From Bacteroidales bacterium (GTDB lineage Bacteria > Bacteroidota > Bacteroidia > Bacteroidales > Tenuifilaceae), in NCBI GenBank assembly GCA_018056955.1, contig JAGPEQ010000002.1, forward strand, positions 20,181 to 84,180: a DNA stretch of 64,000 bases, written 5' to 3'. The translations under genes were made by a program, and so were the position numbers. The notes below the pieces were generated by a model that did no database searches, was not told the origin of the DNA, and worked only from the letters and a program-made list of their open reading frames with translations. Shown here piece after piece: positions 1-64,000 of the stretch. Within the stretch, counting starts at the first letter, position 1; every line of letters starts with the position of its first letter.

Positions 1-321
1 TTGAAAAAACTCATATTTACCAAAGGCTATTCTGAACAAGGATAGCCTTAAATTCTTAGAAAAACATCAGGGCGGGATCATGAGCCGAAGGCGAACTAAT
101 CCCGCCCGGATCACTTGAAAAAACTCATATTTACCAAAGGCTATTCTGAACAAGGATAGCCTTAAATTCTTAGAAAAACATCAGGGCGGGATCATGAGCC
201 GAAGGCGAACTAATCCCGCCCGGATCACTTGAAAAAACTCACATTTACCAAAGGCTATCCTATAGTTGGATAGCCTTCTCCTTTTAGTGTCAAGAACAGG
301 GTGGAATCATGAGCCGAAGGC
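1..321. repeat. 114-bp tandem repeat, about 2.8 copies, two hairpins per unit
   Basis: Units start at 1, 115 and 229. The first two are essentially identical; the third diverges and stops near 321. Each complete unit holds two inverted repeats: AAGGCTAT/ATAGCCTT (23-30 with 42-49), and GGGCGGGAT/ATCCCGCCC (70-78 with 99-107; again 184-192 with 213-221). In the third copy the first hairpin is extended to AAGGCTATCC/GGATAGCCTT, so pairing is kept although sequence changed. No reading frame explains the array. The left end may lie outside the window. Function unknown; it could be a duplicated terminator or a structured intergenic element. Confidence 0.9.
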
Positions 322-323
322 CC

Positions 324-480
324 ATCGCTCGCGCGCGTTTGTAAACGCGTACTGCATATGCCACTCATTGCTGGCGCGGGCTTGTAGCCCGTGACAAATA
401 CCTCTTACACACTTTATTATTCATTCGAGATGTGCCTCATTGAAAACTAGAACCGCACGGATTACAAATCCGCGCGAGCT
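324..480. repeat. REP-like palindromic block, copy A
   Basis: Three short palindromes in a row: CGCGTTT-gt-AAACGCG (334-349), CGGGCT-tgt-AGCCCG (377-391) and CGGATT/AATCCG (458-472). The same order with about 80 percent identity recurs at 1173-1320. The middle stem changes in both arms between copies (CGGGCT to CGGACT with AGCCCG to AGTCCG), which supports selection or replication as a folded structure. It resembles REP sequences mobilised by RAYT (Y1-type) transposases, but no such transposase is in the window, so that link is inference. Confidence 0.75.
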
Positions 481-486
481 GGTTTA

Positions 487-783
487 TTATTTGCTTTTAT
501 TACTATCTTTTTCTTCTTTCAAATAACCCCTAAGAGCAGCTATTCCAAATAATAGCATCACAACAATAACAAAACCAAAAACATATTCTTTGCCAAATTT
601 GACATCTAAATATTTAAAAAAATGACGCATTGCTTTTGATTTTGTACTTATTCCTTCCTGATAAATACCTTCATCATAGAAAAAAAACAGCATTAACAAT
701 ATAAATCCAGAAACAAAAAAACCTAAAAGATTTTCCTGCAAACTTTTTAAGTCTTTATTCTGTTTTTCCTTGCTCATATTCAT
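487..783 (-). CDS. small two-pass membrane protein, unknown function
   Basis: The reading frame encodes about 98 residues from an ATG at 783 (a second ATG lies at 777; a TTG at 798 is also possible). Two hydrophobic segments, roughly residues 21-36 and 69-83, flank a basic loop, and the tail is charged and Lys/Glu-rich. The start overlaps the end of the fragment at 755-949 in another frame, so the two were probably translationally coupled. It sits between two REP-like blocks. I do not recognise a family. A real but orphaned gene is more likely than a chance frame because the codons look normal and the upstream coupling is typical. Confidence 0.5.
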   Translation of the reverse strand: MNMSKEKQNKDLKSLQENLLGFFVSGFILLMLFFFYDEGIYQEGISTKSKAMRHFFKYLDVKFGKEYVFGFVIVVMLLFGIAALRGYLKEEKDSNKSK

Positions 784-949
784 AAATTGATTTATCAATT
801 TGTTGTTTAACAGTAGCTTTTGTTAAACTTTCATATAGACTTTCAATAAAGATTTTATTAATACCGTATTTTAATAAACGTTTCGTTACAAATTCTGGTG
901 ATACCTCAAGTTTTTCACTAATGATATTAAAATACTTTTCTAATGATCG
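755..949 (-). pseudogene. 3' fragment of a gene cut off by a palindromic repeat
   Basis: On the - strand an open frame of about 64 codons ends with TAA at 755-757 and has normal, Lys/Glu/Ile-rich coding character. Going upstream it runs into the palindrome at 951-970, where an in-frame TAA appears, and no ATG, GTG or TTG lies in between. The 5' part of the gene therefore seems to be missing, with the break at the palindrome. The surviving tail overlaps the start of the 487-783 gene. The family is not recognisable from the remnant. Confidence 0.45.
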
Positions 950-950
950 T

Positions 951-970
951 GCACGTTTTTAAACGCGTGC
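951..970. repeat. GCACGTTT/AAACGCGTGC palindrome
   Basis: An imperfect inverted repeat related to the first palindrome of the REP-like blocks at 334-349 and 1181-1200. It marks the left break of the truncated fragment at 755-949. The 200 bases that follow (971-1172) contain no supportable gene or clear structure. Confidence 0.6.
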
Positions 971-1172
971 ATCATACACCTATCCGCCCAGCAACCTTTA
1001 GTAAATGTAGAAAAAAATTTCCTTGTTCAGGCACGTACAAAAACTTTTTTTGTCTGGCCAAGGCACTGCGTTTGACCTATGGTCTCTCCAACTTCGCTAT
1101 CGAACGCGTCCGCAGACGTGCGCTAACAAGAGGTGGCGCGCGTGTTCAAAAGAATTATCTTAAACTTTACCC

Positions 1173-1310
1173 TCGCTCGCGCGCGTCTTTAAACGCGTGC
1201 GGCATACGTCACTCATTGCTGGCACGGACTTGTAGTCCGTGACAAATACCTCTTACTCACTTTATTACTTATTCAAGCTGTGCCTCATTGAAAATATCTT
1301 TTAAAATAAC
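1173..1310. repeat. REP-like palindromic block, copy B
   Basis: Second copy of the block at 324-480. It keeps the CGCGT/ACGCG-type palindrome (1181-1200) and a CACGGACT-tgt-AGTCCGTG stem (1223-1241) whose two arms both differ from copy A in a compensatory way. The spacer between palindromes is also conserved, so this is a duplication of a composite element, not three independent palindromes. The block runs directly into the nested palindromes at 1311. Confidence 0.75.
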
Positions 1311-1456
1311 CGCACGGATTGGCTTTGCCGAACTCCCTTCGGTCGGTTACAAAACCGCGCGAGCAGGGGTCAACTACAACCGTACGGATTACAACCGACC
1401 GAAGGGAGCTCACCGAAGGTAAATCCGCGCGAGCGGGACCTACAAATCCGCGCGAG
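1311..1456. repeat. palindromes with a second element inserted in the loop, opposite orientations
   Basis: The simple palindrome seen at 454-477 (CGGATT-aca-AATCCGCGCGAG) recurs at 1311-1363 and 1381-1433, but each copy is split in its loop by about 28-30 extra bases. The inserts are related and lie in opposite orientations, giving a perfect 16-bp inverted repeat (1333-1348 with 1393-1408). A half palindrome follows at about 1444-1456. The insert core CCTTCGGTCGGT occurs again at 1591-1602. The long open frames here are by-products of high GC and are not genes. The remaining 1457-1679 stretch shows no gene. Confidence 0.7.
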
Positions 1457-1679
1457 AGGGGGCGCGGGGGTTCTAAATATCAGATAATCAAACTCGTTTG
1501 AAAATAGGCTGTCCGACAAATTTAATTTCCGTATTTTTGCCCAAGTTGTATGTTTAGTTCAGTAAAACAAAACTACAACATGGGGCGAAACCTTCGGTCG
1601 GTAACCCCTTATTTTATTTTTTACCCGTTCAGTAGTGAAATAAATATTTATTTTAACTGAAATTTTAGCCAGTTAGAAA

Positions 1680-3980
1680 ATGGGAAAGTATTGCTCTACA
1701 CTAACAATTACCTTACTTTTTTCAACTTGTGCAATTTTTGCACAACCTAAGAATTATATCAAATGGGTAAACCCATTCATTGGAACTGAGCGAATGGGGC
1801 ATACTTTCCCAGGCGCAACCGTTCCGTTTGGGGCAGTGCAACTTAGTCCCGATACCGATACTATCCCCTACTCTTCCAATGGCAAGTACAATCCCGATGT
1901 TTACAAGTATTGTGCTGGTTATCAGTACGGGGATAGTACCATAATTGGCTTTAGCCATACCCATTTTAGCGGAACAGGGCATTCCGACCTTGGTGATATT
2001 CTTGTGATGCCAACGGTTGGCAAACTTTACTTAAACCCCGGAACTGCTTCCAATACAAATACTGGGTATCGCTCCAAATTTTCTCATTCCAATGAGTTTG
2101 CCGAACCAAACTACTACAGGGTCAAACTCTTAGATTATAACATTCTTGCAGAGCTAACTACAACCACAAGGGTTGGGCTACATCGGTACACATTCCCTGA
2201 AACCGACTCAGCGCACATAATCATTGACCTTGTTCATGGAATTTATAATTATCCCGAAAAAAATGTTTGGACATTCATTCGGGTTGAAAACGATACCCTT
2301 ATAACCGGGTACCGACAAACATCGGGATGGGCACGCACCCGCACTGTATACTTTGCCATTACCTTTTCAAAACCATTTAAAACCTATGGCATAATCAATG
2401 GCGATAAGTTGATTTATAAAGGTTTTTGGCGAAAATTCAATCAAAACACCAATTTCCCTGAAAATGCTGGGCGTGAAATTCGTTGCCACTTCGACTTTTC
2501 AACTGCAAACCATGAACAAGTATTGCTAAAAGTTGCATTATCGCCCGTGAGTACCAGCGGAGCAGTTGAAAATCTAAATGCCGAAGCACCAGGCTGGGAT
2601 TTTGATGCCATCAAAAATGAGGGTCAAGAGCAATGGAATGATGAGCTAGGTAAAATTGAAGTCGAAACCCTTACTGATAGTGACAAGGTAAACTTTTACA
2701 CATCGATGTACCATACCTTTCTAAGTCCAACCATTTACATGGATACTGATAGGAAATATCGAGGGCTTGACCAAAACATTTACACAGCAACCAATTTTGA
2801 TAACTACACTACCTTCTCACTCTGGGACACATATAGAGCTTTGCATCCGCTTTTTAATATTATACAGCCAAAACGAAATGTCGATATGGTAAAATCGATG
2901 TTGGCTCATTACAGTCAAAGTGTCCATCGCATGCTCCCTATATGGTCGCACTACGCAAATGAGAACTGGTGCATGATTGGATACCATGCCGTATCAGTGA
3001 TTGCCGACGCAGCCGTTAAAGGCAACGATGGCTTTGATTTACCCTATGCGCTTATGGCTTGCGTGCAAAGCGCTAAGAATAACTGGTACGATGGGTTAGG
3101 CTATTACAGAGAATTTGGTTTTGTTCCTGAGGATAAATCGGGGAGTTCTGTTTCCAAAACCCTTGAATACGCTTACGACGATTGGTGCATTGCACAACTT
3201 GCAAAAAAACTGGATAGAGAGGATATTTACAACGAGTTCATAAGACGTTCATACAACTTTCAAAACGTATTCGATAAGTCCATTGGGTTTATGCGTCCTC
3301 GTTTATCAAACGGGAGTTTCAAAACTAGTTTTAACGTGCTTAGCACACATGGACAAGGGTTTATAGAGGGTAACTCATGGAACTATAGCCTTTATGTACC
3401 CCATAACCCCGATGCTTTGGTAAGCATGCTTGGTGGGAAAAAGCAACTCCGAGCCTATCTTGACACTCTCTTTACCATGCATCTTCCGGATGAATACTTC
3501 GCCGAAACCGAAGACATAACCCGCGATGGATTGATAGGCAATTACGTTCATGGGAATGAACCATCGCACCATGTTCCATATCTTTACAACTGGACTGATA
3601 ACCCTTGGAAAACGCAGTACTGGGTTAGAACCATTTGCAACCTAATGTACCAACCCAAACCTGACGGATTAAGCGGAAATGATGATTGCGGACAGATGAG
3701 TGCCTGGTACATTTTTAGCGCCCTTGGTTTCTATCCTGTAGCACCTGCATCGCCCAACTATGCTATTGGCAGCCCATTGGTTACCAAAGCCACAATTAAA
3801 CTGGAAAACGGAAAAACACTTACCATTTCAACCCAAAATCAAGCTAAAAACAATGTTTATGTTCAGAAGGTGTTGCTTAATGGCAAACCTTACAATAGTT
3901 ACTTTTTAAACCATAACGATATAGTAAGTGGTGGTGAAATAACATTTATTATGGGTGATAAACCCAAAAAGTTAAAGTGA
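1680..3980 (+). CDS. secreted GH92 alpha-mannosidase
   Basis: A 766-residue protein with a signal peptide (about 1-21, ending in an FAQ-type cleavage site). The mature protein opens with the GH92 N-terminal motif (VNPFIGTERMGHTFPGA), followed by the SHTHFSGTG segment and, late in the protein, DDCGQMSAWYIFSALGFYPV and the GNEPSHHVPYLYNW region, all typical of the family. GH92 enzymes are Ca2+-dependent exo-alpha-mannosidases that trim N-glycan or yeast mannan side chains. Length is normal for the family. There is no SusC/SusD pair or other glycanase next to it, so it is not in a classical polysaccharide utilisation locus here. It ends without a type IX sorting domain, so a periplasmic or lipid-free outer location is likely. 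Confidence 0.93.
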   Translation: MGKYCSTLTITLLFSTCAIFAQPKNYIKWVNPFIGTERMGHTFPGATVPFGAVQLSPDTDTIPYSSNGKYNPDVYKYCAGYQYGDSTIIGFSHTHFSGTGHSDLGDILVMPTVGKLYLNPGTASNTNTGYRSKFSHSNEFAEPNYYRVKLLDYNILAELTTTTRVGLHRYTFPETDSAHIIIDLVHGIYNYPEKNVWTFIRVENDTLITGYRQTSGWARTRTVYFAITFSKPFKTYGIINGDKLIYKGFWRKFNQNTNFPENAGREIRCHFDFSTANHEQVLLKVALSPVSTSGAVENLNAEAPGWDFDAIKNEGQEQWNDELGKIEVETLTDSDKVNFYTSMYHTFLSPTIYMDTDRKYRGLDQNIYTATNFDNYTTFSLWDTYRALHPLFNIIQPKRNVDMVKSMLAHYSQSVHRMLPIWSHYANENWCMIGYHAVSVIADAAVKGNDGFDLPYALMACVQSAKNNWYDGLGYYREFGFVPEDKSGSSVSKTLEYAYDDWCIAQLAKKLDREDIYNEFIRRSYNFQNVFDKSIGFMRPRLSNGSFKTSFNVLSTHGQGFIEGNSWNYSLYVPHNPDALVSMLGGKKQLRAYLDTLFTMHLPDEYFAETEDITRDGLIGNYVHGNEPSHHVPYLYNWTDNPWKTQYWVRTICNLMYQPKPDGLSGNDDCGQMSAWYIFSALGFYPVAPASPNYAIGSPLVTKATIKLENGKTLTISTQNQAKNNVYVQKVLLNGKPYNSYFLNHNDIVSGGEITFIMGDKPKKLK

Positions 3981-4178
3981 AAAGGAATAAGCACAAAGCA
4001 TCAATGGAACTAATACCTCGCCGAATCGAAATATTTTTGAAACAATTAACACAATTAAACAAATGTTATCTATTTGACATACAATTACATAAGAAATATA
4101 TTTAAAATAAATCTAAATTAATGGTGCTAAATCCAAATATTATGCGTTACTTGCACCCGAATTAATAAATCACAACAA

Positions 4179-4370
4179 ATGAACAAAGGAACAGTAAAAT
4201 TTTTTAATGAATCAAAAGGCTTTGGTTTTATTAAAGATTCAGAAACAGGTGAAGAGTATTTTGTACACGCCACTGGATTAAAAGATCAAATTTCAGAAAA
4301 CGATGAGGTTACTTTCAACCTTGAACAAGGTAGAAAAGGGCTGAATGCAGTAGACGTAAAATTGACTTAG
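4179..4370 (+). CDS. cold-shock domain protein
   Basis: A 63-residue protein covering a complete cold-shock OB fold. RNP1 (KGFGFIKD) and RNP2 (EYFVHAT) nucleic-acid-binding motifs are both present, and the N-terminus MNKGTVKFFNESKGFGF is standard. CspA-family proteins bind single-stranded RNA/DNA and melt RNA structure. It is monocistronic: it has about 200 bases of leader and is closed by a strong terminator 20 bases downstream. The AT-rich leader 3981-4178 could hold temperature-responsive structure, but I see no specific motif there. Confidence 0.95.
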   Translation: MNKGTVKFFNESKGFGFIKDSETGEEYFVHATGLKDQISENDEVTFNLEQGRKGLNAVDVKLT

Positions 4371-4390
4371 ATTATCCAACATACTTGTTT

Positions 4391-4419
4391 AAATCCCGGT
4401 TTTACCGGGATTTTTTTTT
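4391..4419 (+). terminator. intrinsic terminator of the cold-shock gene
   Basis: Perfect stem AAATCCCGG/CCGGGATTT with a 5-base loop, followed by an uninterrupted T run to 4419. Confidence 0.93.
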
Positions 4420-4438
4420 ACCATGAACTTTCAAATGC

Positions 4439-4446
4439 TAATTTTG
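4439..4446 (+). promoter_or_regulatory. -7 box TAATTTTG before the metallophosphoesterase
   Basis: Matches the Bacteroidota -7 consensus TAnnTTTG. It lies downstream of the ATG at 4423 and about 22 bases before the ATG at 4468, which argues for the later start. No convincing -33 box was seen. Confidence 0.45.
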
Positions 4447-4467
4447 TTAATTGAAAAAAATGAAAAC

Positions 4468-5610
4468 ATGAAAATTCCTCAAATAGCCATTTTTCTATCA
4501 ATTGTTCTAAGCGTTTACGCGCTTGTTAATTTATTCATATTTTACCAAACCCGACCGGTATTCAGCTTAGCTTCAATTGGAACTTGGTTAAAGTTTGTAT
4601 TTTGGTTTATTGTACTCTCCTACCCTTTAGGTAGAACCCTTGAAGCTATATTAGGTGGACAAATTCCAACACTTCTTGTAAAGGTTGGCTCAATTTGGTT
4701 AGCCTTTATGCTTTACCTAACACTTTTTTTCCTACTTTTTCAAATAACATCGCCTCTTATAAATTGGTTAGTAAAAATAGATATTAAAAGCTCCCTCGAA
4801 ACACATAGAATGATAGTTGGAATGGTATACTTTGCAACGCTTACAGTCATTCTTGCTGGCTATATAAACGCTGTCAACCCCAAGATAAACCAGCTAAAAA
4901 TTGAATCAAGTAAACCTGTTCCAGGTGGAGGCTTAACCATAGCAATGGTTTCCGATATTCACCTGGGAACAATAATTGGGAAAAATGAATTAAGCAGTCT
5001 TGTGGACAAAATCAACTCACAAAAGCCTGATATTGTCTTATTTGTAGGTGATATTTTTGATGAGGACATTGCCCCGGTGGTAAATGGTCAAATGGGAGAG
5101 CAATTTGAGCGTATTAATGCAAAATACGGCGTTTTTGCAGTAACCGGAAACCATGAATTCTTTAGTAACCATCAGGCAATAATTGAGTACCTTCAAAAAC
5201 ATGGTGTAAACGTTTTGAACGACACGGTTGCTGAAGTTGCCAACATCAACATTGTAGGCCGTTACGACCGGCAAAGCAATTTTGCCTTGGGGCAAAGCCG
5301 TAAAACTTTATCGGAATTAACAAAAGATATCGACCAGAGTAAGTTTACAATAGTGCTCGACCATCAGCCATTCAATCTAAACGAATCCGCTGAATCCGGA
5401 GCTGACTTGCAGCTTTCGGGTCACACCCATCATGGGCAGATGTGGCCTTTAAACTACATTACCCGAGCGGTATATGAGGTTAGCATGGGATATAAAAAGA
5501 TTGGCAATACACACATATATGTATCGCCCGGCTATGGAACCTGGGGCCCAAGGGTAAGGCTTGGGAATAGACCGGAGATAGCGGTGATAAGGGTAAAGGA
5601 TAAAGGATAA
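4468..5610 (+). CDS. membrane-anchored metallophosphoesterase (YkuE/YaeI-like)
   Basis: About 380 residues from the ATG at 4468; an upstream ATG at 4423 sits against the terminator and before a -7 box, so it is less likely. The N-terminal 140 residues contain about four hydrophobic segments. The C-terminal part is a calcineurin-like phosphoesterase with all metal-binding motifs: SDIHLG, GDIFDE, GNHEF and SGHTHHGQMWP. Relatives hydrolyse membrane-associated phosphate esters such as UDP-diacylglucosamine or act on unknown substrates; the substrate here is not evident. The last five codons and the stop lie inside a heptanucleotide repeat (5591-5639), so the C-terminus has probably been set by repeat expansion. 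Confidence 0.88.
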   Translation: MKIPQIAIFLSIVLSVYALVNLFIFYQTRPVFSLASIGTWLKFVFWFIVLSYPLGRTLEAILGGQIPTLLVKVGSIWLAFMLYLTLFFLLFQITSPLINWLVKIDIKSSLETHRMIVGMVYFATLTVILAGYINAVNPKINQLKIESSKPVPGGGLTIAMVSDIHLGTIIGKNELSSLVDKINSQKPDIVLFVGDIFDEDIAPVVNGQMGEQFERINAKYGVFAVTGNHEFFSNHQAIIEYLQKHGVNVLNDTVAEVANINIVGRYDRQSNFALGQSRKTLSELTKDIDQSKFTIVLDHQPFNLNESAESGADLQLSGHTHHGQMWPLNYITRAVYEVSMGYKKIGNTHIYVSPGYGTWGPRVRLGNRPEIAVIRVKDKG

Positions 5611-5666
5611 AGGATAAAGGATAAAGGTTAAAGGATAAGTTGATGGTTGATGGTTGATGGTTGATA
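5591..5666. repeat. two adjoining heptanucleotide tandem repeats
   Basis: Seven units of GGATAAA and close variants (5591-5639) are followed directly by four units of GTTGATG (5639-5666). The first array starts inside the metallophosphoesterase gene and contains its stop codon. A third heptamer array of a different sequence occurs at 15911-15952. Confidence 0.9.
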
Positions 5667-5758
5667 GTGAAAAAAAGCATTACACTAAACACTGAAAACC
5701 AAATACTACTCTCCATATTCCCTGTAAACTGCACACTGTACACTGCACACTATTCAAA

Positions 5759-5914
5759 AGATCTTTCGCTACGCTCGGGATGACAAATGAAGTTGTTCGT
5801 GTATAGTTGCTCGTTGTTCGTGAAACTATTGTCATGCTGAACCCAGTCGAAGTATCGCTTTGCTCTTTTGCCCTTCTGTCGGGTTTGAGATCCTTCGCTA
5901 CGCTCAGGATGACA
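5759..5914. repeat. three copies of a dispersed 26-bp intergenic repeat, alternating orientation
   Basis: The core GATCCTTCGCTACGCTCAGG occurs at 5889-5914, with a close copy at 5759-5785 and an inverted relative (TGTCATGCTGAACCCAGTCG) at 5830-5856. Sequences of this type are widespread between genes in Bacteroidota genomes. They can pair with each other to form long hairpins. The remaining bases of this 600-base gap show no gene. Confidence 0.75.
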
Positions 5915-6192
5915 AGCTAGTTAATGATTGAAAGTTGATTGTGCTGCAACGGGATATAAAACCTTACACTGTGTAACTTTGTGTTACCCCGTTTAACACT
6001 GTGATACTGTATATGCTTGTAGTAAGATTCAAGAAATCAGAAAGGTAGTTTTATTTCATTTTGAGCATCCCGTTCCACCATAGCTGTTTTTTTTATTAAT
6101 TCAAAAATCCCTGTTAATAACTTATTACCCTCACATTCTGTAAATTATAGTATTTAACAGTTAATACTCCACTGTTAGTTTAAGTATTTTCC

Positions 6193-6200
6193 TATTTTTG
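6193..6200 (+). promoter_or_regulatory. -7 box TATTTTTG before dnaX
   Basis: Matches TAnnTTTG, 20 bases before the dnaX start codon. The expected -33 position has only a partial match. Confidence 0.4.
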
Positions 6201-6219
6201 TTTTTGAAATTTTGGCGGA

Positions 6220-7932
6220 ATGGAGAATTTCATTGTATCGGCACGAAAGTATCGCCCAGCAACGTTTAAAAGCGTGGTTGGACAGGCATCAATTACTACT
6301 ACCCTAAAAAACGCCATTCAGCGTAAGCAGTTAGCCCAAGCCTACTTATTCTGCGGGCCACGAGGGGTAGGCAAAACAACATGTGCCCGAATTTTTGCCA
6401 AAACCATAAACTGCCAAAACCTTTCCCCTGAGCTGGAAGCCTGTAATGAGTGCGAAAGCTGCAAATCGTTTAACACCAACCGCTCCTACAATATCCATGA
6501 GCTCGATGCAGCATCGAACAACTCCGTTGAGGATATCCGAAAATTAATTGAGCAGGTTCGCATACCGCCCCAAATTGGTAAGTATAGCGTATACATTATC
6601 GATGAGGTGCACATGCTCTCGCAAAGCGCATTTAATGCTTTCCTTAAAACACTTGAGGAACCGCCAGCCCATGCCATTTTTATTATGGCAACCACCGAAA
6701 AACACAAAATCCTCCCTACCATTCTTTCGCGTTGCCAGATATTCGATTTTAACCGTATCCGCGTTGAGGACACCGTAAATTACCTTGAGTATATCGCTAA
6801 AAAAGAGGGTGTTGAATATGAGGTAGAAGCCTTGAATATAATTGCCCAAAAGGCCGATGGGGCCATGCGCGATGCCCTTTCAATCTTTGACCAGGTAGTG
6901 AGCTTTAGCGAGAACCATATTACCTACCAAAAGGTAATTGAAAATCTGAATGTTCTCGACTACCAGTATTACTTCCGTTTAACCGATAATTTCCTTAAGG
7001 GCGATTATGCTGACTCATTGCAGATATTCGATGAGCTTCTCTCAAAGGGTTTCGATGCCCAACAGTTTATAACTGGGCTAAGCATGCATCTAAGGAATGT
7101 GCTTGTTTGCCACGATCCAAAAACAATTCCCTTACTCGAGGTTGGAGCAGCTATTGCCCAAAAGTATAAGGAGATGGCAGCAACCTGCCCACCAGGTTTC
7201 TTAATTGAAGCGCTTCAGGTCACCAACCAGTTTGATGTTGCCTTTAGGCAAAGCCCCAACCAAAGGCTTCATGTTGAGCTGATGCTTATTAAGCTTTGTG
7301 GGCTTAATCAAAAAAAAAAATCTGACGACAGCCAGGTAGAGGACTCCGATCCCGTTGAGTACAGTCAGCCTATATCATCTACCGTAAAACCAACATCTAC
7401 GCCAAAAGCAATACCAACAACCCCTAAAACACCTATCCGTACCACATCAATCAAAGGCGCATTAAACGGAGCACCGAATAATGCTGAAATTAAAAATAAT
7501 GATGAACCCAAGGTAGAGGAAATCCAAACTGAAAACCAAGGGATTGCAAGTGTTGAAATTAAAAAAATTTCGCACGAACAAATACTACAGGCTTGGACAA
7601 GCTTTGCTGAACAAATTCAGAAAGATAAACCCGCACATTTTAGCTTAATGCAGGTGTATAAGCCAATTTTAAAAGAAAATAATAAAATCACTATTCAGTT
7701 TGAGGGTCAAATCCAGATTGAACTTTTTAGCGAGATAAAAAAAGATTTGCTCACCTACATCAAGAAAAGTTTTGGAATCTTAAACATTGAAATAGCTGAG
7801 GAAATTGTAGAAAAAATTGAAGATAACGGAAAACCAAGGCTCTACACTCCCGACGATAAGTTCCGCTTTATGGCAGAACGGAATCCTGCACTAATCCGTT
7901 TAAAGCAGCAATTGAACCTTGACCTCGATTAA
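6220..7932 (+). CDS. dnaX: DNA polymerase III subunit gamma/tau
   Basis: A 570-residue clamp-loader ATPase subunit. Domain I carries Walker A GPRGVGKT (46-53), a four-cysteine zinc module (C65, C75, C78, C81), Walker B with DEVHML, and sensor 1 with ATTEKHKILPTILSRC. Domain III ends near residue 363 (LHVELMLIKLCGL). A Thr/Pro-rich linker follows, and then a C-terminal domain of about 130 residues that would form the tau-specific part. Exactly at the end of domain III the gene has 11 consecutive A residues (7310-7320). Slippage there would stop translation at once and give a gamma-like short form. The ATG at 6220 is preceded by a -7 box. Confidence 0.95.
   Translation: MENFIVSARKYRPATFKSVVGQASITTTLKNAIQRKQLAQAYLFCGPRGVGKTTCARIFAKTINCQNLSPELEACNECESCKSFNTNRSYNIHELDAASNNSVEDIRKLIEQVRIPPQIGKYSVYIIDEVHMLSQSAFNAFLKTLEEPPAHAIFIMATTEKHKILPTILSRCQIFDFNRIRVEDTVNYLEYIAKKEGVEYEVEALNIIAQKADGAMRDALSIFDQVVSFSENHITYQKVIENLNVLDYQYYFRLTDNFLKGDYADSLQIFDELLSKGFDAQQFITGLSMHLRNVLVCHDPKTIPLLEVGAAIAQKYKEMAATCPPGFLIEALQVTNQFDVAFRQSPNQRLHVELMLIKLCGLNQKKKSDDSQVEDSDPVEYSQPISSTVKPTSTPKAIPTTPKTPIRTTSIKGALNGAPNNAEIKNNDEPKVEEIQTENQGIASVEIKKISHEQILQAWTSFAEQIQKDKPAHFSLMQVYKPILKENNKITIQFEGQIQIELFSEIKKDLLTYIKKSFGILNIEIAEEIVEKIEDNGKPRLYTPDDKFRFMAERNPALIRLKQQLNLDLD
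7310..7320 (+). other. A11 slippery run in dnaX
   Basis: Codons 364-367 read CAA AAA AAA AAA. One extra A (or a -1 shift) gives ATC TGA, a stop after 368 residues; one fewer A (or a +1 shift) reaches TAG after 372 residues. Both alternative frames therefore end just after domain III. Confidence 0.6.
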
Positions 7933-7963
7933 TTGTTATTTAAGTAGCAATTAACTATATTTG
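7933..7963 (+). promoter_or_regulatory. promoter of the ferritin gene
   Basis: TTG (7933-7935), 20 bases, then TATATTTG (7956-7963) fits the Bacteroidota -33/-7 consensus with normal spacing. The ferritin ATG follows 25 bases later. Confidence 0.6.
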
Positions 7964-7988
7964 AAATAAAACCTAAAAAACTAAAGCT

Positions 7989-8501
7989 ATGAATAAACGT
8001 TTAGAACAAGCTATCAATGAGCAAATAAATGCCGAGATTTGGTCGGCATACCTTTACCTGTCCATGTCAGCTCACTTTGGAGCGCAGGGCTTCAATGGCT
8101 TTGCCAATTGGTTTAAAGTACAGTGGCAGGAGGAGCTAACCCATGCCATGAAATTTTTCGACTACCTAATTGAGCGCGGCAGTAAGCCTGAGCTCAAGCC
8201 CATTAAGGAGGTTCCAACCAAATGGGATTCCCCTCTCCACGCCTTTGAGGAGACACTAAAACATGAAAAGGAGGTTACCCGCTTAATCAATAACCTTATG
8301 GATATTGCCATTGAGGAAAAAGACCATGCTGCAAAAGGAATGCTGCAATGGTTTGTAGATGAACAGGTTGAAGAGGAAGCCAATGCCCAGGAATTAATTG
8401 ATACGCTAAAGCTAATCAACGGCAATGGCAATGGACTTTTCATGCTCGACCGTGAGCTTAAACAACGCGCTTTTGTAGGCGACACCAAAAAGGCAGAATA
8501 A
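7989..8501 (+). CDS. ftnA: bacterial non-heme ferritin
   Basis: A 170-residue four-helix ferritin of the usual length. Ferroxidase-centre residues are in place: E16 and Y23 in helix A, E49 and H52 in the WQEELTHAMKF motif of helix B, and Glu/Gln residues in the later helices (DEQVEEEANAQE). It oxidises Fe2+ and stores the mineral in a 24-subunit cytosolic shell. There is no heme-binding Met typical of bacterioferritin. It has its own promoter and a strong terminator, so it is monocistronic. No Fur-like site was recognised. Confidence 0.95.
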   Translation: MNKRLEQAINEQINAEIWSAYLYLSMSAHFGAQGFNGFANWFKVQWQEELTHAMKFFDYLIERGSKPELKPIKEVPTKWDSPLHAFEETLKHEKEVTRLINNLMDIAIEEKDHAAKGMLQWFVDEQVEEEANAQELIDTLKLINGNGNGLFMLDRELKQRAFVGDTKKAE

Positions 8502-8520
8502 AAAATATCGCCAAAGAGAA

Positions 8521-8546
8521 ACGGGGCTAATTAGCCCCGTTTTTTA
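8521..8546 (+). terminator. intrinsic terminator of the ferritin gene
   Basis: Perfect palindrome with stem ACGGGGCT/AGCCCCGT followed by six T residues. Confidence 0.93.
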
Positions 8547-8565
8547 ATTGCTAAAGATTTGACTA

Positions 8566-8640
8566 TTAAAAGAGTATACAAAAGGTATTAATTAGAAAAC
8601 CTACCAATCCTATAATAATTAATGCTATAGTAATAGGCAT
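8566..8640 (-). CDS. possible 24-residue single-pass membrane peptide
   Basis: A short frame, ATG at 8640 to TAA at 8566, encodes almost only hydrophobic residues (start MPITIALIIIGLVGFLINTF). It would form one membrane helix. It lies antisense in the 248-base gap between the ferritin terminator and secA, with an A/T-rich leader as usual for this genome. There is no homology call and such a short AT-rich frame could be chance, so confidence is low. Confidence 0.15.
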   Translation of the reverse strand: MPITIALIIIGLVGFLINTFCILF

Positions 8641-8687
8641 TTAAAAATTTAGTATTAACAGAATTAAACTCTTATTCGGTAGTATCC

Positions 8688-8718
8688 TTTCGTTATCTAA
8701 AAAATTCAAGTAAATTTG
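8688..8718 (+). promoter_or_regulatory. promoter of secA
   Basis: TAAATTTG (8711-8718) matches the -7 consensus; a partial -33 element (TTTCG, 8688-8692) lies at about the right spacing. The secA ATG is 31 bases downstream. Confidence 0.5.
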
Positions 8719-8749
8719 TAAGCTTCAAAAAATCTTAAATTTTTACAAA

Positions 8750-11700
8750 ATGGGCTTAAGTAATTTTCTAACCAAATTTTTTGGAACCAAATCGGATCGC
8801 GATTTACGTGAACTGATGCCTATAGTAAACAAAATTAGGGAGGCTTACCCCCGATATACCACCTTAACAAACGATCAGCTAAGGGAAGAGACTGATAGGC
8901 TACGCAAGGTAGTGCGCGATTATATAGCTGAGGATGAGGCTAAAGTGGAGCAGCTTAAAGCCCAGATGGAGTCGGATGAGATTGACTATGAAGAAAAAGA
9001 AAGGGTTTACAAGGAAGTTGAGCGATTAACAAAGCAGATTGACGATAAAATTGAGGAGGTGCTTAACCAGGTACTTCCCGATGCCTTTTCCATTGTCAAG
9101 GAAACCGCACGTAGGTTCAAGGAGAACGAAATCATTGAGGTAACAGCCACACAGTTTGACCGTGACCTTGCCGCCCGAAAGGATTTTGTTACCATACAAG
9201 GCGATAAGGCCATTTACAAAAACCGCTGGATGGCCGGAGGTAATGAAATTGTGTGGGATATGGTTCACTACGACGTACAGCTCATTGGTGGCGTTGTACT
9301 GCATCAGGGGAAAATTGCCGAAATGGCAACAGGTGAAGGTAAAACGCTGGTTGCCACACTACCGGTGTTCCTGAATGCCCTTGCCGGCAAAGGCGTACAT
9401 GTGGTTACCGTAAACGATTATCTGGCTCGCCGCGACTCGGAGTGGATGGGGCCAATATATGAGTTCCACGGACTTTCAGTGGACTGTATCGATAAGCATC
9501 AACCCAACTCTGAGGCTCGCCGTAAGGCCTACAACTGCGATATCACCTATGGAACAAACAACGAGTTCGGTTTCGACTACCTACGCGATAACATGGCAAT
9601 TGCTCCCGATGATCTGGTTCAACGAAAGCACCACTATGCCATTGTGGACGAGGTTGACTCGGTTTTAATTGACGATGCTCGAACCCCGCTAATCATCTCA
9701 GGTCCCGTTCCAAAAGGCGAGGATCAAATGTTTGAGGAGTACAAGCCAAAGGTTGAGAAACTTGTTAATGCCCAGCGTTCTCTTATTACCCAACTTTTAA
9801 CTGATGCTCGTAAACTTATATCCGAAGGGAATACCGAGGAGGGAGGAAAACTACTACTCCGCGCTCACAAGGGTTGGCCAAAATACAAACCCCTTATCAA
9901 ATTCCTAAGCGAACAAGGTAATAAGGCACTCCTGCTTAAGACTGAAAACTTTTACATGCAGGATAACAACCGTAACATGCACCTTATTACTGACGATTTA
10001 TACTTTGTAATTGACGAAAAGCAAAACTCTGTTGAGCTAACCGATAAGGGGATTGACCTCATCACCAGTTCAGCCGAAGATCCGAAGTTTTTCGTTCTAC
10101 CCGACATAGGAAGCGAAATCGCCGAAATCGAGAAGATGTCGATAACACAGGGCGAAAAGCTAACCAAAAAGGATGAGTTACTTAGGGAATATGCCGTAAA
10201 ATCGGAGCGCGTACATACTGTTCATCAGCTACTAAAGGCCTACACCATGTTCGAGAAGGATGTGGAGTATGTTGTAATGGATAACAAGGTAAAAATTGTT
10301 GACGAGCAAACAGGTCGTATCCTGGAGGGGCGTAGGTATTCCGATGGTCTTCACCAGGCCATTGAGGCCAAGGAGCGCGTTAAGGTTGAGGCTGCCACTC
10401 AAACGTTTGCCACAATTACACTTCAGAACTACTTCCGTATGTACCATAAGCTGGCAGGTATGACCGGTACTGCTGAAACTGAGGCTGGTGAGTTCTGGAG
10501 TATCTATAAACTTGATGTGGTAGTTATCCCCACAAACAAACCGGTTGTCCGCAAGGATATGGAAGATTTGGTTTACAAAACCAAACGCGAGAAGTACAAT
10601 GCAGTAATTGATGAGATAGTTAGACTCCGCGATGCAAACCGTCCGGTACTGGTTGGTACTACCTCGGTTGAGGTGTCGGAATTGCTGAGCCGAATGCTAA
10701 AGCTTAAAGGAATACAGCATAATGTGCTTAACGCCAAGCAACACCAACGCGAGGCAGAAATTGTGGCACATGCAGGTATACCCAAAACGGTAACCATTGC
10801 CACCAACATGGCAGGTCGTGGTACTGACATTAAGCTAACCCCTGAATCGCGTGCTGCGGGCGGTTTGGCTATTATTGGTACTGAGCGCCATGAATCCAGG
10901 CGTGTTGACCGCCAGCTGCGTGGTCGTTCGGGACGCCAGGGCGATCCGGGAACATCGCAATTCTATGTTTCACTGGAGGATGATTTAATGCGCCTTTTTG
11001 GCTCGGACCGCATCGCAAGGGTAATGGATGCCATGGGGCATAAGGAGGGCGATGTAATTCAGCACTCAATGGTATCAAAATCCATTGAACGCGCACAGAA
11101 AAAGGTTGAGGAGAACAACTTCGGAATCCGTAAGCGTTTGCTGGAGTACGACGACGTAATGAATGCTCAGCGCGAGGTTATTTACAAGCGTCGCCGCCAT
11201 GCACTCTTTGGCGAAAGGCTCGATGTGGATATCTCAAATATGTTCATGGATGTTTGCGAGGCAATAGTTAACGAGTTCCATGGTAATTACGAGTACGATG
11301 ATTTCAAGCTAGAGATCATCAAGCAATTTTCACTCGATGTCCCTATAACCGAAGACGAGTACCTTGAGCTTAAACCATCAGAGATAGCCCATAGGCTTTA
11401 CAAGGTTGCCCTAGAATCGTACGATCGAAAGGCGCATGAAATTGCACGACAGGCCTACCCGGTAATCAAAGAGGTTTACGAAAAACAATCGGCCATCTAC
11501 GAGAATATCGTGGTACCAATATCCGACGGTCAAAAGGTTTATCAAACCGTTACAAATCTGAAAAAGGCTTACGAGACAGGTGGTAAGGAACTAATTCGTT
11601 CTTTCACAAAGAACATCATACTGTTCACTATTGATGAGTACTGGAAGGAACACCTGCGTGAAATGGACGAACTAAAACAGAGCGTTCAGAATGCCGTGTA

Positions 11701-12031
11701 CGAGCAAAAAGACCCACTGCTCATCTATAAGCTGGAAGCATTTGACCTTTTCCGCACAATGATTGATAAGCTTAACCGCGATATTGTTGCGGTTCTTGTG
11801 AAAGCGTTCATTCCGCTTCGCGATCCCAACCAGGTACAGGAAGCCCGTCAAAGCCGACGTACCGATATGAGCCAGTACCAAACCAGCCGTACCGATAATT
11901 TACAGCCTGGCGCAAACACCCAGGAGCAGAGCCGTCAACCAGTAAAAGTTGAAGTTAAGGTAGGACGTAACGATCCATGCCCTTGCGGTAGCGGTAAAAA
12001 GTACAAGAATTGTCACGGTAAAAACCTATAA
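8750..12031 (+). CDS. secA: preprotein translocase ATPase SecA
   Basis: A 1093-residue motor ATPase that drives proteins through SecYEG at the inner membrane. The DEAD-type motor shows Walker A (TGEGKTL, about 194-200), the [15 protein letters not shown] segment, NMAGRGTDI and the [13 protein letters not shown] motif. The tail has a basic Gln/Arg/Thr-rich linker and ends in the zinc-binding [14 protein letters not shown] (Cys 1077, 1079, 1088 and His 1089), which binds SecB or ribosomes in relatives. It is longer than the E. coli enzyme (about 900 residues), as usual in Bacteroidota because of insertions in the first nucleotide-binding domain. argS follows 23 bases later, probably co-transcribed. 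Confidence 0.97.
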
Positions 12032-12054
12032 TTATTTCTGAACCAAAAGGAAAA

Positions 12055-13845
12055 ATGACAGCAGAGAAGTTCATTCAGGTATTGGTAAAATCGGCAGCTG
12101 AAAAACTATACAACCAACCAATTGCCGATAGTTTAATACAGATACAAAAAACAAGAAAGGAATTTGAAGGCGACTACACCATGGTCGCCTTTCCGCTGCT
12201 TAAGTTGTCGCGTAAATCGCCCGAAGAGACATGCAAGGAGATTGGCGATCAAATGGTTGCATTAAACAGCCAAATTGAGCGATACAACGTTATCAAGGGC
12301 TTTTTGAATATCACCCTATCAAAATCATATTGGGCTAACACGCTGAATTCCATAACCCAAACCGATGAGTTTGGATTTACCAAACCCAAAACGGACAAGC
12401 CTGTCGTTATAGAATTTTCATCACCCAACACTAACAAACCATTGCATTTAGGTCATATTAGGAACAACCTGCTTGGCTTGTCCATTTCCCGAATAATGGA
12501 AAAGTCAGGTAAACGAGTTGTTAAGGTTAACCTCGTGAACGACCGTGGAATTCACATCTGCAAGTCGATGCTTGCCTGGCAAAAATTTGGCAATGGCGAA
12601 ACCCCACAAACAAGTGGAAAAAAGGGCGATCACCTGGTAGGTGATTACTACGTAAAGTTCGATAAGGAGTATAAGGCTCAAATCGAAGAACTTAAATCCA
12701 AAGGAATGTCCGAAGATGAGGCAAAGGTTAAAGCCCCCATCATTCAGGAAGCTCAGGAAATGCTTAGGCGTTGGGAAGCCAAGGATCCCGAGGTTATAGA
12801 ACTCTGGAAAACAATGAACGGTTGGGTTTACCAAGGTTTCGATAAAACCTATGCCGATTTGGGTATCAGCTTCGATAAGGTTTACTACGAATCGGAAACC
12901 TACCTTTTGGGAAAATCGGTGGTAATGGACGGCCTTAACCGTGGGATATTCTTCAAAAAAGAAGATGGTTCGGTGTGGATTGACCTTACCAGCGATGGGT
13001 TAGATCAAAAATTGCTTTTACGTGGCGATGGGACTTCGGTTTATATCACCCAGGATATTGGCACTGCCATTCAGCGTTACAACGAGTTCATGTTCGATGA
13101 GCACATCTACGTTGTTGGAAACGAACAGGAATACCACTTTCAGGTATTAAAGTTGATAATGAAGAAGTTGGGCTACCACTGGAGCGATGCCCTATTCCAT
13201 CTATCCTACGGCATGGTTCAGCTGCCCGAGGGCAAAATGAAATCGCGCGAGGGCACAGTAGTCGATGCCGACGATCTGATTGAAGAAATGATTGAAACTG
13301 CACGCCAAATGTCAGAGGAGTTAGGCAAACTCGATGACGTTGACCATGGAGTGGCATCTGAAGTTATCAGAATGGTAGGCCTTGCTGCGCTTAAGTACTT
13401 CATCTTGAAGGTAGATCCCAAGAAAAACATGACTTTCAACCCAAAGGAATCCATCGACTTTAACGGGAATACTGGCCCATTCATCCAGTACACCCATGCT
13501 CGAATTAAGTCAGTTCTTGCCAAGGCAACCCATGCAGGCTATCAGGTTAATGGAATAATACAACCCGACTTCATTAGCAATTCAAAGGAACTTGAGCTTA
13601 TACAGCTTTTAAGCCAATTTCCTGAGATTGTCCTTGCAGCCGCTCAAAACCATAATCCTTCATTAATTGCCAATTACGCTTACGAGCTAGCCAAAGAATA
13701 TAACCAGTTCTACCATGATTTCACCATTCTTAAAGAACCTAACGAGGGTATAAGGTTGCTTAGGTTATCGCTCTCGGAACAGGTAGCCGATATAATCAAA
13801 CGGGCCATGTGGTTACTTGGTATCGATGTGCCTGAACGAATGTAA
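12055..13845 (+). CDS. argS: arginyl-tRNA synthetase
   Basis: A 596-residue class I aminoacyl-tRNA synthetase charging tRNA-Arg. An N-terminal Add1 domain is followed by the HIGH signature (PNTNKPLHLGHIRNN, around residue 130), the VNDRGIHICKSM region and a KMSKS-type loop (GKMKSREGTVVDADDL), then the DALR anticodon-binding domain at the C-terminus (FIQYTHARIKSVL onward). Length is typical. It starts 23 bases after secA with an AAGG a few bases before the ATG, and is followed by a short T run and an envelope protein gene. Confidence 0.96.
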   Translation: MTAEKFIQVLVKSAAEKLYNQPIADSLIQIQKTRKEFEGDYTMVAFPLLKLSRKSPEETCKEIGDQMVALNSQIERYNVIKGFLNITLSKSYWANTLNSITQTDEFGFTKPKTDKPVVIEFSSPNTNKPLHLGHIRNNLLGLSISRIMEKSGKRVVKVNLVNDRGIHICKSMLAWQKFGNGETPQTSGKKGDHLVGDYYVKFDKEYKAQIEELKSKGMSEDEAKVKAPIIQEAQEMLRRWEAKDPEVIELWKTMNGWVYQGFDKTYADLGISFDKVYYESETYLLGKSVVMDGLNRGIFFKKEDGSVWIDLTSDGLDQKLLLRGDGTSVYITQDIGTAIQRYNEFMFDEHIYVVGNEQEYHFQVLKLIMKKLGYHWSDALFHLSYGMVQLPEGKMKSREGTVVDADDLIEEMIETARQMSEELGKLDDVDHGVASEVIRMVGLAALKYFILKVDPKKNMTFNPKESIDFNGNTGPFIQYTHARIKSVLAKATHAGYQVNGIIQPDFISNSKELELIQLLSQFPEIVLAAAQNHNPSLIANYAYELAKEYNQFYHDFTILKEPNEGIRLLRLSLSEQVADIIKRAMWLLGIDVPERM

Positions 13846-13866
13846 TCCCTTGATTTTTTTTTTAGT

Positions 13867-14514
13867 ATGCAATTGAATAAGTTTTGTCTTTCTGCCTTTG
13901 TAATTTTGGTTACAACTTTTAACGTTAAGGCACAGGAATTTGAGCCCGCTAAGGATTTTGGCTCTGAGTTTGGAATAACAGGCATGTTTGGGAAGGAAGG
14001 AATAGATGGGAACAACTCTGCTTACGTTGGATTTACAGGAGCTTACTTCTACGATTTAAAAAACGGACTTCGAGTTGGAATAAATCGGTACTACAATTTT
14101 AGCGGAGCCGAATACGCTTATACCCTCCCTATCTACTTTGCTCATCGAACCAAATCCAGTAGAAGTAATGAACCCTTTGTGTTTGATACTTTTGGCGAGT
14201 TCTTACTACAACTTTTTACCCATATAATTCCCGGCCGTGCAGAGTTCAATGCTGGACCGGTGATTGGTTATTTTAAATCAACCAACCAAACCATTAGTAA
14301 TGGGTATAAACTCACCAACCCGGTTTACCTTGCAGCCAATGCAAAGCTTAGGCTTACCTTTCAGATTTGGCGGTTTAGTCTTGGGGGAAACTTCGGCGCC
14401 AGCTACGTACCATCAAAAAATTTTTACTTGGTTTCACCCGACCCCGTCTTTAATGGGAATAGGACCAGTTGGTCGCTTGAGATTGGTGCCTTTCTATCAT
14501 TCTCCTTCGATTAA
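13867..14514 (+). CDS. exported protein, probable small outer-membrane beta-barrel
   Basis: A 215-residue protein with an N-terminal signal peptide ending near residue 22 (VKAQ). The rest is built from alternating hydrophobic and polar stretches rich in Gly, Tyr, Phe and Asn, and it ends with the aromatic pattern SLEIGAFLSFSFD; a terminal Phe-x strand is common in outer-membrane barrels. I do not recognise a named family. The start is 21 bases after argS, after a T-rich stretch that may weaken read-through. Its role is unknown. Confidence 0.6.
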   Translation: MQLNKFCLSAFVILVTTFNVKAQEFEPAKDFGSEFGITGMFGKEGIDGNNSAYVGFTGAYFYDLKNGLRVGINRYYNFSGAEYAYTLPIYFAHRTKSSRSNEPFVFDTFGEFLLQLFTHIIPGRAEFNAGPVIGYFKSTNQTISNGYKLTNPVYLAANAKLRLTFQIWRFSLGGNFGASYVPSKNFYLVSPDPVFNGNRTSWSLEIGAFLSFSFD

Positions 14515-14531
14515 AAAAATCATATTTTTAT

Positions 14532-14539
14532 TAAGTTTG
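14532..14539 (+). promoter_or_regulatory. -7 box TAAGTTTG before ffh
   Basis: Matches TAnnTTTG, 30 bases before the ffh start; no clear -33 element. Confidence 0.4.
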
Positions 14540-14569
14540 CATAATAATTTGAAATAAGAGCATACCGAT

Positions 14570-15904
14570 ATGTTTGAGAATTTAACCGATAGGCTTGAGC
14601 GCTCTTTTAAAATACTAAAAGGTGAAGGTAAAATCACCGAGATTAATGTTGCCGAAACCGTAAAGGAAATCCGCAAGGCACTTATTGAGGCCGATGTTAA
14701 CTACAAGGTTGCCAAAACATTTACCGATGAGGTAAAGCGTAAGGCACTTGGCATGAATGTACTAAATGCCATTAAGCCTGGGCAACTGATGGTTAAGGTT
14801 GTTCACGATGAACTTGTTAGCCTTATGGGCGGACAAGCCACGGATATTAACCTTGCAGGTAATCCAACAGTTATCCTAATTGCAGGTTTACAGGGTTCAG
14901 GTAAAACAACTTTCTCGGCAAAACTTGCCAACCACCTAAAAAACAAAAAGGGGAAAAGCCCTCTGCTGGTTGCAGGTGACGTTTACCGACCCGCTGCTAT
15001 TGAACAGCTTAAGGTTTTAGGTCAACAAATTAATGTTCCAGTATTTACCATACCCGGCAGCAACGATCCTATTGGAATTGCCAGGGAAGCTGTCAGGCTG
15101 GCAAAGAACAACAATCAGAACGTTGTAATAATTGATACTGCTGGGCGTTTGGCTATCGACGAGGAGATGATGAAAGAGGTTGAAGCCATCAAAAAGGCTG
15201 TTTCACCCAATGAAATCCTTTTCGTTGTCGACTCCATGACCGGCCAGGATGCGGTAAACACCGCAAAGGAATTTAACGATAGGCTCAACTTTGACGGCGT
15301 TGTGCTTACCAAGCTCGATGGTGATACCCGTGGCGGTGCAGCCCTCTCCATACGTGCCGTTGTTGATAAACCCATAAAATTCGTTAGCACCGGCGAAAAA
15401 CTTGATGCTCTCGATATCTTCCACCCCGACCGAATGGCCGATCGTATCCTTGGAATGGGCGATATTGTTTCGCTGGTTGAGAAAGCGCAAGAACAATACG
15501 ATGCCGAACAGGCTAAGATCCTCCACAAAAAGATACTTAAGGATCAGTTCAACTTTAACGATTTTCTTGAACAGATTAACCAGATAAAAAAGATGGGTAA
15601 CCTAAAAGACCTTGCCGGTATGATTCCTGGAGTTGGCAAGGCCTTAAAGGATATTGATATTGATGATGATGCTTTTAAAAACATCGAAGCCATCATCAAA
15701 TCGATGACCCCTGAAGAACGCGAAAACCCATCGCTGATGAATGGCAGTCGCCGTAAGCGTATAGCGGAGGGTAGCGGAACATCAATCGTTGAGGTTAACC
15801 GATTGCTGAAACAATTTGAGGATATGCGTAAGTTAATGAAAATGGTATCGGGCGGTGGTGCTAAAAATCTGGCAAGAATGATGAACCAACCGCATAGGAG
15901 ATAG
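14570..15904 (+). CDS. ffh: signal recognition particle GTPase
   Basis: A 444-residue SRP54 homologue. It has the N domain, then the G domain with G1 GLQGSGKTT (about 104-112), DTAGRLAIDEEMM, TKLDGDTRGGAALS and FVSTGEKLDAL, then the Met-containing M domain that binds 4.5S RNA and signal peptides. It targets nascent membrane proteins to SecYEG through FtsY. The C-terminus is short, as common in Bacteroidota. No 4.5S RNA gene was recognised nearby. The gene is followed by a heptamer repeat. Confidence 0.97.
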   Translation: MFENLTDRLERSFKILKGEGKITEINVAETVKEIRKALIEADVNYKVAKTFTDEVKRKALGMNVLNAIKPGQLMVKVVHDELVSLMGGQATDINLAGNPTVILIAGLQGSGKTTFSAKLANHLKNKKGKSPLLVAGDVYRPAAIEQLKVLGQQINVPVFTIPGSNDPIGIAREAVRLAKNNNQNVVIIDTAGRLAIDEEMMKEVEAIKKAVSPNEILFVVDSMTGQDAVNTAKEFNDRLNFDGVVLTKLDGDTRGGAALSIRAVVDKPIKFVSTGEKLDALDIFHPDRMADRILGMGDIVSLVEKAQEQYDAEQAKILHKKILKDQFNFNDFLEQINQIKKMGNLKDLAGMIPGVGKALKDIDIDDDAFKNIEAIIKSMTPEERENPSLMNGSRRKRIAEGSGTSIVEVNRLLKQFEDMRKLMKMVSGGGAKNLARMMNQPHRR

Positions 15905-15910
15905 ATTGTT

Positions 15911-15952
15911 GTGTTTAGTGTTTAGTGTTTGGTGTTTGGTGTTTGGTGTTTG
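15911..15952. repeat. heptanucleotide tandem repeat, six units
   Basis: Two units of GTGTTTA followed by four of GTGTTTG, starting 7 bases after the ffh stop codon. Same unit length as the arrays at 5591-5666 but unrelated sequence. Confidence 0.9.
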
Positions 15953-16008
15953 GATTTATAAATTCTAACTTCAAGTAAAAATTCAGTTTAATATTAACTC
16001 GAAATTCC

Positions 16009-16890
16009 ATGGAACTCCTCGACGGAAAAAGAATAGCCGATGAGATAAAAGCTGAGATTGCAGCTGAAGTTGAGGCTATTAAAGGCAAAGGGGGCAAAAT
16101 CCCACACCTGGTTGCCATTCTTGTAGGTCACGACGGCGCAAGCGAAACCTACGTTGGCCATAAAGAAAAAGCATGCGCTCAGGTGGGTTTCAAGTCGCAA
16201 GTTCTCCGTTTTGAGGACTCCATAACTGAGGCTCAGCTTCTGGACGAGATTAGGAAACTGAATAACGACCCCGATGTTGATGGTTTCATTGTTCAAATGC
16301 CTTTACCAAAGCATATCGACGAGCAAAAGGTTATTGAAGCAATTGACCCCAAAAAGGATGTAGATGGATTTCACCCTGTGAACGTTGGGAGGATGAACAT
16401 TGGCCTGCCTGCCTATATTTCAGCCACACCCTATGGTATTGTTGAACTGCTACGTCGCTACAAAATCCCCACAGAGGGGAAACACTGCGTGGTTATAGGC
16501 CGTAGCAACATTGTTGGTCGTCCCATTGCAAACCTGCTTTCGCAGAAAAGTTACCCCGGCGATTGCACAGTAACCATTTGCCATAGCCGAACCCCCAATA
16601 TCAAGGAATATACGCTCCAGGCCGATATACTAATTGTAGCCCTTGGCAAGGCTGAGTTTGTAACCGCCGACATGGTAAAACCTGGAGCAGTTGTGGTTGA
16701 TGTGGGTATTACCCGGGTTGATGCCCCTGGCACTAAATTGGGCTGGAAATTGTTAGGCGACGTCAAGTTTGATGAAGTGGCACCCAAATGTAGCTACATT
16801 ACCCCGGTTCCGGGAGGTGTAGGCCCGCTAACAATTGTATCGCTACTAAAAAATACCCTGAAAGCAGCCAAAAAAGAGGTTTACGGATAA
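16009..16890 (+). CDS. folD: methylenetetrahydrofolate dehydrogenase/cyclohydrolase
   Basis: A 293-residue bifunctional FolD that interconverts 5,10-methylene-, methenyl- and 10-formyl-THF using NADP. Visible motifs: [15 protein letters not shown] with the catalytic Tyr and Lys, [15 protein letters not shown], the Rossmann loop [16 protein letters not shown], and the C-terminal [18 protein letters not shown]. Length is typical. The next gene starts 10 bases downstream, so folD may be co-transcribed with the glycan genes without a functional link. Confidence 0.96.
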
Positions 16891-16900
16891 TGCTACTCAA

Positions 16901-17608
16901 ATGAACAACCAGGAAACAACCGCCAAGTTCTACGATGAGTTCTCGGATAAACAGGTTAAAACCGGAAAAAATCTTCGACATTACACATTAGCCAATATCC
17001 TTAAGAAAAAGGGTATTGGAAAGGCAAATAGTGTTCTTGAAATAGGATGCGGTATTGGAACCCTTACGGATTTACTCGTAAGTATTGCACCAAAGGCTGT
17101 AATAACTGCGTTCGATATTAGTCCAAAAAACATTGAGATTGCAAAAGGCCGCATAAAATCAAGTCGTGTAAAATTCATGGTTTCCGATGCATCGGAAAGC
17201 ATTTCGCTAAACGAAAAATATGACTTCGTTATCCTTGCCGATGTAATTGAACATATTCCAATTGAACGTTACAATTCCCTATTTTCTAACTTAAAACAGT
17301 TTAGCCATACCGGTACTAAAATTTTTATTATTATTCCTCACCCCAACCTAATTAAATATTTACGAGAAACCAAGCCCGAAAGTCTTCAAATTATTGATCA
17401 ATCTGTTTACCCAACAATACTATACCAACATTTATCGGAACAGAATTTTGTTATCGATGAAAAGGTAGATTACAGCATTTTTTACAAAACACCTGACTAT
17501 ACCTATTACTGGCTTAGCCTTTTTTCTGAGAAAAGCAATTCCAATTACAGTAAAACTGTCCCACTACCCTTTAGGATATTTAAGAAATTTATACTAAGGG
17601 TTATTTAA
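16901..17608 (+). CDS. class I SAM-dependent methyltransferase
   Basis: A 235-residue protein with the SAM-binding motif I VLEIGCGIGTL near residue 47, an acidic residue after strand 2 (AFDISPKNIEIA) and the strand 4 motif FVILADVIEHI. These mark a methyltransferase of the type often found in glycan and lipid biosynthesis loci. It lies 1 base before a GT4 glycosyltransferase, so its acceptor may be a sugar or lipid carrier, but this is inference from context. Confidence 0.82.
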   Translation: MNNQETTAKFYDEFSDKQVKTGKNLRHYTLANILKKKGIGKANSVLEIGCGIGTLTDLLVSIAPKAVITAFDISPKNIEIAKGRIKSSRVKFMVSDASESISLNEKYDFVILADVIEHIPIERYNSLFSNLKQFSHTGTKIFIIIPHPNLIKYLRETKPESLQIIDQSVYPTILYQHLSEQNFVIDEKVDYSIFYKTPDYTYYWLSLFSEKSNSNYSKTVPLPFRIFKKFILRVI

Positions 17609-17609
17609 A

Positions 17610-18668
17610 ATGAATATCCTTTACATTTCCTCGGGTAATCCTACTTTTGTTCGCAAGGACATTTTGTTGCTTTCAAAACAGAATAATGTAAAATCATTGC
17701 TATACACATGGAATACAGTTAACACTCCAATAAATTTCATAAGGCAATTCATCTATTTAATTCCGAGATTAAAAAAGATTGATGTCATTATAGTAATGTT
17801 TGCAGGCTACTGGTCAGTGATTCCTGCACTGTTTGGAAAAATATTTAATAAAAAGGTGTTCATTATTCTTGGTGGTACCGACTGTGTATCGTACCCTGAG
17901 TTTAACTATGGAAGTTTGCGTAAACCATTACTTAAAAGTGCAATTTACTATTCTATAAAAAATGCCACATGCTTACTACCTGTCCACGAATCGCTCATCG
18001 ATTTTACCAACTCATACTACGATAAAAGTAAACAGGGGATAAAAAATCACTTTAAATCCATTAAAACTGATATCAAAACCGTTTATAATGGATATAACCC
18101 TAGAGTTTCGCATGACACAATTGAAAAATCAATACGCAAACCCAATAGCTTCATTACTGTAGCCTTGGTCAATAATAAAATTCGATTGATTCTGAAGGGT
18201 ATTGATTTGATTCTTGATAGTGCCCGCGAATTTCCAAATGCAAGTTTTACTATTATTGGTATTGCCGAAACGATAAAATCTCAACTTGAGATACCTAGCA
18301 ATGTTATAATTCATCCCCCTATGTCGAGTGAATTACTTGCAGAAAAATATTTAAAATCGGAGTTTGTAATTCAACCCTCAATATCGGAAGGTTTTCCTAA
18401 TGCACTGTGTGAAGCTATGTCGTTTGGCTGTATTCCAATAGTATCACCCGTAGGCGCAATGCCTACAATTACAGAAAATATTGGATTTACTGTGAAAAAT
18501 AGAAGCACTGAGGAACTTTCATCAGTAATTAAAAATGCCTTAAACCTAACAAATGATGAAAAAGTCAATTTACGATTCCTTTCTCATTCCAAAATAGTAA
18601 ATAACTTCAGTGAAAAAGAGAGAATTAGTAAATTAGAGCAAATAATTGAGGAGTATAAATATAAATAG
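17610..18668 (+). CDS. GT4-type glycosyltransferase
   Basis: A 352-residue GT-B-fold transferase. The C-terminal half has the nucleotide-sugar-binding signature ISEGFPNALCEAMSFGCIP followed by SPVGAMPTI, diagnostic for family 4. The N-terminal half begins with the usual ILYISSGNP strand and binds the acceptor. It starts 1 base after the methyltransferase and overlaps no farther than the flippase ATG 1 base downstream, so the three form one unit. Donor and acceptor sugars cannot be told. Confidence 0.88.
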   Translation: MNILYISSGNPTFVRKDILLLSKQNNVKSLLYTWNTVNTPINFIRQFIYLIPRLKKIDVIIVMFAGYWSVIPALFGKIFNKKVFIILGGTDCVSYPEFNYGSLRKPLLKSAIYYSIKNATCLLPVHESLIDFTNSYYDKSKQGIKNHFKSIKTDIKTVYNGYNPRVSHDTIEKSIRKPNSFITVALVNNKIRLILKGIDLILDSAREFPNASFTIIGIAETIKSQLEIPSNVIIHPPMSSELLAEKYLKSEFVIQPSISEGFPNALCEAMSFGCIPIVSPVGAMPTITENIGFTVKNRSTEELSSVIKNALNLTNDEKVNLRFLSHSKIVNNFSEKERISKLEQIIEEYKYK

Positions 18669-18669
18669 A

Positions 18670-20127
18670 ATGATATCAAAATCGTTCATAAAATCTTCAG
18701 TAACCTACACCATTATTGGTGCGCTTCCTTTTGCTTCGAGCATTCTCCTGCTTCCATTTTACGGTAACAAGAATTTACTTAGTACCGACGATTTTGGCCT
18801 ATTAGCCATTTTTATTATATTAAGTGAGCTTGCCCGAATTCTAATCTCATTTTCCGCTGAAAGTTTTCTGGGTAATACATATATCCATTACCGAAACGAC
18901 AATAATAATGAGAAAAAGTTTTTAGGGACATCGTTTCTTTTTTTGATCATCTATGGTTCATTGCTCACTTTCATTCTGAGCATTACTGGCAATTTATTGT
19001 TTGGGTTATTTTACCCCGCAAAATCAATTGAATTCGTGCACTATGGGCTCATCTCGGTTATTACAGGTTTTTTCAATGGTATTTTTAAAGCATACGCCAG
19101 TCACTTAATTTTCCGGGAGAAACCAAAGCCATACTTTTGGTCCAATATTTTACATTTTACATTAGTAATTGCGGTCTCAATTGGGGGATTATACCTATTC
19201 CCCCTATCACTTGCCGGTCCCATTTGGGGTCGATTTACTGGTGCATTTGCCACTTTTATTTGGGCTTCAGTTTTCTTTGTAAAACATGGAAACTTAAGAT
19301 GGGATCGTAATGTATTTAAACACCTTGTCAAGTATAGTGCACCTTTATACTTCCATAATATCCTGTACTGGTTTATCTCAAACATTGACCGGTATATTAT
19401 TCTGGGTTTGCTAAACCAGTCGTCAGTAGCTGTTTTCGATTTCGCTATTAAAATAACCTTAGCAATTGAATTCCTTCAGAATGGCCTTTCGGCCGCTATT
19501 TTGCCAAAAGTATTTGAGCTTTGGAAGAATAAAAATAACGAATCCTCTGGTAGCATTGAGATTAACAAGTATTTTCACCTTTTCACACTCATCAATCTAA
19601 CCTTAATACCTCTATATCTAATTCTAATCCCGTACCTTGTTCCTGTGGTAGTGAACAACAGCGATTTATACCAATCGATTCCGTTATTACCACTGCTATT
19701 TGCTGGTATGGTAGTAAGAACCTGGTATTACGTACTTGTGGCTCCGGTTTACTACTTTCAGAAGACCACCATTCTCCCAAAAGTATTTGCAGTAACTGCA
19801 GCCTTTCAAATTGCTGCAACATATTTCATGGTAAATCTCAACGGATTAAATGGAGCGGTTATAGCAAATTTTATTACTAAGATTTTGCAGGTTTCCCTAA
19901 TGTTCTTTTTAGTCAAAGGGTTTTACCAATTTAGAGCAAATAAAACCAAACTTATATATTATCCATTAGCCCTAATTGCCATGCTTACTCTTGCTACATT
20001 TTTAATTGGACAATATAGTGCGACTGCAGTTTACTCCTTTATTTTCATTTTTTCTGTAGCCTTTGCTTTCCAGGCCTATCGAAAAGAAATAAGCATCTCC
20101 TGGATTAAAGAGATGCTTACCAAATAA
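18670..20127 (+). CDS. polysaccharide flippase (Wzx/MATE-like)
   Basis: About 485 residues from the ATG at 18670; a TTG at 18646 would overlap the upstream gene. About 12-14 hydrophobic segments are spread over the whole length, and the N-terminal pattern SSVTYTIIGALPFASSILLLP matches O-antigen/teichoic-acid flippases of the MOP superfamily. It would move lipid-linked sugars across the inner membrane. It closes the methyltransferase-glycosyltransferase unit and converges on the Che operon with only 17 bases between stop codons. Confidence 0.87.
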   Translation: MISKSFIKSSVTYTIIGALPFASSILLLPFYGNKNLLSTDDFGLLAIFIILSELARILISFSAESFLGNTYIHYRNDNNNEKKFLGTSFLFLIIYGSLLTFILSITGNLLFGLFYPAKSIEFVHYGLISVITGFFNGIFKAYASHLIFREKPKPYFWSNILHFTLVIAVSIGGLYLFPLSLAGPIWGRFTGAFATFIWASVFFVKHGNLRWDRNVFKHLVKYSAPLYFHNILYWFISNIDRYIILGLLNQSSVAVFDFAIKITLAIEFLQNGLSAAILPKVFELWKNKNNESSGSIEINKYFHLFTLINLTLIPLYLILIPYLVPVVVNNSDLYQSIPLLPLLFAGMVVRTWYYVLVAPVYYFQKTTILPKVFAVTAAFQIAATYFMVNLNGLNGAVIANFITKILQVSLMFFLVKGFYQFRANKTKLIYYPLALIAMLTLATFLIGQYSATAVYSFIFIFSVAFAFQAYRKEISISWIKEMLTK

Positions 20128-20144
20128 AGAAGTTATAGATAATT

Positions 20145-22427
20145 TTAGAATAAATCAACCGAAATATTCTGAATAAATGCATTATAGGTGATTTCCCTAC
20201 CAACCTTTGCTTCCGTTATAAGCATAAGCACAGGTAGTTCTTTGCCGCTTTTAGTGAGAATGGTTATTTCCTTGCGTTGTCCTGTAATTTTTTCCTTATT
20301 GGGGTCAAGGTAGGCATCAAGGAACTCATCGTTTTCGGAAGCATTATCGGGGAAAAGAATTCTTACACTTTGTCCAATCACTTTATCCCTGCTTATTTCA
20401 AACAACTCTTCGGCTGCCTTGTTGAAGAACTGAACAATACCATCATGATCAGTGGTTATGATAGCATCCAGAAAACCCTCAAGGGTTTTTTCGTTCCTAA
20501 TTTTTACCTTCTCAATTTCTTTATATTGGTTGCGCACCTCCTCCTTCGCCTCGCGAAGTTTTTTATTAAGTTCAGCTTCATTCTGGCGCAATTGCTCTTC
20601 CTGTTTCTTTAGCTGTTCCGTTTGACGTTGAGTTTCGAACTCCATGTTTTTCTCACGGGTAATATCGTTAGCTATTAGGATAACCTTTGCCACCTCATTG
20701 TACATATCGTTAACAGCAGTAAAGGTACAACGGAACCAACGCTCATCGCCATTGCTAGTAAGCATTCGGAATTGTCCCTCATATGGAATTCCATGTATTA
20801 CATCGTCCCATACGCGCTCAATATTCTTACGTTCCGCTGAAGGTACAAACTCAAAAATTGATTTTTCCTTAGCAGCATTAAGGTTATATGAAAGGGTGAG
20901 AAGGAACTTCTCATTAGCTTCGGTTAAGTCGCCAGTAGGGGAGAATTCAGCTTTAATTGATGAACGGTTAAGAGCACTAATTTGCCCTTCGTAGTCAAGG
21001 CTCAGTTTCTTTTGGTCAGTTGTGTCAATTCCAAGGAATAGGATCTTATCAACACCTCCGGCATCATTTCGCACACAAGTGAATGTTGCAATTGTCCAGA
21101 GGTCATTACCATTGCGGGTAAGTAATTTCATATCCCCTTCAAAGTGTTTACCGCCCTTACTCAGAGTACTCCAGATATCGTCGAACCACAGCCTATCCTT
21201 TTTATTGATAAACATCGATATGTGTTTCCCTTCCACCTCGCTATTGGTTGAATACTCCAATTTCTGTAAAAACTTGGTGTTTGCATACAGCAATGTACCG
21301 TCCACATCGAAATCGGCACGGATCATGGTGTGGTTCACGGAGTTGGAGAAGCTAATAAACTTTGCTGACTGACGGCTTGCCTCTTCCTGTGTGGCTTGGA
21401 GTTCTTCCATGTTTTGGCGCATTTGTTCCTCCTTAAGCGCCAACTCCTCGGCTTGCTCGCGCGATTCCTTTAAAAGCTTTGCAGTTCGAATATTTATTTT
21501 AACCGTAGCAATAGTTGTTGCCACGCTCTCAGCAACCTTATCGATAAATTCCTCCTGATAATTTTCAAAAGGGTTAAACGATGCCAATTCAATTACACCA
21601 TGAACCACATCGTTCATCTTGAGAGGAATAAGCATAAGAAACTTGGGATTTGCTTTACCAAGTCCGCTGGTAATACTCAAATAACCTTGGGGAATTTTCT
21701 TAAGTATTATTTTCTCTTTTTCCAAAGCACATGCTCCCACTAACCCATCGCCCCAAGGTATAATTCTGTCGGCATACTTTCTACGCTCATAGGCGTAGCA
21801 AGCTGTCATGCGGAAATGGATATCGGTTTCATCGTCATCTTCCAAAAGGTAGAATGCTGCTTGATTTGCACCAACGTAATTCACTAAATTGCGAATAACC
21901 TGAAAGGTTAACTCCTCTATGTTATCGTTGTTCTGACGTAGGATTTCACCAAAGAGAGCCATACCCTCTGCAGCCCAGTGCCGTTGCTCGTCCTCCTTTT
22001 TTCTTTTCTCCTCCTCCATCCTGCTTTGGCGAATATCGTTTCGTAAGCTGACTATAGCCTTCCCAAGTGCATCGGTGTCATCGGGGGTGTATTCGGCATC
22101 AACATCACCTTCACGTAACTTTTCCACAAACCGATAAAGTTTACGCTCCCTACTGATGTTTTCCTGCAATGTGGTTTCGAAATCGTTTATTCGGAGCGAA
22201 AGCTTCTGGTAAACAAAAAATCCAACGGCACCAAGAATGATAGGTAAAAAATCAAATATATAGAACAATGGCATGATGCGATGTAGGTCCTGAATGCCTC
22301 CCGGAGTTAATGCAAGGTCATTGGTTAATACACCTACAACATATGCAATGGCAAGAAACACAATACCAACGGTAAGTCCAAGAAGGCTCCCTTGAACTGA
22401 GTATTTCAATGCGAACTTTGATTTCAT
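20145..22427 (-). CDS. membrane PAS/GAF sensor without an output domain
   Basis: About 760 residues from the ATG at 22427 (a TTG lies two codons earlier). Two membrane helices (about 11-35 and 52-75) are followed by a coiled coil, a GAF domain (about 163-313), another coiled coil, and three PAS domains (about 363-473, 483-593 and 646-758). Glu/Gln-rich coiled coils separate the PAS units. No histidine kinase, MCP signalling hairpin, GGDEF or other output domain is present; the protein ends right after PAS3. It is the last gene of the Che operon, 110 bases after cheB, and the only membrane protein in it, so it may pass signals by protein contact. Confidence 0.88.
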   Translation of the reverse strand: MKSKFALKYSVQGSLLGLTVGIVFLAIAYVVGVLTNDLALTPGGIQDLHRIMPLFYIFDFLPIILGAVGFFVYQKLSLRINDFETTLQENISRERKLYRFVEKLREGDVDAEYTPDDTDALGKAIVSLRNDIRQSRMEEEKRKKEDEQRHWAAEGMALFGEILRQNNDNIEELTFQVIRNLVNYVGANQAAFYLLEDDDETDIHFRMTACYAYERRKYADRIIPWGDGLVGACALEKEKIILKKIPQGYLSITSGLGKANPKFLMLIPLKMNDVVHGVIELASFNPFENYQEEFIDKVAESVATTIATVKINIRTAKLLKESREQAEELALKEEQMRQNMEELQATQEEASRQSAKFISFSNSVNHTMIRADFDVDGTLLYANTKFLQKLEYSTNSEVEGKHISMFINKKDRLWFDDIWSTLSKGGKHFEGDMKLLTRNGNDLWTIATFTCVRNDAGGVDKILFLGIDTTDQKKLSLDYEGQISALNRSSIKAEFSPTGDLTEANEKFLLTLSYNLNAAKEKSIFEFVPSAERKNIERVWDDVIHGIPYEGQFRMLTSNGDERWFRCTFTAVNDMYNEVAKVILIANDITREKNMEFETQRQTEQLKKQEEQLRQNEAELNKKLREAKEEVRNQYKEIEKVKIRNEKTLEGFLDAIITTDHDGIVQFFNKAAEELFEISRDKVIGQSVRILFPDNASENDEFLDAYLDPNKEKITGQRKEITILTKSGKELPVLMLITEAKVGREITYNAFIQNISVDLF

Positions 22428-22537
22428 GTACAACTCAATTTTTGATGCTTAAAAATAAGCATTTTTTCAACTTATATGCAAATCTATCGATTCGAATTCA
22501 ATTGAAATAGTAATGTTATTATAAAAGATCTGGTTCA

Positions 22538-23632
<1,095 letters not shown>

Positions 23633-23676
23633 TTACATCAACTTTAAAATTAAGGACAATAAAAATATTCTGCAAT

Positions 23677-24186
23677 TTACTCGGTCTTTTTTGTACTAAT
23701 ACTTTTTACCTCGTTGGGGTTTAATGTCTTTTGAATAAACTTATGGCGAACCTCTCCTGTAGCAGTATTATATTCAATCTTTCTTCCCTGGTTACCACCT
23801 ACACTTTTAGCTATTATTGGTATTCCATGTTCAGCCAATAGTTCTAAAGCAATAGCAATGTTACGTTGACCGATATGGAAGTTGTCCAGATTTGTTTCAA
23901 GCACCTCGCCTCCCCCAAATACCTTGGCCTTAAGGTTTTCCTTTTTTGAGCCAAGTGAAATCATTCTTTCAATCAATCGTTCAATGGCAATGTTACCATA
24001 CCTTGGGCTTGCAAGCCCCTGTCCATTCCACAATGGCAACATGTAATGATTAATTCCACCTTGATTTAATACCGAATCGTATAGGCATACTGCCACACAT
24101 GAGCCCAGAATTGTAGTAACAACATGAGGCTCCTTATCGGCAAATAGCGATGCAGGGTATAGGTAATGTGACTTAAAGTGGTCCAT
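23677..24186 (-). CDS. cheD: chemoreceptor glutamine deamidase
   Basis: About 169 residues from the ATG at 24186 (a TTG precedes it). The catalytic Cys lies in TILGSCVAVCLYD and the His in GGINHYMLP, with the conserved KVFGGGEVL and IGQRNI motifs. CheD deamidates receptor glutamines; in many bacteria it is paired with the phosphatase CheC, which is absent here. The C-terminal tail is Lys-rich and not conserved. It is 9 bases from the kinase-like gene upstream. Confidence 0.95.
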   Translation of the reverse strand: MDHFKSHYLYPASLFADKEPHVVTTILGSCVAVCLYDSVLNQGGINHYMLPLWNGQGLASPRYGNIAIERLIERMISLGSKKENLKAKVFGGGEVLETNLDNFHIGQRNIAIALELLAEHGIPIIAKSVGGNQGRKIEYNTATGEVRHKFIQKTLNPNEVKSISTKKTE

Positions 24187-24195
24187 CAACCGGCT

Positions 24196-25107
24196 TTAAA
24201 AAATTTCTGCATCCTGATCAAAAAACATCTCGTTAGCATCGGTGGCTAAATCGTCAACGTCAACATTGGGCTCGGGTATTGAAATTGTGAAGCAAGCGCC
24301 TTTGCCAAGTTCGCTCTCAATTTCAATGCTACCATTGAGCATATCAATAATAGCCCTATTTACCGATAGTCCTAAACCATGCCCTCGGTTCAATGAATTT
24401 ATTCCTGTGTCGAGCCTTTTAAACCTATCAAAAATAATTTTGTGGTTTTCCTGAGAGATACCAATGCCATGATCCCTAACACAAATCGTTAGCTTGTTAA
24501 CGCCTCTACTGGTAATTATTTCAATTATGCCACCCTCAAAGCTAAAGTTTACTGCATTGCTGAGCAAATTTGCTATGATCAGCTTGAGCTTTTCAGGATC
24601 AGTTTTAAAAATTTTAGGATTAACCAAATTGGTGCTGGTATTAAAGGAGTACTCAACCTTTAGGTTCTTCTTGCGAAGTTCATACTTGAACGACTCAATA
24701 ACACTTTCGAGCAGGTTGTTAACATCAACCTGCATGATCTCGGGTTGTATTTCGCCAGCTTCAATCTTGGCAGCCACAAAGATATTCCGGAGCTGAAAAT
24801 CGAGGTTGAATGCTTCGGAATGAATTAGGGCCACCATGGAGATTACCTTTTTCCAGTTCTCCTTATCAACTGAGAGTATTGCCTTGGAAAGTCCTATTAT
24901 TGATGTAAAGGGGTTAATAATCTCATTGGTGATGTTTGAAATAAAGTGCGATTTTAGGGCTTCGGATTCCTCCAACTTCTTGTTTACCTGCTTCAACTCA
25001 GCATTCAGAACTTTTAGCTCATCGAGAGCTTTCTTGTTAAGTTCAAACCTGCGCTGGAGTTCAGCAAGCAGTTCGTTATCGGTTAATTCTTCAGGTTTTT
25101 TAGCCAT
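24196..25107 (-). CDS. histidine-kinase-like protein lacking the phosphoacceptor histidine
   Basis: A 303-residue soluble protein: a coiled coil (about 10-50), a DHp-like helix pair and a complete HATPase_c domain with N box (LSNAVNF), G1 (DHGIGIS), F box (FDRFKRL) and G2 (GHGLGLS). The H-box reads FISNITNEIINPF where kinases have S-H-E-[IL]; the histidine is N61. It therefore should bind ATP but cannot autophosphorylate in the usual way. It may act as a scaffold or an allosteric partner of CheA. It is embedded between cheR and cheD with 11- and 9-base gaps, so it is part of the operon. Confidence 0.88.
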   Translation of the reverse strand: MAKKPEELTDNELLAELQRRFELNKKALDELKVLNAELKQVNKKLEESEALKSHFISNITNEIINPFTSIIGLSKAILSVDKENWKKVISMVALIHSEAFNLDFQLRNIFVAAKIEAGEIQPEIMQVDVNNLLESVIESFKYELRKKNLKVEYSFNTSTNLVNPKIFKTDPEKLKLIIANLLSNAVNFSFEGGIIEIITSRGVNKLTICVRDHGIGISQENHKIIFDRFKRLDTGINSLNRGHGLGLSVNRAIIDMLNGSIEIESELGKGACFTISIPEPNVDVDDLATDANEMFFDQDAEIF

Positions 25108-25118
25108 AGTAGTAAGCT

Positions 25119-25973
25119 TTATACTTTCCGGTAAATAGTAGGTTTTAGCTGTTTAAGCGGGACATCCATGTTTAAAATCGATTCGGAATGCCCCAAAATT
25201 AGGTAGCCATTGGGTTTAATACGTTGGCACAGTTTATTAATAACGGCTTCCTGTGTGTTCCTATCAAAGTAAATAAGTACGTTTCGGCAAAAAACGACAT
25301 CGAACAAGTCCTTGGTATCGTAGCTGGAATCCATGAGGTTTAAGCGAGCAAAGGTTACCTTGGAGCGAACGTGAGGGGCAATTTTGATGGTTGGGTTTGC
25401 TCTATCCTTGCTCCTAAGCATGTATTTCCGCTTAAGGGTTAGTGGAATAGCCCCAACTTTTTCCTCCTTGTATATGGCATCAATTGCTGTTTGAAGAATT
25501 CGGGTAGAGATATCGGTAGCAAAAATGGAAAAATTAAAGCCAGGGTGTGTTTCAGCAAACTCGAAAAGCACCATGGCGAGGGTGTAGGGTTCTTCACCGC
25601 TTGAACAGCCTGCACTCCAAACCTTAAAAATACTCGACTTATTTGCCCCGTAATACGCCGGAAGTAATTCGGTTGTTAAAAACTCGAAATGGGCAGGCTC
25701 ACGGAAAAAATCAGTTTTGTTGGTGCTAACCACATCCAACATATGAATAATCTCGCTATCAAAGCCTTCGCGGCTGAAAAGATAGTCGAAGTAAGCCTTA
25801 AAAGAGGCAATGTTTAAATGTTTTAACCTTTTCTGGAGGCGGCATTGCAGCATTACCTTTTTTATAGGTGGAAGTTTAATGCCGCTCTCCTTGTAGATTA
25901 ATGCACTAAGCCGTTTAAACTCATCGTCGGTAAGCTGTAGCTTGTAGTAATCCACAAACTCATTAGCCTGCAT
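25119..25973 (-). CDS. cheR: chemotaxis protein methyltransferase
   Basis: A 284-residue CheR with the N-terminal helical domain and C-terminal SAM-binding domain. Motifs: NKTDFFREPAHFEFL, the SAM loop WSAGCSSGEEPYTLA, ATDIS, and FCRNVLIYFD, and the ending GHSESIL. It methylates glutamates of chemoreceptors. The start ATG at 25973 lies 11 bases after cheW. There is no C-terminal TPR extension. Confidence 0.96.
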   Translation of the reverse strand: MQANEFVDYYKLQLTDDEFKRLSALIYKESGIKLPPIKKVMLQCRLQKRLKHLNIASFKAYFDYLFSREGFDSEIIHMLDVVSTNKTDFFREPAHFEFLTTELLPAYYGANKSSIFKVWSAGCSSGEEPYTLAMVLFEFAETHPGFNFSIFATDISTRILQTAIDAIYKEEKVGAIPLTLKRKYMLRSKDRANPTIKIAPHVRSKVTFARLNLMDSSYDTKDLFDVVFCRNVLIYFDRNTQEAVINKLCQRIKPNGYLILGHSESILNMDVPLKQLKPTIYRKV

Positions 25974-25984
25974 ACAATATACCT

Positions 25985-26500
25985 TTACTGTTGTGCATCG
26001 GTTCCCTCGTCAAGTGACTGGTTGGAGTCAACAATGGAAGTAATCTCATCTACTGTGAAAATGGCATCCATGTTAAGAATAATGATAAAACGTTCATCAA
26101 CCTTTGCCATACCAATTATAAACTCGGACTTATACCGGCTACCTAGGGTTGGTAAAGGCATTATTTGGTTATTATCTATTTCCAGAACTGCTTGCACAGA
26201 ATCGACAATGGCACCAACATGCACCGATTCGCCATCAACGTCAATATCCAGAACAATGATACAGGTGTTGTTGGTGTATTCGGTTTCAGGCATTCCAAAC
26301 TTGATGCGTGTGTCAATTACGGGCAAAACAGCACCCCTTAGGTTAATAACGCCTTTCAGGTATTCAGGTGCCTTAGGAACCTTTGTTATTGGGGCCATCT
26401 CCAAGATATTCAACACCTTGCTGACATGTGCGGCAAACTCCTCGTTACCTAGCTTAAAGGTAAGGTATGATTTAATTTGATTTTTATTCTCGGTATCCAT
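25985..26500 (-). CDS. cheW: chemotaxis coupling protein
   Basis: A 171-residue single CheW domain: FKLGNEEFAAHVSKVLNILEM, KVPKAPEYLKGVINLRGAVLPVIDTR, and the later IIVLDIDV strand. It joins CheA to receptors in the cytoplasm. The tail after residue 150 is acidic and Gln-rich. It starts 19 bases after cheA. Confidence 0.95.
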   Translation of the reverse strand: MDTENKNQIKSYLTFKLGNEEFAAHVSKVLNILEMAPITKVPKAPEYLKGVINLRGAVLPVIDTRIKFGMPETEYTNNTCIIVLDIDVDGESVHVGAIVDSVQAVLEIDNNQIMPLPTLGSRYKSEFIIGMAKVDERFIIILNMDAIFTVDEITSIVDSNQSLDEGTDAQQ

Positions 26501-26519
26501 TGTAAAACATTATTTGGTA

Positions 26520-28547
26520 TTACTTACTTGTTGCAAACATTTTAATAATTTTATTGGTGTCCATTACTAGGGCAACTGTACCATCGCCTAGAATTGTTGC
26601 GCCTGAGAAAATGTCGTGACTCTTGTAGTGTTTCCCTAAAGGTTTCAGCACTGCCTGGTATTCCCCAATTACATAGTCAACCACTAGGCCAACCCGGTTA
26701 TCTTCAAAATTTACTACTACAACCTGTTCTAATTCCTCATTGCTTGGCTGGAGGTTAAACTCCTTCCGTAAGCTAAAGAATGGGATTTGAGTTCCATCAA
26801 GGGTTACAAGATTGTTGAAAGAGCTGTAGATACTTTCCTTGTCCACCGCATAAATCTTATCAATTGAAGAAAGAGGGATAACAAAGGGGGAACTATCAAT
26901 ACTAACCAGCAAACCATCGATAATTGAAAGGGTTAAGGGCAACTTTATGGTAATTGTTGTTCCCCTGCCAACTTCCGATTCAACCTCAACCTCGCCTCTG
27001 ATATCGGAAATTTTCTTTTTAACCACATCCATACCCACTCCCCTGCCCGATACATCGGTTACCTTTTTGGCTGTAGAGAATCCGGGCAAAAAGATAAGGT
27101 CAAGAATCTCCTTCTTGCTCATCTTTTTATCGGAAGGTACTAAACCCTTTGAGATTGCCTTGGCATGTATGATCTCAGGATCAATACCAGCACCATCATC
27201 GCTAACCTGGATTATTACACTTGCCCCGGAGTAGAATGCTTTCAGGTGAATTTTTCCCTTTGCCGGCTTTCCGTTTGCAATACGAACCCGAGTATCCTCA
27301 ATTCCATGATCCATGCTGTTCCTGATAATGTGCATCAGGGGGTCGGACAGGTTTTCGATGATGGTCTTATCAAGCTCAGTATCGGCTCCCTCTACAATGA
27401 AATCGACCTCCTTGTGCAGTTCAGACGATAAATCCCTGACAAGCCTCTGAAAACGACCAAAAAGGTTCTCAATAGGTATCAGAACGATACTAAAGGCAAT
27501 ATCGCGAAGCTGGCGGGTTAGCTTGTGAACGTTTTCAACTATAGGCGCCAAACCTGGCACATTGGTTTGCTCTGCAAATAAGCTTAAACGGGCTTGTGTG
27601 GTTACTAGCTCTGACACAAGGTTCATTAGGTGGTCAAGCTTGTCGGACGACACGCGAATGCTTGCAGCCGTTTTGTCCTTTGTGGCTATTCGCTCTTTAG
27701 TGAACTGTTTGGCCTTTTCCTTATTGATTCGAGCAGCAGCTTTTGTTGCCAGGCGTTGTATGGTTACCAATCCAACATCCTTCTGAACCTCTGCCAATTG
27801 CGATACTTCTTCAACAAATAATTTGTCGGCTAGCAAGTTTTCCTCTGCCAGCTTTTGTATTTCAAGCTTTGAATCGGTTTCAACAAAGATGAACACATCA
27901 TGAATGGCATTTACATCCTGGTCGGTTGTCAGCAACACTTCCCAGTAGGTATAGCAAAGGTTTGGGATAATTTCCTTTATTCCAGGCAGCCTGTTGAAAT
28001 GGGCGAAAACCTTATGCTCGCCCAACGAGCAAAGCTCATCAAGAAGGTACAGTGGGTTTGTTCCGTTCTTAAAAATATCCTCGTTCGGTTCAAAAAGAAT
28101 GTAGTAAGTAGATAGTGGTTCTGATTTTTCCTTAGTAGTTCCGGCAGTTTCGGTTGCGGTTTCAGCGTTACCAGGGTTAATTATACTATTAATTTTCCCC
28201 ATTAAGCCATTGTGAACCGTTTTAAAATCGGGATCCTCATAGTTTTGCTCATCGAGCATCGCCTTGAGGTGATCCACCGACGAAAAGGTTATGTTCAATA
28301 TATCCTTGCTTACCTCGAGCTGTCCATTGCGAATCATGTCGTAAATGGTCTCAAGGTTGTGCGTAAAGCTATCGATAAGGTCAAACCCAAACATGGCGCT
28401 GTTACCCTTAAGGGTGTGCATCACCCTAAAAACCTGTTGAATCAGAGCCTCATCGTTAGGGCTTTTTTCAAGCTCTAAAAGCGACACTTCAAGCTTATCA
28501 ATAAGCTCCGCAGCTTCCTCTATAAACTTTTTCCTAAAGCTATCCAT
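26520..28547 (-). CDS. cheA: chemotaxis histidine kinase
   Basis: A 675-residue CheA. P1 (Hpt) has phosphoacceptor H44 in RVMHTLKGNSAMFGF. A P2-like domain (about 145-240) follows, of the type with a YILFEP start and DVFIFVE end, then the P3 dimerisation helices (SSDKLDHLMNLVSELVTT), the P4 ATPase (RNSMDHGIED, DDGAGID, GRGVGMDVVKKKI) and a C-terminal CheW-like P5. All kinase residues seem intact. The ATG overlaps the cheY stop by one base (TAATG), so the two are coupled. It is the only clearly functional kinase in the operon. Confidence 0.97.
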   Translation of the reverse strand: MDSFRKKFIEEAAELIDKLEVSLLELEKSPNDEALIQQVFRVMHTLKGNSAMFGFDLIDSFTHNLETIYDMIRNGQLEVSKDILNITFSSVDHLKAMLDEQNYEDPDFKTVHNGLMGKINSIINPGNAETATETAGTTKEKSEPLSTYYILFEPNEDIFKNGTNPLYLLDELCSLGEHKVFAHFNRLPGIKEIIPNLCYTYWEVLLTTDQDVNAIHDVFIFVETDSKLEIQKLAEENLLADKLFVEEVSQLAEVQKDVGLVTIQRLATKAAARINKEKAKQFTKERIATKDKTAASIRVSSDKLDHLMNLVSELVTTQARLSLFAEQTNVPGLAPIVENVHKLTRQLRDIAFSIVLIPIENLFGRFQRLVRDLSSELHKEVDFIVEGADTELDKTIIENLSDPLMHIIRNSMDHGIEDTRVRIANGKPAKGKIHLKAFYSGASVIIQVSDDGAGIDPEIIHAKAISKGLVPSDKKMSKKEILDLIFLPGFSTAKKVTDVSGRGVGMDVVKKKISDIRGEVEVESEVGRGTTITIKLPLTLSIIDGLLVSIDSSPFVIPLSSIDKIYAVDKESIYSSFNNLVTLDGTQIPFFSLRKEFNLQPSNEELEQVVVVNFEDNRVGLVVDYVIGEYQAVLKPLGKHYKSHDIFSGATILGDGTVALVMDTNKIIKMFATSK

Positions 28548-28912
28548 TACCTAATCACTTTATTGATTGCCGAAATCAGTTTAGCTGGAACAAACGGTTT
28601 AATAATCCACCCCGTAGCACCGGCATCTTTAGCTTCCATTTTTTTTGAGGTTTGCGATTCGGTAGTCAGGAATAGGATTGGAATGCGTTCGTACTCCGGC
28701 ATTGCCCTAATATGCTTAATAAGCTCTATGCCATCCATTTCAGGCATATGAAGATCGGTGATTACCAAATCGATTGTTTTACCGTCAAGGTGTTTTAAGG
28801 CATCTTTGCCATCAACACCAACAAGCACATTGTACCCTTCGTTCTCAAGGGTAAATCGAACAACTTCGCGAATACTATCGGAATCGTCTACAATTAGTAT
28901 TGTTTTTGCCAT
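28547..28912 (-). CDS. cheY: single-domain response regulator, CheY type
   Basis: A 121-residue receiver with acidic pair D9-D10, phosphoacceptor D53 (ITDLHMPEMDG), a Thr in the FLTTES strand and the conserved Lys in IIKPF. No output domain. Translationally coupled to cheA, so it is the likely direct phosphate acceptor. The output target is unknown; no flagellar motor genes are seen. Confidence 0.94.
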   Translation of the reverse strand: MAKTILIVDDSDSIREVVRFTLENEGYNVLVGVDGKDALKHLDGKTIDLVITDLHMPEMDGIELIKHIRAMPEYERIPILFLTTESQTSKKMEAKDAGATGWIIKPFVPAKLISAINKVIR

Positions 28913-28933
28913 AGCAATGGATAATTTATTTTG

Positions 28934-29242
28934 TTAATATTCTGATTTTATACCTGATCGTTCAAGAATTGTGCTCTGGTCAGCAGTTAATTCAAACTTA
29001 ACTGTCGATTTTATACCTCGTTCCTTCATGGAGAAGTTAAAAGAGCGTACGAGTTGTATAAAGCCAAGGTCAATTACCTCAGCGTTTTTAATTAGCAAGT
29101 CAGTAGGTTTAGCCTCATTAAATAGCTTAATCAGTTCACTCTTGATATCACTGATATTATTAAGGCTTAAATCGCCACTCAGGACGACCAGCGATGAACC
29201 CTTCTGCCTTTCGATGGAAAATTTTTTTTCTTTCTTTGACAT
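28934..29242 (-). CDS. STAS-domain protein with a leucine in place of the usual serine
   Basis: About 102 residues from the ATG at 29242, 13 bases after the upstream stop codon; longer frames would overlap that gene. It folds as a single STAS domain (VVLSGDLSLNNISDIKSEL, then VIDLGFIQLVRSF). The position normally Ser/Thr after the conserved Asp (D58) is L59, so it should not be switched by phosphorylation in the anti-sigma-factor antagonist manner. STAS proteins of this kind are found in some Che operons, with unclear roles. Confidence 0.82.
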   Translation of the reverse strand: MSKKEKKFSIERQKGSSLVVLSGDLSLNNISDIKSELIKLFNEAKPTDLLIKNAEVIDLGFIQLVRSFNFSMKERGIKSTVKFELTADQSTILERSGIKSEY

Positions 29243-29255
29243 ATTCTTGGTTTGT

Positions 29256-30989
29256 TTAAAAGAACTCAATGTTTGACTCATCCTGATCGGTTTCTGATAA
29301 GTCATCGAAACCCGCATTCCCTTTAATTACCATGTTGTGTATCTTATGTTCCGATTCCATGGTATATAGTCTTCGCATAAACTCCAAATCATCTCTATCG
29401 AACTGGCTCTCCTCCTTGCCAGTTAACGTGGAATATATGTGGTTTAGTAGTTTTATTACCTCAAGAATTTTAAGCTCAAAAACTTCATAGTACTTAACCT
29501 GGTTTACAGCCCTATGGATTATTTCACCTAAATCATTACTAGCCTGAAGCTTTTCCCGGAGTAAAACGCTTACCTTATCGTCACATTCAAGCAGGTTGCT
29601 AGCAATCTCCTTAAGGGTTGTTGGAATTGACTCCCACTCCTGCGATTTAGTATTTTCTGAAATTAACTCCGATAATCGCTCAATATCAGTTATTTTGGAT
29701 TCAAGGTGCATGTATAGTGTGCCAATTTGGTTTCGGGAGGTAATGATGTCAAAAGTAACTGTTTCAATCTGTTGAATTAGGTTCGATTGAAGCATTAACT
29801 CCGGCTGCTTTATTCTTTTTAGCAACAACTCACCGAATCGGTTGGCCTCATCATCAACAGCAGAGGTTTCAACCATTAAGCTAACGTTATGCCTAATTGA
29901 TTGAAGCAAATTGTTTACCCTAGCCAGTAAGGAAAGGTATTTGCTAACAGGTAGCGTAGTATTGGTAAGCTTATGCGCAACGCTTGTAAAAGGTTGCTCA
30001 GAATCCGATTCTTGTATTTTTTTTAAATCCCTGCATTGGTTCAATATGTTTTGCGCAATGCTTCCAATGATCTTGAACTTATCGATTATCTGCTCAATGG
30101 CTCTTTGATACTCTTTGTTTGCCCTAACCAGTAATGCCGACTGAATGTTAACAAACTCTGCTATCTGATTTAAATAGTTTTTCTGCTCGCTTTCATCTTC
30201 AGAGGAGAGGTTGTTTAGTATTTCCTTATGCGCTACCTGTACGTGTTCAATTTTTTGGCGAATAATATCGTGGTACTGGAGGTTTGTAATAATGCTGTCA
30301 ATTGAATCGCGAAGTTTTGCGTTATTTTCTTGCAGTTTTGGTATATTGAGGCTAAGGTCTTGCTGTTTTTCCGAAAAAATTTGAATGGATTCATTAATAA
30401 TATCAATGGCAATCCCTATTTGTTGGTTGGCATTTCGCATGTTCTTTTTAACCCTATCAACACCTTCGCGCAAAAGTTTCATGTTGCCATGGAGCGACTT
30501 AGCAAGCTCAAGTTCAGCTAGCTTTGACTTGTTTACTAACCTGTTAAACTCAATAAAAAGTTCATCCTTTTCCTCGGTAACTTCATCTGAGTGGGACTCA
30601 ATGCCTGTTATTTTAAGGTTAGCTAGTAAAAACTTTAGGGTTAGGAGGTTTTGGTTAATGTTTTTGCTATGTAGGTCAATGGAATCGAGAATATCATAAA
30701 CCTCATCAATGCTTTTAACAATGGAATCGGCGTATTTATTGGTTTCTTTTTTAGCCTGACTGAACTTTTTTAAAAGGAGCCTGAGGTTCAGCAACGATTC
30801 ACTAGTATAGCTGGAAGCATATACGGCAAACACCTCTTCAGCATTTGCTGATATTGAGGTTGACTTTGAGTATGCTTCCTTGAACCTTTCGTTAAGACCT
30901 AAAAAATCCTCAGCGGCGCAATTTAGTATCTCAACTATAAGACTATCAATTACGGCAAACTGTTCAGATATCTCCTTGATTTTTATCAT
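29256..30989 (-). CDS. 577-residue helical protein with a CheZ-like DxxxQ motif
   Basis: The protein is almost wholly alpha-helical with heptad-like patterns and no membrane segment or signal peptide. At 236-250 it reads TNLQYHDIIRQKIEHV, with D241 and Q245 spaced like the catalytic Asp and Gln of CheZ (QDLTGQ). A weaker copy at about 496-511 (VKYYEVFELKILEV) keeps an acidic residue but not the Gln, suggesting an internal duplication. The tail (LYTMESEHKIHN, then an acidic stretch ending in FF) could dock a receiver. The operon has no CheC, CheX or canonical CheZ, so this is my candidate CheY-P phosphatase. It could instead be a cytosolic receptor-like scaffold; there is no MCP hairpin tip. 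Confidence 0.6.
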   Translation of the reverse strand: MIKIKEISEQFAVIDSLIVEILNCAAEDFLGLNERFKEAYSKSTSISANAEEVFAVYASSYTSESLLNLRLLLKKFSQAKKETNKYADSIVKSIDEVYDILDSIDLHSKNINQNLLTLKFLLANLKITGIESHSDEVTEEKDELFIEFNRLVNKSKLAELELAKSLHGNMKLLREGVDRVKKNMRNANQQIGIAIDIINESIQIFSEKQQDLSLNIPKLQENNAKLRDSIDSIITNLQYHDIIRQKIEHVQVAHKEILNNLSSEDESEQKNYLNQIAEFVNIQSALLVRANKEYQRAIEQIIDKFKIIGSIAQNILNQCRDLKKIQESDSEQPFTSVAHKLTNTTLPVSKYLSLLARVNNLLQSIRHNVSLMVETSAVDDEANRFGELLLKRIKQPELMLQSNLIQQIETVTFDIITSRNQIGTLYMHLESKITDIERLSELISENTKSQEWESIPTTLKEIASNLLECDDKVSVLLREKLQASNDLGEIIHRAVNQVKYYEVFELKILEVIKLLNHIYSTLTGKEESQFDRDDLEFMRRLYTMESEHKIHNMVIKGNAGFDDLSETDQDESNIEFF

Positions 30990-31000
30990 AACAATTTATA

Positions 31001-31378
31001 TTACACCCCAGCTAAAACCTCTTTCACCCTCTTAACCAGTAATGGTATATCAACTGGCTTTGGAAAGAATTCCTGTACTCCTAGCACTTCGCATTGATTA
31101 CGGTAAAACTCAGTATTAGCAGCGGTTACTATGAAAACTGGAATGGTATTTACTCGCTCACTCTGCTTGATGGTTTTAAGAAAATCTATTCCGGTAACAT
31201 TAGGCATAAGTAAATCCAAGAGAATTAGGCTTGGTGGTTCTTTATCAATCAGCCTATAGGCGTCAGCGGCATGGCTTACTGTTACCACCCTAATTCCCTC
31301 TTCGCCAAGCAGAGCTTCCACAAGTACCTGATTCGTAACCGAATCGTCAATTACTAGAACATAGCCTTTAAAATCCAT
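31001..31378 (-). CDS. single-domain response regulator, first gene of the Che operon
   Basis: A 125-residue receiver domain with acidic pair D11-D12, phosphoacceptor D55 (LLDLLMPNVTG), Thr in FIVTAAN and Lys in FPKPV. It is clearly distinct from the cheY at 28547. It starts just after a well-formed promoter and is followed 11 bases later by the 577-residue gene, so it may be the substrate of that protein. Two separate receivers in one operon suggest one output and one phosphate sink. Confidence 0.9.
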   Translation of the reverse strand: MDFKGYVLVIDDSVTNQVLVEALLGEEGIRVVTVSHAADAYRLIDKEPPSLILLDLLMPNVTGIDFLKTIKQSERVNTIPVFIVTAANTEFYRNQCEVLGVQEFFPKPVDIPLLVKRVKEVLAGV

Positions 31379-31396
31379 AGTATTTCAAAATCTTTT

Positions 31397-31430
31397 CAAA
31401 TCTATAAAAACGAAACCACAGAATAACAAA
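31397..31430 (-). promoter_or_regulatory. promoter of the Che operon
   Basis: On the - strand TTTG (31430-31427), 22 bases, then TAGATTTG (31404-31397). The first ATG of the operon is 18 bases further on. Confidence 0.5.
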
Positions 31431-31459
31431 TCATATGATGATATAAATTACCGCAACAG

Positions 31460-31473
31460 GTGATTTATATCAC
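31460..31473. promoter_or_regulatory. GTGAT-N4-ATCAC operator between Crp/Fnr gene and Che operon
   Basis: Perfect 14-base inverted repeat resembling Crp/Fnr-family sites (TGTGA-N6-TCACA or TTGAT-N4-ATCAA). It lies 3 bases before the -7 box of the Crp/Fnr gene and about 75 bases upstream of the predicted Che transcription start, so it could repress its own gene and activate the operon. Confidence 0.55.
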
Positions 31474-31476
31474 TTT

Positions 31477-31484
31477 TATATTTG
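31477..31484 (+). promoter_or_regulatory. -7 box TATATTTG of the Crp/Fnr gene
   Basis: Perfect TAnnTTTG match 40 bases before the start codon. The -33 position is occupied by sequence next to the palindrome, not by a TTG. Confidence 0.5.
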
Positions 31485-31523
31485 ATAGAAATTATTTATC
31501 TTTAAAAGTCTTTAAATGAAATC

Positions 31524-32222
31524 ATGGCCGATGTAATAACCATATCGTTTGAAAAGACATTTGAAAAATGCAAATTGCCTGTTAACCAGCTTCTAACAGC
31601 AGAACAGCAGGCTATCATTATGGATAGTATCAATATTGTAAACTACAACCGGAAGGATATAATTGTTAAACAATACTCAGCATCAAGCCATGTTTACTAT
31701 ATTATTAAAGGTATTATAAAGGTAAGTAGCGAACAAAGGAAGGGCAAGAATTTGGTCATGAAGATTGACACCACCGGAAGTTTTGTAGGCCTAATTTCGC
31801 TTCTTGGTGGTGATTCATATGATTTTACGGTAACAGCGGTTGAAAATTGCACATTGGCTCAAATCCCTATTACTACGCTGAAATCGGTTATGCTTCAAAA
31901 TGCACGCTTTGCCCTAGAAATTAGCCAGCTAATAAGCAGGCATGGTTTATTCCTTATAAACAGGCTAGCCGGATTACTTTACAAGCAGCTACCCGGCCGA
32001 GTAGCCGATTTGATTCTTTACTTTGCCGATGACATATTCTGCAACAACGAGTTTGAATTTCCCGTAAACAGAACAGAGCTAGCAGAGCTGTGTGGAACAA
32101 CTAAAGAAAGTTTGATTAGAACCCTATCGGAATTTAACCACGATAGAATAATTGAGTTGGAACGGAATAGAATCAGAATTATTAGTTACGATATATTAAA
32201 AACATTGAGCAGATTCGGTTAA
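31524..32222 (+). CDS. Crp/Fnr-family transcription regulator
   Basis: A 232-residue protein with an N-terminal cyclic-nucleotide-binding-like beta barrel (VKQYSASSHVYYIIKGIIKVSS, FVGLISLLGGD), a long dimerisation helix and a C-terminal winged helix (NRTELAELCGTTKESLIRTLSEF). No cysteine cluster for an Fe-S centre is visible at the N-terminus, so it is not a classical oxygen-sensing Fnr. The effector is unknown. It is divergent from the Che operon, with a fitting palindrome between them, and is followed 20 bases later by a receiver gene. Confidence 0.9.
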   Translation: MADVITISFEKTFEKCKLPVNQLLTAEQQAIIMDSINIVNYNRKDIIVKQYSASSHVYYIIKGIIKVSSEQRKGKNLVMKIDTTGSFVGLISLLGGDSYDFTVTAVENCTLAQIPITTLKSVMLQNARFALEISQLISRHGLFLINRLAGLLYKQLPGRVADLILYFADDIFCNNEFEFPVNRTELAELCGTTKESLIRTLSEFNHDRIIELERNRIRIISYDILKTLSRFG

Positions 32223-32242
32223 CGTAATAAAAGTAAAAATAT

Positions 32243-32617
32243 ATGCCAAAAATTCTTATTGTCGATGACATTTTTGTTAACAGGCTTCTTCTAAAAGAAG
32301 TGATGAAAAACTTAAATGTAACTTGCCTTGAGGCGCAAAACGGTAAGGAAGCTATTGACATTATTACTAAGGAGAAAGTTGACCTGGTTTTCATGGACAT
32401 TGAAATGCCTGTGATGAATGGGCTGGAAACCACCAAGTACGTTCGTGAGAAACTACCTTCACCCAAAAAGTACACCCCCATTGTAGCGTTAACCGCACAT
32501 AATCCAGCAAACTTTTTTGAGGATTTCAGAGATGCAGGTTTTGATTTTCTGATGACTAAACCATACTCTATTGAAAAAATTAAACAGGCTATTGAAAAGG
32601 TTCTTACTCCCACATAA
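32243..32617 (+). CDS. single-domain response regulator
   Basis: A 124-residue receiver with D8-D9, phosphoacceptor D52 (FMDIEMPVMNG), Thr/Ala in ALTAHN and Lys in MTKPYS. The DIEMPVMNG sequence resembles receivers of hybrid kinases. It lies 20 bases after the Crp/Fnr gene on the same strand, so the two are probably co-expressed. It is the third free receiver in this region. Confidence 0.9.
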   Translation: MPKILIVDDIFVNRLLLKEVMKNLNVTCLEAQNGKEAIDIITKEKVDLVFMDIEMPVMNGLETTKYVREKLPSPKKYTPIVALTAHNPANFFEDFRDAGFDFLMTKPYSIEKIKQAIEKVLTPT

Positions 32618-32643
32618 AAAGTACAACTAATAGGATAATAATT

Positions 32644-32651
32644 TACCTTTG
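32644..32651 (+). promoter_or_regulatory. -7 box TACCTTTG before the HU/SPOR gene
   Basis: Matches TAnnTTTG, 34 bases before the start codon; no -33 box seen. Confidence 0.35.
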
Positions 32652-32685
32652 CTGGTATTGAGCTAACCATAAAACATCTCGCACG

Positions 32686-33879
32686 ATGGACAGGTCAATT
32701 CTGGCAGAGCTAATTCGCAAAAACAAACGACTAATAATACCCAACGTGGGTGCCTTCCTTCATCGTGATACTGTAAGCAACAACCAGCTTAGCATTACTT
32801 TTAGCCCATTCCTAAAGTATAACGATGGGCAACTCGAAGAATTACTGATAAGTAATTATGGACTTTCAAAGATTGAGGCAGCCGACCAAATAAAAAAGCT
32901 ATCGATAGAAATTATTGAAGAAATAAAAGAAAGTGGTTCATACTCAATACCCGGTATCGGAATACTAATAAATGATTCAAAGGGTTCCATTAACTTGACA
33001 TCGGAGGAATCATCAAGCCAAAGAAAGTCAACCGACCATGACGATGGTAAAAATATTCAAACCACCAACATCGATCCCCCCCTCGAGGTAGACGCGAGTA
33101 CCGGTGACAAAAACCAAACCACCAATGATTTAGCTGTAAAAGAAGAGAAAGTTCAAGAAGAGAACACTATTACAAAACATTACACTGAGGTTAGCCCTGG
33201 GGTTGAGCGTGTTAACACCAATGCCCTCGACAGCATAATAGTTGAAAAGACGTCAACGGATAATAGCAATAATAGCAATCAATTTGAATACAATGATTTG
33301 GAACAAGTCAACATGAAAAGTTCTAGTAAAAAAAAGCCATCATCGCCCCTGCGAGTTTTTGTTTTTATAGCAGTGTCGCTGTTTGTAATACTTACATTTG
33401 CATTCATTTTAAGGGAGTTGGCCTTTGCCCCTGATGAAGCCGACTGGGAAAACATTAAAAACAAACCGGAAAAGGTAGAACCTATTAAGTTACCAACCGA
33501 TTATACTTCAAAATCCGATGATTTTGATAAGAAATTTGAAGCCACAAACCCTGCCGACGAGGAGAGCGAAACCGTTACAGGTAATGAGCAACCATCACAA
33601 ACAACGGAAGAAGTAATTGAAACATCATTAACCCAAAGTACTCCAGTTGGCAACCCATCAACAATTTACAGCCTTGTGGTTGGAAGTTTTGCCGAAAAGG
33701 CAAATGCCCAAAAATTCGTAAACGATCTTAAGGCAAAGGGGTTTAGCGCTGAGGTTTATAGCAAACCTAACGGAAAGCATCTTGCTGTAATTGGCCGATA
33801 TAGTAAAAAAGACGAAGCCAATCAACAGAAGGAAAAGCTCAAGAACCAATTTCAGGGAATATGGATTATTAGCCGATAG
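32686..33879 (+). CDS. HU-like domain and SPOR domain membrane protein
   Basis: A 397-residue protein. Residues 1-105 form a divergent HU-type fold of the kind seen in Bacteroidota and related to CCDC81 (LIRKNKRLIIPNVGAFL, FSPFLKYNDGQL). A Ser/Asn/Glu-rich linker leads to one membrane helix (about 223-243), a periplasmic linker and a C-terminal SPOR domain (about 325-397: YSLVVGSFAEKANAQKFVNDLKAKGF). SPOR domains bind denuded peptidoglycan at division sites. The topology puts the HU-like domain in the cytoplasm. A role linking septum and nucleoid is inference. Confidence 0.87.
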   Translation: MDRSILAELIRKNKRLIIPNVGAFLHRDTVSNNQLSITFSPFLKYNDGQLEELLISNYGLSKIEAADQIKKLSIEIIEEIKESGSYSIPGIGILINDSKGSINLTSEESSSQRKSTDHDDGKNIQTTNIDPPLEVDASTGDKNQTTNDLAVKEEKVQEENTITKHYTEVSPGVERVNTNALDSIIVEKTSTDNSNNSNQFEYNDLEQVNMKSSSKKKPSSPLRVFVFIAVSLFVILTFAFILRELAFAPDEADWENIKNKPEKVEPIKLPTDYTSKSDDFDKKFEATNPADEESETVTGNEQPSQTTEEVIETSLTQSTPVGNPSTIYSLVVGSFAEKANAQKFVNDLKAKGFSAEVYSKPNGKHLAVIGRYSKKDEANQQKEKLKNQFQGIWIISR

Positions 33880-33881
33880 CG

Positions 33882-34589
33882 ATGAACAGAACTAAGCAAT
33901 GCACCTACCCACACATTGGAACTGTAACCTACACGTATAGAACCGGAAGTAAAAGAATCACTTTAAGAGTAAAAAAAGATAGTTCAATCCATGTTACCAT
34001 CCCCTACCTTGTAAGATTCTCATATGCAGAGGATTTTGTGCTATCAAAAACTGACTGGATTATAAAGAAAATCCAAGAAAATGCGGAGCGTATAAAGCCT
34101 ATTACTGAGTTTAAAAGTAAGTATCACTTAGTTCGCCTGCAAGCCGAAAATAGCCTATCAAAATGTAAGGTTTTAAAAAAAGGAGCTGATGTGCTGTTGC
34201 TTTATCCGTCAACCGCTGATCCGACAAGTTACAATATACAGTCGCTAACAAAAAAAGTTATAACCGAAGTATTACGCGCCGAGGCTAAATACTATCTGCC
34301 CCAAAAGCTAAAGGAATTAGCCACTAAGCATAATTTTACCTATGGTAAGGTTTCCATTCGTAACTCAAAATCGCGATGGGGAAGCTGTAGCGGGAAGAAC
34401 AATATTAGCCTTAGCCTAAGGCTAATGTATTTGCCGGAGCATCTTATTGACTATGTACTCCTCCATGAACTTTGTCACACGAAGGAAAAGAATCATGGCC
34501 CTAAATTTTGGCAAATGTTGGACTCGGTTTGCCAAGGAAATTCAAAAATGTTCTCAAAAGAGCTTAAGAAATTTCCAATCCCTTTCTAG
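33882..34589 (+). CDS. YgjP-type metal-dependent hydrolase (DUF45)
   Basis: A 235-residue protein with the zinc motif HELCHTKEKNHGPKFW near the C-terminus, preceded by RNSKSRWGSCSGKNNISLSLRLMYLPEHLIDYVLL, hallmarks of the YgjP/DUF45 family related to M48 peptidases. No membrane helix or signal peptide, so it is cytosolic. The substrate is unknown in most members. It starts 2 bases after the SPOR gene, which suggests one transcript. Confidence 0.9.
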   Translation: MNRTKQCTYPHIGTVTYTYRTGSKRITLRVKKDSSIHVTIPYLVRFSYAEDFVLSKTDWIIKKIQENAERIKPITEFKSKYHLVRLQAENSLSKCKVLKKGADVLLLYPSTADPTSYNIQSLTKKVITEVLRAEAKYYLPQKLKELATKHNFTYGKVSIRNSKSRWGSCSGKNNISLSLRLMYLPEHLIDYVLLHELCHTKEKNHGPKFWQMLDSVCQGNSKMFSKELKKFPIPF

Positions 34590-34618
34590 CTTTAACCTAA
34601 TAACCCACAAACAGGGAA

Positions 34619-34900
34619 TTACTCATCCAGGGAGTTAATGCGTTCAGCCAGTTCAACCACTTCGTCGTAAAAATCATTGGCTATTTTCTGGTAATCAACT
34701 TTGGTTGATTCGCCCCTTTTGTATGTTTTTTTTGAGATTTTTGAAATGGTTTCCTGTTCTAAAACCATTATATCGGAAATGATGTCAAGAATCCGCTCCT
34801 TAGATATTGGCTCAGAATAAGTTAATTGGGTATAGCACTCGTCAAGCAAATGTTTTACCATTTGCTTGATGTCCTTTTTAAGATCTTTTACGCTGGCCAT
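34619..34900 (-). CDS. conserved small helical protein, unknown function
   Basis: A 93-residue, charged, probably all-helical protein (ASVKDLKKDIKQMVKHLLDE to the DFYDEVVELAERINSLDE end). No motif for catalysis or metal binding. Similar small proteins seem to occur in Bacteroidota, but I cannot name a family. It converges on the hydrolase gene with a 29-base gap. Confidence 0.7.
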   Translation of the reverse strand: MASVKDLKKDIKQMVKHLLDECYTQLTYSEPISKERILDIISDIMVLEQETISKISKKTYKRGESTKVDYQKIANDFYDEVVELAERINSLDE

Positions 34901-35013
34901 ATCAAAATATTAACTACAATTTTTCCATATAAATATAAACCATTTCTTAAAAAACTAGTAATAATTGATATTTTTTTTGATGAAAAGTGTTTTCAAAATT
35001 TTACTGGATTTCA

Positions 35014-35478
35014 CTAGTATCCGTAAGCCTTACCTTCAATCCTCTCAGGGATAACTCTAAAAACTTTTACATTTTTAATGGCTGGCATACTATACTCAAA
35101 ATTATCGCGGCCAGAATATTTTTTCATTATAATATTCATACATTTCCTCTTTTCATCTAAACTGGTTATTTCCTCAACCTTCCCGTAGATAAGAACGCTA
35201 CGGTACTTCATTGACCATGAGCAAGCAACATCCTCATGCTGGTAGCGTAAATGGTAGTCGGAACTAAAAGCTACACATACGCTTGGGTTATGTTTCCAAA
35301 TATCTATTTTTTTTCCTTCGGGGCCAGAATGAAAGTAAAGCACACCTTCTTCATACCCAAAGTTAAAGGGTAAAACGTAAGGGTTTCCCTCCAAATTGAC
35401 CATACCAATGTGGCAAACATCAACCGAATTGATAACCTGTTCAATTTCTGCTTGTTGAGTAATAGTCCGAGATTTCAT
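35014..35478 (-). CDS. pyridoxamine 5'-phosphate oxidase-like flavoprotein (NimA-like)
   Basis: A 154-residue split-barrel flavin-binding protein. The N-terminal pattern IEQVINSVDVCHIGMVNLEGNPYVLPFNFGYEEGVLYFHS and the WKHNPSVCVAFSSD segment match the NimA/PNPOx-like group. These proteins bind FMN or F420 and some reduce nitroimidazoles, but most have unknown substrates. I would not infer drug resistance from this alone. Monocistronic. Confidence 0.85.
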   Translation of the reverse strand: MKSRTITQQAEIEQVINSVDVCHIGMVNLEGNPYVLPFNFGYEEGVLYFHSGPEGKKIDIWKHNPSVCVAFSSDYHLRYQHEDVACSWSMKYRSVLIYGKVEEITSLDEKRKCMNIIMKKYSGRDNFEYSMPAIKNVKVFRVIPERIEGKAYGY

Positions 35479-35549
35479 TGCAATTACTTTTATTGTTTAA
35501 TACAAATTAAGTAAAAAATGATTTCGCACGCTACTCACTATGTACCGTT

Positions 35550-38366
35550 TTAAATTTTTATGAACTTTTTTGCTAGGTAACCAAAAATCAGCACAGGCAT
35601 GGTAGCAATAATATAAATTAGCCATTCCTTACCGGTTAATGGAACTGTTCTAAAAGCTTCGCCACCAAACTGTACTATTGCAAATTGTCCTAACAGAATT
35701 ATTATGGCAATAGCAATAAATAGTTTATTGGACGAAAAGCTAAACACACCAACACCACCAAACAACCCTCGTGCGTTAAAAAGGTTCCAGAACTGCATTA
35801 AAACAAATACATTAAAGAAGCCTGTGAGATTCCTATCACTAAAACCTTCATTATGCTTTAAGTAAAATAGTAAGCCAACCAGAACTAAGTAAAATAAAAC
35901 TGCTGTAGTTATTAGATACCTAAAAATACTAGAACTCAAAATAAACTCATGAGGTGAACGGGGTTTCTTTTTCATAACCTCAGAATGTGGTGGTTCAGTG
36001 GCTAGTGCAAGAGCTGCAAAGGTGTCCATAATCAGGTTAACCCACAGCATCTGGGTAACAGTTAAGGGTAAATCGATCCCAGTAAATGGCCCAGTTAGCA
36101 CAATTGCAACAGCAACAAGATTTATGGTAAGCTGAAAGTACAGGAATTTCTGAATGTTTTGGTAAAGAGCCCTACCCCAGCGGGTTGCATTTACAATGCT
36201 TGAGAACGAATCGTCCAAAAGGATAATATCGGAGGCATCTTTGGCCACCTGGGTTCCTGAACCCATTGCTAAACCCACATCGGCTTGGTTAAGGGCCGGG
36301 GCATCATTAGTACCATCACCTGTAACGGCAACAACATTATGTAACCTTTGAAGTAGCGATACCATCCGCAACTTGTCAGTAGGTCGAGCCCTGTACATCA
36401 CTTTTATACCGGGCAACACCTTTAAAGCCTCATCGTCGGGAAGTTTTTCAAAATCGGGGCCCGAAATGGATGCATGTTCAGCATTGCTGGCCAGTAATCC
36501 TGCATTTTTACCAATAGCAATTGCAGTATCCTGGTTATCGCCTGTAACCATCTTAACATCGATACCAGCCATATGGCACTCACTTATTGCAGTAGGAACA
36601 TCGTCGCGCAATGGGTCAGCAATACCAACAACTCCCAGGAATGTTAAGCCCAGAGGCGTATCAGAATCGGTAATGCTATCAACTTCACTCTTGGAATAGG
36701 CAAATGCAATAGTTCGCAATGCCTTTACCTGAAATTCCCTTAGTTTTTCCATTATACTACTACTAACCGATTGGGGATCGCACATGGACAAAACCTTTTC
36801 GGGTGCGCCTTTAACCAAAAGTAACTTTTCCACAAAGTCAGTAGATTGCCCCAGGGTTAACATGTACTTTTTTTCCGATGAAAAAGGATGCTGAGCTAAA
36901 GTTGTAAAACCATCGCGAAGCACACGATAATCGACACCATTCTGGTAAAGCCAAAGTAAAAGGGCACCATCGGTAGGATTTCCAACAATGGTATATGGTT
37001 CATGCGAGAAATCGATATGAGCCGTAGAATTTACAGCCAACGATAATTTTACAAGAATCGGAAGTTCATTGCTACCCGTATCGCCCTGAAAATCCCACTC
37101 AATTACCTGCATACGGTTCTGGGTAAGTGTTCCGGTTTTATCGGTACATATTACCGTGGCAGCCCCCATGGTTTCAGTTGCTTGAAGTTTTCGTACCAGG
37201 TTGTTCTCAGCGGTCATTTTGCGCATGCTGTAGGCAAGGCTTAGGGTAACGCTCATTGAGAGACCTTCAGGAACAGCAACAACTATCAGGGTCATGGATA
37301 CCATAAAATAGCTAAGCAGGTGACTTAATAGATTACTATCGAGCACCACCGATGCATTAAAAATATCGATGTTTAATAAAACCGCTATTACCAATCCCAG
37401 TAAAACCAGTAAAATTGCCGATGCTAGTAGCACAAGCATCTGTCGCCTCGTATTATTGGGGTAAGGTAGATGAATTTTAGCTGACAACTTTATCCAGCTA
37501 AGAATTGCATTTACTGAAGGAACCCAGTACTTGGCTAGCAAAATGATAATGGCAATTACTGTAACAGCCAGAATATACTCCTGCTCAAGGGTATAGTTGT
37601 TAGCTGGATTTATCAAATCAAAAACAGTGAGTATTACAAATGCCAGAATAGCTATAAAGAATGCTGCTGAACTAATGTACTCGCTCAGCTTTTGAAGCTG
37701 CTTGGTTAAAGGGGTTGGATTATTTACCTCTACGGTGGCAGCTCGGGCTGTTTTACCAATTTCAGTACTATCGCCTACGGCAGTTGTACGGTATATGCCA
37801 TGACCATCGGTAACCGTAGTGCCCTTAAGAACCTGGTTGGGTGAATATGTTGTTTTAAAGCTATCGGTTGGTATTGAGGTTTTGTTTGTAGATGGCTCTC
37901 CGGTAAGGGATGACTCGTTCACTATTAGCGAAACCGATTCCAAAAGAACCCCATCCGAGGGAATTTCATCACCACGATCAACAATAACAATATCGCCGAC
38001 TACCACATCGCGCTTAGGAACCGATGTAACCCCTCCATTACGAATAACCTTAACAGGGAGTTCATCGTTCACACTGTTAAGCAGTTCAAACTCTTTTGAT
38101 GCTTTGTACTCATTTATAAATGCCATGACCGTAGCCAATAGAATAGCCACAATAATCCCAACGCCCTCCAAGTAATGGCCATTAGTTATGCCAATAGCAA
38201 TTGCAATAATGGCGGCTACAATGAGAATCTTAATAATAGGATCTTCAAACTTTTCAAGTAATAGTTTCCACCATGGAGTTTGAGGTGGCGGGGTAATGAT
38301 ATTCACACCATGCAAATTCCTGCTTTGAATAACCTCACTATCGGTTAAACCCTTGTAACTACTCAT
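35550..38366 (-). CDS. P-type ATPase, calcium-transporting type (P2)
   Basis: About 938 residues from the ATG at 38366; a longer frame from 38399 has a poor start. It has the N-terminal cation ATPase domain (GLTDSEVIQSRNLHGVN), the TGES-type actuator loop (SSLTGEPS), phosphorylation motif CTDKTGTLTQ, KGAPE, TGDNQDTAIAIG, and hinge TGDGTNDAPALNQADVGLAMG. About ten membrane segments are spread as in SERCA/PMCA pumps, with VPEGLSMSV in helix 4, which favours Ca2+. A stretch of about 40 extra residues precedes helix 4 (about 290-320), longer than usual. Confidence 0.92.
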   Translation of the reverse strand: MSSYKGLTDSEVIQSRNLHGVNIITPPPQTPWWKLLLEKFEDPIIKILIVAAIIAIAIGITNGHYLEGVGIIVAILLATVMAFINEYKASKEFELLNSVNDELPVKVIRNGGVTSVPKRDVVVGDIVIVDRGDEIPSDGVLLESVSLIVNESSLTGEPSTNKTSIPTDSFKTTYSPNQVLKGTTVTDGHGIYRTTAVGDSTEIGKTARAATVEVNNPTPLTKQLQKLSEYISSAAFFIAILAFVILTVFDLINPANNYTLEQEYILAVTVIAIIILLAKYWVPSVNAILSWIKLSAKIHLPYPNNTRRQMLVLLASAILLVLLGLVIAVLLNIDIFNASVVLDSNLLSHLLSYFMVSMTLIVVAVPEGLSMSVTLSLAYSMRKMTAENNLVRKLQATETMGAATVICTDKTGTLTQNRMQVIEWDFQGDTGSNELPILVKLSLAVNSTAHIDFSHEPYTIVGNPTDGALLLWLYQNGVDYRVLRDGFTTLAQHPFSSEKKYMLTLGQSTDFVEKLLLVKGAPEKVLSMCDPQSVSSSIMEKLREFQVKALRTIAFAYSKSEVDSITDSDTPLGLTFLGVVGIADPLRDDVPTAISECHMAGIDVKMVTGDNQDTAIAIGKNAGLLASNAEHASISGPDFEKLPDDEALKVLPGIKVMYRARPTDKLRMVSLLQRLHNVVAVTGDGTNDAPALNQADVGLAMGSGTQVAKDASDIILLDDSFSSIVNATRWGRALYQNIQKFLYFQLTINLVAVAIVLTGPFTGIDLPLTVTQMLWVNLIMDTFAALALATEPPHSEVMKKKPRSPHEFILSSSIFRYLITTAVLFYLVLVGLLFYLKHNEGFSDRNLTGFFNVFVLMQFWNLFNARGLFGGVGVFSFSSNKLFIAIAIIILLGQFAIVQFGGEAFRTVPLTGKEWLIYIIATMPVLIFGYLAKKFIKI

Positions 38367-38415
38367 ATCTGCAAAAAATAAGCAACACAAAGAAAACAAA
38401 AAGATTTAAGAATGG

Positions 38416-38446
38416 TTGGTCGAATAGCCAAAAAAATATACGTTTG
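38416..38446 (+). promoter_or_regulatory. promoter of the yebC-family gene
   Basis: TTG (38416-38418), 20 bases, then TACGTTTG (38439-38446): both boxes and spacing fit the Bacteroidota consensus. The ATG is 32 bases downstream. Confidence 0.6.
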
Positions 38447-38477
38447 CAGTTAAATTGAACTAACAACTTTTCACAAA

Positions 38478-39194
38478 ATGGGAAGAGCATTTGAATACCG
38501 AAAAGCACGCAAACTGAAGCGCTGGGGAAACATGGCTAGGACATTTACTCGTCTGGGAAAAGAAATAACCATGGCCGCAAAAGCCGGCGGACCCGATCCT
38601 GAAACTAACCCTAAACTCCGGCTTTTAATCCAGAATGCAAAGGCCGAAAACATGCCTAAGGAAAATGTTGAGCGTGCCATAAAAAGAGCAACCGATAAAG
38701 ACACCAAGGATTACAAGGAAGTTGTTTACGAGGGTTATGGCCCCCATGGCATAGCCATTTTGGTTGAAACGGCAACTGATAACCCTACAAGAACTGTGGC
38801 TAATGTTCGTAGCTACTTTAACAAGTACGGAGGTTCGCTTGGAACTACTGGTATGCTCGATTTCATCTTTGAACGAAAGTGCTCATTCAAGGTTGCCAAA
38901 AATCCAAACATATCAATGGAGGATTTAGAACTTGAACTCATTGACTTTGGAGTTGAGGAGGTATTTGCTGAGGATGAAACCATAATGCTATTTGCTGAGT
39001 TCACCCAGTTTGGGCCTATACAGAAATTTCTCGAAGAAAAAGGATTAAGCATTATTAGCTTCCAGTTTGAGCGAATCCCTAACGACACCAAAAAACTCAC
39101 GCCCGAACAGCAGGCAGAGGTTGAAAAACTCATTGAAAAAATTGAAGAAGATGAGGACGTAACCAATGTGTTTCACAATATGGCTATTGAGTAA
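38478..39194 (+). CDS. YebC/PmpR-family protein
   Basis: A 238-residue protein with the family's opening MGRAFEYRKARKLKRWGNMAR, the NMPKENVERAIKR motif and GYGPHGIAILVE. YebC proteins are now known to act as transcription regulators or as translation factors easing ribosome stalling at proline runs; which applies here is not decidable. Length is standard. It has its own promoter and a shared bidirectional terminator. Confidence 0.95.
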   Translation: MGRAFEYRKARKLKRWGNMARTFTRLGKEITMAAKAGGPDPETNPKLRLLIQNAKAENMPKENVERAIKRATDKDTKDYKEVVYEGYGPHGIAILVETATDNPTRTVANVRSYFNKYGGSLGTTGMLDFIFERKCSFKVAKNPNISMEDLELELIDFGVEEVFAEDETIMLFAEFTQFGPIQKFLEEKGLSIISFQFERIPNDTKKLTPEQQAEVEKLIEKIEEDEDVTNVFHNMAIE

Positions 39195-39212
39195 ATGTCC
39201 ATTACAATTATC

Positions 39213-39243
39213 AAAATGGCCACCCTAAAGTGGCCATTTTTTT
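39213..39243 (+). terminator. intrinsic terminator between yebC and the USP gene
   Basis: Stem AAAATGGCCAC/GTGGCCATTTT with a 6-base loop and a T run on the + strand; the A-rich side could also serve the converging USP gene. Confidence 0.88.
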
Positions 39244-40345
39244 ATGCATGAAAAAGGAGTACCGGTACATCCGATTGGTAAATCATCCGTTTAGCCAACG
39301 ATGGATTAAAGAGTTTATAAATCAGATTCCTTTTAACCGAAGTTAGAGCAACGAGGTTAATACTATTTTTATTGATGTATTCAAGAACACTCTTATCCGT
39401 TTCCTTACCAACAATAATATCACATTTTATTGATACATTAGAAGTAACACTTGCCAGATATTCACGGGTAGTGGCCATAAGAGCATTTATTCCGGGGGAT
39501 TCTGATTTGTCCGTTACATGAATGCAGTGTAGTTCAACCTGGAATGGTGAAACAATTTTAAGGAGTTTACGAATTGAAACATTATCGTTACTATCGAAAT
39601 TGGTAATGTAAAGCACCTTTTTAACCTCGTCAACCCCCTTAAGAACAGCCTTTTCGGGAATAACAAGCAGTGGAATATGGGTTTCGTCCGAAACCTCGGC
39701 AGCCACGCTACCTACAAGTTCAGTACTCCTATAGCCTTCACCTTTAGTGCCCATAACTATTATTCCGGGCTTATAGCGCTTACTGGCCTCAATAATGCCG
39801 TAGGCGGCATATCCCTCGCGTAAAGTGTATCCTATTTGCACTTCGCCAAACCCCATCTGATTGGCAAATTCTAAAATATTTTCATGGAATTTTACCAAGC
39901 GCACCTTTGCGGAATTATAAAGCACGTGGTAGTTCATGTCAAAATCAATTTGAATGCTTGACACATCGGTAAAAGGTATCATATCAACCACCGGTGAGTT
40001 AAATACGTGCAATAGCTTAATTTGAGCTTTATACTTAGAGGCAAGCATTACAGCATAACGAGCGGCATTATGCGAAGGTACTGAAAAATCGACTGGTACA
40101 AGGATTTTGCGCAGCTGTTGATCTGCCTTTTTAATTTCCTCATCGTGGTGCATTGCCGATAGTAATTTCAAAGCCTTTTCAGCATCTGATTCCCGGATTA
40201 GCACCATCACCCCCTCGGCTATGGCTCCCTGCAGTACGTTAACACTCCTCAAAAAGCACTCCACACCATTTGCCTCGAGGTACGATTTTAGTACCAAAGC
40301 TTTTGAATTACTTTCAGTTGCAATGACTATTAGTTTATCTTCCAT
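39242..40345 (-). CDS. fusion of a DUF2007-like domain with two universal stress domains
   Basis: A 367-residue protein. Residues 1-70 resemble DUF2007 signal-transducing domains (IVIATESNSKALVLKSYLEANGVECFLRS). Two UspA-type domains follow (about 80-220 and 225-367). The first has the complete ATP loop GTKGEGYRSTELVGSVA; the second (KKVLYITNFDSND onward) lacks it and ends SDVPVLLFHA. So only one site should bind ATP. A role in stress adaptation is inferred from the family. It is alone on its strand. Confidence 0.82.
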   Translation of the reverse strand: MEDKLIVIATESNSKALVLKSYLEANGVECFLRSVNVLQGAIAEGVMVLIRESDAEKALKLLSAMHHDEEIKKADQQLRKILVPVDFSVPSHNAARYAVMLASKYKAQIKLLHVFNSPVVDMIPFTDVSSIQIDFDMNYHVLYNSAKVRLVKFHENILEFANQMGFGEVQIGYTLREGYAAYGIIEASKRYKPGIIVMGTKGEGYRSTELVGSVAAEVSDETHIPLLVIPEKAVLKGVDEVKKVLYITNFDSNDNVSIRKLLKIVSPFQVELHCIHVTDKSESPGINALMATTREYLASVTSNVSIKCDIIVGKETDKSVLEYINKNSINLVALTSVKRNLIYKLFNPSLAKRMIYQSDVPVLLFHA

Positions 40346-40400
40346 GGCATTTTAGTTTTTAATAAATTTAAACAACTGAACAATAAAAGTCAAGTTTTTT

Positions 40401-40434
40401 ATAAAAGAAAAAAGGCTGCAAATATGCAGCCTTT
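40401..40434 (-). terminator. intrinsic terminator of the lipoprotein gene
   Basis: Stem AAAGGCTGC/GCAGCCTTT (40411-40419 with 40426-40434); read on the - strand it is followed by a T-rich run. Confidence 0.85.
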
Positions 40435-40452
40435 CCCCATTCACTGGTTAAA

Positions 40453-41538
40453 CTATTTAAATATTAAGTTGCTAAACAAATCGTCAATGAAAGAATAAAA
40501 TCTTTCAGAAACTAAAGGCATAAGGGTCTCAGCCTTTACCTGTTCACCATTAGTAAACTTAAAGTAAAGAACCCAATATCCTTCTTCCTCTACGAACACG
40601 AAATCACCAACCTTATCGCCACCGGTTGTATATACCGACAACGATGCAAAGTCGTTAGGATTTCCAGTTTCAAGTTCATTGCCGTTTCCATCAATCTTTA
40701 ACCTGAATTCAAGGTTACCAATTACCTGCTTGGCAGTAATTAAGATATCGGCAGATTCTTCGTTGATAAGGGTCATGGTTAAATTAGCAACCTCGCTATA
40801 GAAAAGTTTGCCATCCTTCTTAAAGGTATCGTTTTTGCTATAAAGCACTTTATTGTTTACGGAAGCATCGAAAGATTCCTCATTAGAAAAAGCAAATGGG
40901 CCAAATGTAACGGTTACCTTAGTGCTGTATTTCATCATGTTAGCAATGGTAGCAGAATAAACCATGCTAAACACCTGGTTGCCATCCTTTTCAATCTTAA
41001 CCTTAATACCAGTTGGAACAGTTTCACCGTAAACCAGGGTGGTTGTAAAGTCATAGTAGGTAATGGTTACGTTGTTGGTAGCATTAGTTGCCGGGTAAGG
41101 GAATTTAACAATAACCTTGTCGGTTGGAGTAGATTCATGTGTCCACCCATCAGGAGCCCAGGTCCAGGTTCCTTTAACATCATTGAAAAACTCAATTAGA
41201 AAATAATCAAAATGGAATTCAATTTCTGGGTTCTCTAGCAGTAGGTTCTGACGAGTCAACTCGTAAGCCTTTTGAAAGCGCGAGGGTACAACGCTTTTTG
41301 AAACATCTGATTTTACGTAGAATGGCGAAGGCAACTGGGTTGCAAAATATTCCTGAACCTTGTACCCATCGGTAGCAACAATCTCACCACTCTTGGTTAG
41401 TAACTCTTGCTCAGCATTGGTAATTTGCTGCTGTGCTTCATCCTTGTTCAAATCTTTTGTATCATCCTTTTCGCAGGCAACAAAAGATACCATTCCTGCC
41501 AAAAACAGGGCAAATAAAGTGAACCTTTTCATTTTCAT
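40453..41538 (-). CDS. outer-membrane or periplasmic lipoprotein, unknown function
   Basis: About 361 residues from the ATG at 41538. The N-terminal MKMKRFTLFALFLAGMVSFVAC is a lipoprotein signal with Cys in the lipobox; the next residues (EKDDTKD) are acidic, as common for surface lipoproteins in Bacteroidota. The rest is rich in beta strands with Thr/Asn/Tyr and a conspicuous WTWAPDGWTHESTPTDKV stretch. I do not recognise a family. It has a terminator and no obvious partner. Confidence 0.8.
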   Translation of the reverse strand: MKMKRFTLFALFLAGMVSFVACEKDDTKDLNKDEAQQQITNAEQELLTKSGEIVATDGYKVQEYFATQLPSPFYVKSDVSKSVVPSRFQKAYELTRQNLLLENPEIEFHFDYFLIEFFNDVKGTWTWAPDGWTHESTPTDKVIVKFPYPATNATNNVTITYYDFTTTLVYGETVPTGIKVKIEKDGNQVFSMVYSATIANMMKYSTKVTVTFGPFAFSNEESFDASVNNKVLYSKNDTFKKDGKLFYSEVANLTMTLINEESADILITAKQVIGNLEFRLKIDGNGNELETGNPNDFASLSVYTTGGDKVGDFVFVEEEGYWVLYFKFTNGEQVKAETLMPLVSERFYSFIDDLFSNLIFK

Positions 41539-41720
41539 AGCTTTAAATTTTATAGTTATTAAATTAAACATACAAGCAAGTTAATGCAAATGGCATGCCA
41601 AAGCAATTTTTTCAGCTGTTTTATGTCAATCGATACATGAATTTAGTCAACACTTATGGTGAAATTGTCAACAAAACATGATTTTAAGAAATTGCTCCTT
41701 AGTTCATAAATAAATTTTTC

Positions 41721-41728
41721 TATTTTTG
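41721..41728 (+). promoter_or_regulatory. -7 box TATTTTTG before the C69 peptidase gene
   Basis: Matches TAnnTTTG, 28 bases before the ATG at 41756; no -33 match at normal spacing. Confidence 0.4.
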
Positions 41729-41755
41729 TTGGTTAACATAAATTAAGGATTGGAG

Positions 41756-43492
41756 ATGAAACAGTTTCTTTCATATATTTTATTAAGTCTGAATGTTATA
41801 GCTTGGGCTGATGCTAATGCTTGTACCAACTACTTGGTAACCCGGGGCGCAAGTGCCGATGGTTCAACCATGGTAAGCTATGCTGCCGATTCCCATATCA
41901 GATATGGGGAGTTATACTTTAAACCACGTGGCATATGGCCTGCAGGTACAATGATTACCCTTTACGATAGGGGAATAAACAAGCCCCTTGGGCAAATCCC
42001 TCAGGCCCCCGAAACCTACCAGGTTATAGGGTTTATGAATGAGTATCAGGTTGCTATAGGTGAAACTACTTTTGGAGGAATAGAGGAGTTGATGGACTCA
42101 ACCGCCATTGTTGACTATGGTAGTTTAATGTTTCTTGCACTCCAAAGGGCAAAAACTGCTCGTGAAGCCATTAAGGTGATGGTTGAACTTGTAGATCAGT
42201 ACGGTTATGCCAGTAGCGGAGAGTCTTTCTCAATTGGCGATCCCAATGAGGTTTGGATCCTGGAAATGATTGCTAAGAAAACCAACCTCAAGTATGATAA
42301 AAAAACAAAGCAAAACGTAAATATTGATAAGGGTGCTGTTTGGGTGGCCATTCGCATCCCCGACGGTTATATTTCAGCACATGCCAACCAGGCAAGAATT
42401 CAGCAATTCCCTCTCGAAAACCACAAAACTTCAATTAGTAGCAAAAACTTGAACTTAATTTTCAACCCAGAGGTTGAAACGGTTTACTCACACGATGTTA
42501 TTAGCTATGCCCGTAACCACGGTTACTTTAACGGTTCCGACAGTGAATTCAGTTTCAGCGATGTGTATAACCCAATCACCTTTGATGGTGCCCGATATTG
42601 CGATGCCCGGGTTTGGGCTTTCTTTAACCATGCTAGCGATGGAATGGGTAAGTATTGGGACTACGCCAAGGGTGAAAACCTCAAGAACAGAATGCCCCTT
42701 TACGTAAAACCTAACCGGAAATTAACCCCACGTGATTTGATGACCTTTAAACGCGACCACCTGGAAGGCACTGAACTTGATATGAGCAAGGATGCTGGAG
42801 CAGGTCCCCATGGGCTACCTTACCGCTGGCGACCACTAACATGGAATGTTGATGGTGTAACCTACTTTCATGAGCGTGTTACGGCCACTCAACAGACAGG
42901 TTTTTCGTTTATTGCGCAAATGCGCAGCTGGCTTCCCAACCCAATTGGTGGTATTTTTTGGTTTGGGGTTGACGATGCCGCTTCAACAGTTTACGTTCCA
43001 ATATATTGCGGAATAAGCAGGGTTCCCGAAAGCTACTCTGAGGGTAATGGCGATATGCTAACCTACTCCCCCACTTCGGCTTTCTGGGTGTTTAACCGTG
43101 TTGCACATTTTGCATACCTACGCTACGATTTGATAATGAAGGATGTAAAAAAATTACAGGACGAACTGGAAAACAAGTTTGAAGCCTATACACCTGCAAT
43201 TGATGCAGCAGCTCTAAAGCTTTGGGAAAACAATACTAACCTTGCCATTGAATTTTTAACCGATTATTCTGTAAACACTGCCAACAGCACGGTGCAAAAA
43301 TGGAACGACTTAAGCAACTGGCTATTAGTGAAGTACATTGATGGCAATGTGAAGAAGGAAATAGATGGTAAATTCTTACGAAACCCATGGGGCTATCCTG
43401 TCAGTCCCGCGCAGCCTGGATACCGTGAGGAATGGTTAAGAACAATAATAAACGAAACTGGCAATAAGTTTAAAGTACCAAATCAAAATTAA
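41756..43492 (+). CDS. secreted C69-family peptidase
   Basis: About 578 residues from the ATG at 41756, which follows a GGAG ribosome-binding site; a TTG lies two codons earlier. The signal peptide ends at about residue 22, so the catalytic nucleophile C23 (ACTNYLVTRGASADGS) becomes the N-terminus, as in N-terminal nucleophile hydrolases. Other family features are GFMNEYQVAIGETTFGG, IGDPNEVWILEM and VWVAIRIPDGYISAHANQARI. Relatives are dipeptidases active on small peptides. It is followed 23 bases later by a C10 protease, probably in one transcript. Confidence 0.9.
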   Translation: MKQFLSYILLSLNVIAWADANACTNYLVTRGASADGSTMVSYAADSHIRYGELYFKPRGIWPAGTMITLYDRGINKPLGQIPQAPETYQVIGFMNEYQVAIGETTFGGIEELMDSTAIVDYGSLMFLALQRAKTAREAIKVMVELVDQYGYASSGESFSIGDPNEVWILEMIAKKTNLKYDKKTKQNVNIDKGAVWVAIRIPDGYISAHANQARIQQFPLENHKTSISSKNLNLIFNPEVETVYSHDVISYARNHGYFNGSDSEFSFSDVYNPITFDGARYCDARVWAFFNHASDGMGKYWDYAKGENLKNRMPLYVKPNRKLTPRDLMTFKRDHLEGTELDMSKDAGAGPHGLPYRWRPLTWNVDGVTYFHERVTATQQTGFSFIAQMRSWLPNPIGGIFWFGVDDAASTVYVPIYCGISRVPESYSEGNGDMLTYSPTSAFWVFNRVAHFAYLRYDLIMKDVKKLQDELENKFEAYTPAIDAAALKLWENNTNLAIEFLTDYSVNTANSTVQKWNDLSNWLLVKYIDGNVKKEIDGKFLRNPWGYPVSPAQPGYREEWLRTIINETGNKFKVPNQN

Positions 43493-43515
43493 CAGTAACT
43501 CAAAAATCAAAACCA

Positions 43516-46170
43516 ATGAAAAAATTTTACACACTACTGCTACTTGCGCTCTCAGGATTACTTGTTATTGCTAATCCTGTTGACGTAAAATTGGCCAAAA
43601 AGGTTGCCATTAACTACCTGAGCGCAAAAAAGGGGGCTAGTATTGATACCTTCGATTTAAAGCTGGTAAACACACATCAGTACGAAGGTAAAGATGCCCT
43701 TTACATTTTTGCTATGAGTAAAGGGGGATTCATTATAGTATCGTCCGATGATGAGGCAAAGCCAATTATTGGATGGTCCATTACCAATCAAATGCCAAAA
43801 AAGATTGATAACCCTGTGGTTTTAGAGCGGTTTAACTGGTATGCTAAGCAGGTAAACCATGCAGCAAAATCTAAAATTGGGGACAAGTCGGTTAAGCAGG
43901 AATGGCAGGATATACTTGATGGTAAGATTGCTAAAGGCGTTAAAGCTGCTGGTCCGCTTTTAACAACCATTTGGAATCAAGAGCCTTACTATAATATGCT
44001 TTGCCCTACAGGGACACCAACAGGCTGCGTAGCCACAGCTATGTCGCAGATAATGCGTTACCACCAATGGCCACAAAGCGGTAAGGGTTGGCATAAATAC
44101 GAACACCCCACATACGGAACCCAATATGCTAACTTTGAATCAACAACCTACGCTTGGGCTAGTATGCCAAATGAGTTAACTTCCGCAAGTACTTACGATG
44201 AGAAAGTTGCTGTTGCAACCATTTGCTACCATGCCGGAGTTTCAGTAAATATGAACTATGCGACCGATGGTTCAGGCGCCTTTAGCAGAGATGTTTTGTA
44301 CGCGCTTACAAACTACTTTAACTACGACCCAACCACTATTCAAATTTACACCTTTAACCCTGATAACCAAACCGAATGGATAAATATGGTGAAAACCGAA
44401 ATTGATGCTGGCAGGCCAATTTACTATTCGGGTAGCAGTTCAGCTAGTGGCGGTCACGCATGGGTTTGCGATGGTTATAACGACAATAACGAGCTACACA
44501 TTAACTGGGGATGGGGTGGATATGCAAATGGATACTATGCTGCAACAGCTATGATACCCAGCGGAACTAGTTACGATTTTAGCGAAAGTAACGATATGAT
44601 TATCGGCATCCAACCAAACCAATCAGAATTTAAACACCTTTGGGTACGGCAAGCAAGCGGTTTTGGAACCTCATCGCGCGGAATTCAGTACATATCGGCA
44701 GTAAGTAATAGGGTTGCATGGGCAGTGGCTTTCGACGGTTCGGGTGGTAATGCTAAGGTTAAGGAGTATACCATGACCACTGATGGTGGAGCTACGTGGA
44801 AAGCAGGTTCAATTAACCCTGCAAACTCTGCAGGGTTTGCAGCGAGTATGATATGCGCAATTGATGACAAAACCGCTTGGGTGCCCTTATATGATGGGAC
44901 GAATGGGGGTGGAATGATAGCCAAAACCACCGATGGTGGAAAAACCTGGACACAGCAAACTTCCGCAACTTTCACTAAGCCAAACGGCTTCCCCAATGTT
45001 GTTCATTTCTGGGATGCTGATAACGGCTTCTGTATGGGCGACCCTAACGGAGGATACTTTGAAATATACACCACAACCAATGGTGGAACAAACTGGACAA
45101 GAGTATCCCAAGCCAACATTCCAGCACCCCTCAATGGTGAATACGGCGTAGTTGGCTACTATGATGTTATTGGCGATAATGTTTGGTTTGCCACAAATAA
45201 AGGTAGAATATATAAGTCAACAAATAAAGGCGCAAGCTGGCAGGTATACCAAACCCCATTAACTTCAACTGCCTTTGAAATTGCATTCAAGAATAGCAAT
45301 GAAGGTGTTATTTATGGATGGGAAAATAACATTGATAAGTATTATAGAACCACTGACGGTGGAACTACTTGGACTGAATTCACCCCAAGCGGAAGTGTAT
45401 ACACTGCTGATTTATGCTGGATACCAGGTACTGATACTTTAATATCGACTGGTTCCAACTACTCTGCCAATAAAATGGGCGTATCCTATAGTGTTGATGG
45501 CGGTAATACGTTTACCGATTATGCACCCTTTTACAAGAATTTCCAGTTTACAAATATGGGTGCCTCGCCAAATGGCACAGTATGGGCTGGAAGTTTTAAC
45601 TCAAGTGCTAACTATGGTGGAATGTGGAAGAAAGGGGCATCGGTACTTTCAGCTAATTTCACCGTAAATAAAACTACTGCTTATCGCAACGACAGTACGG
45701 TTGTATTTACCGATATGACCTATGGCTCGCCAGAATCGTGGGAGTGGAACTTTGGCGAGGGTGCTGAACCTGCTATAAAAACAGGTAAAGGTCCATATAC
45801 CGTTAAATACACCACTTACGGAGATAAAACTGTAACCTTAACCGTTCAGAAAGGTAACGATATTCATGTATATGTTAAAGAGAAAGTCTTAAACGTTACC
45901 TGGCCCTCAGGGGTTGAAACTAACAATAGTGATAATAAACTTACTGTTTATCCAAACCCAACCAATTCATCGGTTTTTGTTAACATTGCCGGGTTTACAA
46001 AAGGTATAATTGATGTTTACAACATTACTGGAGCATTGGTATGGACCTCGGGAACAGAAACAACAGAAGGGAAAATAGATGTATCGAATCTTTCTACGGG
46101 TGTGTATCTTATCAAAATTAAAGGCGATAATGGTACGGTTGCAACCCGTAAGTTAACTGTTACTCGTTAA
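43516..46170 (+). CDS. secreted C10 (streptopain-type) protease with propeller, PKD and type IX sorting domains
   Basis: An 884-residue multidomain protease. A signal peptide (about 1-19) and a Spi-type propeptide are followed by the papain-fold catalytic domain with C171 (PTGCVATAMSQIMRYHQWP) and H314 (GGHAWVCDGY), and HINWGWGG. Then come six BNR-like repeats (TTDGGATW, TTDGGKTW, TTNGGTNW, STNKGASW, TTDGGTTW, SVDGGNTF; about 380-710), a PKD-like domain (WEWNFGEG) and a C-terminal sorting domain (LTVYPNPTNSS, ending RKLTVTR). The protein should leave through the type IX system and be anchored on the surface. Substrate unknown; the propeller may bind polymer. Confidence 0.94.
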   Translation: MKKFYTLLLLALSGLLVIANPVDVKLAKKVAINYLSAKKGASIDTFDLKLVNTHQYEGKDALYIFAMSKGGFIIVSSDDEAKPIIGWSITNQMPKKIDNPVVLERFNWYAKQVNHAAKSKIGDKSVKQEWQDILDGKIAKGVKAAGPLLTTIWNQEPYYNMLCPTGTPTGCVATAMSQIMRYHQWPQSGKGWHKYEHPTYGTQYANFESTTYAWASMPNELTSASTYDEKVAVATICYHAGVSVNMNYATDGSGAFSRDVLYALTNYFNYDPTTIQIYTFNPDNQTEWINMVKTEIDAGRPIYYSGSSSASGGHAWVCDGYNDNNELHINWGWGGYANGYYAATAMIPSGTSYDFSESNDMIIGIQPNQSEFKHLWVRQASGFGTSSRGIQYISAVSNRVAWAVAFDGSGGNAKVKEYTMTTDGGATWKAGSINPANSAGFAASMICAIDDKTAWVPLYDGTNGGGMIAKTTDGGKTWTQQTSATFTKPNGFPNVVHFWDADNGFCMGDPNGGYFEIYTTTNGGTNWTRVSQANIPAPLNGEYGVVGYYDVIGDNVWFATNKGRIYKSTNKGASWQVYQTPLTSTAFEIAFKNSNEGVIYGWENNIDKYYRTTDGGTTWTEFTPSGSVYTADLCWIPGTDTLISTGSNYSANKMGVSYSVDGGNTFTDYAPFYKNFQFTNMGASPNGTVWAGSFNSSANYGGMWKKGASVLSANFTVNKTTAYRNDSTVVFTDMTYGSPESWEWNFGEGAEPAIKTGKGPYTVKYTTYGDKTVTLTVQKGNDIHVYVKEKVLNVTWPSGVETNNSDNKLTVYPNPTNSSVFVNIAGFTKGIIDVYNITGALVWTSGTETTEGKIDVSNLSTGVYLIKIKGDNGTVATRKLTVTR

Positions 46171-46191
46171 AAAAGAACTAATGAAATGAAT

Positions 46192-46226
46192 GAAGGGGGC
46201 TTAAAAAAGTCCCCTTCTAATTTTTA
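46192..46226. terminator. shared terminator between the C10 protease and pncA
   Basis: Stem GAAGGGGGCTT/AAGTCCCCTTC (46192-46202 with 46207-46217, one G-T pair) with an AAAA loop and T-rich flank; the genes converge here. Confidence 0.8.
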
Positions 46227-46229
46227 CTT

Positions 46230-46772
46230 TCAAACGATTTGAACCCCTAAGCTTTTCATTTCGTTAATGGCCGTCTCACCATCAGTTGGATTAACATTAA
46301 CCGCCTTAATTGCTTTTAGGGCTAACGTTACCTTAAATCCAAGCTTTATGGCATCAGTTACAGTATTTTTCACACAATAATCGGTGGCTAAACCGGCAAC
46401 AACTAACTCGTCAACATCTATTTGACGTAACCACGATGCTAAACCAGTTCCCTGAAAACCTGAATATGCCTCCATATCGGGCTCGGTGGCTTTAGATACA
46501 AGAAAAGCAACTGAGGGAAAGTATAAGTTGGGGTGAAAAGCAGCACCTGGAGTTCCTGCAATGCAATGCGGAGGCCAAACCCCACCATTCTCTTTGAATG
46601 ACAAATGGTTAGCTGGATGCCAATCGCGGGTAAAAATGATTGGTAATCCATCGGCCTCAAATTGTTTGCTAAGCTCGTTAATGGGGTCAACCACTTTATC
46701 GCCATCGGTTACTGCCAAGGCACCGCCTGGGCAAAAGTCGTTTTGCACATCGACCACTATTAATGCTTTCAT
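46230..46772 (-). CDS. pncA: nicotinamidase
   Basis: About 180 residues from the ATG at 46772; a GTG at 46781 overlapping the pncB stop is also possible. Motifs: VDVQNDFCPGGALAV with the catalytic Asp, FTRDWHPANHLSF with the metal-binding residues, and AGLATDYCVKNTVTDA with the catalytic Cys. It deamidates nicotinamide to nicotinate, the substrate of the adjacent pncB product. The two genes are translationally coupled. Confidence 0.95.
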   Translation of the reverse strand: MKALIVVDVQNDFCPGGALAVTDGDKVVDPINELSKQFEADGLPIIFTRDWHPANHLSFKENGGVWPPHCIAGTPGAAFHPNLYFPSVAFLVSKATEPDMEAYSGFQGTGLASWLRQIDVDELVVAGLATDYCVKNTVTDAIKLGFKVTLALKAIKAVNVNPTDGETAINEMKSLGVQIV

Positions 46773-46777
46773 AGTAT

Positions 46778-47995
46778 TCACTCGTTTGGGTTATACCTTT
46801 GCAAACGTGGGTTTGGCATAAAATACCTACCGACCTTAGCCATGGGTTTACCATTAACATGAACAATATCGGCAGTAAAATCGTAACTTCCCTGCATGAG
46901 ATAACTGCCAACACCATAGGCATCAACCGGAACGCCCATTCCCTCGAATTGCCTTATACGGTCAGGGTTAAAACCTCCTGAAACCACAATCTTTACATTT
47001 GAAAATCCTTCGCGGTCAAGGGCTGAACGCACAAGTTCTACCAACTTGGGGTTAACCCCGGTAGGTTTGTAAGTTCCCATTAATGGGAATACGCTTTTAT
47101 CGACAAGATTCTCAGAGGTGTCGAGCCTAACACCCCATAACTTGTCGCCCATGGCGCGGGCACACTCCAAAGCGGTATTTACGCAATCGTTATCAAAATC
47201 AACCAAAGCTATAAGGGTTGCATTAGGGTATGTATCATGAAAAAACTGAACCGCTTTAACGGTATTGCCACCAACGGCGGCTATTAAGGCATGAGGAATG
47301 GTTCCGGAAGCACCTGCTCCCCACCATTCGCCCTGTGCATCGGTGGAAACGCCCGATGCACCGCCAATATGAGCAGCATAACCATCGCCACCCTGAACAG
47401 CCCAATGGTCGAACCGGGCGGGAAAGTACAAAACTGTTTTACCGTTTGCCGCTTCAACAACCCTTCTGACATTGGTAGCAATTTTGGTACGGCGTGCAAG
47501 GATACCCAAGTATATAGTTTCAAGATGTGCAAATAACGAGGCATCGCCATGGATATGCATAACTGATTCATAGGGCGATATGGAATCGCCATCCCATAGG
47601 GCATCAATCTCTATTTCCGAAAAACCATCAATCCATAGGTTATCCAACTCCTGCGATACTTTAATACGCTCCTCCTCAATTTGCAGATACCTATTTTTAT
47701 CGGTTAAAAACTGTTTTCTGGCAAGTTTCTTTAAATCGATTAGTTTATCGAAAAGTTGGTATGCTTTTGAGTAATCGGAATATCGGCCACTTGCCACTTT
47801 GAGAACAGCTATAGCCTCATCAATACCACAAAGTATAGCGTTATTCTTTTGAAAAACCTGCATGGTTACCCTAGGGTGAAGGTCATGGTTTTCCAGAACA
47901 ACTTTTTCGCGCCAGAAATACACATCGCTACGGTAACCCCGGCGGAGTTCCTGCACCGGAAGATCGAATATGGTAGTGTTTAAACGTTTTTTCAT
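46778..47995 (-). CDS. pncB: nicotinate phosphoribosyltransferase
   Basis: A 405-residue enzyme that makes nicotinate mononucleotide from nicotinate and PRPP in the Preiss-Handler NAD route. Visible features: the N-terminal RRGYRSDVYFWREKVVLE, GASGTIPHALIAAVGG and LVDFDNDCVNTALE with the phosphate-binding residues, and VVSGGFNPDRIRQFE. It precedes pncA with a 4-base overlap; the pair forms a nicotinamide salvage operon. It starts right after a terminator of the upstream DUF1573 gene. Confidence 0.95.
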   Translation of the reverse strand: MKKRLNTTIFDLPVQELRRGYRSDVYFWREKVVLENHDLHPRVTMQVFQKNNAILCGIDEAIAVLKVASGRYSDYSKAYQLFDKLIDLKKLARKQFLTDKNRYLQIEEERIKVSQELDNLWIDGFSEIEIDALWDGDSISPYESVMHIHGDASLFAHLETIYLGILARRTKIATNVRRVVEAANGKTVLYFPARFDHWAVQGGDGYAAHIGGASGVSTDAQGEWWGAGASGTIPHALIAAVGGNTVKAVQFFHDTYPNATLIALVDFDNDCVNTALECARAMGDKLWGVRLDTSENLVDKSVFPLMGTYKPTGVNPKLVELVRSALDREGFSNVKIVVSGGFNPDRIRQFEGMGVPVDAYGVGSYLMQGSYDFTADIVHVNGKPMAKVGRYFMPNPRLQRYNPNE

Positions 47996-48012
47996 ATCTT
48001 GCTAAATTTAGT

Positions 48013-48038
48013 AAAAAAGGGGATTGACATCAATCCCC
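48013..48038 (-). terminator. intrinsic terminator of the DUF1573 gene
   Basis: Stem GGGGATTG/CAATCCCC with a 4-base loop; on the - strand it is followed by TTTTTT. Confidence 0.85.
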
Positions 48039-48061
48039 CTTCATCAATATTTAACAAATTT

Positions 48062-48508
48062 CTATAGAACAAGTTCATTGGCCTGCCTGCGTTGCATTAC
48101 CAAGCCAACAATGTGTAGCTTAATTATTGGCTTGCCCAATGCGTTCGACTCTAGGGTAACCGTTCTACTTATTCGCTGAGGCTTAGGCTCAATACGAAAT
48201 TCAACCCTAATTTCCGATTGCTTACCTGGTAATACTGGTGCTTTTGACCATGTCTTAATATTTGTTCCGCAGCAACCTGTAACATTTCTAATGAGCAAGG
48301 GTTTCTTACCCGAATTGGTTAAATTAATTAGTAAAACACCATGCTCACTAGATAAATCGTCGAGGTAAATCTCCCCCATATTAAGCGTATCGGCTGAAAC
48401 TGTTATTAAATCGCCTTTACCATTTTTAACGGAATAAACGCTAACTTCCTGTGCTCTAAGAGCAAAGGAAAACAGAACCAAAGCGGTAAATACAAATACG
48501 GTTCTCAT
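48062..48508 (-). CDS. exported DUF1573 protein
   Basis: About 148 residues from the ATG at 48508. A signal peptide (about 1-20, ending LRAQ) precedes an Ig-like DUF1573 domain with the family's NSGKKPLLIRNVTGCCG segment; a pair of adjacent Cys stands in the usual loop. DUF1573 proteins are abundant in Bacteroidota and their function is unknown. A second, different member lies at 54974-55387. Confidence 0.83.
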   Translation of the reverse strand: MRTVFVFTALVLFSFALRAQEVSVYSVKNGKGDLITVSADTLNMGEIYLDDLSSEHGVLLINLTNSGKKPLLIRNVTGCCGTNIKTWSKAPVLPGKQSEIRVEFRIEPKPQRISRTVTLESNALGKPIIKLHIVGLVMQRRQANELVL

Positions 48509-48597
48509 ATGCATCAATTTTAGTAAACATATCGAACTTTATGCCAAAAATAGTAAAACTTTATTCTATTCAACACAAATATTGATTAGGCCAATGC

Positions 48598-48605
48598 TAA
48601 CTTTG
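48598..48605 (+). promoter_or_regulatory. -7 box TAACTTTG before the HAD gene
   Basis: Matches TAnnTTTG, 28 bases before the start codon. Confidence 0.4.
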
Positions 48606-48632
48606 CAAAGCTTAACTTAAAAATCCATAAAA

Positions 48633-49286
48633 ATGGGAATTGATCTTAAAAGTTTCAATGGGTTTATTTTCGATATGGATGGCGTTATTGTTGATAACTA
48701 CCTATACCATATTGATGCCTGGGGAGAATTTTGTAAACGGCATGGGTTGAATTTTGAAGTTGAAGACTTTACAAGGAAATACTTTGGAAAGAATAATACC
48801 GATATTCTGCAAGCCTTATTTGGGAAAAGCCTTTCTAGTACTGAAATTGATATGCTTGGCGAAGAAAAAGAGGCCATTTACAGGGAATTATACCAGCCCT
48901 ATATCAAACCCCTGGACGGACTTGTAGATTTCATGAAGGAATTAAGAATACAAGGGGGAAAAATTGCTATTGCCAGTTCTGCTCCACAAAGCAACATCAA
49001 CTTTGTTGTTGAGAAAATATGTATAAACGAATATATTGATGTTTCAGTAAATGGCAATATGGTTAGGCTTGGTAAGCCCAATCCTGATATATTCCTTAAA
49101 GCCGCAGAACTTTTAAGTATTCAACCTGGAAAATGTCTTGCATTTGAGGATTCATTTTCCGGAATTCAAGCTGCAATAAATGCCGGTATGCAAGTTGTAG
49201 CGTTAGCTACTACACATAAAAAGGAAGAGCACGATCCTACTATAACAATAATTAGCAACTTCAAAGAATTACTCCAGGGATATTGA
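48633..49286 (+). CDS. HAD-family phosphatase, beta-phosphoglucomutase-like
   Basis: A 217-residue Rossmann-fold hydrolase with motif I FDMDGVIVDN (nucleophile and acid Asp), a helical cap, motif II ASSAP, and motifs III/IV KPNPDIFLKAA and FEDSFSGIQAA. The closest described type is beta-phosphoglucomutase or sugar-phosphatase subfamily I. The exact substrate cannot be judged. Its stop codon overlaps the longer frame of the TonB gene, whose likely ATG is 39 bases downstream. Confidence 0.87.
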   Translation: MGIDLKSFNGFIFDMDGVIVDNYLYHIDAWGEFCKRHGLNFEVEDFTRKYFGKNNTDILQALFGKSLSSTEIDMLGEEKEAIYRELYQPYIKPLDGLVDFMKELRIQGGKIAIASSAPQSNINFVVEKICINEYIDVSVNGNMVRLGKPNPDIFLKAAELLSIQPGKCLAFEDSFSGIQAAINAGMQVVALATTHKKEEHDPTITIISNFKELLQGY

Positions 49287-49324
49287 CTTTTACTGGATGT
49301 ATTCATATATTGCAAGAAAAAAAC

Positions 49325-51298
49325 ATGAGGTTTCTTGCATTTATTGCAATTTTACTAGCATATAGCACAATAACAGCGCAGGAAAAGGAGATTGATCTCT
49401 ACTCCCTCTCATTAGAAGATTTGATAAATATTGAAGTGTCAATTTCCACCAAAACCAAAGTTGGGCTTAGGGAAACCCCGGGTATTGTAACAATCATTAC
49501 TAAAGAGGAAATTAAGAGAAGTGGAGCCCGAGATATAATCGAGTTGTTTCATCTTTTTGTACCCGGATTTGATTTTGGTGTTGATGTTGAGGGTGTAGTA
49601 GGAATGGGAATACGCGGAATTTGGGCGCATGAAGGCAAATACCTTTTTATGGTAAATGGCTTTACCATGAACGACGGAATGTTTGCATGCGTTCCATTTG
49701 GAAATCACTTTACGCTTGATAATGTTGAAAAAATCGAAATTATTCGTGGCCCAGGATCAGCCATATATGGTGGATTTGCCGGACTTGGGGTTGTAAACAT
49801 AATCACCCGCGATACTTATGAGCTTGGCGGCAAAGTGACCTACACCGCCACCCATACCGGAAAACAGTTTAGCCATAACCAGCTCAGCGTTGGCCAAACC
49901 ATTCATGACAAAGATTTGTTGATGAATATTTCAGCCACCTATGGTGCAGGCTCCCGAAGCGATAGAGCCTACACTGATTACTACCGGAATAGCAGAGATC
50001 TACTAAAAGCAAGCGACACCTATACAAAACAACTAGCATTAAAACTTGACTATAAAGGCTTCACAATTCAAACTTTTTTAGATGATTACCTTTACTACCA
50101 AATAGATTTGTGGGATGAACTATATAGGGGTACACCAGTTCATGAGAGTTTTAAAAGCAACTTTGTTGATTTATCGTATAAATTTCAGAGGGCAAATTTA
50201 AACGTAATACCTCATATTACCTACGAATGGCAAAAGCCATGGCAAGTAAACATTCCAGAAATAAACTACAGCAACAATAAGATATTCCAAAGTCTTACAC
50301 CCGGCATTAGCACTTACTACAGCAAAAAGACCATACAATTTGTTAATGGAATTGAATTTAAAACTGACAGGCTAAGGCTGCCTAGCATGGTTGATACCCT
50401 TTATGAAGAAACCTTCAAGAATGGAAAAGATTTGCTATCATACACCAATTTTTCGGCATACAGCCAGTTGCTTTGGAACTCAAAATATGTAAACCTAAAT
50501 TTAGGGGCTCGATACGATTTCTCAAGTGAATTTGGCGATGCTTTAACTCCTCGAATTGGATTAACAAAATTGTTTAAACGTTATCACTTCAAGCTGATGG
50601 GGAGTAAATCGTTTAGAACGCCTGGTGGCATATTACCCAACCGTATTCCAAACGATTTTCCCAAATTATATCCCGAGTCAGGTATTACCTTTGAATTTGA
50701 GAGTGGTTTCCTAATATCAAATAATTCGATGATAACCCTAAACCTATATGACATCACCTTTGAGGATATTATCATATATGGAAAAGATGCTCAATCGGGA
50801 GTAGGATACTACAAAAATCAGGGTAAAATTGGAACAAGAGGGTTGGAAATGGGTTTTAAAATGAATACGAGTAAGGTATTGAGCACCATAAATGTTGCTT
50901 ACTATTCCAGGAAAAGCTCTGATTCCGACAGCCTATTCATGGTACCCGATAAAACAAATCAGTATTTAGCGCTTTCACCATTAAGGATTAATGGGTTAAT
51001 AAGCTACAAGGTTTCAAACAGAACATCCTTTTCAGTAACAGCATCGTACTTTGGGGAGAGGTATTCATACAACTATATTGCTAATAATAACGATATACTT
51101 GTTAAGCAAAAGACAAATCTACTGGTAGGGATGAATATGATAGTTTCCGATTTCCCATTTAAAAATTTTGAAACCCAACTAATTGCCACAAATCTGTTGG
51201 GTTCAGATTTTTACTACTTACAACCCTACAAAGGGGCCCATGGGCCACTGCCGGGCCTAGACAGGAGTTTTGGATTTAGAGTGATTTATGAATACTAA
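49325..51298 (+). CDS. TonB-dependent outer-membrane receptor
   Basis: About 657 residues from the ATG at 49325, where the signal peptide (MRFLAFIAILLAYSTITAQ) begins; a frame from 49283 adds 14 unlikely residues. The plug domain starts with DLINIEVSISTKTKVGLRETPGIVTIITKEEI and ends with the family motif VEKIEIIRGPGSAIYGG, VNIITR. The remaining 500 residues form beta strands and end in an aromatic strand (RSFGFRVIYEY). There is no carboxypeptidase-regulatory domain, so it is not SusC-like. It is a cobalamin/siderophore-type receptor by plug; the ligand is unknown. Confidence 0.9.
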   Translation: MRFLAFIAILLAYSTITAQEKEIDLYSLSLEDLINIEVSISTKTKVGLRETPGIVTIITKEEIKRSGARDIIELFHLFVPGFDFGVDVEGVVGMGIRGIWAHEGKYLFMVNGFTMNDGMFACVPFGNHFTLDNVEKIEIIRGPGSAIYGGFAGLGVVNIITRDTYELGGKVTYTATHTGKQFSHNQLSVGQTIHDKDLLMNISATYGAGSRSDRAYTDYYRNSRDLLKASDTYTKQLALKLDYKGFTIQTFLDDYLYYQIDLWDELYRGTPVHESFKSNFVDLSYKFQRANLNVIPHITYEWQKPWQVNIPEINYSNNKIFQSLTPGISTYYSKKTIQFVNGIEFKTDRLRLPSMVDTLYEETFKNGKDLLSYTNFSAYSQLLWNSKYVNLNLGARYDFSSEFGDALTPRIGLTKLFKRYHFKLMGSKSFRTPGGILPNRIPNDFPKLYPESGITFEFESGFLISNNSMITLNLYDITFEDIIIYGKDAQSGVGYYKNQGKIGTRGLEMGFKMNTSKVLSTINVAYYSRKSSDSDSLFMVPDKTNQYLALSPLRINGLISYKVSNRTSFSVTASYFGERYSYNYIANNNDILVKQKTNLLVGMNMIVSDFPFKNFETQLIATNLLGSDFYYLQPYKGAHGPLPGLDRSFGFRVIYEY

Positions 51299-51300
51299 GA

Positions 51301-51321
51301 AAGCGACTCAGTGAGTCGCTT
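51301..51321. terminator. hairpin between converging genes
   Basis: Perfect inverted repeat AAGCGACTCA-g-TGAGTCGCTT just after the TonB gene. There is no T run, so it may act as a transcript-end structure or a weak terminator. Confidence 0.5.
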
Positions 51322-51347
51322 CCCCGATAATAATATTTACTTTCAAA

Positions 51348-51779
51348 TTATTTTTCACCTTCAGGTTTAACCCCTTCATCGGTTTGGTTTAGAACCTCTA
51401 AAAGCTCTTTGCTTTGGAGCAAGTTATACCAACCAATAATCTTTTTAATGTCACTTGTGTAAACCCTGTCCCTGTCAAACTCAGGTAAAACCTTTTCAAA
51501 GTAGCTTCGAATTTCCTTATCGGCCGATTTGTTATTAATGGCTGGGCCTCCGTTTTCAAGCACTTCAATCTTTTTCAGAACATCTTTCAAGGGGATTTCC
51601 TCGGTTTGGGTGAATACTGCAATGTCAGCAATTGCACTAACCCTAGCTGATGCGGGGATAAGTGTACGTTTGCCGTCGGTAAGCGATTCAACAATTACCC
51701 CTTGGCGACCCTGAGAAATGAACCTGAATAACCCTGAATATCCAGATATTGCTAGTAGTTCTTTAAGTTTTACTTCCAT
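51348..51779 (-). CDS. DUF5606-family protein
   Basis: A 143-residue cytosolic protein. The N-terminal part (LKELLAISGYSGLFRFISQGRQGVIVESL, then RVSAIADIAVFT) resembles DUF5606, a Bacteroidota family with an SH3-like N-terminal region; the C-terminal half is helical and charged. The function is unknown. It stands alone, convergent with the TonB gene. Confidence 0.75.
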   Translation of the reverse strand: MEVKLKELLAISGYSGLFRFISQGRQGVIVESLTDGKRTLIPASARVSAIADIAVFTQTEEIPLKDVLKKIEVLENGGPAINNKSADKEIRSYFEKVLPEFDRDRVYTSDIKKIIGWYNLLQSKELLEVLNQTDEGVKPEGEK

Positions 51780-51829
51780 AATAAAACGAGTTGTTTGTTA
51801 ATGCGAAGTTAATTAAAAAATTTAGTAAT

Positions 51830-52126
51830 CTAACTTTTTTTCAACCTACCATAGTAATACTTTGCCCAAACCAAGTAGAATGTAGCAATAATATTTACCA
51901 GATAGTTTAACCATAAAGGCCATTGATACTTTCCGACAACCATATCGTTGTAGGCAATATATACAAAAGTAAATAGTACTCCAAATGCCCACATCAGGAG
52001 AAAAAGCCAGTTAAAGCTTTGTACATCATGTGTCCGCCACGTTTGAACCACTTGAGGTAATACGCCTATACTCAGTATGATATTACCAAACCAGCCCACC
52101 GCTTCAATGAAATCAGCTGTATTCAC
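51830..52126 (-). CDS. SemiSWEET/PQ-loop small membrane transporter
   Basis: A 98-residue protein with three membrane helices. The first contains the PQ motif (SIGVLPQVVQTWRTHDVQSFNWLFLLMW), as in bacterial SemiSWEETs, which dimerise into one sugar-transport unit. Related PQ-loop proteins carry other solutes, so the substrate is open. It is the last gene of the YbbR-CoaE-DjlA group, 12 bases after djlA. Confidence 0.82.
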   Translation of the reverse strand: MNTADFIEAVGWFGNIILSIGVLPQVVQTWRTHDVQSFNWLFLLMWAFGVLFTFVYIAYNDMVVGKYQWPLWLNYLVNIIATFYLVWAKYYYGRLKKS

Positions 52127-52138
52127 TGTAGTGTAGAT

Positions 52139-52855
52139 TTAGTTAAACCCTCGTTCTTTTTTAATCTTCTCATAAGCCTCATTAACCATCTTAAATTTTT
52201 GCTCAGCAGCCTGCCTGATATCTTCGCCTAGGTGTTGTACTTTATCGGGATGATACTTTATGGCCATTTGCCTGTATGCCTTTTTGATTTCCTCGTTGGT
52301 AGCATCGGGTGAAACCTCAAGTATTTTGAAATACTTATCGGTATCGGGTATAAACATTGCCTTAATGGAACTGAAATCGGCATCGGAAATATCGAGATAG
52401 CCAGCAATTTCAATAATTACTTTTAGCTCCTCAGAGCTAACAACACCATCGGCCTGCGCTATTCCAAAAAGGAAATGCAACAGCTGTAAGCGTGAATGGT
52501 AGTCGACATTCTCCTTAATCTGTAAACAGACATCGCGAAGCGGAACAGCCTGCTTAAGAATATCGCGAAGCAGAAGAATTGCCTCACGAGCAGCCGCTGG
52601 TCCAAAATTGGTATAGAAGTAACTCTTAACATACTCCAGTTCCGATTTAAGCACCTTGCCATCGGCTTTCATAACTGCCGAGACCAACACAAGTAGGCTT
52701 ACAATAAAACCATTACGGCTAGTTTCGCCAGTATAAATTTTAGTGGTTTCCATACTATCGAATATGGAACCAATAGCAAAACCCAGAATGGCACCAATTG
52801 GCCCAAAAAGTGCCCATCCTAGCCCACCGGTTATCCACTTACCGTACTTACCCAT
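52139..52855 (-). CDS. DjlA-like protein: Gly-rich membrane segment, TerB and J domain
   Basis: A 238-residue protein. A Gly-rich hydrophobic N-terminus ([19 protein letters not shown]) could insert in the membrane. A helical TerB-like domain (about 48-160) follows, and then a C-terminal J domain (about 170-235) with HPD in [17 protein letters not shown]. It should stimulate a DnaK-type chaperone near the inner membrane. Its ATG overlaps the coaE stop by 8 bases. Confidence 0.87.
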
Positions 52856-53444
52856 TTTTAATTGACGTTAAAATTTGAACAATGCCTAATACCTGTGGTA
52901 AAACGAGTTGATTTGAGCTGTTATCAACTATGAAATCGGCTAGTTTTTTCTTTTGCTCCTCGGGCATTTGTTTTGCCATTCGCGCTCTGACTTCCAATTC
53001 TGTAACTCCATCGCGCTCAACAACGCGTTTAATTCTGAGTTCCTCAGGTGCTGTTACAAGTATAGTTTTGTGAAGTTCACGGAAAATTCCGGTTTCAAAT
53101 AGTATAGCCGATTCCTTAAAGACTAACCCACTTTTAGCGTTTTGCAAGCACCATTGCTCAAAACTACGTGCTACGGCCGGATGAATAATACTGTTGAGTT
53201 CTTTCAGCAAGGTGTCGTTGGCAAACACTAGCTCGGCAACCTTCTTGCGGTTTAGCTTGCCGTTGGGGTAAATGTTGTTACCAAAAAGCCCTTTGACCTT
53301 TTCCATAACTTCGGGATCGGTATCAGTAATGGATTTAGCCACTAAATCGGAATAAAATACAGGATAACCCAAAACCTCAAGGATTTTACAAACCAGAGTT
53401 TTACCACTTCCAATACCACCGGTAACACCGACCCTAAGCAACAT
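52848..53444 (-). CDS. coaE: dephospho-CoA kinase
   Basis: A 198-residue P-loop kinase for the last step of coenzyme A synthesis. Walker [12 protein letters not shown] is at the N-terminus, followed by [19 protein letters not shown] and the lid motif [22 protein letters not shown]. Length is typical. Start overlaps the YbbR stop by one base (TAATG), so expression is coupled. Confidence 0.95.
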
Positions 53445-54433
53445 TACTGTTTCTTTTTTACTATAACAAAATCGACCTTACGGGGATCTATCTGAATATT
53501 TCCAATAAAATCAGGGTACCTAACAAGCTTCACAATGGCTTTGCCAGATGATTCCATTACAAGGTCATTGTAATCGCAAATGATTGAAAAATGATCGGGT
53601 TTTAAAGCAAAATACTTGCTAACTGCCACGTTACAGGTAACGGAAACAGTTTTTGGCGAGAGCATAACCTCATATCCATAAGGGGTATTGATGCAAGAGA
53701 TTGGCACATTAACCCGCGCCTCGGTAAATTTCTCCACAGGAATTGAAATACTTACCTCTGAAGGCTTAAAACTTAAGCCCTTTATCGGTTTAATTGGGAT
53801 GGTTGTATTGATATTATCGTAGATATCCTCGAGGGTCAGGGGTTGTGTATAAACACAGCTAAGTGTATCGATGATTGAGGCGGGCCCAGTAACCTTTACT
53901 ACCTTAGGAACAACAGTATAGCTGCCAGCCTGCATATGCTGTTTGGAGTACGTAATATTCAAATCGGGTTTAACGGGAACTCTTTTTTGAACAACATCGC
54001 TCAGGTGGAAGTAAAGTGTATCAGGGCTGACTTCAAGTAAAGTAAAATCGGTCCCTAGCTGCGAGGTAAAGTTATCCAGTTGTCCTGAAAGAACAACATA
54101 GCAATTCCCTTTCACAAAGTCAGCACCTTGAGCAGATACTGATAGTGGCTTGTAATATTTAAAAAGCTTATACCTTAACAAATTATACCCCAAAGCCTTT
54201 ACTCTAAGGGTTACCGTTAGGCTATCGGATGTTAAAGCCACCTTAGTTTCTGGCAACTCGGATAAATTTACTTTATAGGTAATGGTTGATACGTACTCAT
54301 ACCTTAACTTAATAAGTAACCAAAGGATTATGGATATAACCAGAAAGAAAAGAAACATGTATACACGCTTGTTCAAGCGGATTTTATCGGGCTGGAAAAA
54401 TTGATTGTATTTTTTTATGGATTGTTGATTCAC
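53444..54433 (-). CDS. YbbR-domain membrane protein
   Basis: About 329 residues if translation starts at the GTG at 54433. I prefer this to the ATG at 54523 because a -7 box lies between them (54462-54469), and because the protein then begins with a basic region (QQSIKKYNQFFQPDKIRLNKR) directly before the single membrane helix MFLFFLVISIILWLL, as in relatives. Several YbbR repeats in the periplasmic part follow (TYKVNLSELPE, VPVKPDLNITYS, INVPISCI). Its molecular role is unknown; in other phyla YbbR regulates c-di-AMP synthesis. First gene of the CoaE operon. Confidence 0.75.
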   Translation of the reverse strand: MNQQSIKKYNQFFQPDKIRLNKRVYMFLFFLVISIILWLLIKLRYEYVSTITYKVNLSELPETKVALTSDSLTVTLRVKALGYNLLRYKLFKYYKPLSVSAQGADFVKGNCYVVLSGQLDNFTSQLGTDFTLLEVSPDTLYFHLSDVVQKRVPVKPDLNITYSKQHMQAGSYTVVPKVVKVTGPASIIDTLSCVYTQPLTLEDIYDNINTTIPIKPIKGLSFKPSEVSISIPVEKFTEARVNVPISCINTPYGYEVMLSPKTVSVTCNVAVSKYFALKPDHFSIICDYNDLVMESSGKAIVKLVRYPDFIGNIQIDPRKVDFVIVKKKQ

Positions 54434-54461
54434 AGGGAATAATTCAATTGATTTTGGAAAC

Positions 54462-54469
54462 CAAAAGTA
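54462..54469 (-). promoter_or_regulatory. -7 box TACTTTTG of the YbbR operon
   Basis: On the - strand, perfect TAnnTTTG match 28 bases before the proposed GTG start. Confidence 0.45.
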
Positions 54470-54531
54470 AATTATCTTGGTAAAAAAACCTAAGGTTGTA
54501 CTAAAATTATTAGGGGTTATCAAGTTGAAAT

Positions 54532-54570
54532 AAAAAAAGGATTCAAAGCTTCTCTCAAAACTTTGAATCC
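54532..54570 (-). terminator. intrinsic terminator of yajC
   Basis: Stem GGATTCAAAG/CTTTGAATCC (54539-54548 with 54561-54570); the - strand transcript then has seven U residues. Confidence 0.9.
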
Positions 54571-54586
54571 CTCGGAAAGAAAATAT

Positions 54587-54901
54587 TTATCGAGTTTGCA
54601 TATCGGTCACATCACGAATAATAGTACTCTTGGCAACCTTTACTTCAACATTATCGGCAATTTCAACCAAAACATACTCATCTTTAACCTCGGTAACCTT
54701 ACCGTAAACACCGCCGGCAATAATCACCTTATCACCTTTCTTAAGCGACTCCTGAAACTTACGGAGTTCCTTTTGGCGCTTCATTTGAGGCCTAATCATA
54801 AAAAAATAAAAAACAACAATGATGAGACCAAACATCAAGAAGGTCATCAACGGGTTAGCACCCTGCTGGGTTGCTTGAAGTGTAATAAAACTTGTAATCA
54901 T
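54587..54901 (-). CDS. yajC: preprotein translocase accessory subunit YajC
   Basis: A 104-residue protein with one N-terminal membrane helix (TFLMFGLIIVVFYFFMIRPQMKRQKE) and a C-terminal SH3-like region (LKKGDKVIIAGGVYGKVTEV). The IRPQxKxxKE pattern is characteristic. It works with SecDF at the Sec translocon. It has its own -7 box and terminator. Confidence 0.95.
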   Translation of the reverse strand: MITSFITLQATQQGANPLMTFLMFGLIIVVFYFFMIRPQMKRQKELRKFQESLKKGDKVIIAGGVYGKVTEVKDEYVLVEIADNVEVKVAKSTIIRDVTDMQTR

Positions 54902-54947
54902 AACTTTATCAACTTTAATTAATTAACAATTTCAGGTTTATAAACAT

Positions 54948-54955
54948 ACAAAGTT
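54948..54955 (-). promoter_or_regulatory. -7 box TAACTTTG of yajC
   Basis: On the - strand, 46 bases before the yajC ATG; matches TAnnTTTG. Confidence 0.4.
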
Positions 54956-54973
54956 AGTAAAATGTTTTGAAAA

Positions 54974-55387
54974 TTAGGGTACTACATTTGCCTTGAGGGT
55001 TACTGACTTTTCACGAATAACCCCATTGGTTCTAAGAGTAACCGATTTATACTGGGAACCAAACCAGCCTTTACTATCAAAAACCACCTCAACGGATGCC
55101 TCCTCGCCGGGTTTAAGAATTCTGCTGGTAACATCAACCTTTGTGCATCCGCACGATGGGATTATATCCTTAACTACTAGAGGCGCATTACCAGTATTTC
55201 TGAAGCGGAACGAGTGCCTAACAATTTCACCGCTGTGTATTGTTCCTACATCAAAAAAATCCTCAACATAGGTGAGCTCAGCTAGTTGGGTTGAGTCAGT
55301 CTCCTGAGTTGAACCCTGATTGTTATTACTACCACACGATATTGCAAATAAAGCGGTAAAACCAAAAAGCAAGCTAGTTATCCTCAT
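54974..55387 (-). CDS. DUF1573 lipoprotein
   Basis: About 137 residues from the ATG at 55387. The signal MRITSLLFGFTALFAISC ends in a lipobox Cys and is followed by a Gln/Asn/Ser/Thr linker. The DUF1573 domain has FRNTGNAPLVVKDIIPSCGCTKVDV, the canonical CGC loop, and VVFDSKGWFGSQYKSVTL. Its start overlaps the nusB stop by 14 bases, so it is co-transcribed with nusB. Function unknown. Confidence 0.85.
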   Translation of the reverse strand: MRITSLLFGFTALFAISCGSNNNQGSTQETDSTQLAELTYVEDFFDVGTIHSGEIVRHSFRFRNTGNAPLVVKDIIPSCGCTKVDVTSRILKPGEEASVEVVFDSKGWFGSQYKSVTLRTNGVIREKSVTLKANVVP

Positions 55388-56372
55388 CTTCAAATGAATT
55401 AATATTTTCGGGTGAAAGACTTTCGTCGTTTTCGCCAATCAAGCCCCTACCCTGCTTCTGGATTTGTCCATTCTCCTTCAGGTGAGCGATTACCTTATCG
55501 AGAACACCATTTACAAACGAGTTGCTTTGCTCTGTACTATAGAACTTGGCTATATCAATATACTCATTCATGCTAACCTTTACAGGGATGGTAGGAAATT
55601 CAAGAATTTCAGTGATAGCCATTTCCATAATTGCAATATCCATTGCGGCTATGCGGTCAAGCTCCCAGTTAACAGTGAATTTATCAATAAGCTCCAGGTT
55701 TTCCTTATGCCTTAAAACCGTTTTGCGAAGCAAACGTTTAGCAAACTCCTCGTCGTCGGCATTGCTAAAAAGCGACATAACTGGAACCGATGCTGTATTT
55801 TCATCAATCTTCTTAATTGTTTTGGCAGCCATGCTGGAAACAAACTCGAGGTCATCGTTCCAGTATATGCTTTGCTCCTCAAGGAATGCCTCAAAATCGT
55901 CGTTAGCATTTAATATCTTGCTGAGTAGATTAACCAGAACTGCTTTATCGTCAGCAAAAGAGTTATGCTCAGCATTCATGTAATCGGAAAAGAAATCCGA
56001 TGCCACAAAGTGGTTGAAAAGCGATTTGGTTACCTCAGGGAAATGTTTCCAATTCAAGCGATTATCGTTTGCTTTGGCTTGTAGCTCTTTGCAGGCAGCC
56101 AATGCAGCAACTGCTCTGTTCTGAACAAACCGCAGGTTGGGGTTCAACTCTTCAGGCGACGGGCGGAACTTTTGCTTACCCAGCTCAATTTTTGCCTGGG
56201 CATGCTCAACCATATTCTCTGGCAAAAGCAGTAAAAGCAAGTAAAGATGGTACGATTTTTCAATGCTATGAAACAGCTCGCGCTCTAATGCGCTAAGAGA
56301 GTCACCTTCGTTACGGAAGAAGGCAAAAAGAACCTGTAAGGCCTTGATTCTAATTAAACGACGGTTAATCAT
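55374..56372 (-). CDS. nusB: transcription antitermination protein NusB, long form
   Basis: A 332-residue protein. The NusB fold with its typical end (RIAAMDIAIMEMAITEILEFPTIPVKVSMNEYIDIAKFYSTEQSNSFVNGVLDKVI) is the C-terminal 150 residues; the N-terminal half repeats the RRLIRIKALQVLFAF helix and is specific to the long Bacteroidota form. NusB pairs with NusE at rRNA boxA sites. The last 30 residues are acidic and dispensable-looking. A -7 box lies just upstream. Confidence 0.93.
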   Translation of the reverse strand: MINRRLIRIKALQVLFAFFRNEGDSLSALERELFHSIEKSYHLYLLLLLLPENMVEHAQAKIELGKQKFRPSPEELNPNLRFVQNRAVAALAACKELQAKANDNRLNWKHFPEVTKSLFNHFVASDFFSDYMNAEHNSFADDKAVLVNLLSKILNANDDFEAFLEEQSIYWNDDLEFVSSMAAKTIKKIDENTASVPVMSLFSNADDEEFAKRLLRKTVLRHKENLELIDKFTVNWELDRIAAMDIAIMEMAITEILEFPTIPVKVSMNEYIDIAKFYSTEQSNSFVNGVLDKVIAHLKENGQIQKQGRGLIGENDESLSPENINSFEDEDN

Positions 56373-56399
56373 TAGTAAGAACGATTTTTTTCACTCCTG

Positions 56400-56407
56400 C
56401 AAAGATA
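56400..56407 (-). promoter_or_regulatory. -7 box TATCTTTG of nusB
   Basis: On the - strand, 27 bases before the nusB ATG; matches TAnnTTTG. Confidence 0.45.
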
Positions 56408-56520
56408 GAAAGATTAATCCAGTGCAGTGGAATAAATAAGGTTAATATTTCAAAACAAAACCTTTTGGGTGTTTTTTAATAATTTTTTTAAGTCAATGAA
56501 CCATGATATGAAGATTTTTT

Positions 56521-56528
56521 TAATTTTG
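56521..56528 (+). promoter_or_regulatory. -7 box TAATTTTG before the PUR-alpha gene
   Basis: Matches TAnnTTTG, 43 bases before the start codon. Confidence 0.4.
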
Positions 56529-56571
56529 AGCAGTGCAAAAGTGAAACCCTAACCTAAAAATACTAAGAGCA

Positions 56572-56943
56572 ATGATTGAGGAATTTGATAACACTAACGA
56601 TTTAGACAAGAACACGAGAGAAGAGGTTTTTTCTCAGGTAGTGAAGGCCGGAAAAAGAACATATTTCTTTGATGTAAAGGCAACACGCGGCAATGAGTAT
56701 TACCTTACCATTACGGAGAGTAAAAAACGTATGGGTAAGGATGGCAAGATGTACTACGAAAAACATAAAATCTTCCTATACAAAGAGGATTTTGAAAAGT
56801 TTATCGAAAGCCTGAATAGTGTTTTTGACTACATTAAAGCTAATCAGGAAATTGTTCCACGTACTGATCATACCGATGAAATGGAACTTTCTGAAGTTGA
56901 ATCCGATTACTCATCAGTTGACTTTGACGACTTAGGTAAATAG
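56572..56943 (+). CDS. PUR-alpha-like nucleic-acid-binding protein (DUF3276)
   Basis: A 123-residue protein with one PUR repeat: EEVFSQVVKAGKRTYFFDVKATRGNEYYLTITESKK and HKIFLYKEDFEKFIESL. The C-terminal 30 residues are acidic. Bacteroidota and spirochaete members bind single-stranded DNA or RNA as dimers. Targets here are unknown. Monocistronic with a strong terminator. Confidence 0.9.
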   Translation: MIEEFDNTNDLDKNTREEVFSQVVKAGKRTYFFDVKATRGNEYYLTITESKKRMGKDGKMYYEKHKIFLYKEDFEKFIESLNSVFDYIKANQEIVPRTDHTDEMELSEVESDYSSVDFDDLGK

Positions 56944-56970
56944 TTTTTTATAACGATTTTCGAACAGTAC

Positions 56971-56997
56971 AGCCATTCAGTAATGAATGGCTTTTTT
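56971..56997 (+). terminator. intrinsic terminator of the PUR-alpha gene
   Basis: Stem AGCCATTCA/TGAATGGCT with a GTAA loop and six T residues. Confidence 0.93.
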
Positions 56998-57029
56998 ACT
57001 TAAAATCGATCTAAATAACAGAAAACTCT

Positions 57030-57037
57030 TACATTTG
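57030..57037 (+). promoter_or_regulatory. -7 box TACATTTG before feoAB
   Basis: Matches TAnnTTTG, 68 bases before the feoAB start. The leader between them shows no clear iron-regulator site. Confidence 0.4.
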
Positions 57038-57104
57038 TAAAATTTTAGTAATTCCAAAACTTTTTTGAAACATTGAGGTTTTACTGTTACTGATTTTAAA
57101 CTAG

Positions 57105-59606
57105 ATGCTACTATCGGAGTTACAGAACGGGGAATACGGCATAATAGCAAAAGTAAAGGGACGCGGGGCCTTTAGGAAGCGTATTACCGAAATGGGTTTT
57201 GTGAAAGGGAAAAAAGTAACTGTAGTTAAAAACGCTCCCTTAAAGGATCCTATTGAATACTCAATTATGGGTTACGAGGTATCGCTCCGTCGGAGCGAGG
57301 CTTCGCTAATAGAGGTTATTACACCCAGTGAGGCTAAGCAAATTTTAAACTATCATCCTGATAACCATCAGCTTGTTACCCACACTGAACCTGAAATTAT
57401 TGACACTGGGGTAAAGGAACTTAGCAAAACTATCAATATTGCGTTGGTTGGTAATCCCAATGCTGGGAAGACCAGTATCTTTAATCACCTTGCTGGAGCA
57501 AGGGAGCATGTTGGAAATTACAGCGGGGTCACAGTCGATTCAAAAAACGCAAAGTTTAAGTATAAGGGATATACAATTAACATTACCGATTTACCGGGTA
57601 CCTACTCCCTTACAGCCTATACACCCGAGGAGGTATTTGTACGGCGATTTATCCATGAGCAAAACCCTGACATTGTCATAAATGTTATTGACTCATCAAA
57701 CCTTGAGCGAAACTTATACCTAACCACCCAGCTTATTGATATGGATATCAGGGTGATTGTTGCCCTGAATATGTATGATGAACTACTTGAGAAGGGCGAC
57801 AGGTTCGATTACACCATGATGGGCAAACTACTTGGTATTCCATTTGTACCTACCGTTGGTAGCAAAGGTAAGGGGCTCGACAGGCTTTTAGATACAACTA
57901 TAAATGTTTATGCAGAAAAGGATAAAGTTACCCGCCACATCCATGTTAACTACGGTGAAGAGATTGAAAAATCGATACTATCCATTCAAAATGAGATTAA
58001 GAAAAATACAGCTATAACCATCAACTATTCCAGCCGATACCTTGCCATTAAGCTGTTGGAAAAAGACAAGGTAGCAGATAAAGTGCTGCGCAATGAACCA
58101 AACTACCAGGAAATCAGAAACCAAACCGACCGTGAGGTAAGCAGGCTCGAAAGCCTTTTCCACGAGGATACGGAAACCCTAATAACCGATGCCAAATATG
58201 GCTTTATAGCAGGTGCACTAAAGGAAACATTCAAGGAGAGCAGCCACAAGAAGCGTCTGGTTACTGAACAAATCGACGCAATACTTACCCACCGTTTACT
58301 GGGATTCCCCATATTTATTTTCCTGATATGGCTCACGTTTTACACCACATTCACCCTGGGGCAATACCCTATGGAGTGGATTGAACTGGGAGTGGAATGG
58401 ATTAGTAACACCATTAGTACATACATGGCCAGTGGCCCTTTAAAAGACCTTTTGGTAAACGGGATTATAAGCGGTGTAGGAAGTGTAATTGTTTTTCTAC
58501 CCAATATCTTGATCCTTTTCCTATTCATATCGCTACTTGAGGATACTGGGTATATGGCACGTGCTGCATTTATCATGGATAAGCTGATGCACAAAATTGG
58601 GCTCCATGGTAAATCGTTCATACCCCTTGTGATGGGGTTTGGATGCAATGTTCCAGCCATAATGGCCTCGCGAACCATTGAAAACCGCAATAACCGATTA
58701 GTAACCATGCTCATTACGCCTTTCATGAGCTGTAGCGCCAGATTGCCGGTTTACATACTTATTCTGGGTGCATTTTTCCCGGAAAACGCAGGAAACCTTC
58801 TGTTTGTTATATACTTTACGGGTATACTGCTTGCCATTGGAACAGCCCTAGCATTCAAGAAAACCATTTTCAAAGCGGAGGATTTGCCCTTTGTAATGGA
58901 ACTTCCACCCTACCGTATGCCAACTTTACGATCGACCCTATTGCACATGTGGCACAAGGGGTCGCAATACCTAAAAAAGATGGGGGGAGTAATCCTGGTA
59001 GCTGTAATCTTTGTATGGGCATTGGGCTATTACCCTCGCAAAGTGAACTACACCAGGGATTATAATGCCGAAATTGAAACTATTACGCAAAAGATTTCGG
59101 AAGAAAAGCTCTCCCAACCCTCTATGGATAGCCTAAACCAGACAATACATCAACTTGAGTTGGAAATGGAGGCCGAAAGGCAAGCCAATTCGTATCTTGG
59201 ACGGATAGGCAAATTTATTGAACCAGCCATTCGCCCTCTCGGGTTCGATTGGAAAATGGGTGTAAGTCTTCTTTCAGGAGTTGCTGCCAAGGAGATTGTA
59301 GTTAGTACGCTGGGCGTACTTTACCAAACCGATCCCGATTCCGACAGCGGTGGACTTGCTCAAAAACTCCGAAACGAAACCCACCAATCAGGGAAATTAA
59401 GCGGACAGGTGGTTTTTACAAAAGTTACTGCACTCGCATTCCTTATCTTTATTCTAGTTTACTTCCCCTGCGTGGCTGTAATCTCTGCTATTAAGAACGA
59501 GTCGGGTTCGTGGAAGTGGGCTCTCTTTACAATAGTTTTTACTACCTCGCTGGCATGGGTTTTAGCATTTTTGGTTTACCAAATTGGTAATATAATAATT
59601 GGTTGA
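57105..59606 (+). CDS. feoAB: FeoA-FeoB fusion ferrous iron transporter
   Basis: An 833-residue fusion. Residues 1-75 are an SH3-like FeoA domain (GIIAKVKGRGAFRKRITEMGFVKGKKV). The FeoB GTPase follows with G1 GNPNAGKTS (from residue 116), G3 DLPGTYSLT and the NMYDE segment in the G4 place, and then the membrane domain with about ten helices, including the gate motifs FLPNILILFLFISLLEDTGYMARAAFIMD and GFGCNVPAIMASRTIENRNNRL. It imports Fe2+ across the inner membrane. The G4 motif (usually NxxD) reads NMYD. The Cys-rich FeoB partner follows 1 base later. Confidence 0.95.
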   Translation: MLLSELQNGEYGIIAKVKGRGAFRKRITEMGFVKGKKVTVVKNAPLKDPIEYSIMGYEVSLRRSEASLIEVITPSEAKQILNYHPDNHQLVTHTEPEIIDTGVKELSKTINIALVGNPNAGKTSIFNHLAGAREHVGNYSGVTVDSKNAKFKYKGYTINITDLPGTYSLTAYTPEEVFVRRFIHEQNPDIVINVIDSSNLERNLYLTTQLIDMDIRVIVALNMYDELLEKGDRFDYTMMGKLLGIPFVPTVGSKGKGLDRLLDTTINVYAEKDKVTRHIHVNYGEEIEKSILSIQNEIKKNTAITINYSSRYLAIKLLEKDKVADKVLRNEPNYQEIRNQTDREVSRLESLFHEDTETLITDAKYGFIAGALKETFKESSHKKRLVTEQIDAILTHRLLGFPIFIFLIWLTFYTTFTLGQYPMEWIELGVEWISNTISTYMASGPLKDLLVNGIISGVGSVIVFLPNILILFLFISLLEDTGYMARAAFIMDKLMHKIGLHGKSFIPLVMGFGCNVPAIMASRTIENRNNRLVTMLITPFMSCSARLPVYILILGAFFPENAGNLLFVIYFTGILLAIGTALAFKKTIFKAEDLPFVMELPPYRMPTLRSTLLHMWHKGSQYLKKMGGVILVAVIFVWALGYYPRKVNYTRDYNAEIETITQKISEEKLSQPSMDSLNQTIHQLELEMEAERQANSYLGRIGKFIEPAIRPLGFDWKMGVSLLSGVAAKEIVVSTLGVLYQTDPDSDSGGLAQKLRNETHQSGKLSGQVVFTKVTALAFLIFILVYFPCVAVISAIKNESGSWKWALFTIVFTTSLAWVLAFLVYQIGNIIIG

Positions 59607-59607
59607 T

Positions 59608-59775
59608 ATGGTTCAGGAAATAGCAGTATTAATAATAGTATTAGGAGCAGTGGGATATACTGCATACAATGTGTATCAAATTTTTAACCCAAAACGTATA
59701 AATTCGGGTAAATGTGCCGGATGTTCATCGGCTTCATGCACAATAAGCAATTTGAATCAACCCTCAAAAAAATGA
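59608..59775 (+). CDS. FeoB-associated Cys-rich membrane peptide
   Basis: A 55-residue protein, ATG at 59608 and TGA at 59775. One membrane helix (IAVLIIVLGAVGYTAYNVYQIF) is followed by a short tail with three cysteines (CAGCSSASC). This is the pattern of the FeoB-associated Cys-rich family found directly after feoB in many bacteria. It starts 1 base after the feoAB stop, so it is co-translated. The cysteines may bind Fe2+ at the cytosolic face of the channel (inference). Confidence 0.85.
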   Translation: MVQEIAVLIIVLGAVGYTAYNVYQIFNPKRINSGKCAGCSSASCTISNLNQPSKK

Positions 59776-59821
59776 ACTTTTTGTTCCTTTTTATGTTTAG
59801 CTATATTAGGTGAGATGTAAG

Positions 59822-60283
59822 ATGAAAAAGGTTACCCAAAAAATAGTATCAATTACTATAGCAACTATAGTGCTACTATCCACTAGTGGGTTTAACCTCT
59901 TCATACATCATTGCCAGTGCGAGGGTGAAATTCACCTGTCCATTTTTAATGAAGTTGGATGCAACCATACACACGCCAAAACACATGCACACTGCTGCAA
60001 TGTTCATTTTGATGAAACACTCAAATTTAACGAAAAGCAATCGTGTGGATGCTGGAACGAGGTGTTAAAGGTTAAAACCGATAGCTACTCAAACCTTCAG
60101 ATGGTTGAAACCGGTAATCTTTTTTCAAAGTACATAGCAGTAAACCACCACAAAGGGCTAAATACATCAATTCAAAAGTTAATCCCAACTTACAAAACCA
60201 ATTGGGATAAAGCCCCACCCTGCAGTACGGGGAAAAAAATCTGCATTGAAAATCATCAGCTAAAAATAGCCCATACAATTTAA
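59822..60283 (+). CDS. HYC_CC_PP-type exported His/Cys-rich protein
   Basis: About 153 residues from the ATG at 59822. The N-terminus is a hydrophobic signal or anchor (KIVSITIATIVLLSTSGFNLFIHHC). The mature part is rich in likely metal ligands: HHCQCEG, CNHTHAKTHAHCCNVHF, CGCW and PPC. This order fits the Bacteroidota HYC_CC_PP family. It lies upstream of a TonB receptor and two HMA proteins, suggesting metal (perhaps copper) handling in the periplasm. Confidence 0.78.
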   Translation: MKKVTQKIVSITIATIVLLSTSGFNLFIHHCQCEGEIHLSIFNEVGCNHTHAKTHAHCCNVHFDETLKFNEKQSCGCWNEVLKVKTDSYSNLQMVETGNLFSKYIAVNHHKGLNTSIQKLIPTYKTNWDKAPPCSTGKKICIENHQLKIAHTI

Positions 60284-60382
60284 CTATTACAGGGAGTTTT
60301 TCTCCATGCAACCCTCAATTGCGCTTATTTATTGCTGTTAGCGCTCATATTTGATTTCAACAACAATTTAAGAATTACCACT

Positions 60383-62587
60383 ATGAAACGTATATTAACA
60401 TTACTGTTACTATGGGTTTCAGCTCAACATATCATTAAAGCACAGAATAAAGATTTTGTTTATGGTTATGTTTACGAGCTGAACGAGAAAGGCGACAGTA
60501 TTCCGCTCCAAGGAGCCGCCGTAATTTGGCTGAACAGCCAAGTTGGTACAACTACCGATGAAAGCGGTTACTTTTCTTTAAATAAGGTGCAAGGCAACCA
60601 GATAGCTATAAGTTTCGTTGGTTTTAAAACCGATACCATAAGTATTGAGAATGTAGATTTTCCGCTACGCCATGTCCTGAAATCAACTATAAGTATCGAT
60701 GCCGTAACGGTAAAAGCTGACAGGGCAAATACCTTTATACAGCAGCTAAACCCAATACAAACAGTTGTACTTACATCGGGAGAGCTTACCCGCGCTGCAT
60801 GCTGCAACCTATCGGAAAGCTTTGAAACGAATGCTTCCGTTGATGTGTCGTATAGCGATGCCATTACCGGGGCAAAGCAAATTCAGCTGCTGGGGTTAGC
60901 AGGAATATACACCCAGATGCAGTATGAAAATATACCCACAATGCGAGGGTTGGCATCAACCTTTGGTTTAAGTTATGTTCCTGGGCCATGGATGGAATCA
61001 ATTCAAGTATCAAAGGGAACTGCATCGGTCAGCAACGGGTACGAAAGCATAACCGGACAAATCAATATTGAGTACAAGAAACCCTGGGCTGAGGAAAAGT
61101 CGTACCTGAACCTTTACACCAACTCACTTGGTATGGCTGAACTTAATGCTAACTACGCATTCGATGTTACCCCCACCGTATCATCAATGGTGCTGGTGCA
61201 TGGAAGTATGCTAAGCAACCGGGTTGACCACAACCACGACCAATTCCTTGACCACCCGCTTACCCAACAGTACCACCTGTTTAACCGATGGAAGTACCAG
61301 GGTAAGAAGTGGGAATCGCAAGTTGGAGTGAAGTTTATGAATGAGGACAGGCTAGCCGGACAGGTTAAGTATTATACCAATACTCAACCCCTGATTGGTA
61401 ACCCCTACGGGGTAAAGTACTCAACCCAATTACTTGAGGCCTTTAACAAAACCGGATACATTTCCCAAAGACCAAACACAAGTATTGGGCTTATCAATGC
61501 CGTATCGCTCCACAGTCAGGATGCAACCATAGGTGTTAGAATGCACAACGCCAAACAGCTTAGCTACTACGGCAACCTGGTTGCAATAACCTATATTGGC
61601 AATACAAACCACAACATTAAAGGAGGCGCAACCCTCAGGTACGATAGGTACGATGAAACTTTCAATAACACCCCTTACGATCGCACCGAGTGGGTCAAAG
61701 GTATTTACGGCGAATACACCTATAAACATCTGGAAATTCTTACACTAATGGCTGGCATAAGGGTTGACCAAAATAGTAGGTTTGGCACTCTTGTGACACC
61801 TCGTTTCCACGGGATGGTAAAACCAGTTTCGACCTTAACCATTAGGTTCAGCGCAGGGAAAGGATACAGATCGCCAAATTTCATTGCTGAGAACTCAAAC
61901 CTATTGGTGAGTTCACGGAACCTGGTAGTAGAGGAAAATCCAAGAATTGAAGAAGCCTGGAATGCCGGGATTAGCATGAATCAGAAATTCAAACTTTTGA
62001 ATCAAAACTATAGTTTAACCGCCGATTATTACTATGTGTGGTTTGAAAATCAGTTCATTGCCGATATCGACAGGGATAACATTGCAGTTTACTTCTATAA
62101 TCTGAAAGGCAAATCGTATTCAAATACCTTGCAGCTGGAACTTTCAGGCGAGCCAATCAGGAACTTGCAGTTTACCTTGGCATACCGAATAAACGATGTT
62201 AAACAAACCATTAACGATACGTTAAAGCAAAAACCACTTGTAAGCCGCAACAAGGGTTTGCTTACCGCTGGTTATAAAACCCCATCGCGTAAGTGGCAGT
62301 TCGACTATACCATTCAGTATAACGGTAGTGGAAGGCTTCCAAAAGGGTATGGACTAAATCGAGAATCATACTATAACCCTTTTATTACCATGAATATTCA
62401 GGTAACCAAGATGTTTCGTAAGTTTGATTTCTACATAGGCGTTGAAAACCTTACAGGGTTCACTCAGAAAGATCCTATTGTATCGTGGGAAAATCCGTGG
62501 AGTTCAGCATTTGATGCATCGCAAATTTGGGGTCCCTTAACCGGTCAAAAATTTTATGCCGGATTTAGAATGTCCATCTGGAAATAA
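60383..62587 (+). CDS. TonB-dependent receptor of a metal-handling cluster
   Basis: About 734 residues from the ATG at 60383 (a frame from 60332 has no signal peptide). Signal peptide, then a carboxypeptidase-regulatory-like domain (YGYVYELNEKGD to VGFKTDTI), then a plug domain with the unusual ELTRAACCNLSESFETN and VPGPWMESIQVSKGTASVSNGYESITGQINIEYKKP, and a barrel ending FYAGFRMSIWK. The vicinal CC pair in the plug is common in receptors next to HMA and HYC_CC_PP genes. The substrate is likely a metal or metal complex; that is inference from context. Confidence 0.88.
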   Translation: MKRILTLLLLWVSAQHIIKAQNKDFVYGYVYELNEKGDSIPLQGAAVIWLNSQVGTTTDESGYFSLNKVQGNQIAISFVGFKTDTISIENVDFPLRHVLKSTISIDAVTVKADRANTFIQQLNPIQTVVLTSGELTRAACCNLSESFETNASVDVSYSDAITGAKQIQLLGLAGIYTQMQYENIPTMRGLASTFGLSYVPGPWMESIQVSKGTASVSNGYESITGQINIEYKKPWAEEKSYLNLYTNSLGMAELNANYAFDVTPTVSSMVLVHGSMLSNRVDHNHDQFLDHPLTQQYHLFNRWKYQGKKWESQVGVKFMNEDRLAGQVKYYTNTQPLIGNPYGVKYSTQLLEAFNKTGYISQRPNTSIGLINAVSLHSQDATIGVRMHNAKQLSYYGNLVAITYIGNTNHNIKGGATLRYDRYDETFNNTPYDRTEWVKGIYGEYTYKHLEILTLMAGIRVDQNSRFGTLVTPRFHGMVKPVSTLTIRFSAGKGYRSPNFIAENSNLLVSSRNLVVEENPRIEEAWNAGISMNQKFKLLNQNYSLTADYYYVWFENQFIADIDRDNIAVYFYNLKGKSYSNTLQLELSGEPIRNLQFTLAYRINDVKQTINDTLKQKPLVSRNKGLLTAGYKTPSRKWQFDYTIQYNGSGRLPKGYGLNRESYYNPFITMNIQVTKMFRKFDFYIGVENLTGFTQKDPIVSWENPWSSAFDASQIWGPLTGQKFYAGFRMSIWK

Positions 62588-62610
62588 TGTAAACCTTAAA
62601 ATTAACTACT

Positions 62611-62820
62611 ATGATGACAATAACGCTTAAAGTAAAAAACATGAAATGTATGGGTTGTGTTAACACCATACTGGGAAACCTACCTACGGTAAACGGAATT
62701 ACCAACGTGAAAGCCAATCTGGTTTCGCAAACCGTAACCTTTGACTATGAAACGCAAACAAGCCTTGAGCAGGCTATTGCAAAACTAAAAGAGCTGGGGT
62801 ATCCTGCCGAAATGCAATAA
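62611..62820 (+). CDS. cytosolic HMA-domain metallochaperone
   Basis: A 69-residue protein without signal peptide, a single ferredoxin-like HMA domain with the metal-binding motif MKCMGC (C13, C16). Such CopZ-like proteins carry Cu+ or related ions to an ATPase. The second Met is also a possible start. It follows the TonB receptor by 23 bases and precedes an exported HMA gene by 23 bases. Confidence 0.9.
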   Translation: MMTITLKVKNMKCMGCVNTILGNLPTVNGITNVKANLVSQTVTFDYETQTSLEQAIAKLKELGYPAEMQ

Positions 62821-62843
62821 TTAACCATAAATACAAAAACACC

Positions 62844-63146
62844 ATGAGAAAGATTATTACACTGACACTAATACTGCTAGGGTTTGCTGTATTAACGTCG
62901 CAAGCACAAAAGGTTGAAATCAAATCTGTCACCTTTGAGGTTAACATGCACTGCCAGTCGTGCAAGGCAAAAATTGAACGCGATATTGTTTTTGAGAAAG
63001 GGGTTAAGGAGGTTGAAGCCACACTCGACAAGAAGTTGGTAACTATTAAGTACGATGCCACAAAAACTGACCCCGATAAAATTGCCAGAGCAATCGAGAA
63101 ACTTGGTTACACCGCAAAAGTAGTGGAAACCAAACAAAAAGATTAA
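62844..63146 (+). CDS. exported HMA-domain protein
   Basis: A 100-residue protein with a signal peptide (RKIITLTLILLGFAVLTSQAQ) and one HMA domain with MHCQSC. It should sit in the periplasm, where HMA domains are less usual than in the cytosol. With the preceding HMA protein it may pass metal between the TonB receptor and the inner membrane (inference). The unit ends at a strong terminator. Confidence 0.87.
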   Translation: MRKIITLTLILLGFAVLTSQAQKVEIKSVTFEVNMHCQSCKAKIERDIVFEKGVKEVEATLDKKLVTIKYDATKTDPDKIARAIEKLGYTAKVVETKQKD

Positions 63147-63169
63147 TCGCTTATTTGTTGAAAAATTTT

Positions 63170-63201
63170 AAACGGAAACCAAACAACGGTTTCCGTTTTT
63201 T
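63170..63201 (+). terminator. intrinsic terminator of the metal cluster
   Basis: Stem AAACGGAAACC/GGTTTCCGTTT with a 7-base loop and T run. Confidence 0.93.
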
Positions 63202-63216
63202 CTACATTTACATACA

Positions 63217-63296
63217 CAAAACTAGGGGTGCCTGAGTAAGGCTGAGATAATACCCTTACAACCTGAACAGGATAATACCTGCGTAGGGAAGTTTTG
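63217..63296 (+). ncRNA. TPP (thiamin pyrophosphate) riboswitch
   Basis: Contains the conserved core in order: GGGGTGCC, CTGAGA (63242-63247), ACCC, ACCTGA, and GGATAATACCTGCGTAGGGA. P1 can form from AAAACT (63218-63223) and AGTTTT (63290-63295). The P1 5' strand AAACTAGG (63219-63226) is also fully complementary to CCTAGTTT (63334-63341), a possible alternative pairing 29 bases before the next ATG. Confidence 0.95.
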
Positions 63297-63369
63297 AGGT
63301 TTGCTCATTACAGCTTTTACCCAAGTAGCATATCCTAGTTTATAATGTTTAGCTAAAAACTTATAAGCT

Positions 63370-63504
63370 ATGGAGTTCCAAATTTCAAGTGGAATTGTCG
63401 AATCGTATTTCCACAAATTCAAAAAAAATCTTAATGTAGATGTTGCCATTGTAGGAGGAGACCCCTCTGGATTACTTGCTGCCTATTACCTAGTCGTCCC
63501 TTAA
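63370..63504 (+). pseudogene. 5' remnant of a Thi4-type thiazole synthase gene
   Basis: The ATG at 63370 opens 44 codons that match the N-terminus of Thi4/thiazole synthase proteins: an IVESYFHKF helix, then NLNVDVAIVGGDPSGLLAAYYL, where the FAD loop expected as GAGPSG reads GGDPSG. A TAA at 63502 ends the frame, and the next 170 bases show no further homologous coding in any frame. Full-length enzymes have about 250-300 residues, so about 85 percent is missing. It lies downstream of the TPP riboswitch as expected of a thiamin gene. Confidence 0.7.
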
Positions 63505-63674
63505 AAAGTCAATTTGAAAACTTTATTTGAAAAAAATAAAGGGTAGTATCCACTTACTTCAGCGAATTGCTCAAAAACTATTCTCTTCAATTCAACTATT
63601 TCGACAAAAATTCCATAGTTGCAACTTATGTGATATGATTCCGAATTTAAGCTAAATCGCTCCTCAGCTCTATA

Positions 63675-64000
63675 TCACACTTTCGGTAACAGTTCCTCCT
63701 TTACCCACTTGTAGTTGGGCTCCATGGTCAGTAAGGTTTGGTAAATTTTTTTGGCAAGGTTTTTATTGCCAGCTTTTTGCGCTGCAAGCCCCATTTGTGT
63801 ATAGGTGTTGATATACCACCATGTTTTGGGTTTACCAGTTGGATATTCCTTTTCAATTAGCTCAATGGCTTTGCGGTAAAGATCAACCGCCTCGGTTGGG
63901 TTGCCCCCCACTATGGCCGGGGCGTAATGCCGTGCATTGCCCTTCTCAATGAGTGCATAGTAATTTGTTGGGCTAAGCGCCAGTGCCTCATCAATCAGCA
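63675..64000 (-). CDS. TPR-repeat protein, N-terminal part outside the window
   Basis: The frame is open from the right window edge to the TAA at 63675, giving the last 107 or so residues; an internal GTG at 63911 is not the true start. At least two TPR-like helical pairs are visible (ALSPTNYYALIEKGNARHY with AVDLYRKAIELIEKEYP, and MGLAAQKAGNKNLAKKIYQTLLTMEP). The protein probably mediates contacts; its identity lies beyond the edge. The gap 63505-63674 shows nothing. Confidence 0.82.
   Translation of the reverse strand, partial: LIDEALALSPTNYYALIEKGNARHYAPAIVGGNPTEAVDLYRKAIELIEKEYPTGKPKTWWYINTYTQMGLAAQKAGNKNLAKKIYQTLLTMEPNYKWVKEELLPKV

Follow-up and report, generated by a model that had tools for sequence, protein, structure and literature searches.

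Known CheY-P phosphatases and the organization of the locus

In E. coli CheZ the residues D143 and Q147 are catalytic; D143 holds the lysine of the receiver and Q147 places the attacking water. CheZ is a protein of about 210 amino acids whose four-helix bundle is made by a dimer of two hairpins, and it binds CheY through a C-terminal helix, VDDLLxxLGF. CheC, CheX and FliY have the same presumed job as the protein described here, hydrolysis of CheY-P by an acid-amide pair, but their fold is unrelated to it and their motif is ExxN.

The window (the whole stretch of 64,000 nucleotides of Bacteroidales DNA that was analysed) contains a chemosensory operon whose genes, in the order of transcription, are the following:

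31001..31378, minus strand: REC1, a stand-alone response regulator (Pfam Response_reg) with a conserved Asp55
29256..30989, minus strand: Z577, a predicted all-helical protein of 577 amino acids (ATG at 30989, stop at 29256), the proposed receptor-derived CheY-P phosphatase
28934..29242, minus strand: small STAS-like protein (the fold name is our own reading, with no Pfam match), usually found directly after Z577
28547..28912, minus strand: REC2 (CheY), with D9, D10, D53, T83 and K105 conserved (over 95%, 66 sequences)
26520..28547, minus strand: CheA (Pfam Hpt, H-kinase_dim, HATPase_c and CheW)
25985..26500, minus strand: CheW
25119..25973, minus strand: CheR
24196..25107, minus strand: histidine-kinase-like (HK-like) pseudokinase, with the acceptor His changed to Asn, ExxN retained and EIF at its end
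23677..24189, minus strand: CheD
22538..23632, minus strand: CheB

The open reading frame of 577 codons, which the original prediction had described without stating its strand, is genuine and lies on the minus strand; the opposite plus strand is packed with stop codons. The open reading frame listed for the STAS-like gene starts at 29317 and overlaps Z577, and an internal ATG near 29242 is the likelier start. Among relatives the gene order Z577-STAS-CheY-CheA-CheW-CheR-pseudoHK-CheD-CheB is kept. Divergent from the che operon, a gene at 32686-33879 on the plus strand encodes a single protein with a SPOR domain and an HU-CCDC81-like domain, the latter scoring below the Pfam cutoff. The operon has CheD and, as was claimed at the outset, no CheC, CheX or classical CheZ; the absence extends beyond the operon, as none of these three has a match above cutoff anywhere in the window's genome (assembly 93% complete).

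A strictly conserved DxxxQ helix

The phosphatase idea concerns the following features of Z577:

30240..30284, minus strand: catalytic-type helix, residues 236-250 (NLQYHDIIRQKIEHV), the most conserved segment of Z577
30267-30269, minus strand: codon of D241, inside helix 236-250
30255-30257, minus strand: codon of Q245, inside helix 236-250
29445..29510, minus strand: degenerate second copy (residues 494-515, YYEVFEL) of this helix, where E502 takes the place of D241 and L506 that of Q245

The string D241-I-I-R-Q245, which the original prediction had placed in a helix and compared in spacing with the catalytic pair of CheZ, is present and falls inside a long predicted helix, residues 135-261 of the AlphaFold2 model (block pLDDT about 71-82). 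Loss of D241 and Q245 among orthologues had been named as grounds for abandoning the proposal, and both residues are in fact kept. When 60 related genomes were searched with the whole protein, an approach free of motif bias, 26 gave a match, and D241 and Q245 are present in 24/24 of the homologues that span the helix. The invariant residues in an alignment of 25 sequences including the window protein (19-93% identity) are D241, I242, I243, Q245, Q238, K246 and H249. The other set, of 80 loci, is biased, since its retrieval relied in part on a pattern that includes the DxxxQ helix; together with the window protein it has both residues in 81/81, and once three distant homologues join, D241, Q245, Q238, I242 and H249 are found in 84/84. 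Z577 contains four [DE]xxxQ strings in all, and only the one at 241/245 is kept (81/81, against 0-6/81 for the other three). The best-conserved stretch of 15 residues in the protein begins at residue 233 and scores 0.91, where the mean is 0.43.

The same letters invite comparison with another group of proteins. H240-D241-x-x-x-Q245 reproduces the letters and spacing of the HisKA_3-type DHp domain (HDxxxQ, as in NarX), in which DxxxQ is the phosphatase motif (PMC3510030), and the Z577 helix might be derived from such a domain, with H240 a present or former phospho-acceptor. Among the 84 members, however, 64 have H at position 240, 18 have Q and 2 have S, and Z577 lacks an ATPase domain and any Pfam match to HisKA_3. 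We consider this origin very improbable and mostly refuted by the loss of H240.

Z577 used alone as query has no relative above cutoff in Pfam, NCBIfam, PHROGs or the PDB sequences, and a profile search of the PDB returned generic coiled coils and MCPs only. Weak Pfam CTD12/CTD11 matches were below cutoff and inconsistent among members, and were rejected. Foldseek and VIA-align searches with two Z577 models returned generic long-helix bundles (TTYH, ClyA-type and axonemal proteins) with CheZ not listed, and we regard them as uninformative and do not count them against a CheZ link. In a genome of the same genus (G002, a single contig; L007 / L027) an in-frame stop near residue 428 interrupts Z577, through either decay or sequencing error.

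Internal duplication

Family profiles of the N-terminal and C-terminal halves of Z577 align with one another (hhalign 68%, E 4.9e-5), whereas the reversed control gives 3.6% and none of 30 shuffles exceeds 1.5%. The repeat offset is 261 residues, which sets D241 opposite E502 and Q245 opposite L506; both AlphaFold2 models predict helix breaks at 130-134 and close to residue 393, a spacing that roughly equals this offset. Of the 84 members, 74 have D or E at position 502 and 10 have Q at position 506. Judged from its sequence, Z577 is an internal duplication from whose second copy the Gln has usually been lost, in agreement with the earlier interpretation of the degenerate copy near residues 496-511 as a duplicate with a decayed site. 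In at least six members the second copy retains both Asp and Gln (YYDFFEQ), and these proteins may carry two DxxxQ sites per chain.

Relationship to CheZ through bridging proteins

The Pfam CheZ model (PF04344) does not match the window protein, CheZ is absent among the families listed for 25 members, and the CheC and CheX family models have no match in Z577 either. Direct hhalign comparison of Z577 with eight classical CheZ sequences gives 0.4-0.6%, which is not significant, although a short-window CheZ comparison does pair D143 with D241 and Q147 with Q245. A profile of the helix region was used to search other Bacteroidota genomes, and this search led to proteins that bridge the two. Three of them are CheZ-sized (211-224 amino acids) and are encoded immediately adjoining cheY (L127, L129 and L131), and a fourth locus (L132) has two CheZ-like genes (1387-1992 and 2066-2806) in tandem just before cheA, both above the Pfam CheZ cutoff. 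The five bridging proteins score 25-35 bits against Pfam CheZ, and 3/5 exceed the cutoff of 30.7 bits.

The profile of the bridging proteins aligns with classical CheZ at 96.6% (hhalign, E 5.5e-10) and with Z577 at 93.9-96.1%, and in both cases the Asp and the Gln of the motif pair with their counterparts; the controls give at most 3.6% when reversed and at most 1.9% in 30 column shuffles. When the 10-residue motif is masked the match to Z577 falls to 2%, and the 34 columns around the motif, taken alone, still give 95.9%, so the link is a shared catalytic helix and not a whole domain. The profile comparison with CheZ that had been proposed as a check is therefore negative when made directly, and positive when made by way of the bridging proteins, on the catalytic helix only. 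These proteins have an LQ[FV]xDI[VT]xQ catalytic helix in common with Z577, but they are the size of CheZ and three of them end in an SQxDIDxLF-type tail.

Other features of Z577 recall CheZ as well: the DxxxQ pair is in a long helix, the gene is near cheY and cheA, the C-terminal residue is Phe, and the protein contains helical hairpins. In CheZ an AxxFQ motif directly precedes DxxxQ (PMC7750401). The Z577 family does not have AxxFQ, and most members have Nxx[YF][HQ] (Nxx[YF][HQ]D, compared with AxxFQD), so that the aromatic residue at -2 and the Q/H at -1 are retained but the Ala is not. On the other hand, Z577 has 577 amino acids with two repeats in one chain, it has MCP-like hairpins and no Pfam CheZ match, it occurs in a lineage that lacks flagellar switch genes, and it ends not in the CheY-binding helix of CheZ but in [DNE][VIL]E[FL]F. 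The duplicated hairpins of Z577 could form within a single chain the type of four-helix bundle that CheZ makes as a dimer. By the evidence of its sequence Z577 is outside the CheZ family if membership is set by the family model and the CheY-binding tail, and it nevertheless probably works as CheZ does.

Relationship to chemoreceptors

Two further segments of Z577 connect it with the methyl-accepting chemotaxis proteins (MCPs):

30570..30662, minus strand: tip of the repeat-1 hairpin (residues 110-140, NINQNLLTLKFLLANLKI), with a predicted turn at 130-134; aligns with an MCP-tip-like stretch of distant homologues
29790..29828, minus strand: tip of the repeat-2 hairpin (residues 388-400), which lines up with the MCP tip of L124-L126 (ELEIIALNARVKAARTGDNG in L124)

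Three distant full-length homologues (L124-L126) score 152-164 bits against the Z577 family model and 43-58 bits against MCPsignal, the latter above cutoff. They end in VELF or IELF and adjoin a CheY gene, and their MCP-like tips align with residues about 110-134 and 388-400 of Z577. In the window protein the tip is degenerate and the MCP signalling domain (PF00015) has no match above cutoff. Z577 is like an MCP in having a hairpin with (degenerate) tips and xxELF close to the C terminus, but it is duplicated, lacks both a transmembrane and a ligand domain, and retains little of the tip signature. Its scaffold looks like a duplicated, degenerate receptor hairpin. Two other proteins, L128 (1345-2721) and L130 (1342-2700), are MCPs encoded beside cheY that have an N-terminal hydrophobic stretch, the same DxxxQ helix in a C-terminal position and IELF close to the C terminus, and such receptors may carry their own CheY phosphatase.

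The MCPsignal matches of L124-L126, and a fold predicted to be an extended helical hairpin or bundle, are also what would be expected if Z577 were a cytoplasmic MCP-like receptor or array adaptor, whose helix contacts CheA, CheW or a receiver and whose DxxxQ spacing is coincidental. We think this improbable, as the MCP tip of Z577 is far more degraded than the DxxxQ helix, and the same helix is found beside cheY in CheZ-sized proteins that match Pfam CheZ and have no MCP part.

The C-terminal tail and the pseudokinase

The last residues of Z577 are conserved as well:

29259..29273, minus strand: pentapeptide NIEFF at the C terminus (residues 573-577), for which the family consensus is [DNE][VIL]E[FL]F

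Within this C terminus the E and F are present in 82/83 closed members. The acidic tail that had been suggested as a possible binding site for a receiver is present, as a low-confidence region of the model at about residues 545-577; a receiver-binding role for it is no more than possible. The kinase-like proteins of the operon end in AEIF, EETF, SETF and similar sequences, and two MCPs of the window's genome, L111 and L113, end in NYEKF and EYESF, respectively, so an E-x-F end is common to Z577, the kinase-like protein and MCPs, and the tail need not bind a receiver. The NYEKF and EYESF ends resemble CheR/CheB-binding pentapeptides in which Tyr replaces Trp. The NWETF-type CheR/CheB pentapeptide requires an aromatic residue at position 2 (PMC7390727). 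The tail of Z577 was rejected as an exact pentapeptide of this type; it keeps the Phe at position 5, and only two members have anything other than V, I or L at position 2. We infer that the E-x-F proteins may all dock to the same partner, which might be CheR or CheB.

The kinase-like protein bears on the argument in another way. The original prediction had reasoned that the operon is missing a phosphatase unless Z577 is it, and this overlooked the pseudokinase at 24196-25107, in which 34/34 sequences have Asn for the phospho-acceptor His, 34/34 retain the E and N of ExxN, and the HGLGL (ATP) box is largely intact. In HisKA kinases a conserved T/N residue is needed for phosphatase activity only (PMC3510030), and the pseudokinase may be a second, HisKA-type phosphatase candidate. 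It might even be the phosphatase of the operon, with Z577 acting as a receptor-like sensor or scaffold to which CheY-P binds without being hydrolysed. The loss of the His with retention of the ExxN and of the ATP-binding domain, the phosphatase-specific role of the T/N residue, and the E-x-F tail that the pseudokinase has in common with Z577 would all fit such an arrangement. It would, however, leave unexplained both that no residues of Z577 are kept more strictly than D241, Q245, Q238 and H249 and the existence of CheZ-like bridging proteins with the same helix, and the two proteins could both be phosphatases. We therefore regard a non-hydrolysing Z577 as unlikely, though less so than the adaptor discussed above.

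Occurrence in the Bacteroidales

We surveyed 295 Bacteroidales genomes, each at least 90% complete. CheA occurs in 77 of them (about a quarter) and Z577 in 45, and all 45 are among the 77 with CheA; none is among the 218 without it (Fisher 1.4e-32, a value that ignores shared ancestry). The remaining 32/77 CheA-bearing genomes do without Z577, so CheA is not invariably dependent on it. CheZ and FliM/FliN were found in none of the 295 and CheX in 2; with FliM/FliN absent, the output of CheY here cannot be the standard flagellar switch. At 17 loci, mostly of rumen and gut Bacteroidales, Z577 is encoded apart from the che operon. Five of these loci were checked, and their genomes encode CheA and CheW elsewhere; across six genomes in which Z577 is not beside cheA, both proteins are still encoded. 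We found neither a CheZ-MCP fusion nor a Bacteroidales CheY phosphatase in the open-access literature, which is not proof of absence.

A proposed function for Z577

Our preferred reading is that Z577 is a soluble CheY-P phosphatase in which a CheZ-type helix is carried on a duplicated MCP hairpin, and we give this a probability of about 0.7. The original proposal of a new CheY-P phosphatase thus gains from the conservation of the helix, the intermediates, the operon and the co-occurrence with CheA, and it receives nothing from a direct profile match to CheZ. By analogy with CheZ, D241 would hold the active-site lysine of the receiver (as D143 does) and Q245 would position the attacking water at the aspartyl phosphate (as Q147 does), and repeat 2 would serve as a structural copy that has usually lost its Gln. 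The likely substrate is REC2, the CheY encoded two genes downstream of Z577. Its E-x-F tail, together with the MCP-like hairpins, probably keeps Z577 at the CheA-CheW-receptor array, where CheY-P would be destroyed near its site of production. A fuller scheme is more tentative, and we put it at somewhat less than an even chance: Z577 would represent a new class of CheY-P phosphatase, a CheZ helix on a duplicated receptor hairpin in the array that serves the non-flagellar chemosensory systems of the Bacteroidales, and the pseudokinase, docking through the same C-terminal motif, would be a second phosphatase.

The CheA-bearing Bacteroidales genomes sampled have no flagellar-switch or CheZ matches and almost no CheX, which has left the end of the CheY signal unexplained in them. 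Z577 is a conserved candidate for this step, with two named catalytic residues that make it testable in vitro. If the reading is correct, the active-site helix of CheZ is found on different scaffolds, chemoreceptors included, which bears on the origin of CheZ, and Z577 would provide a handle on what CheY controls in the bacteria that carry it.
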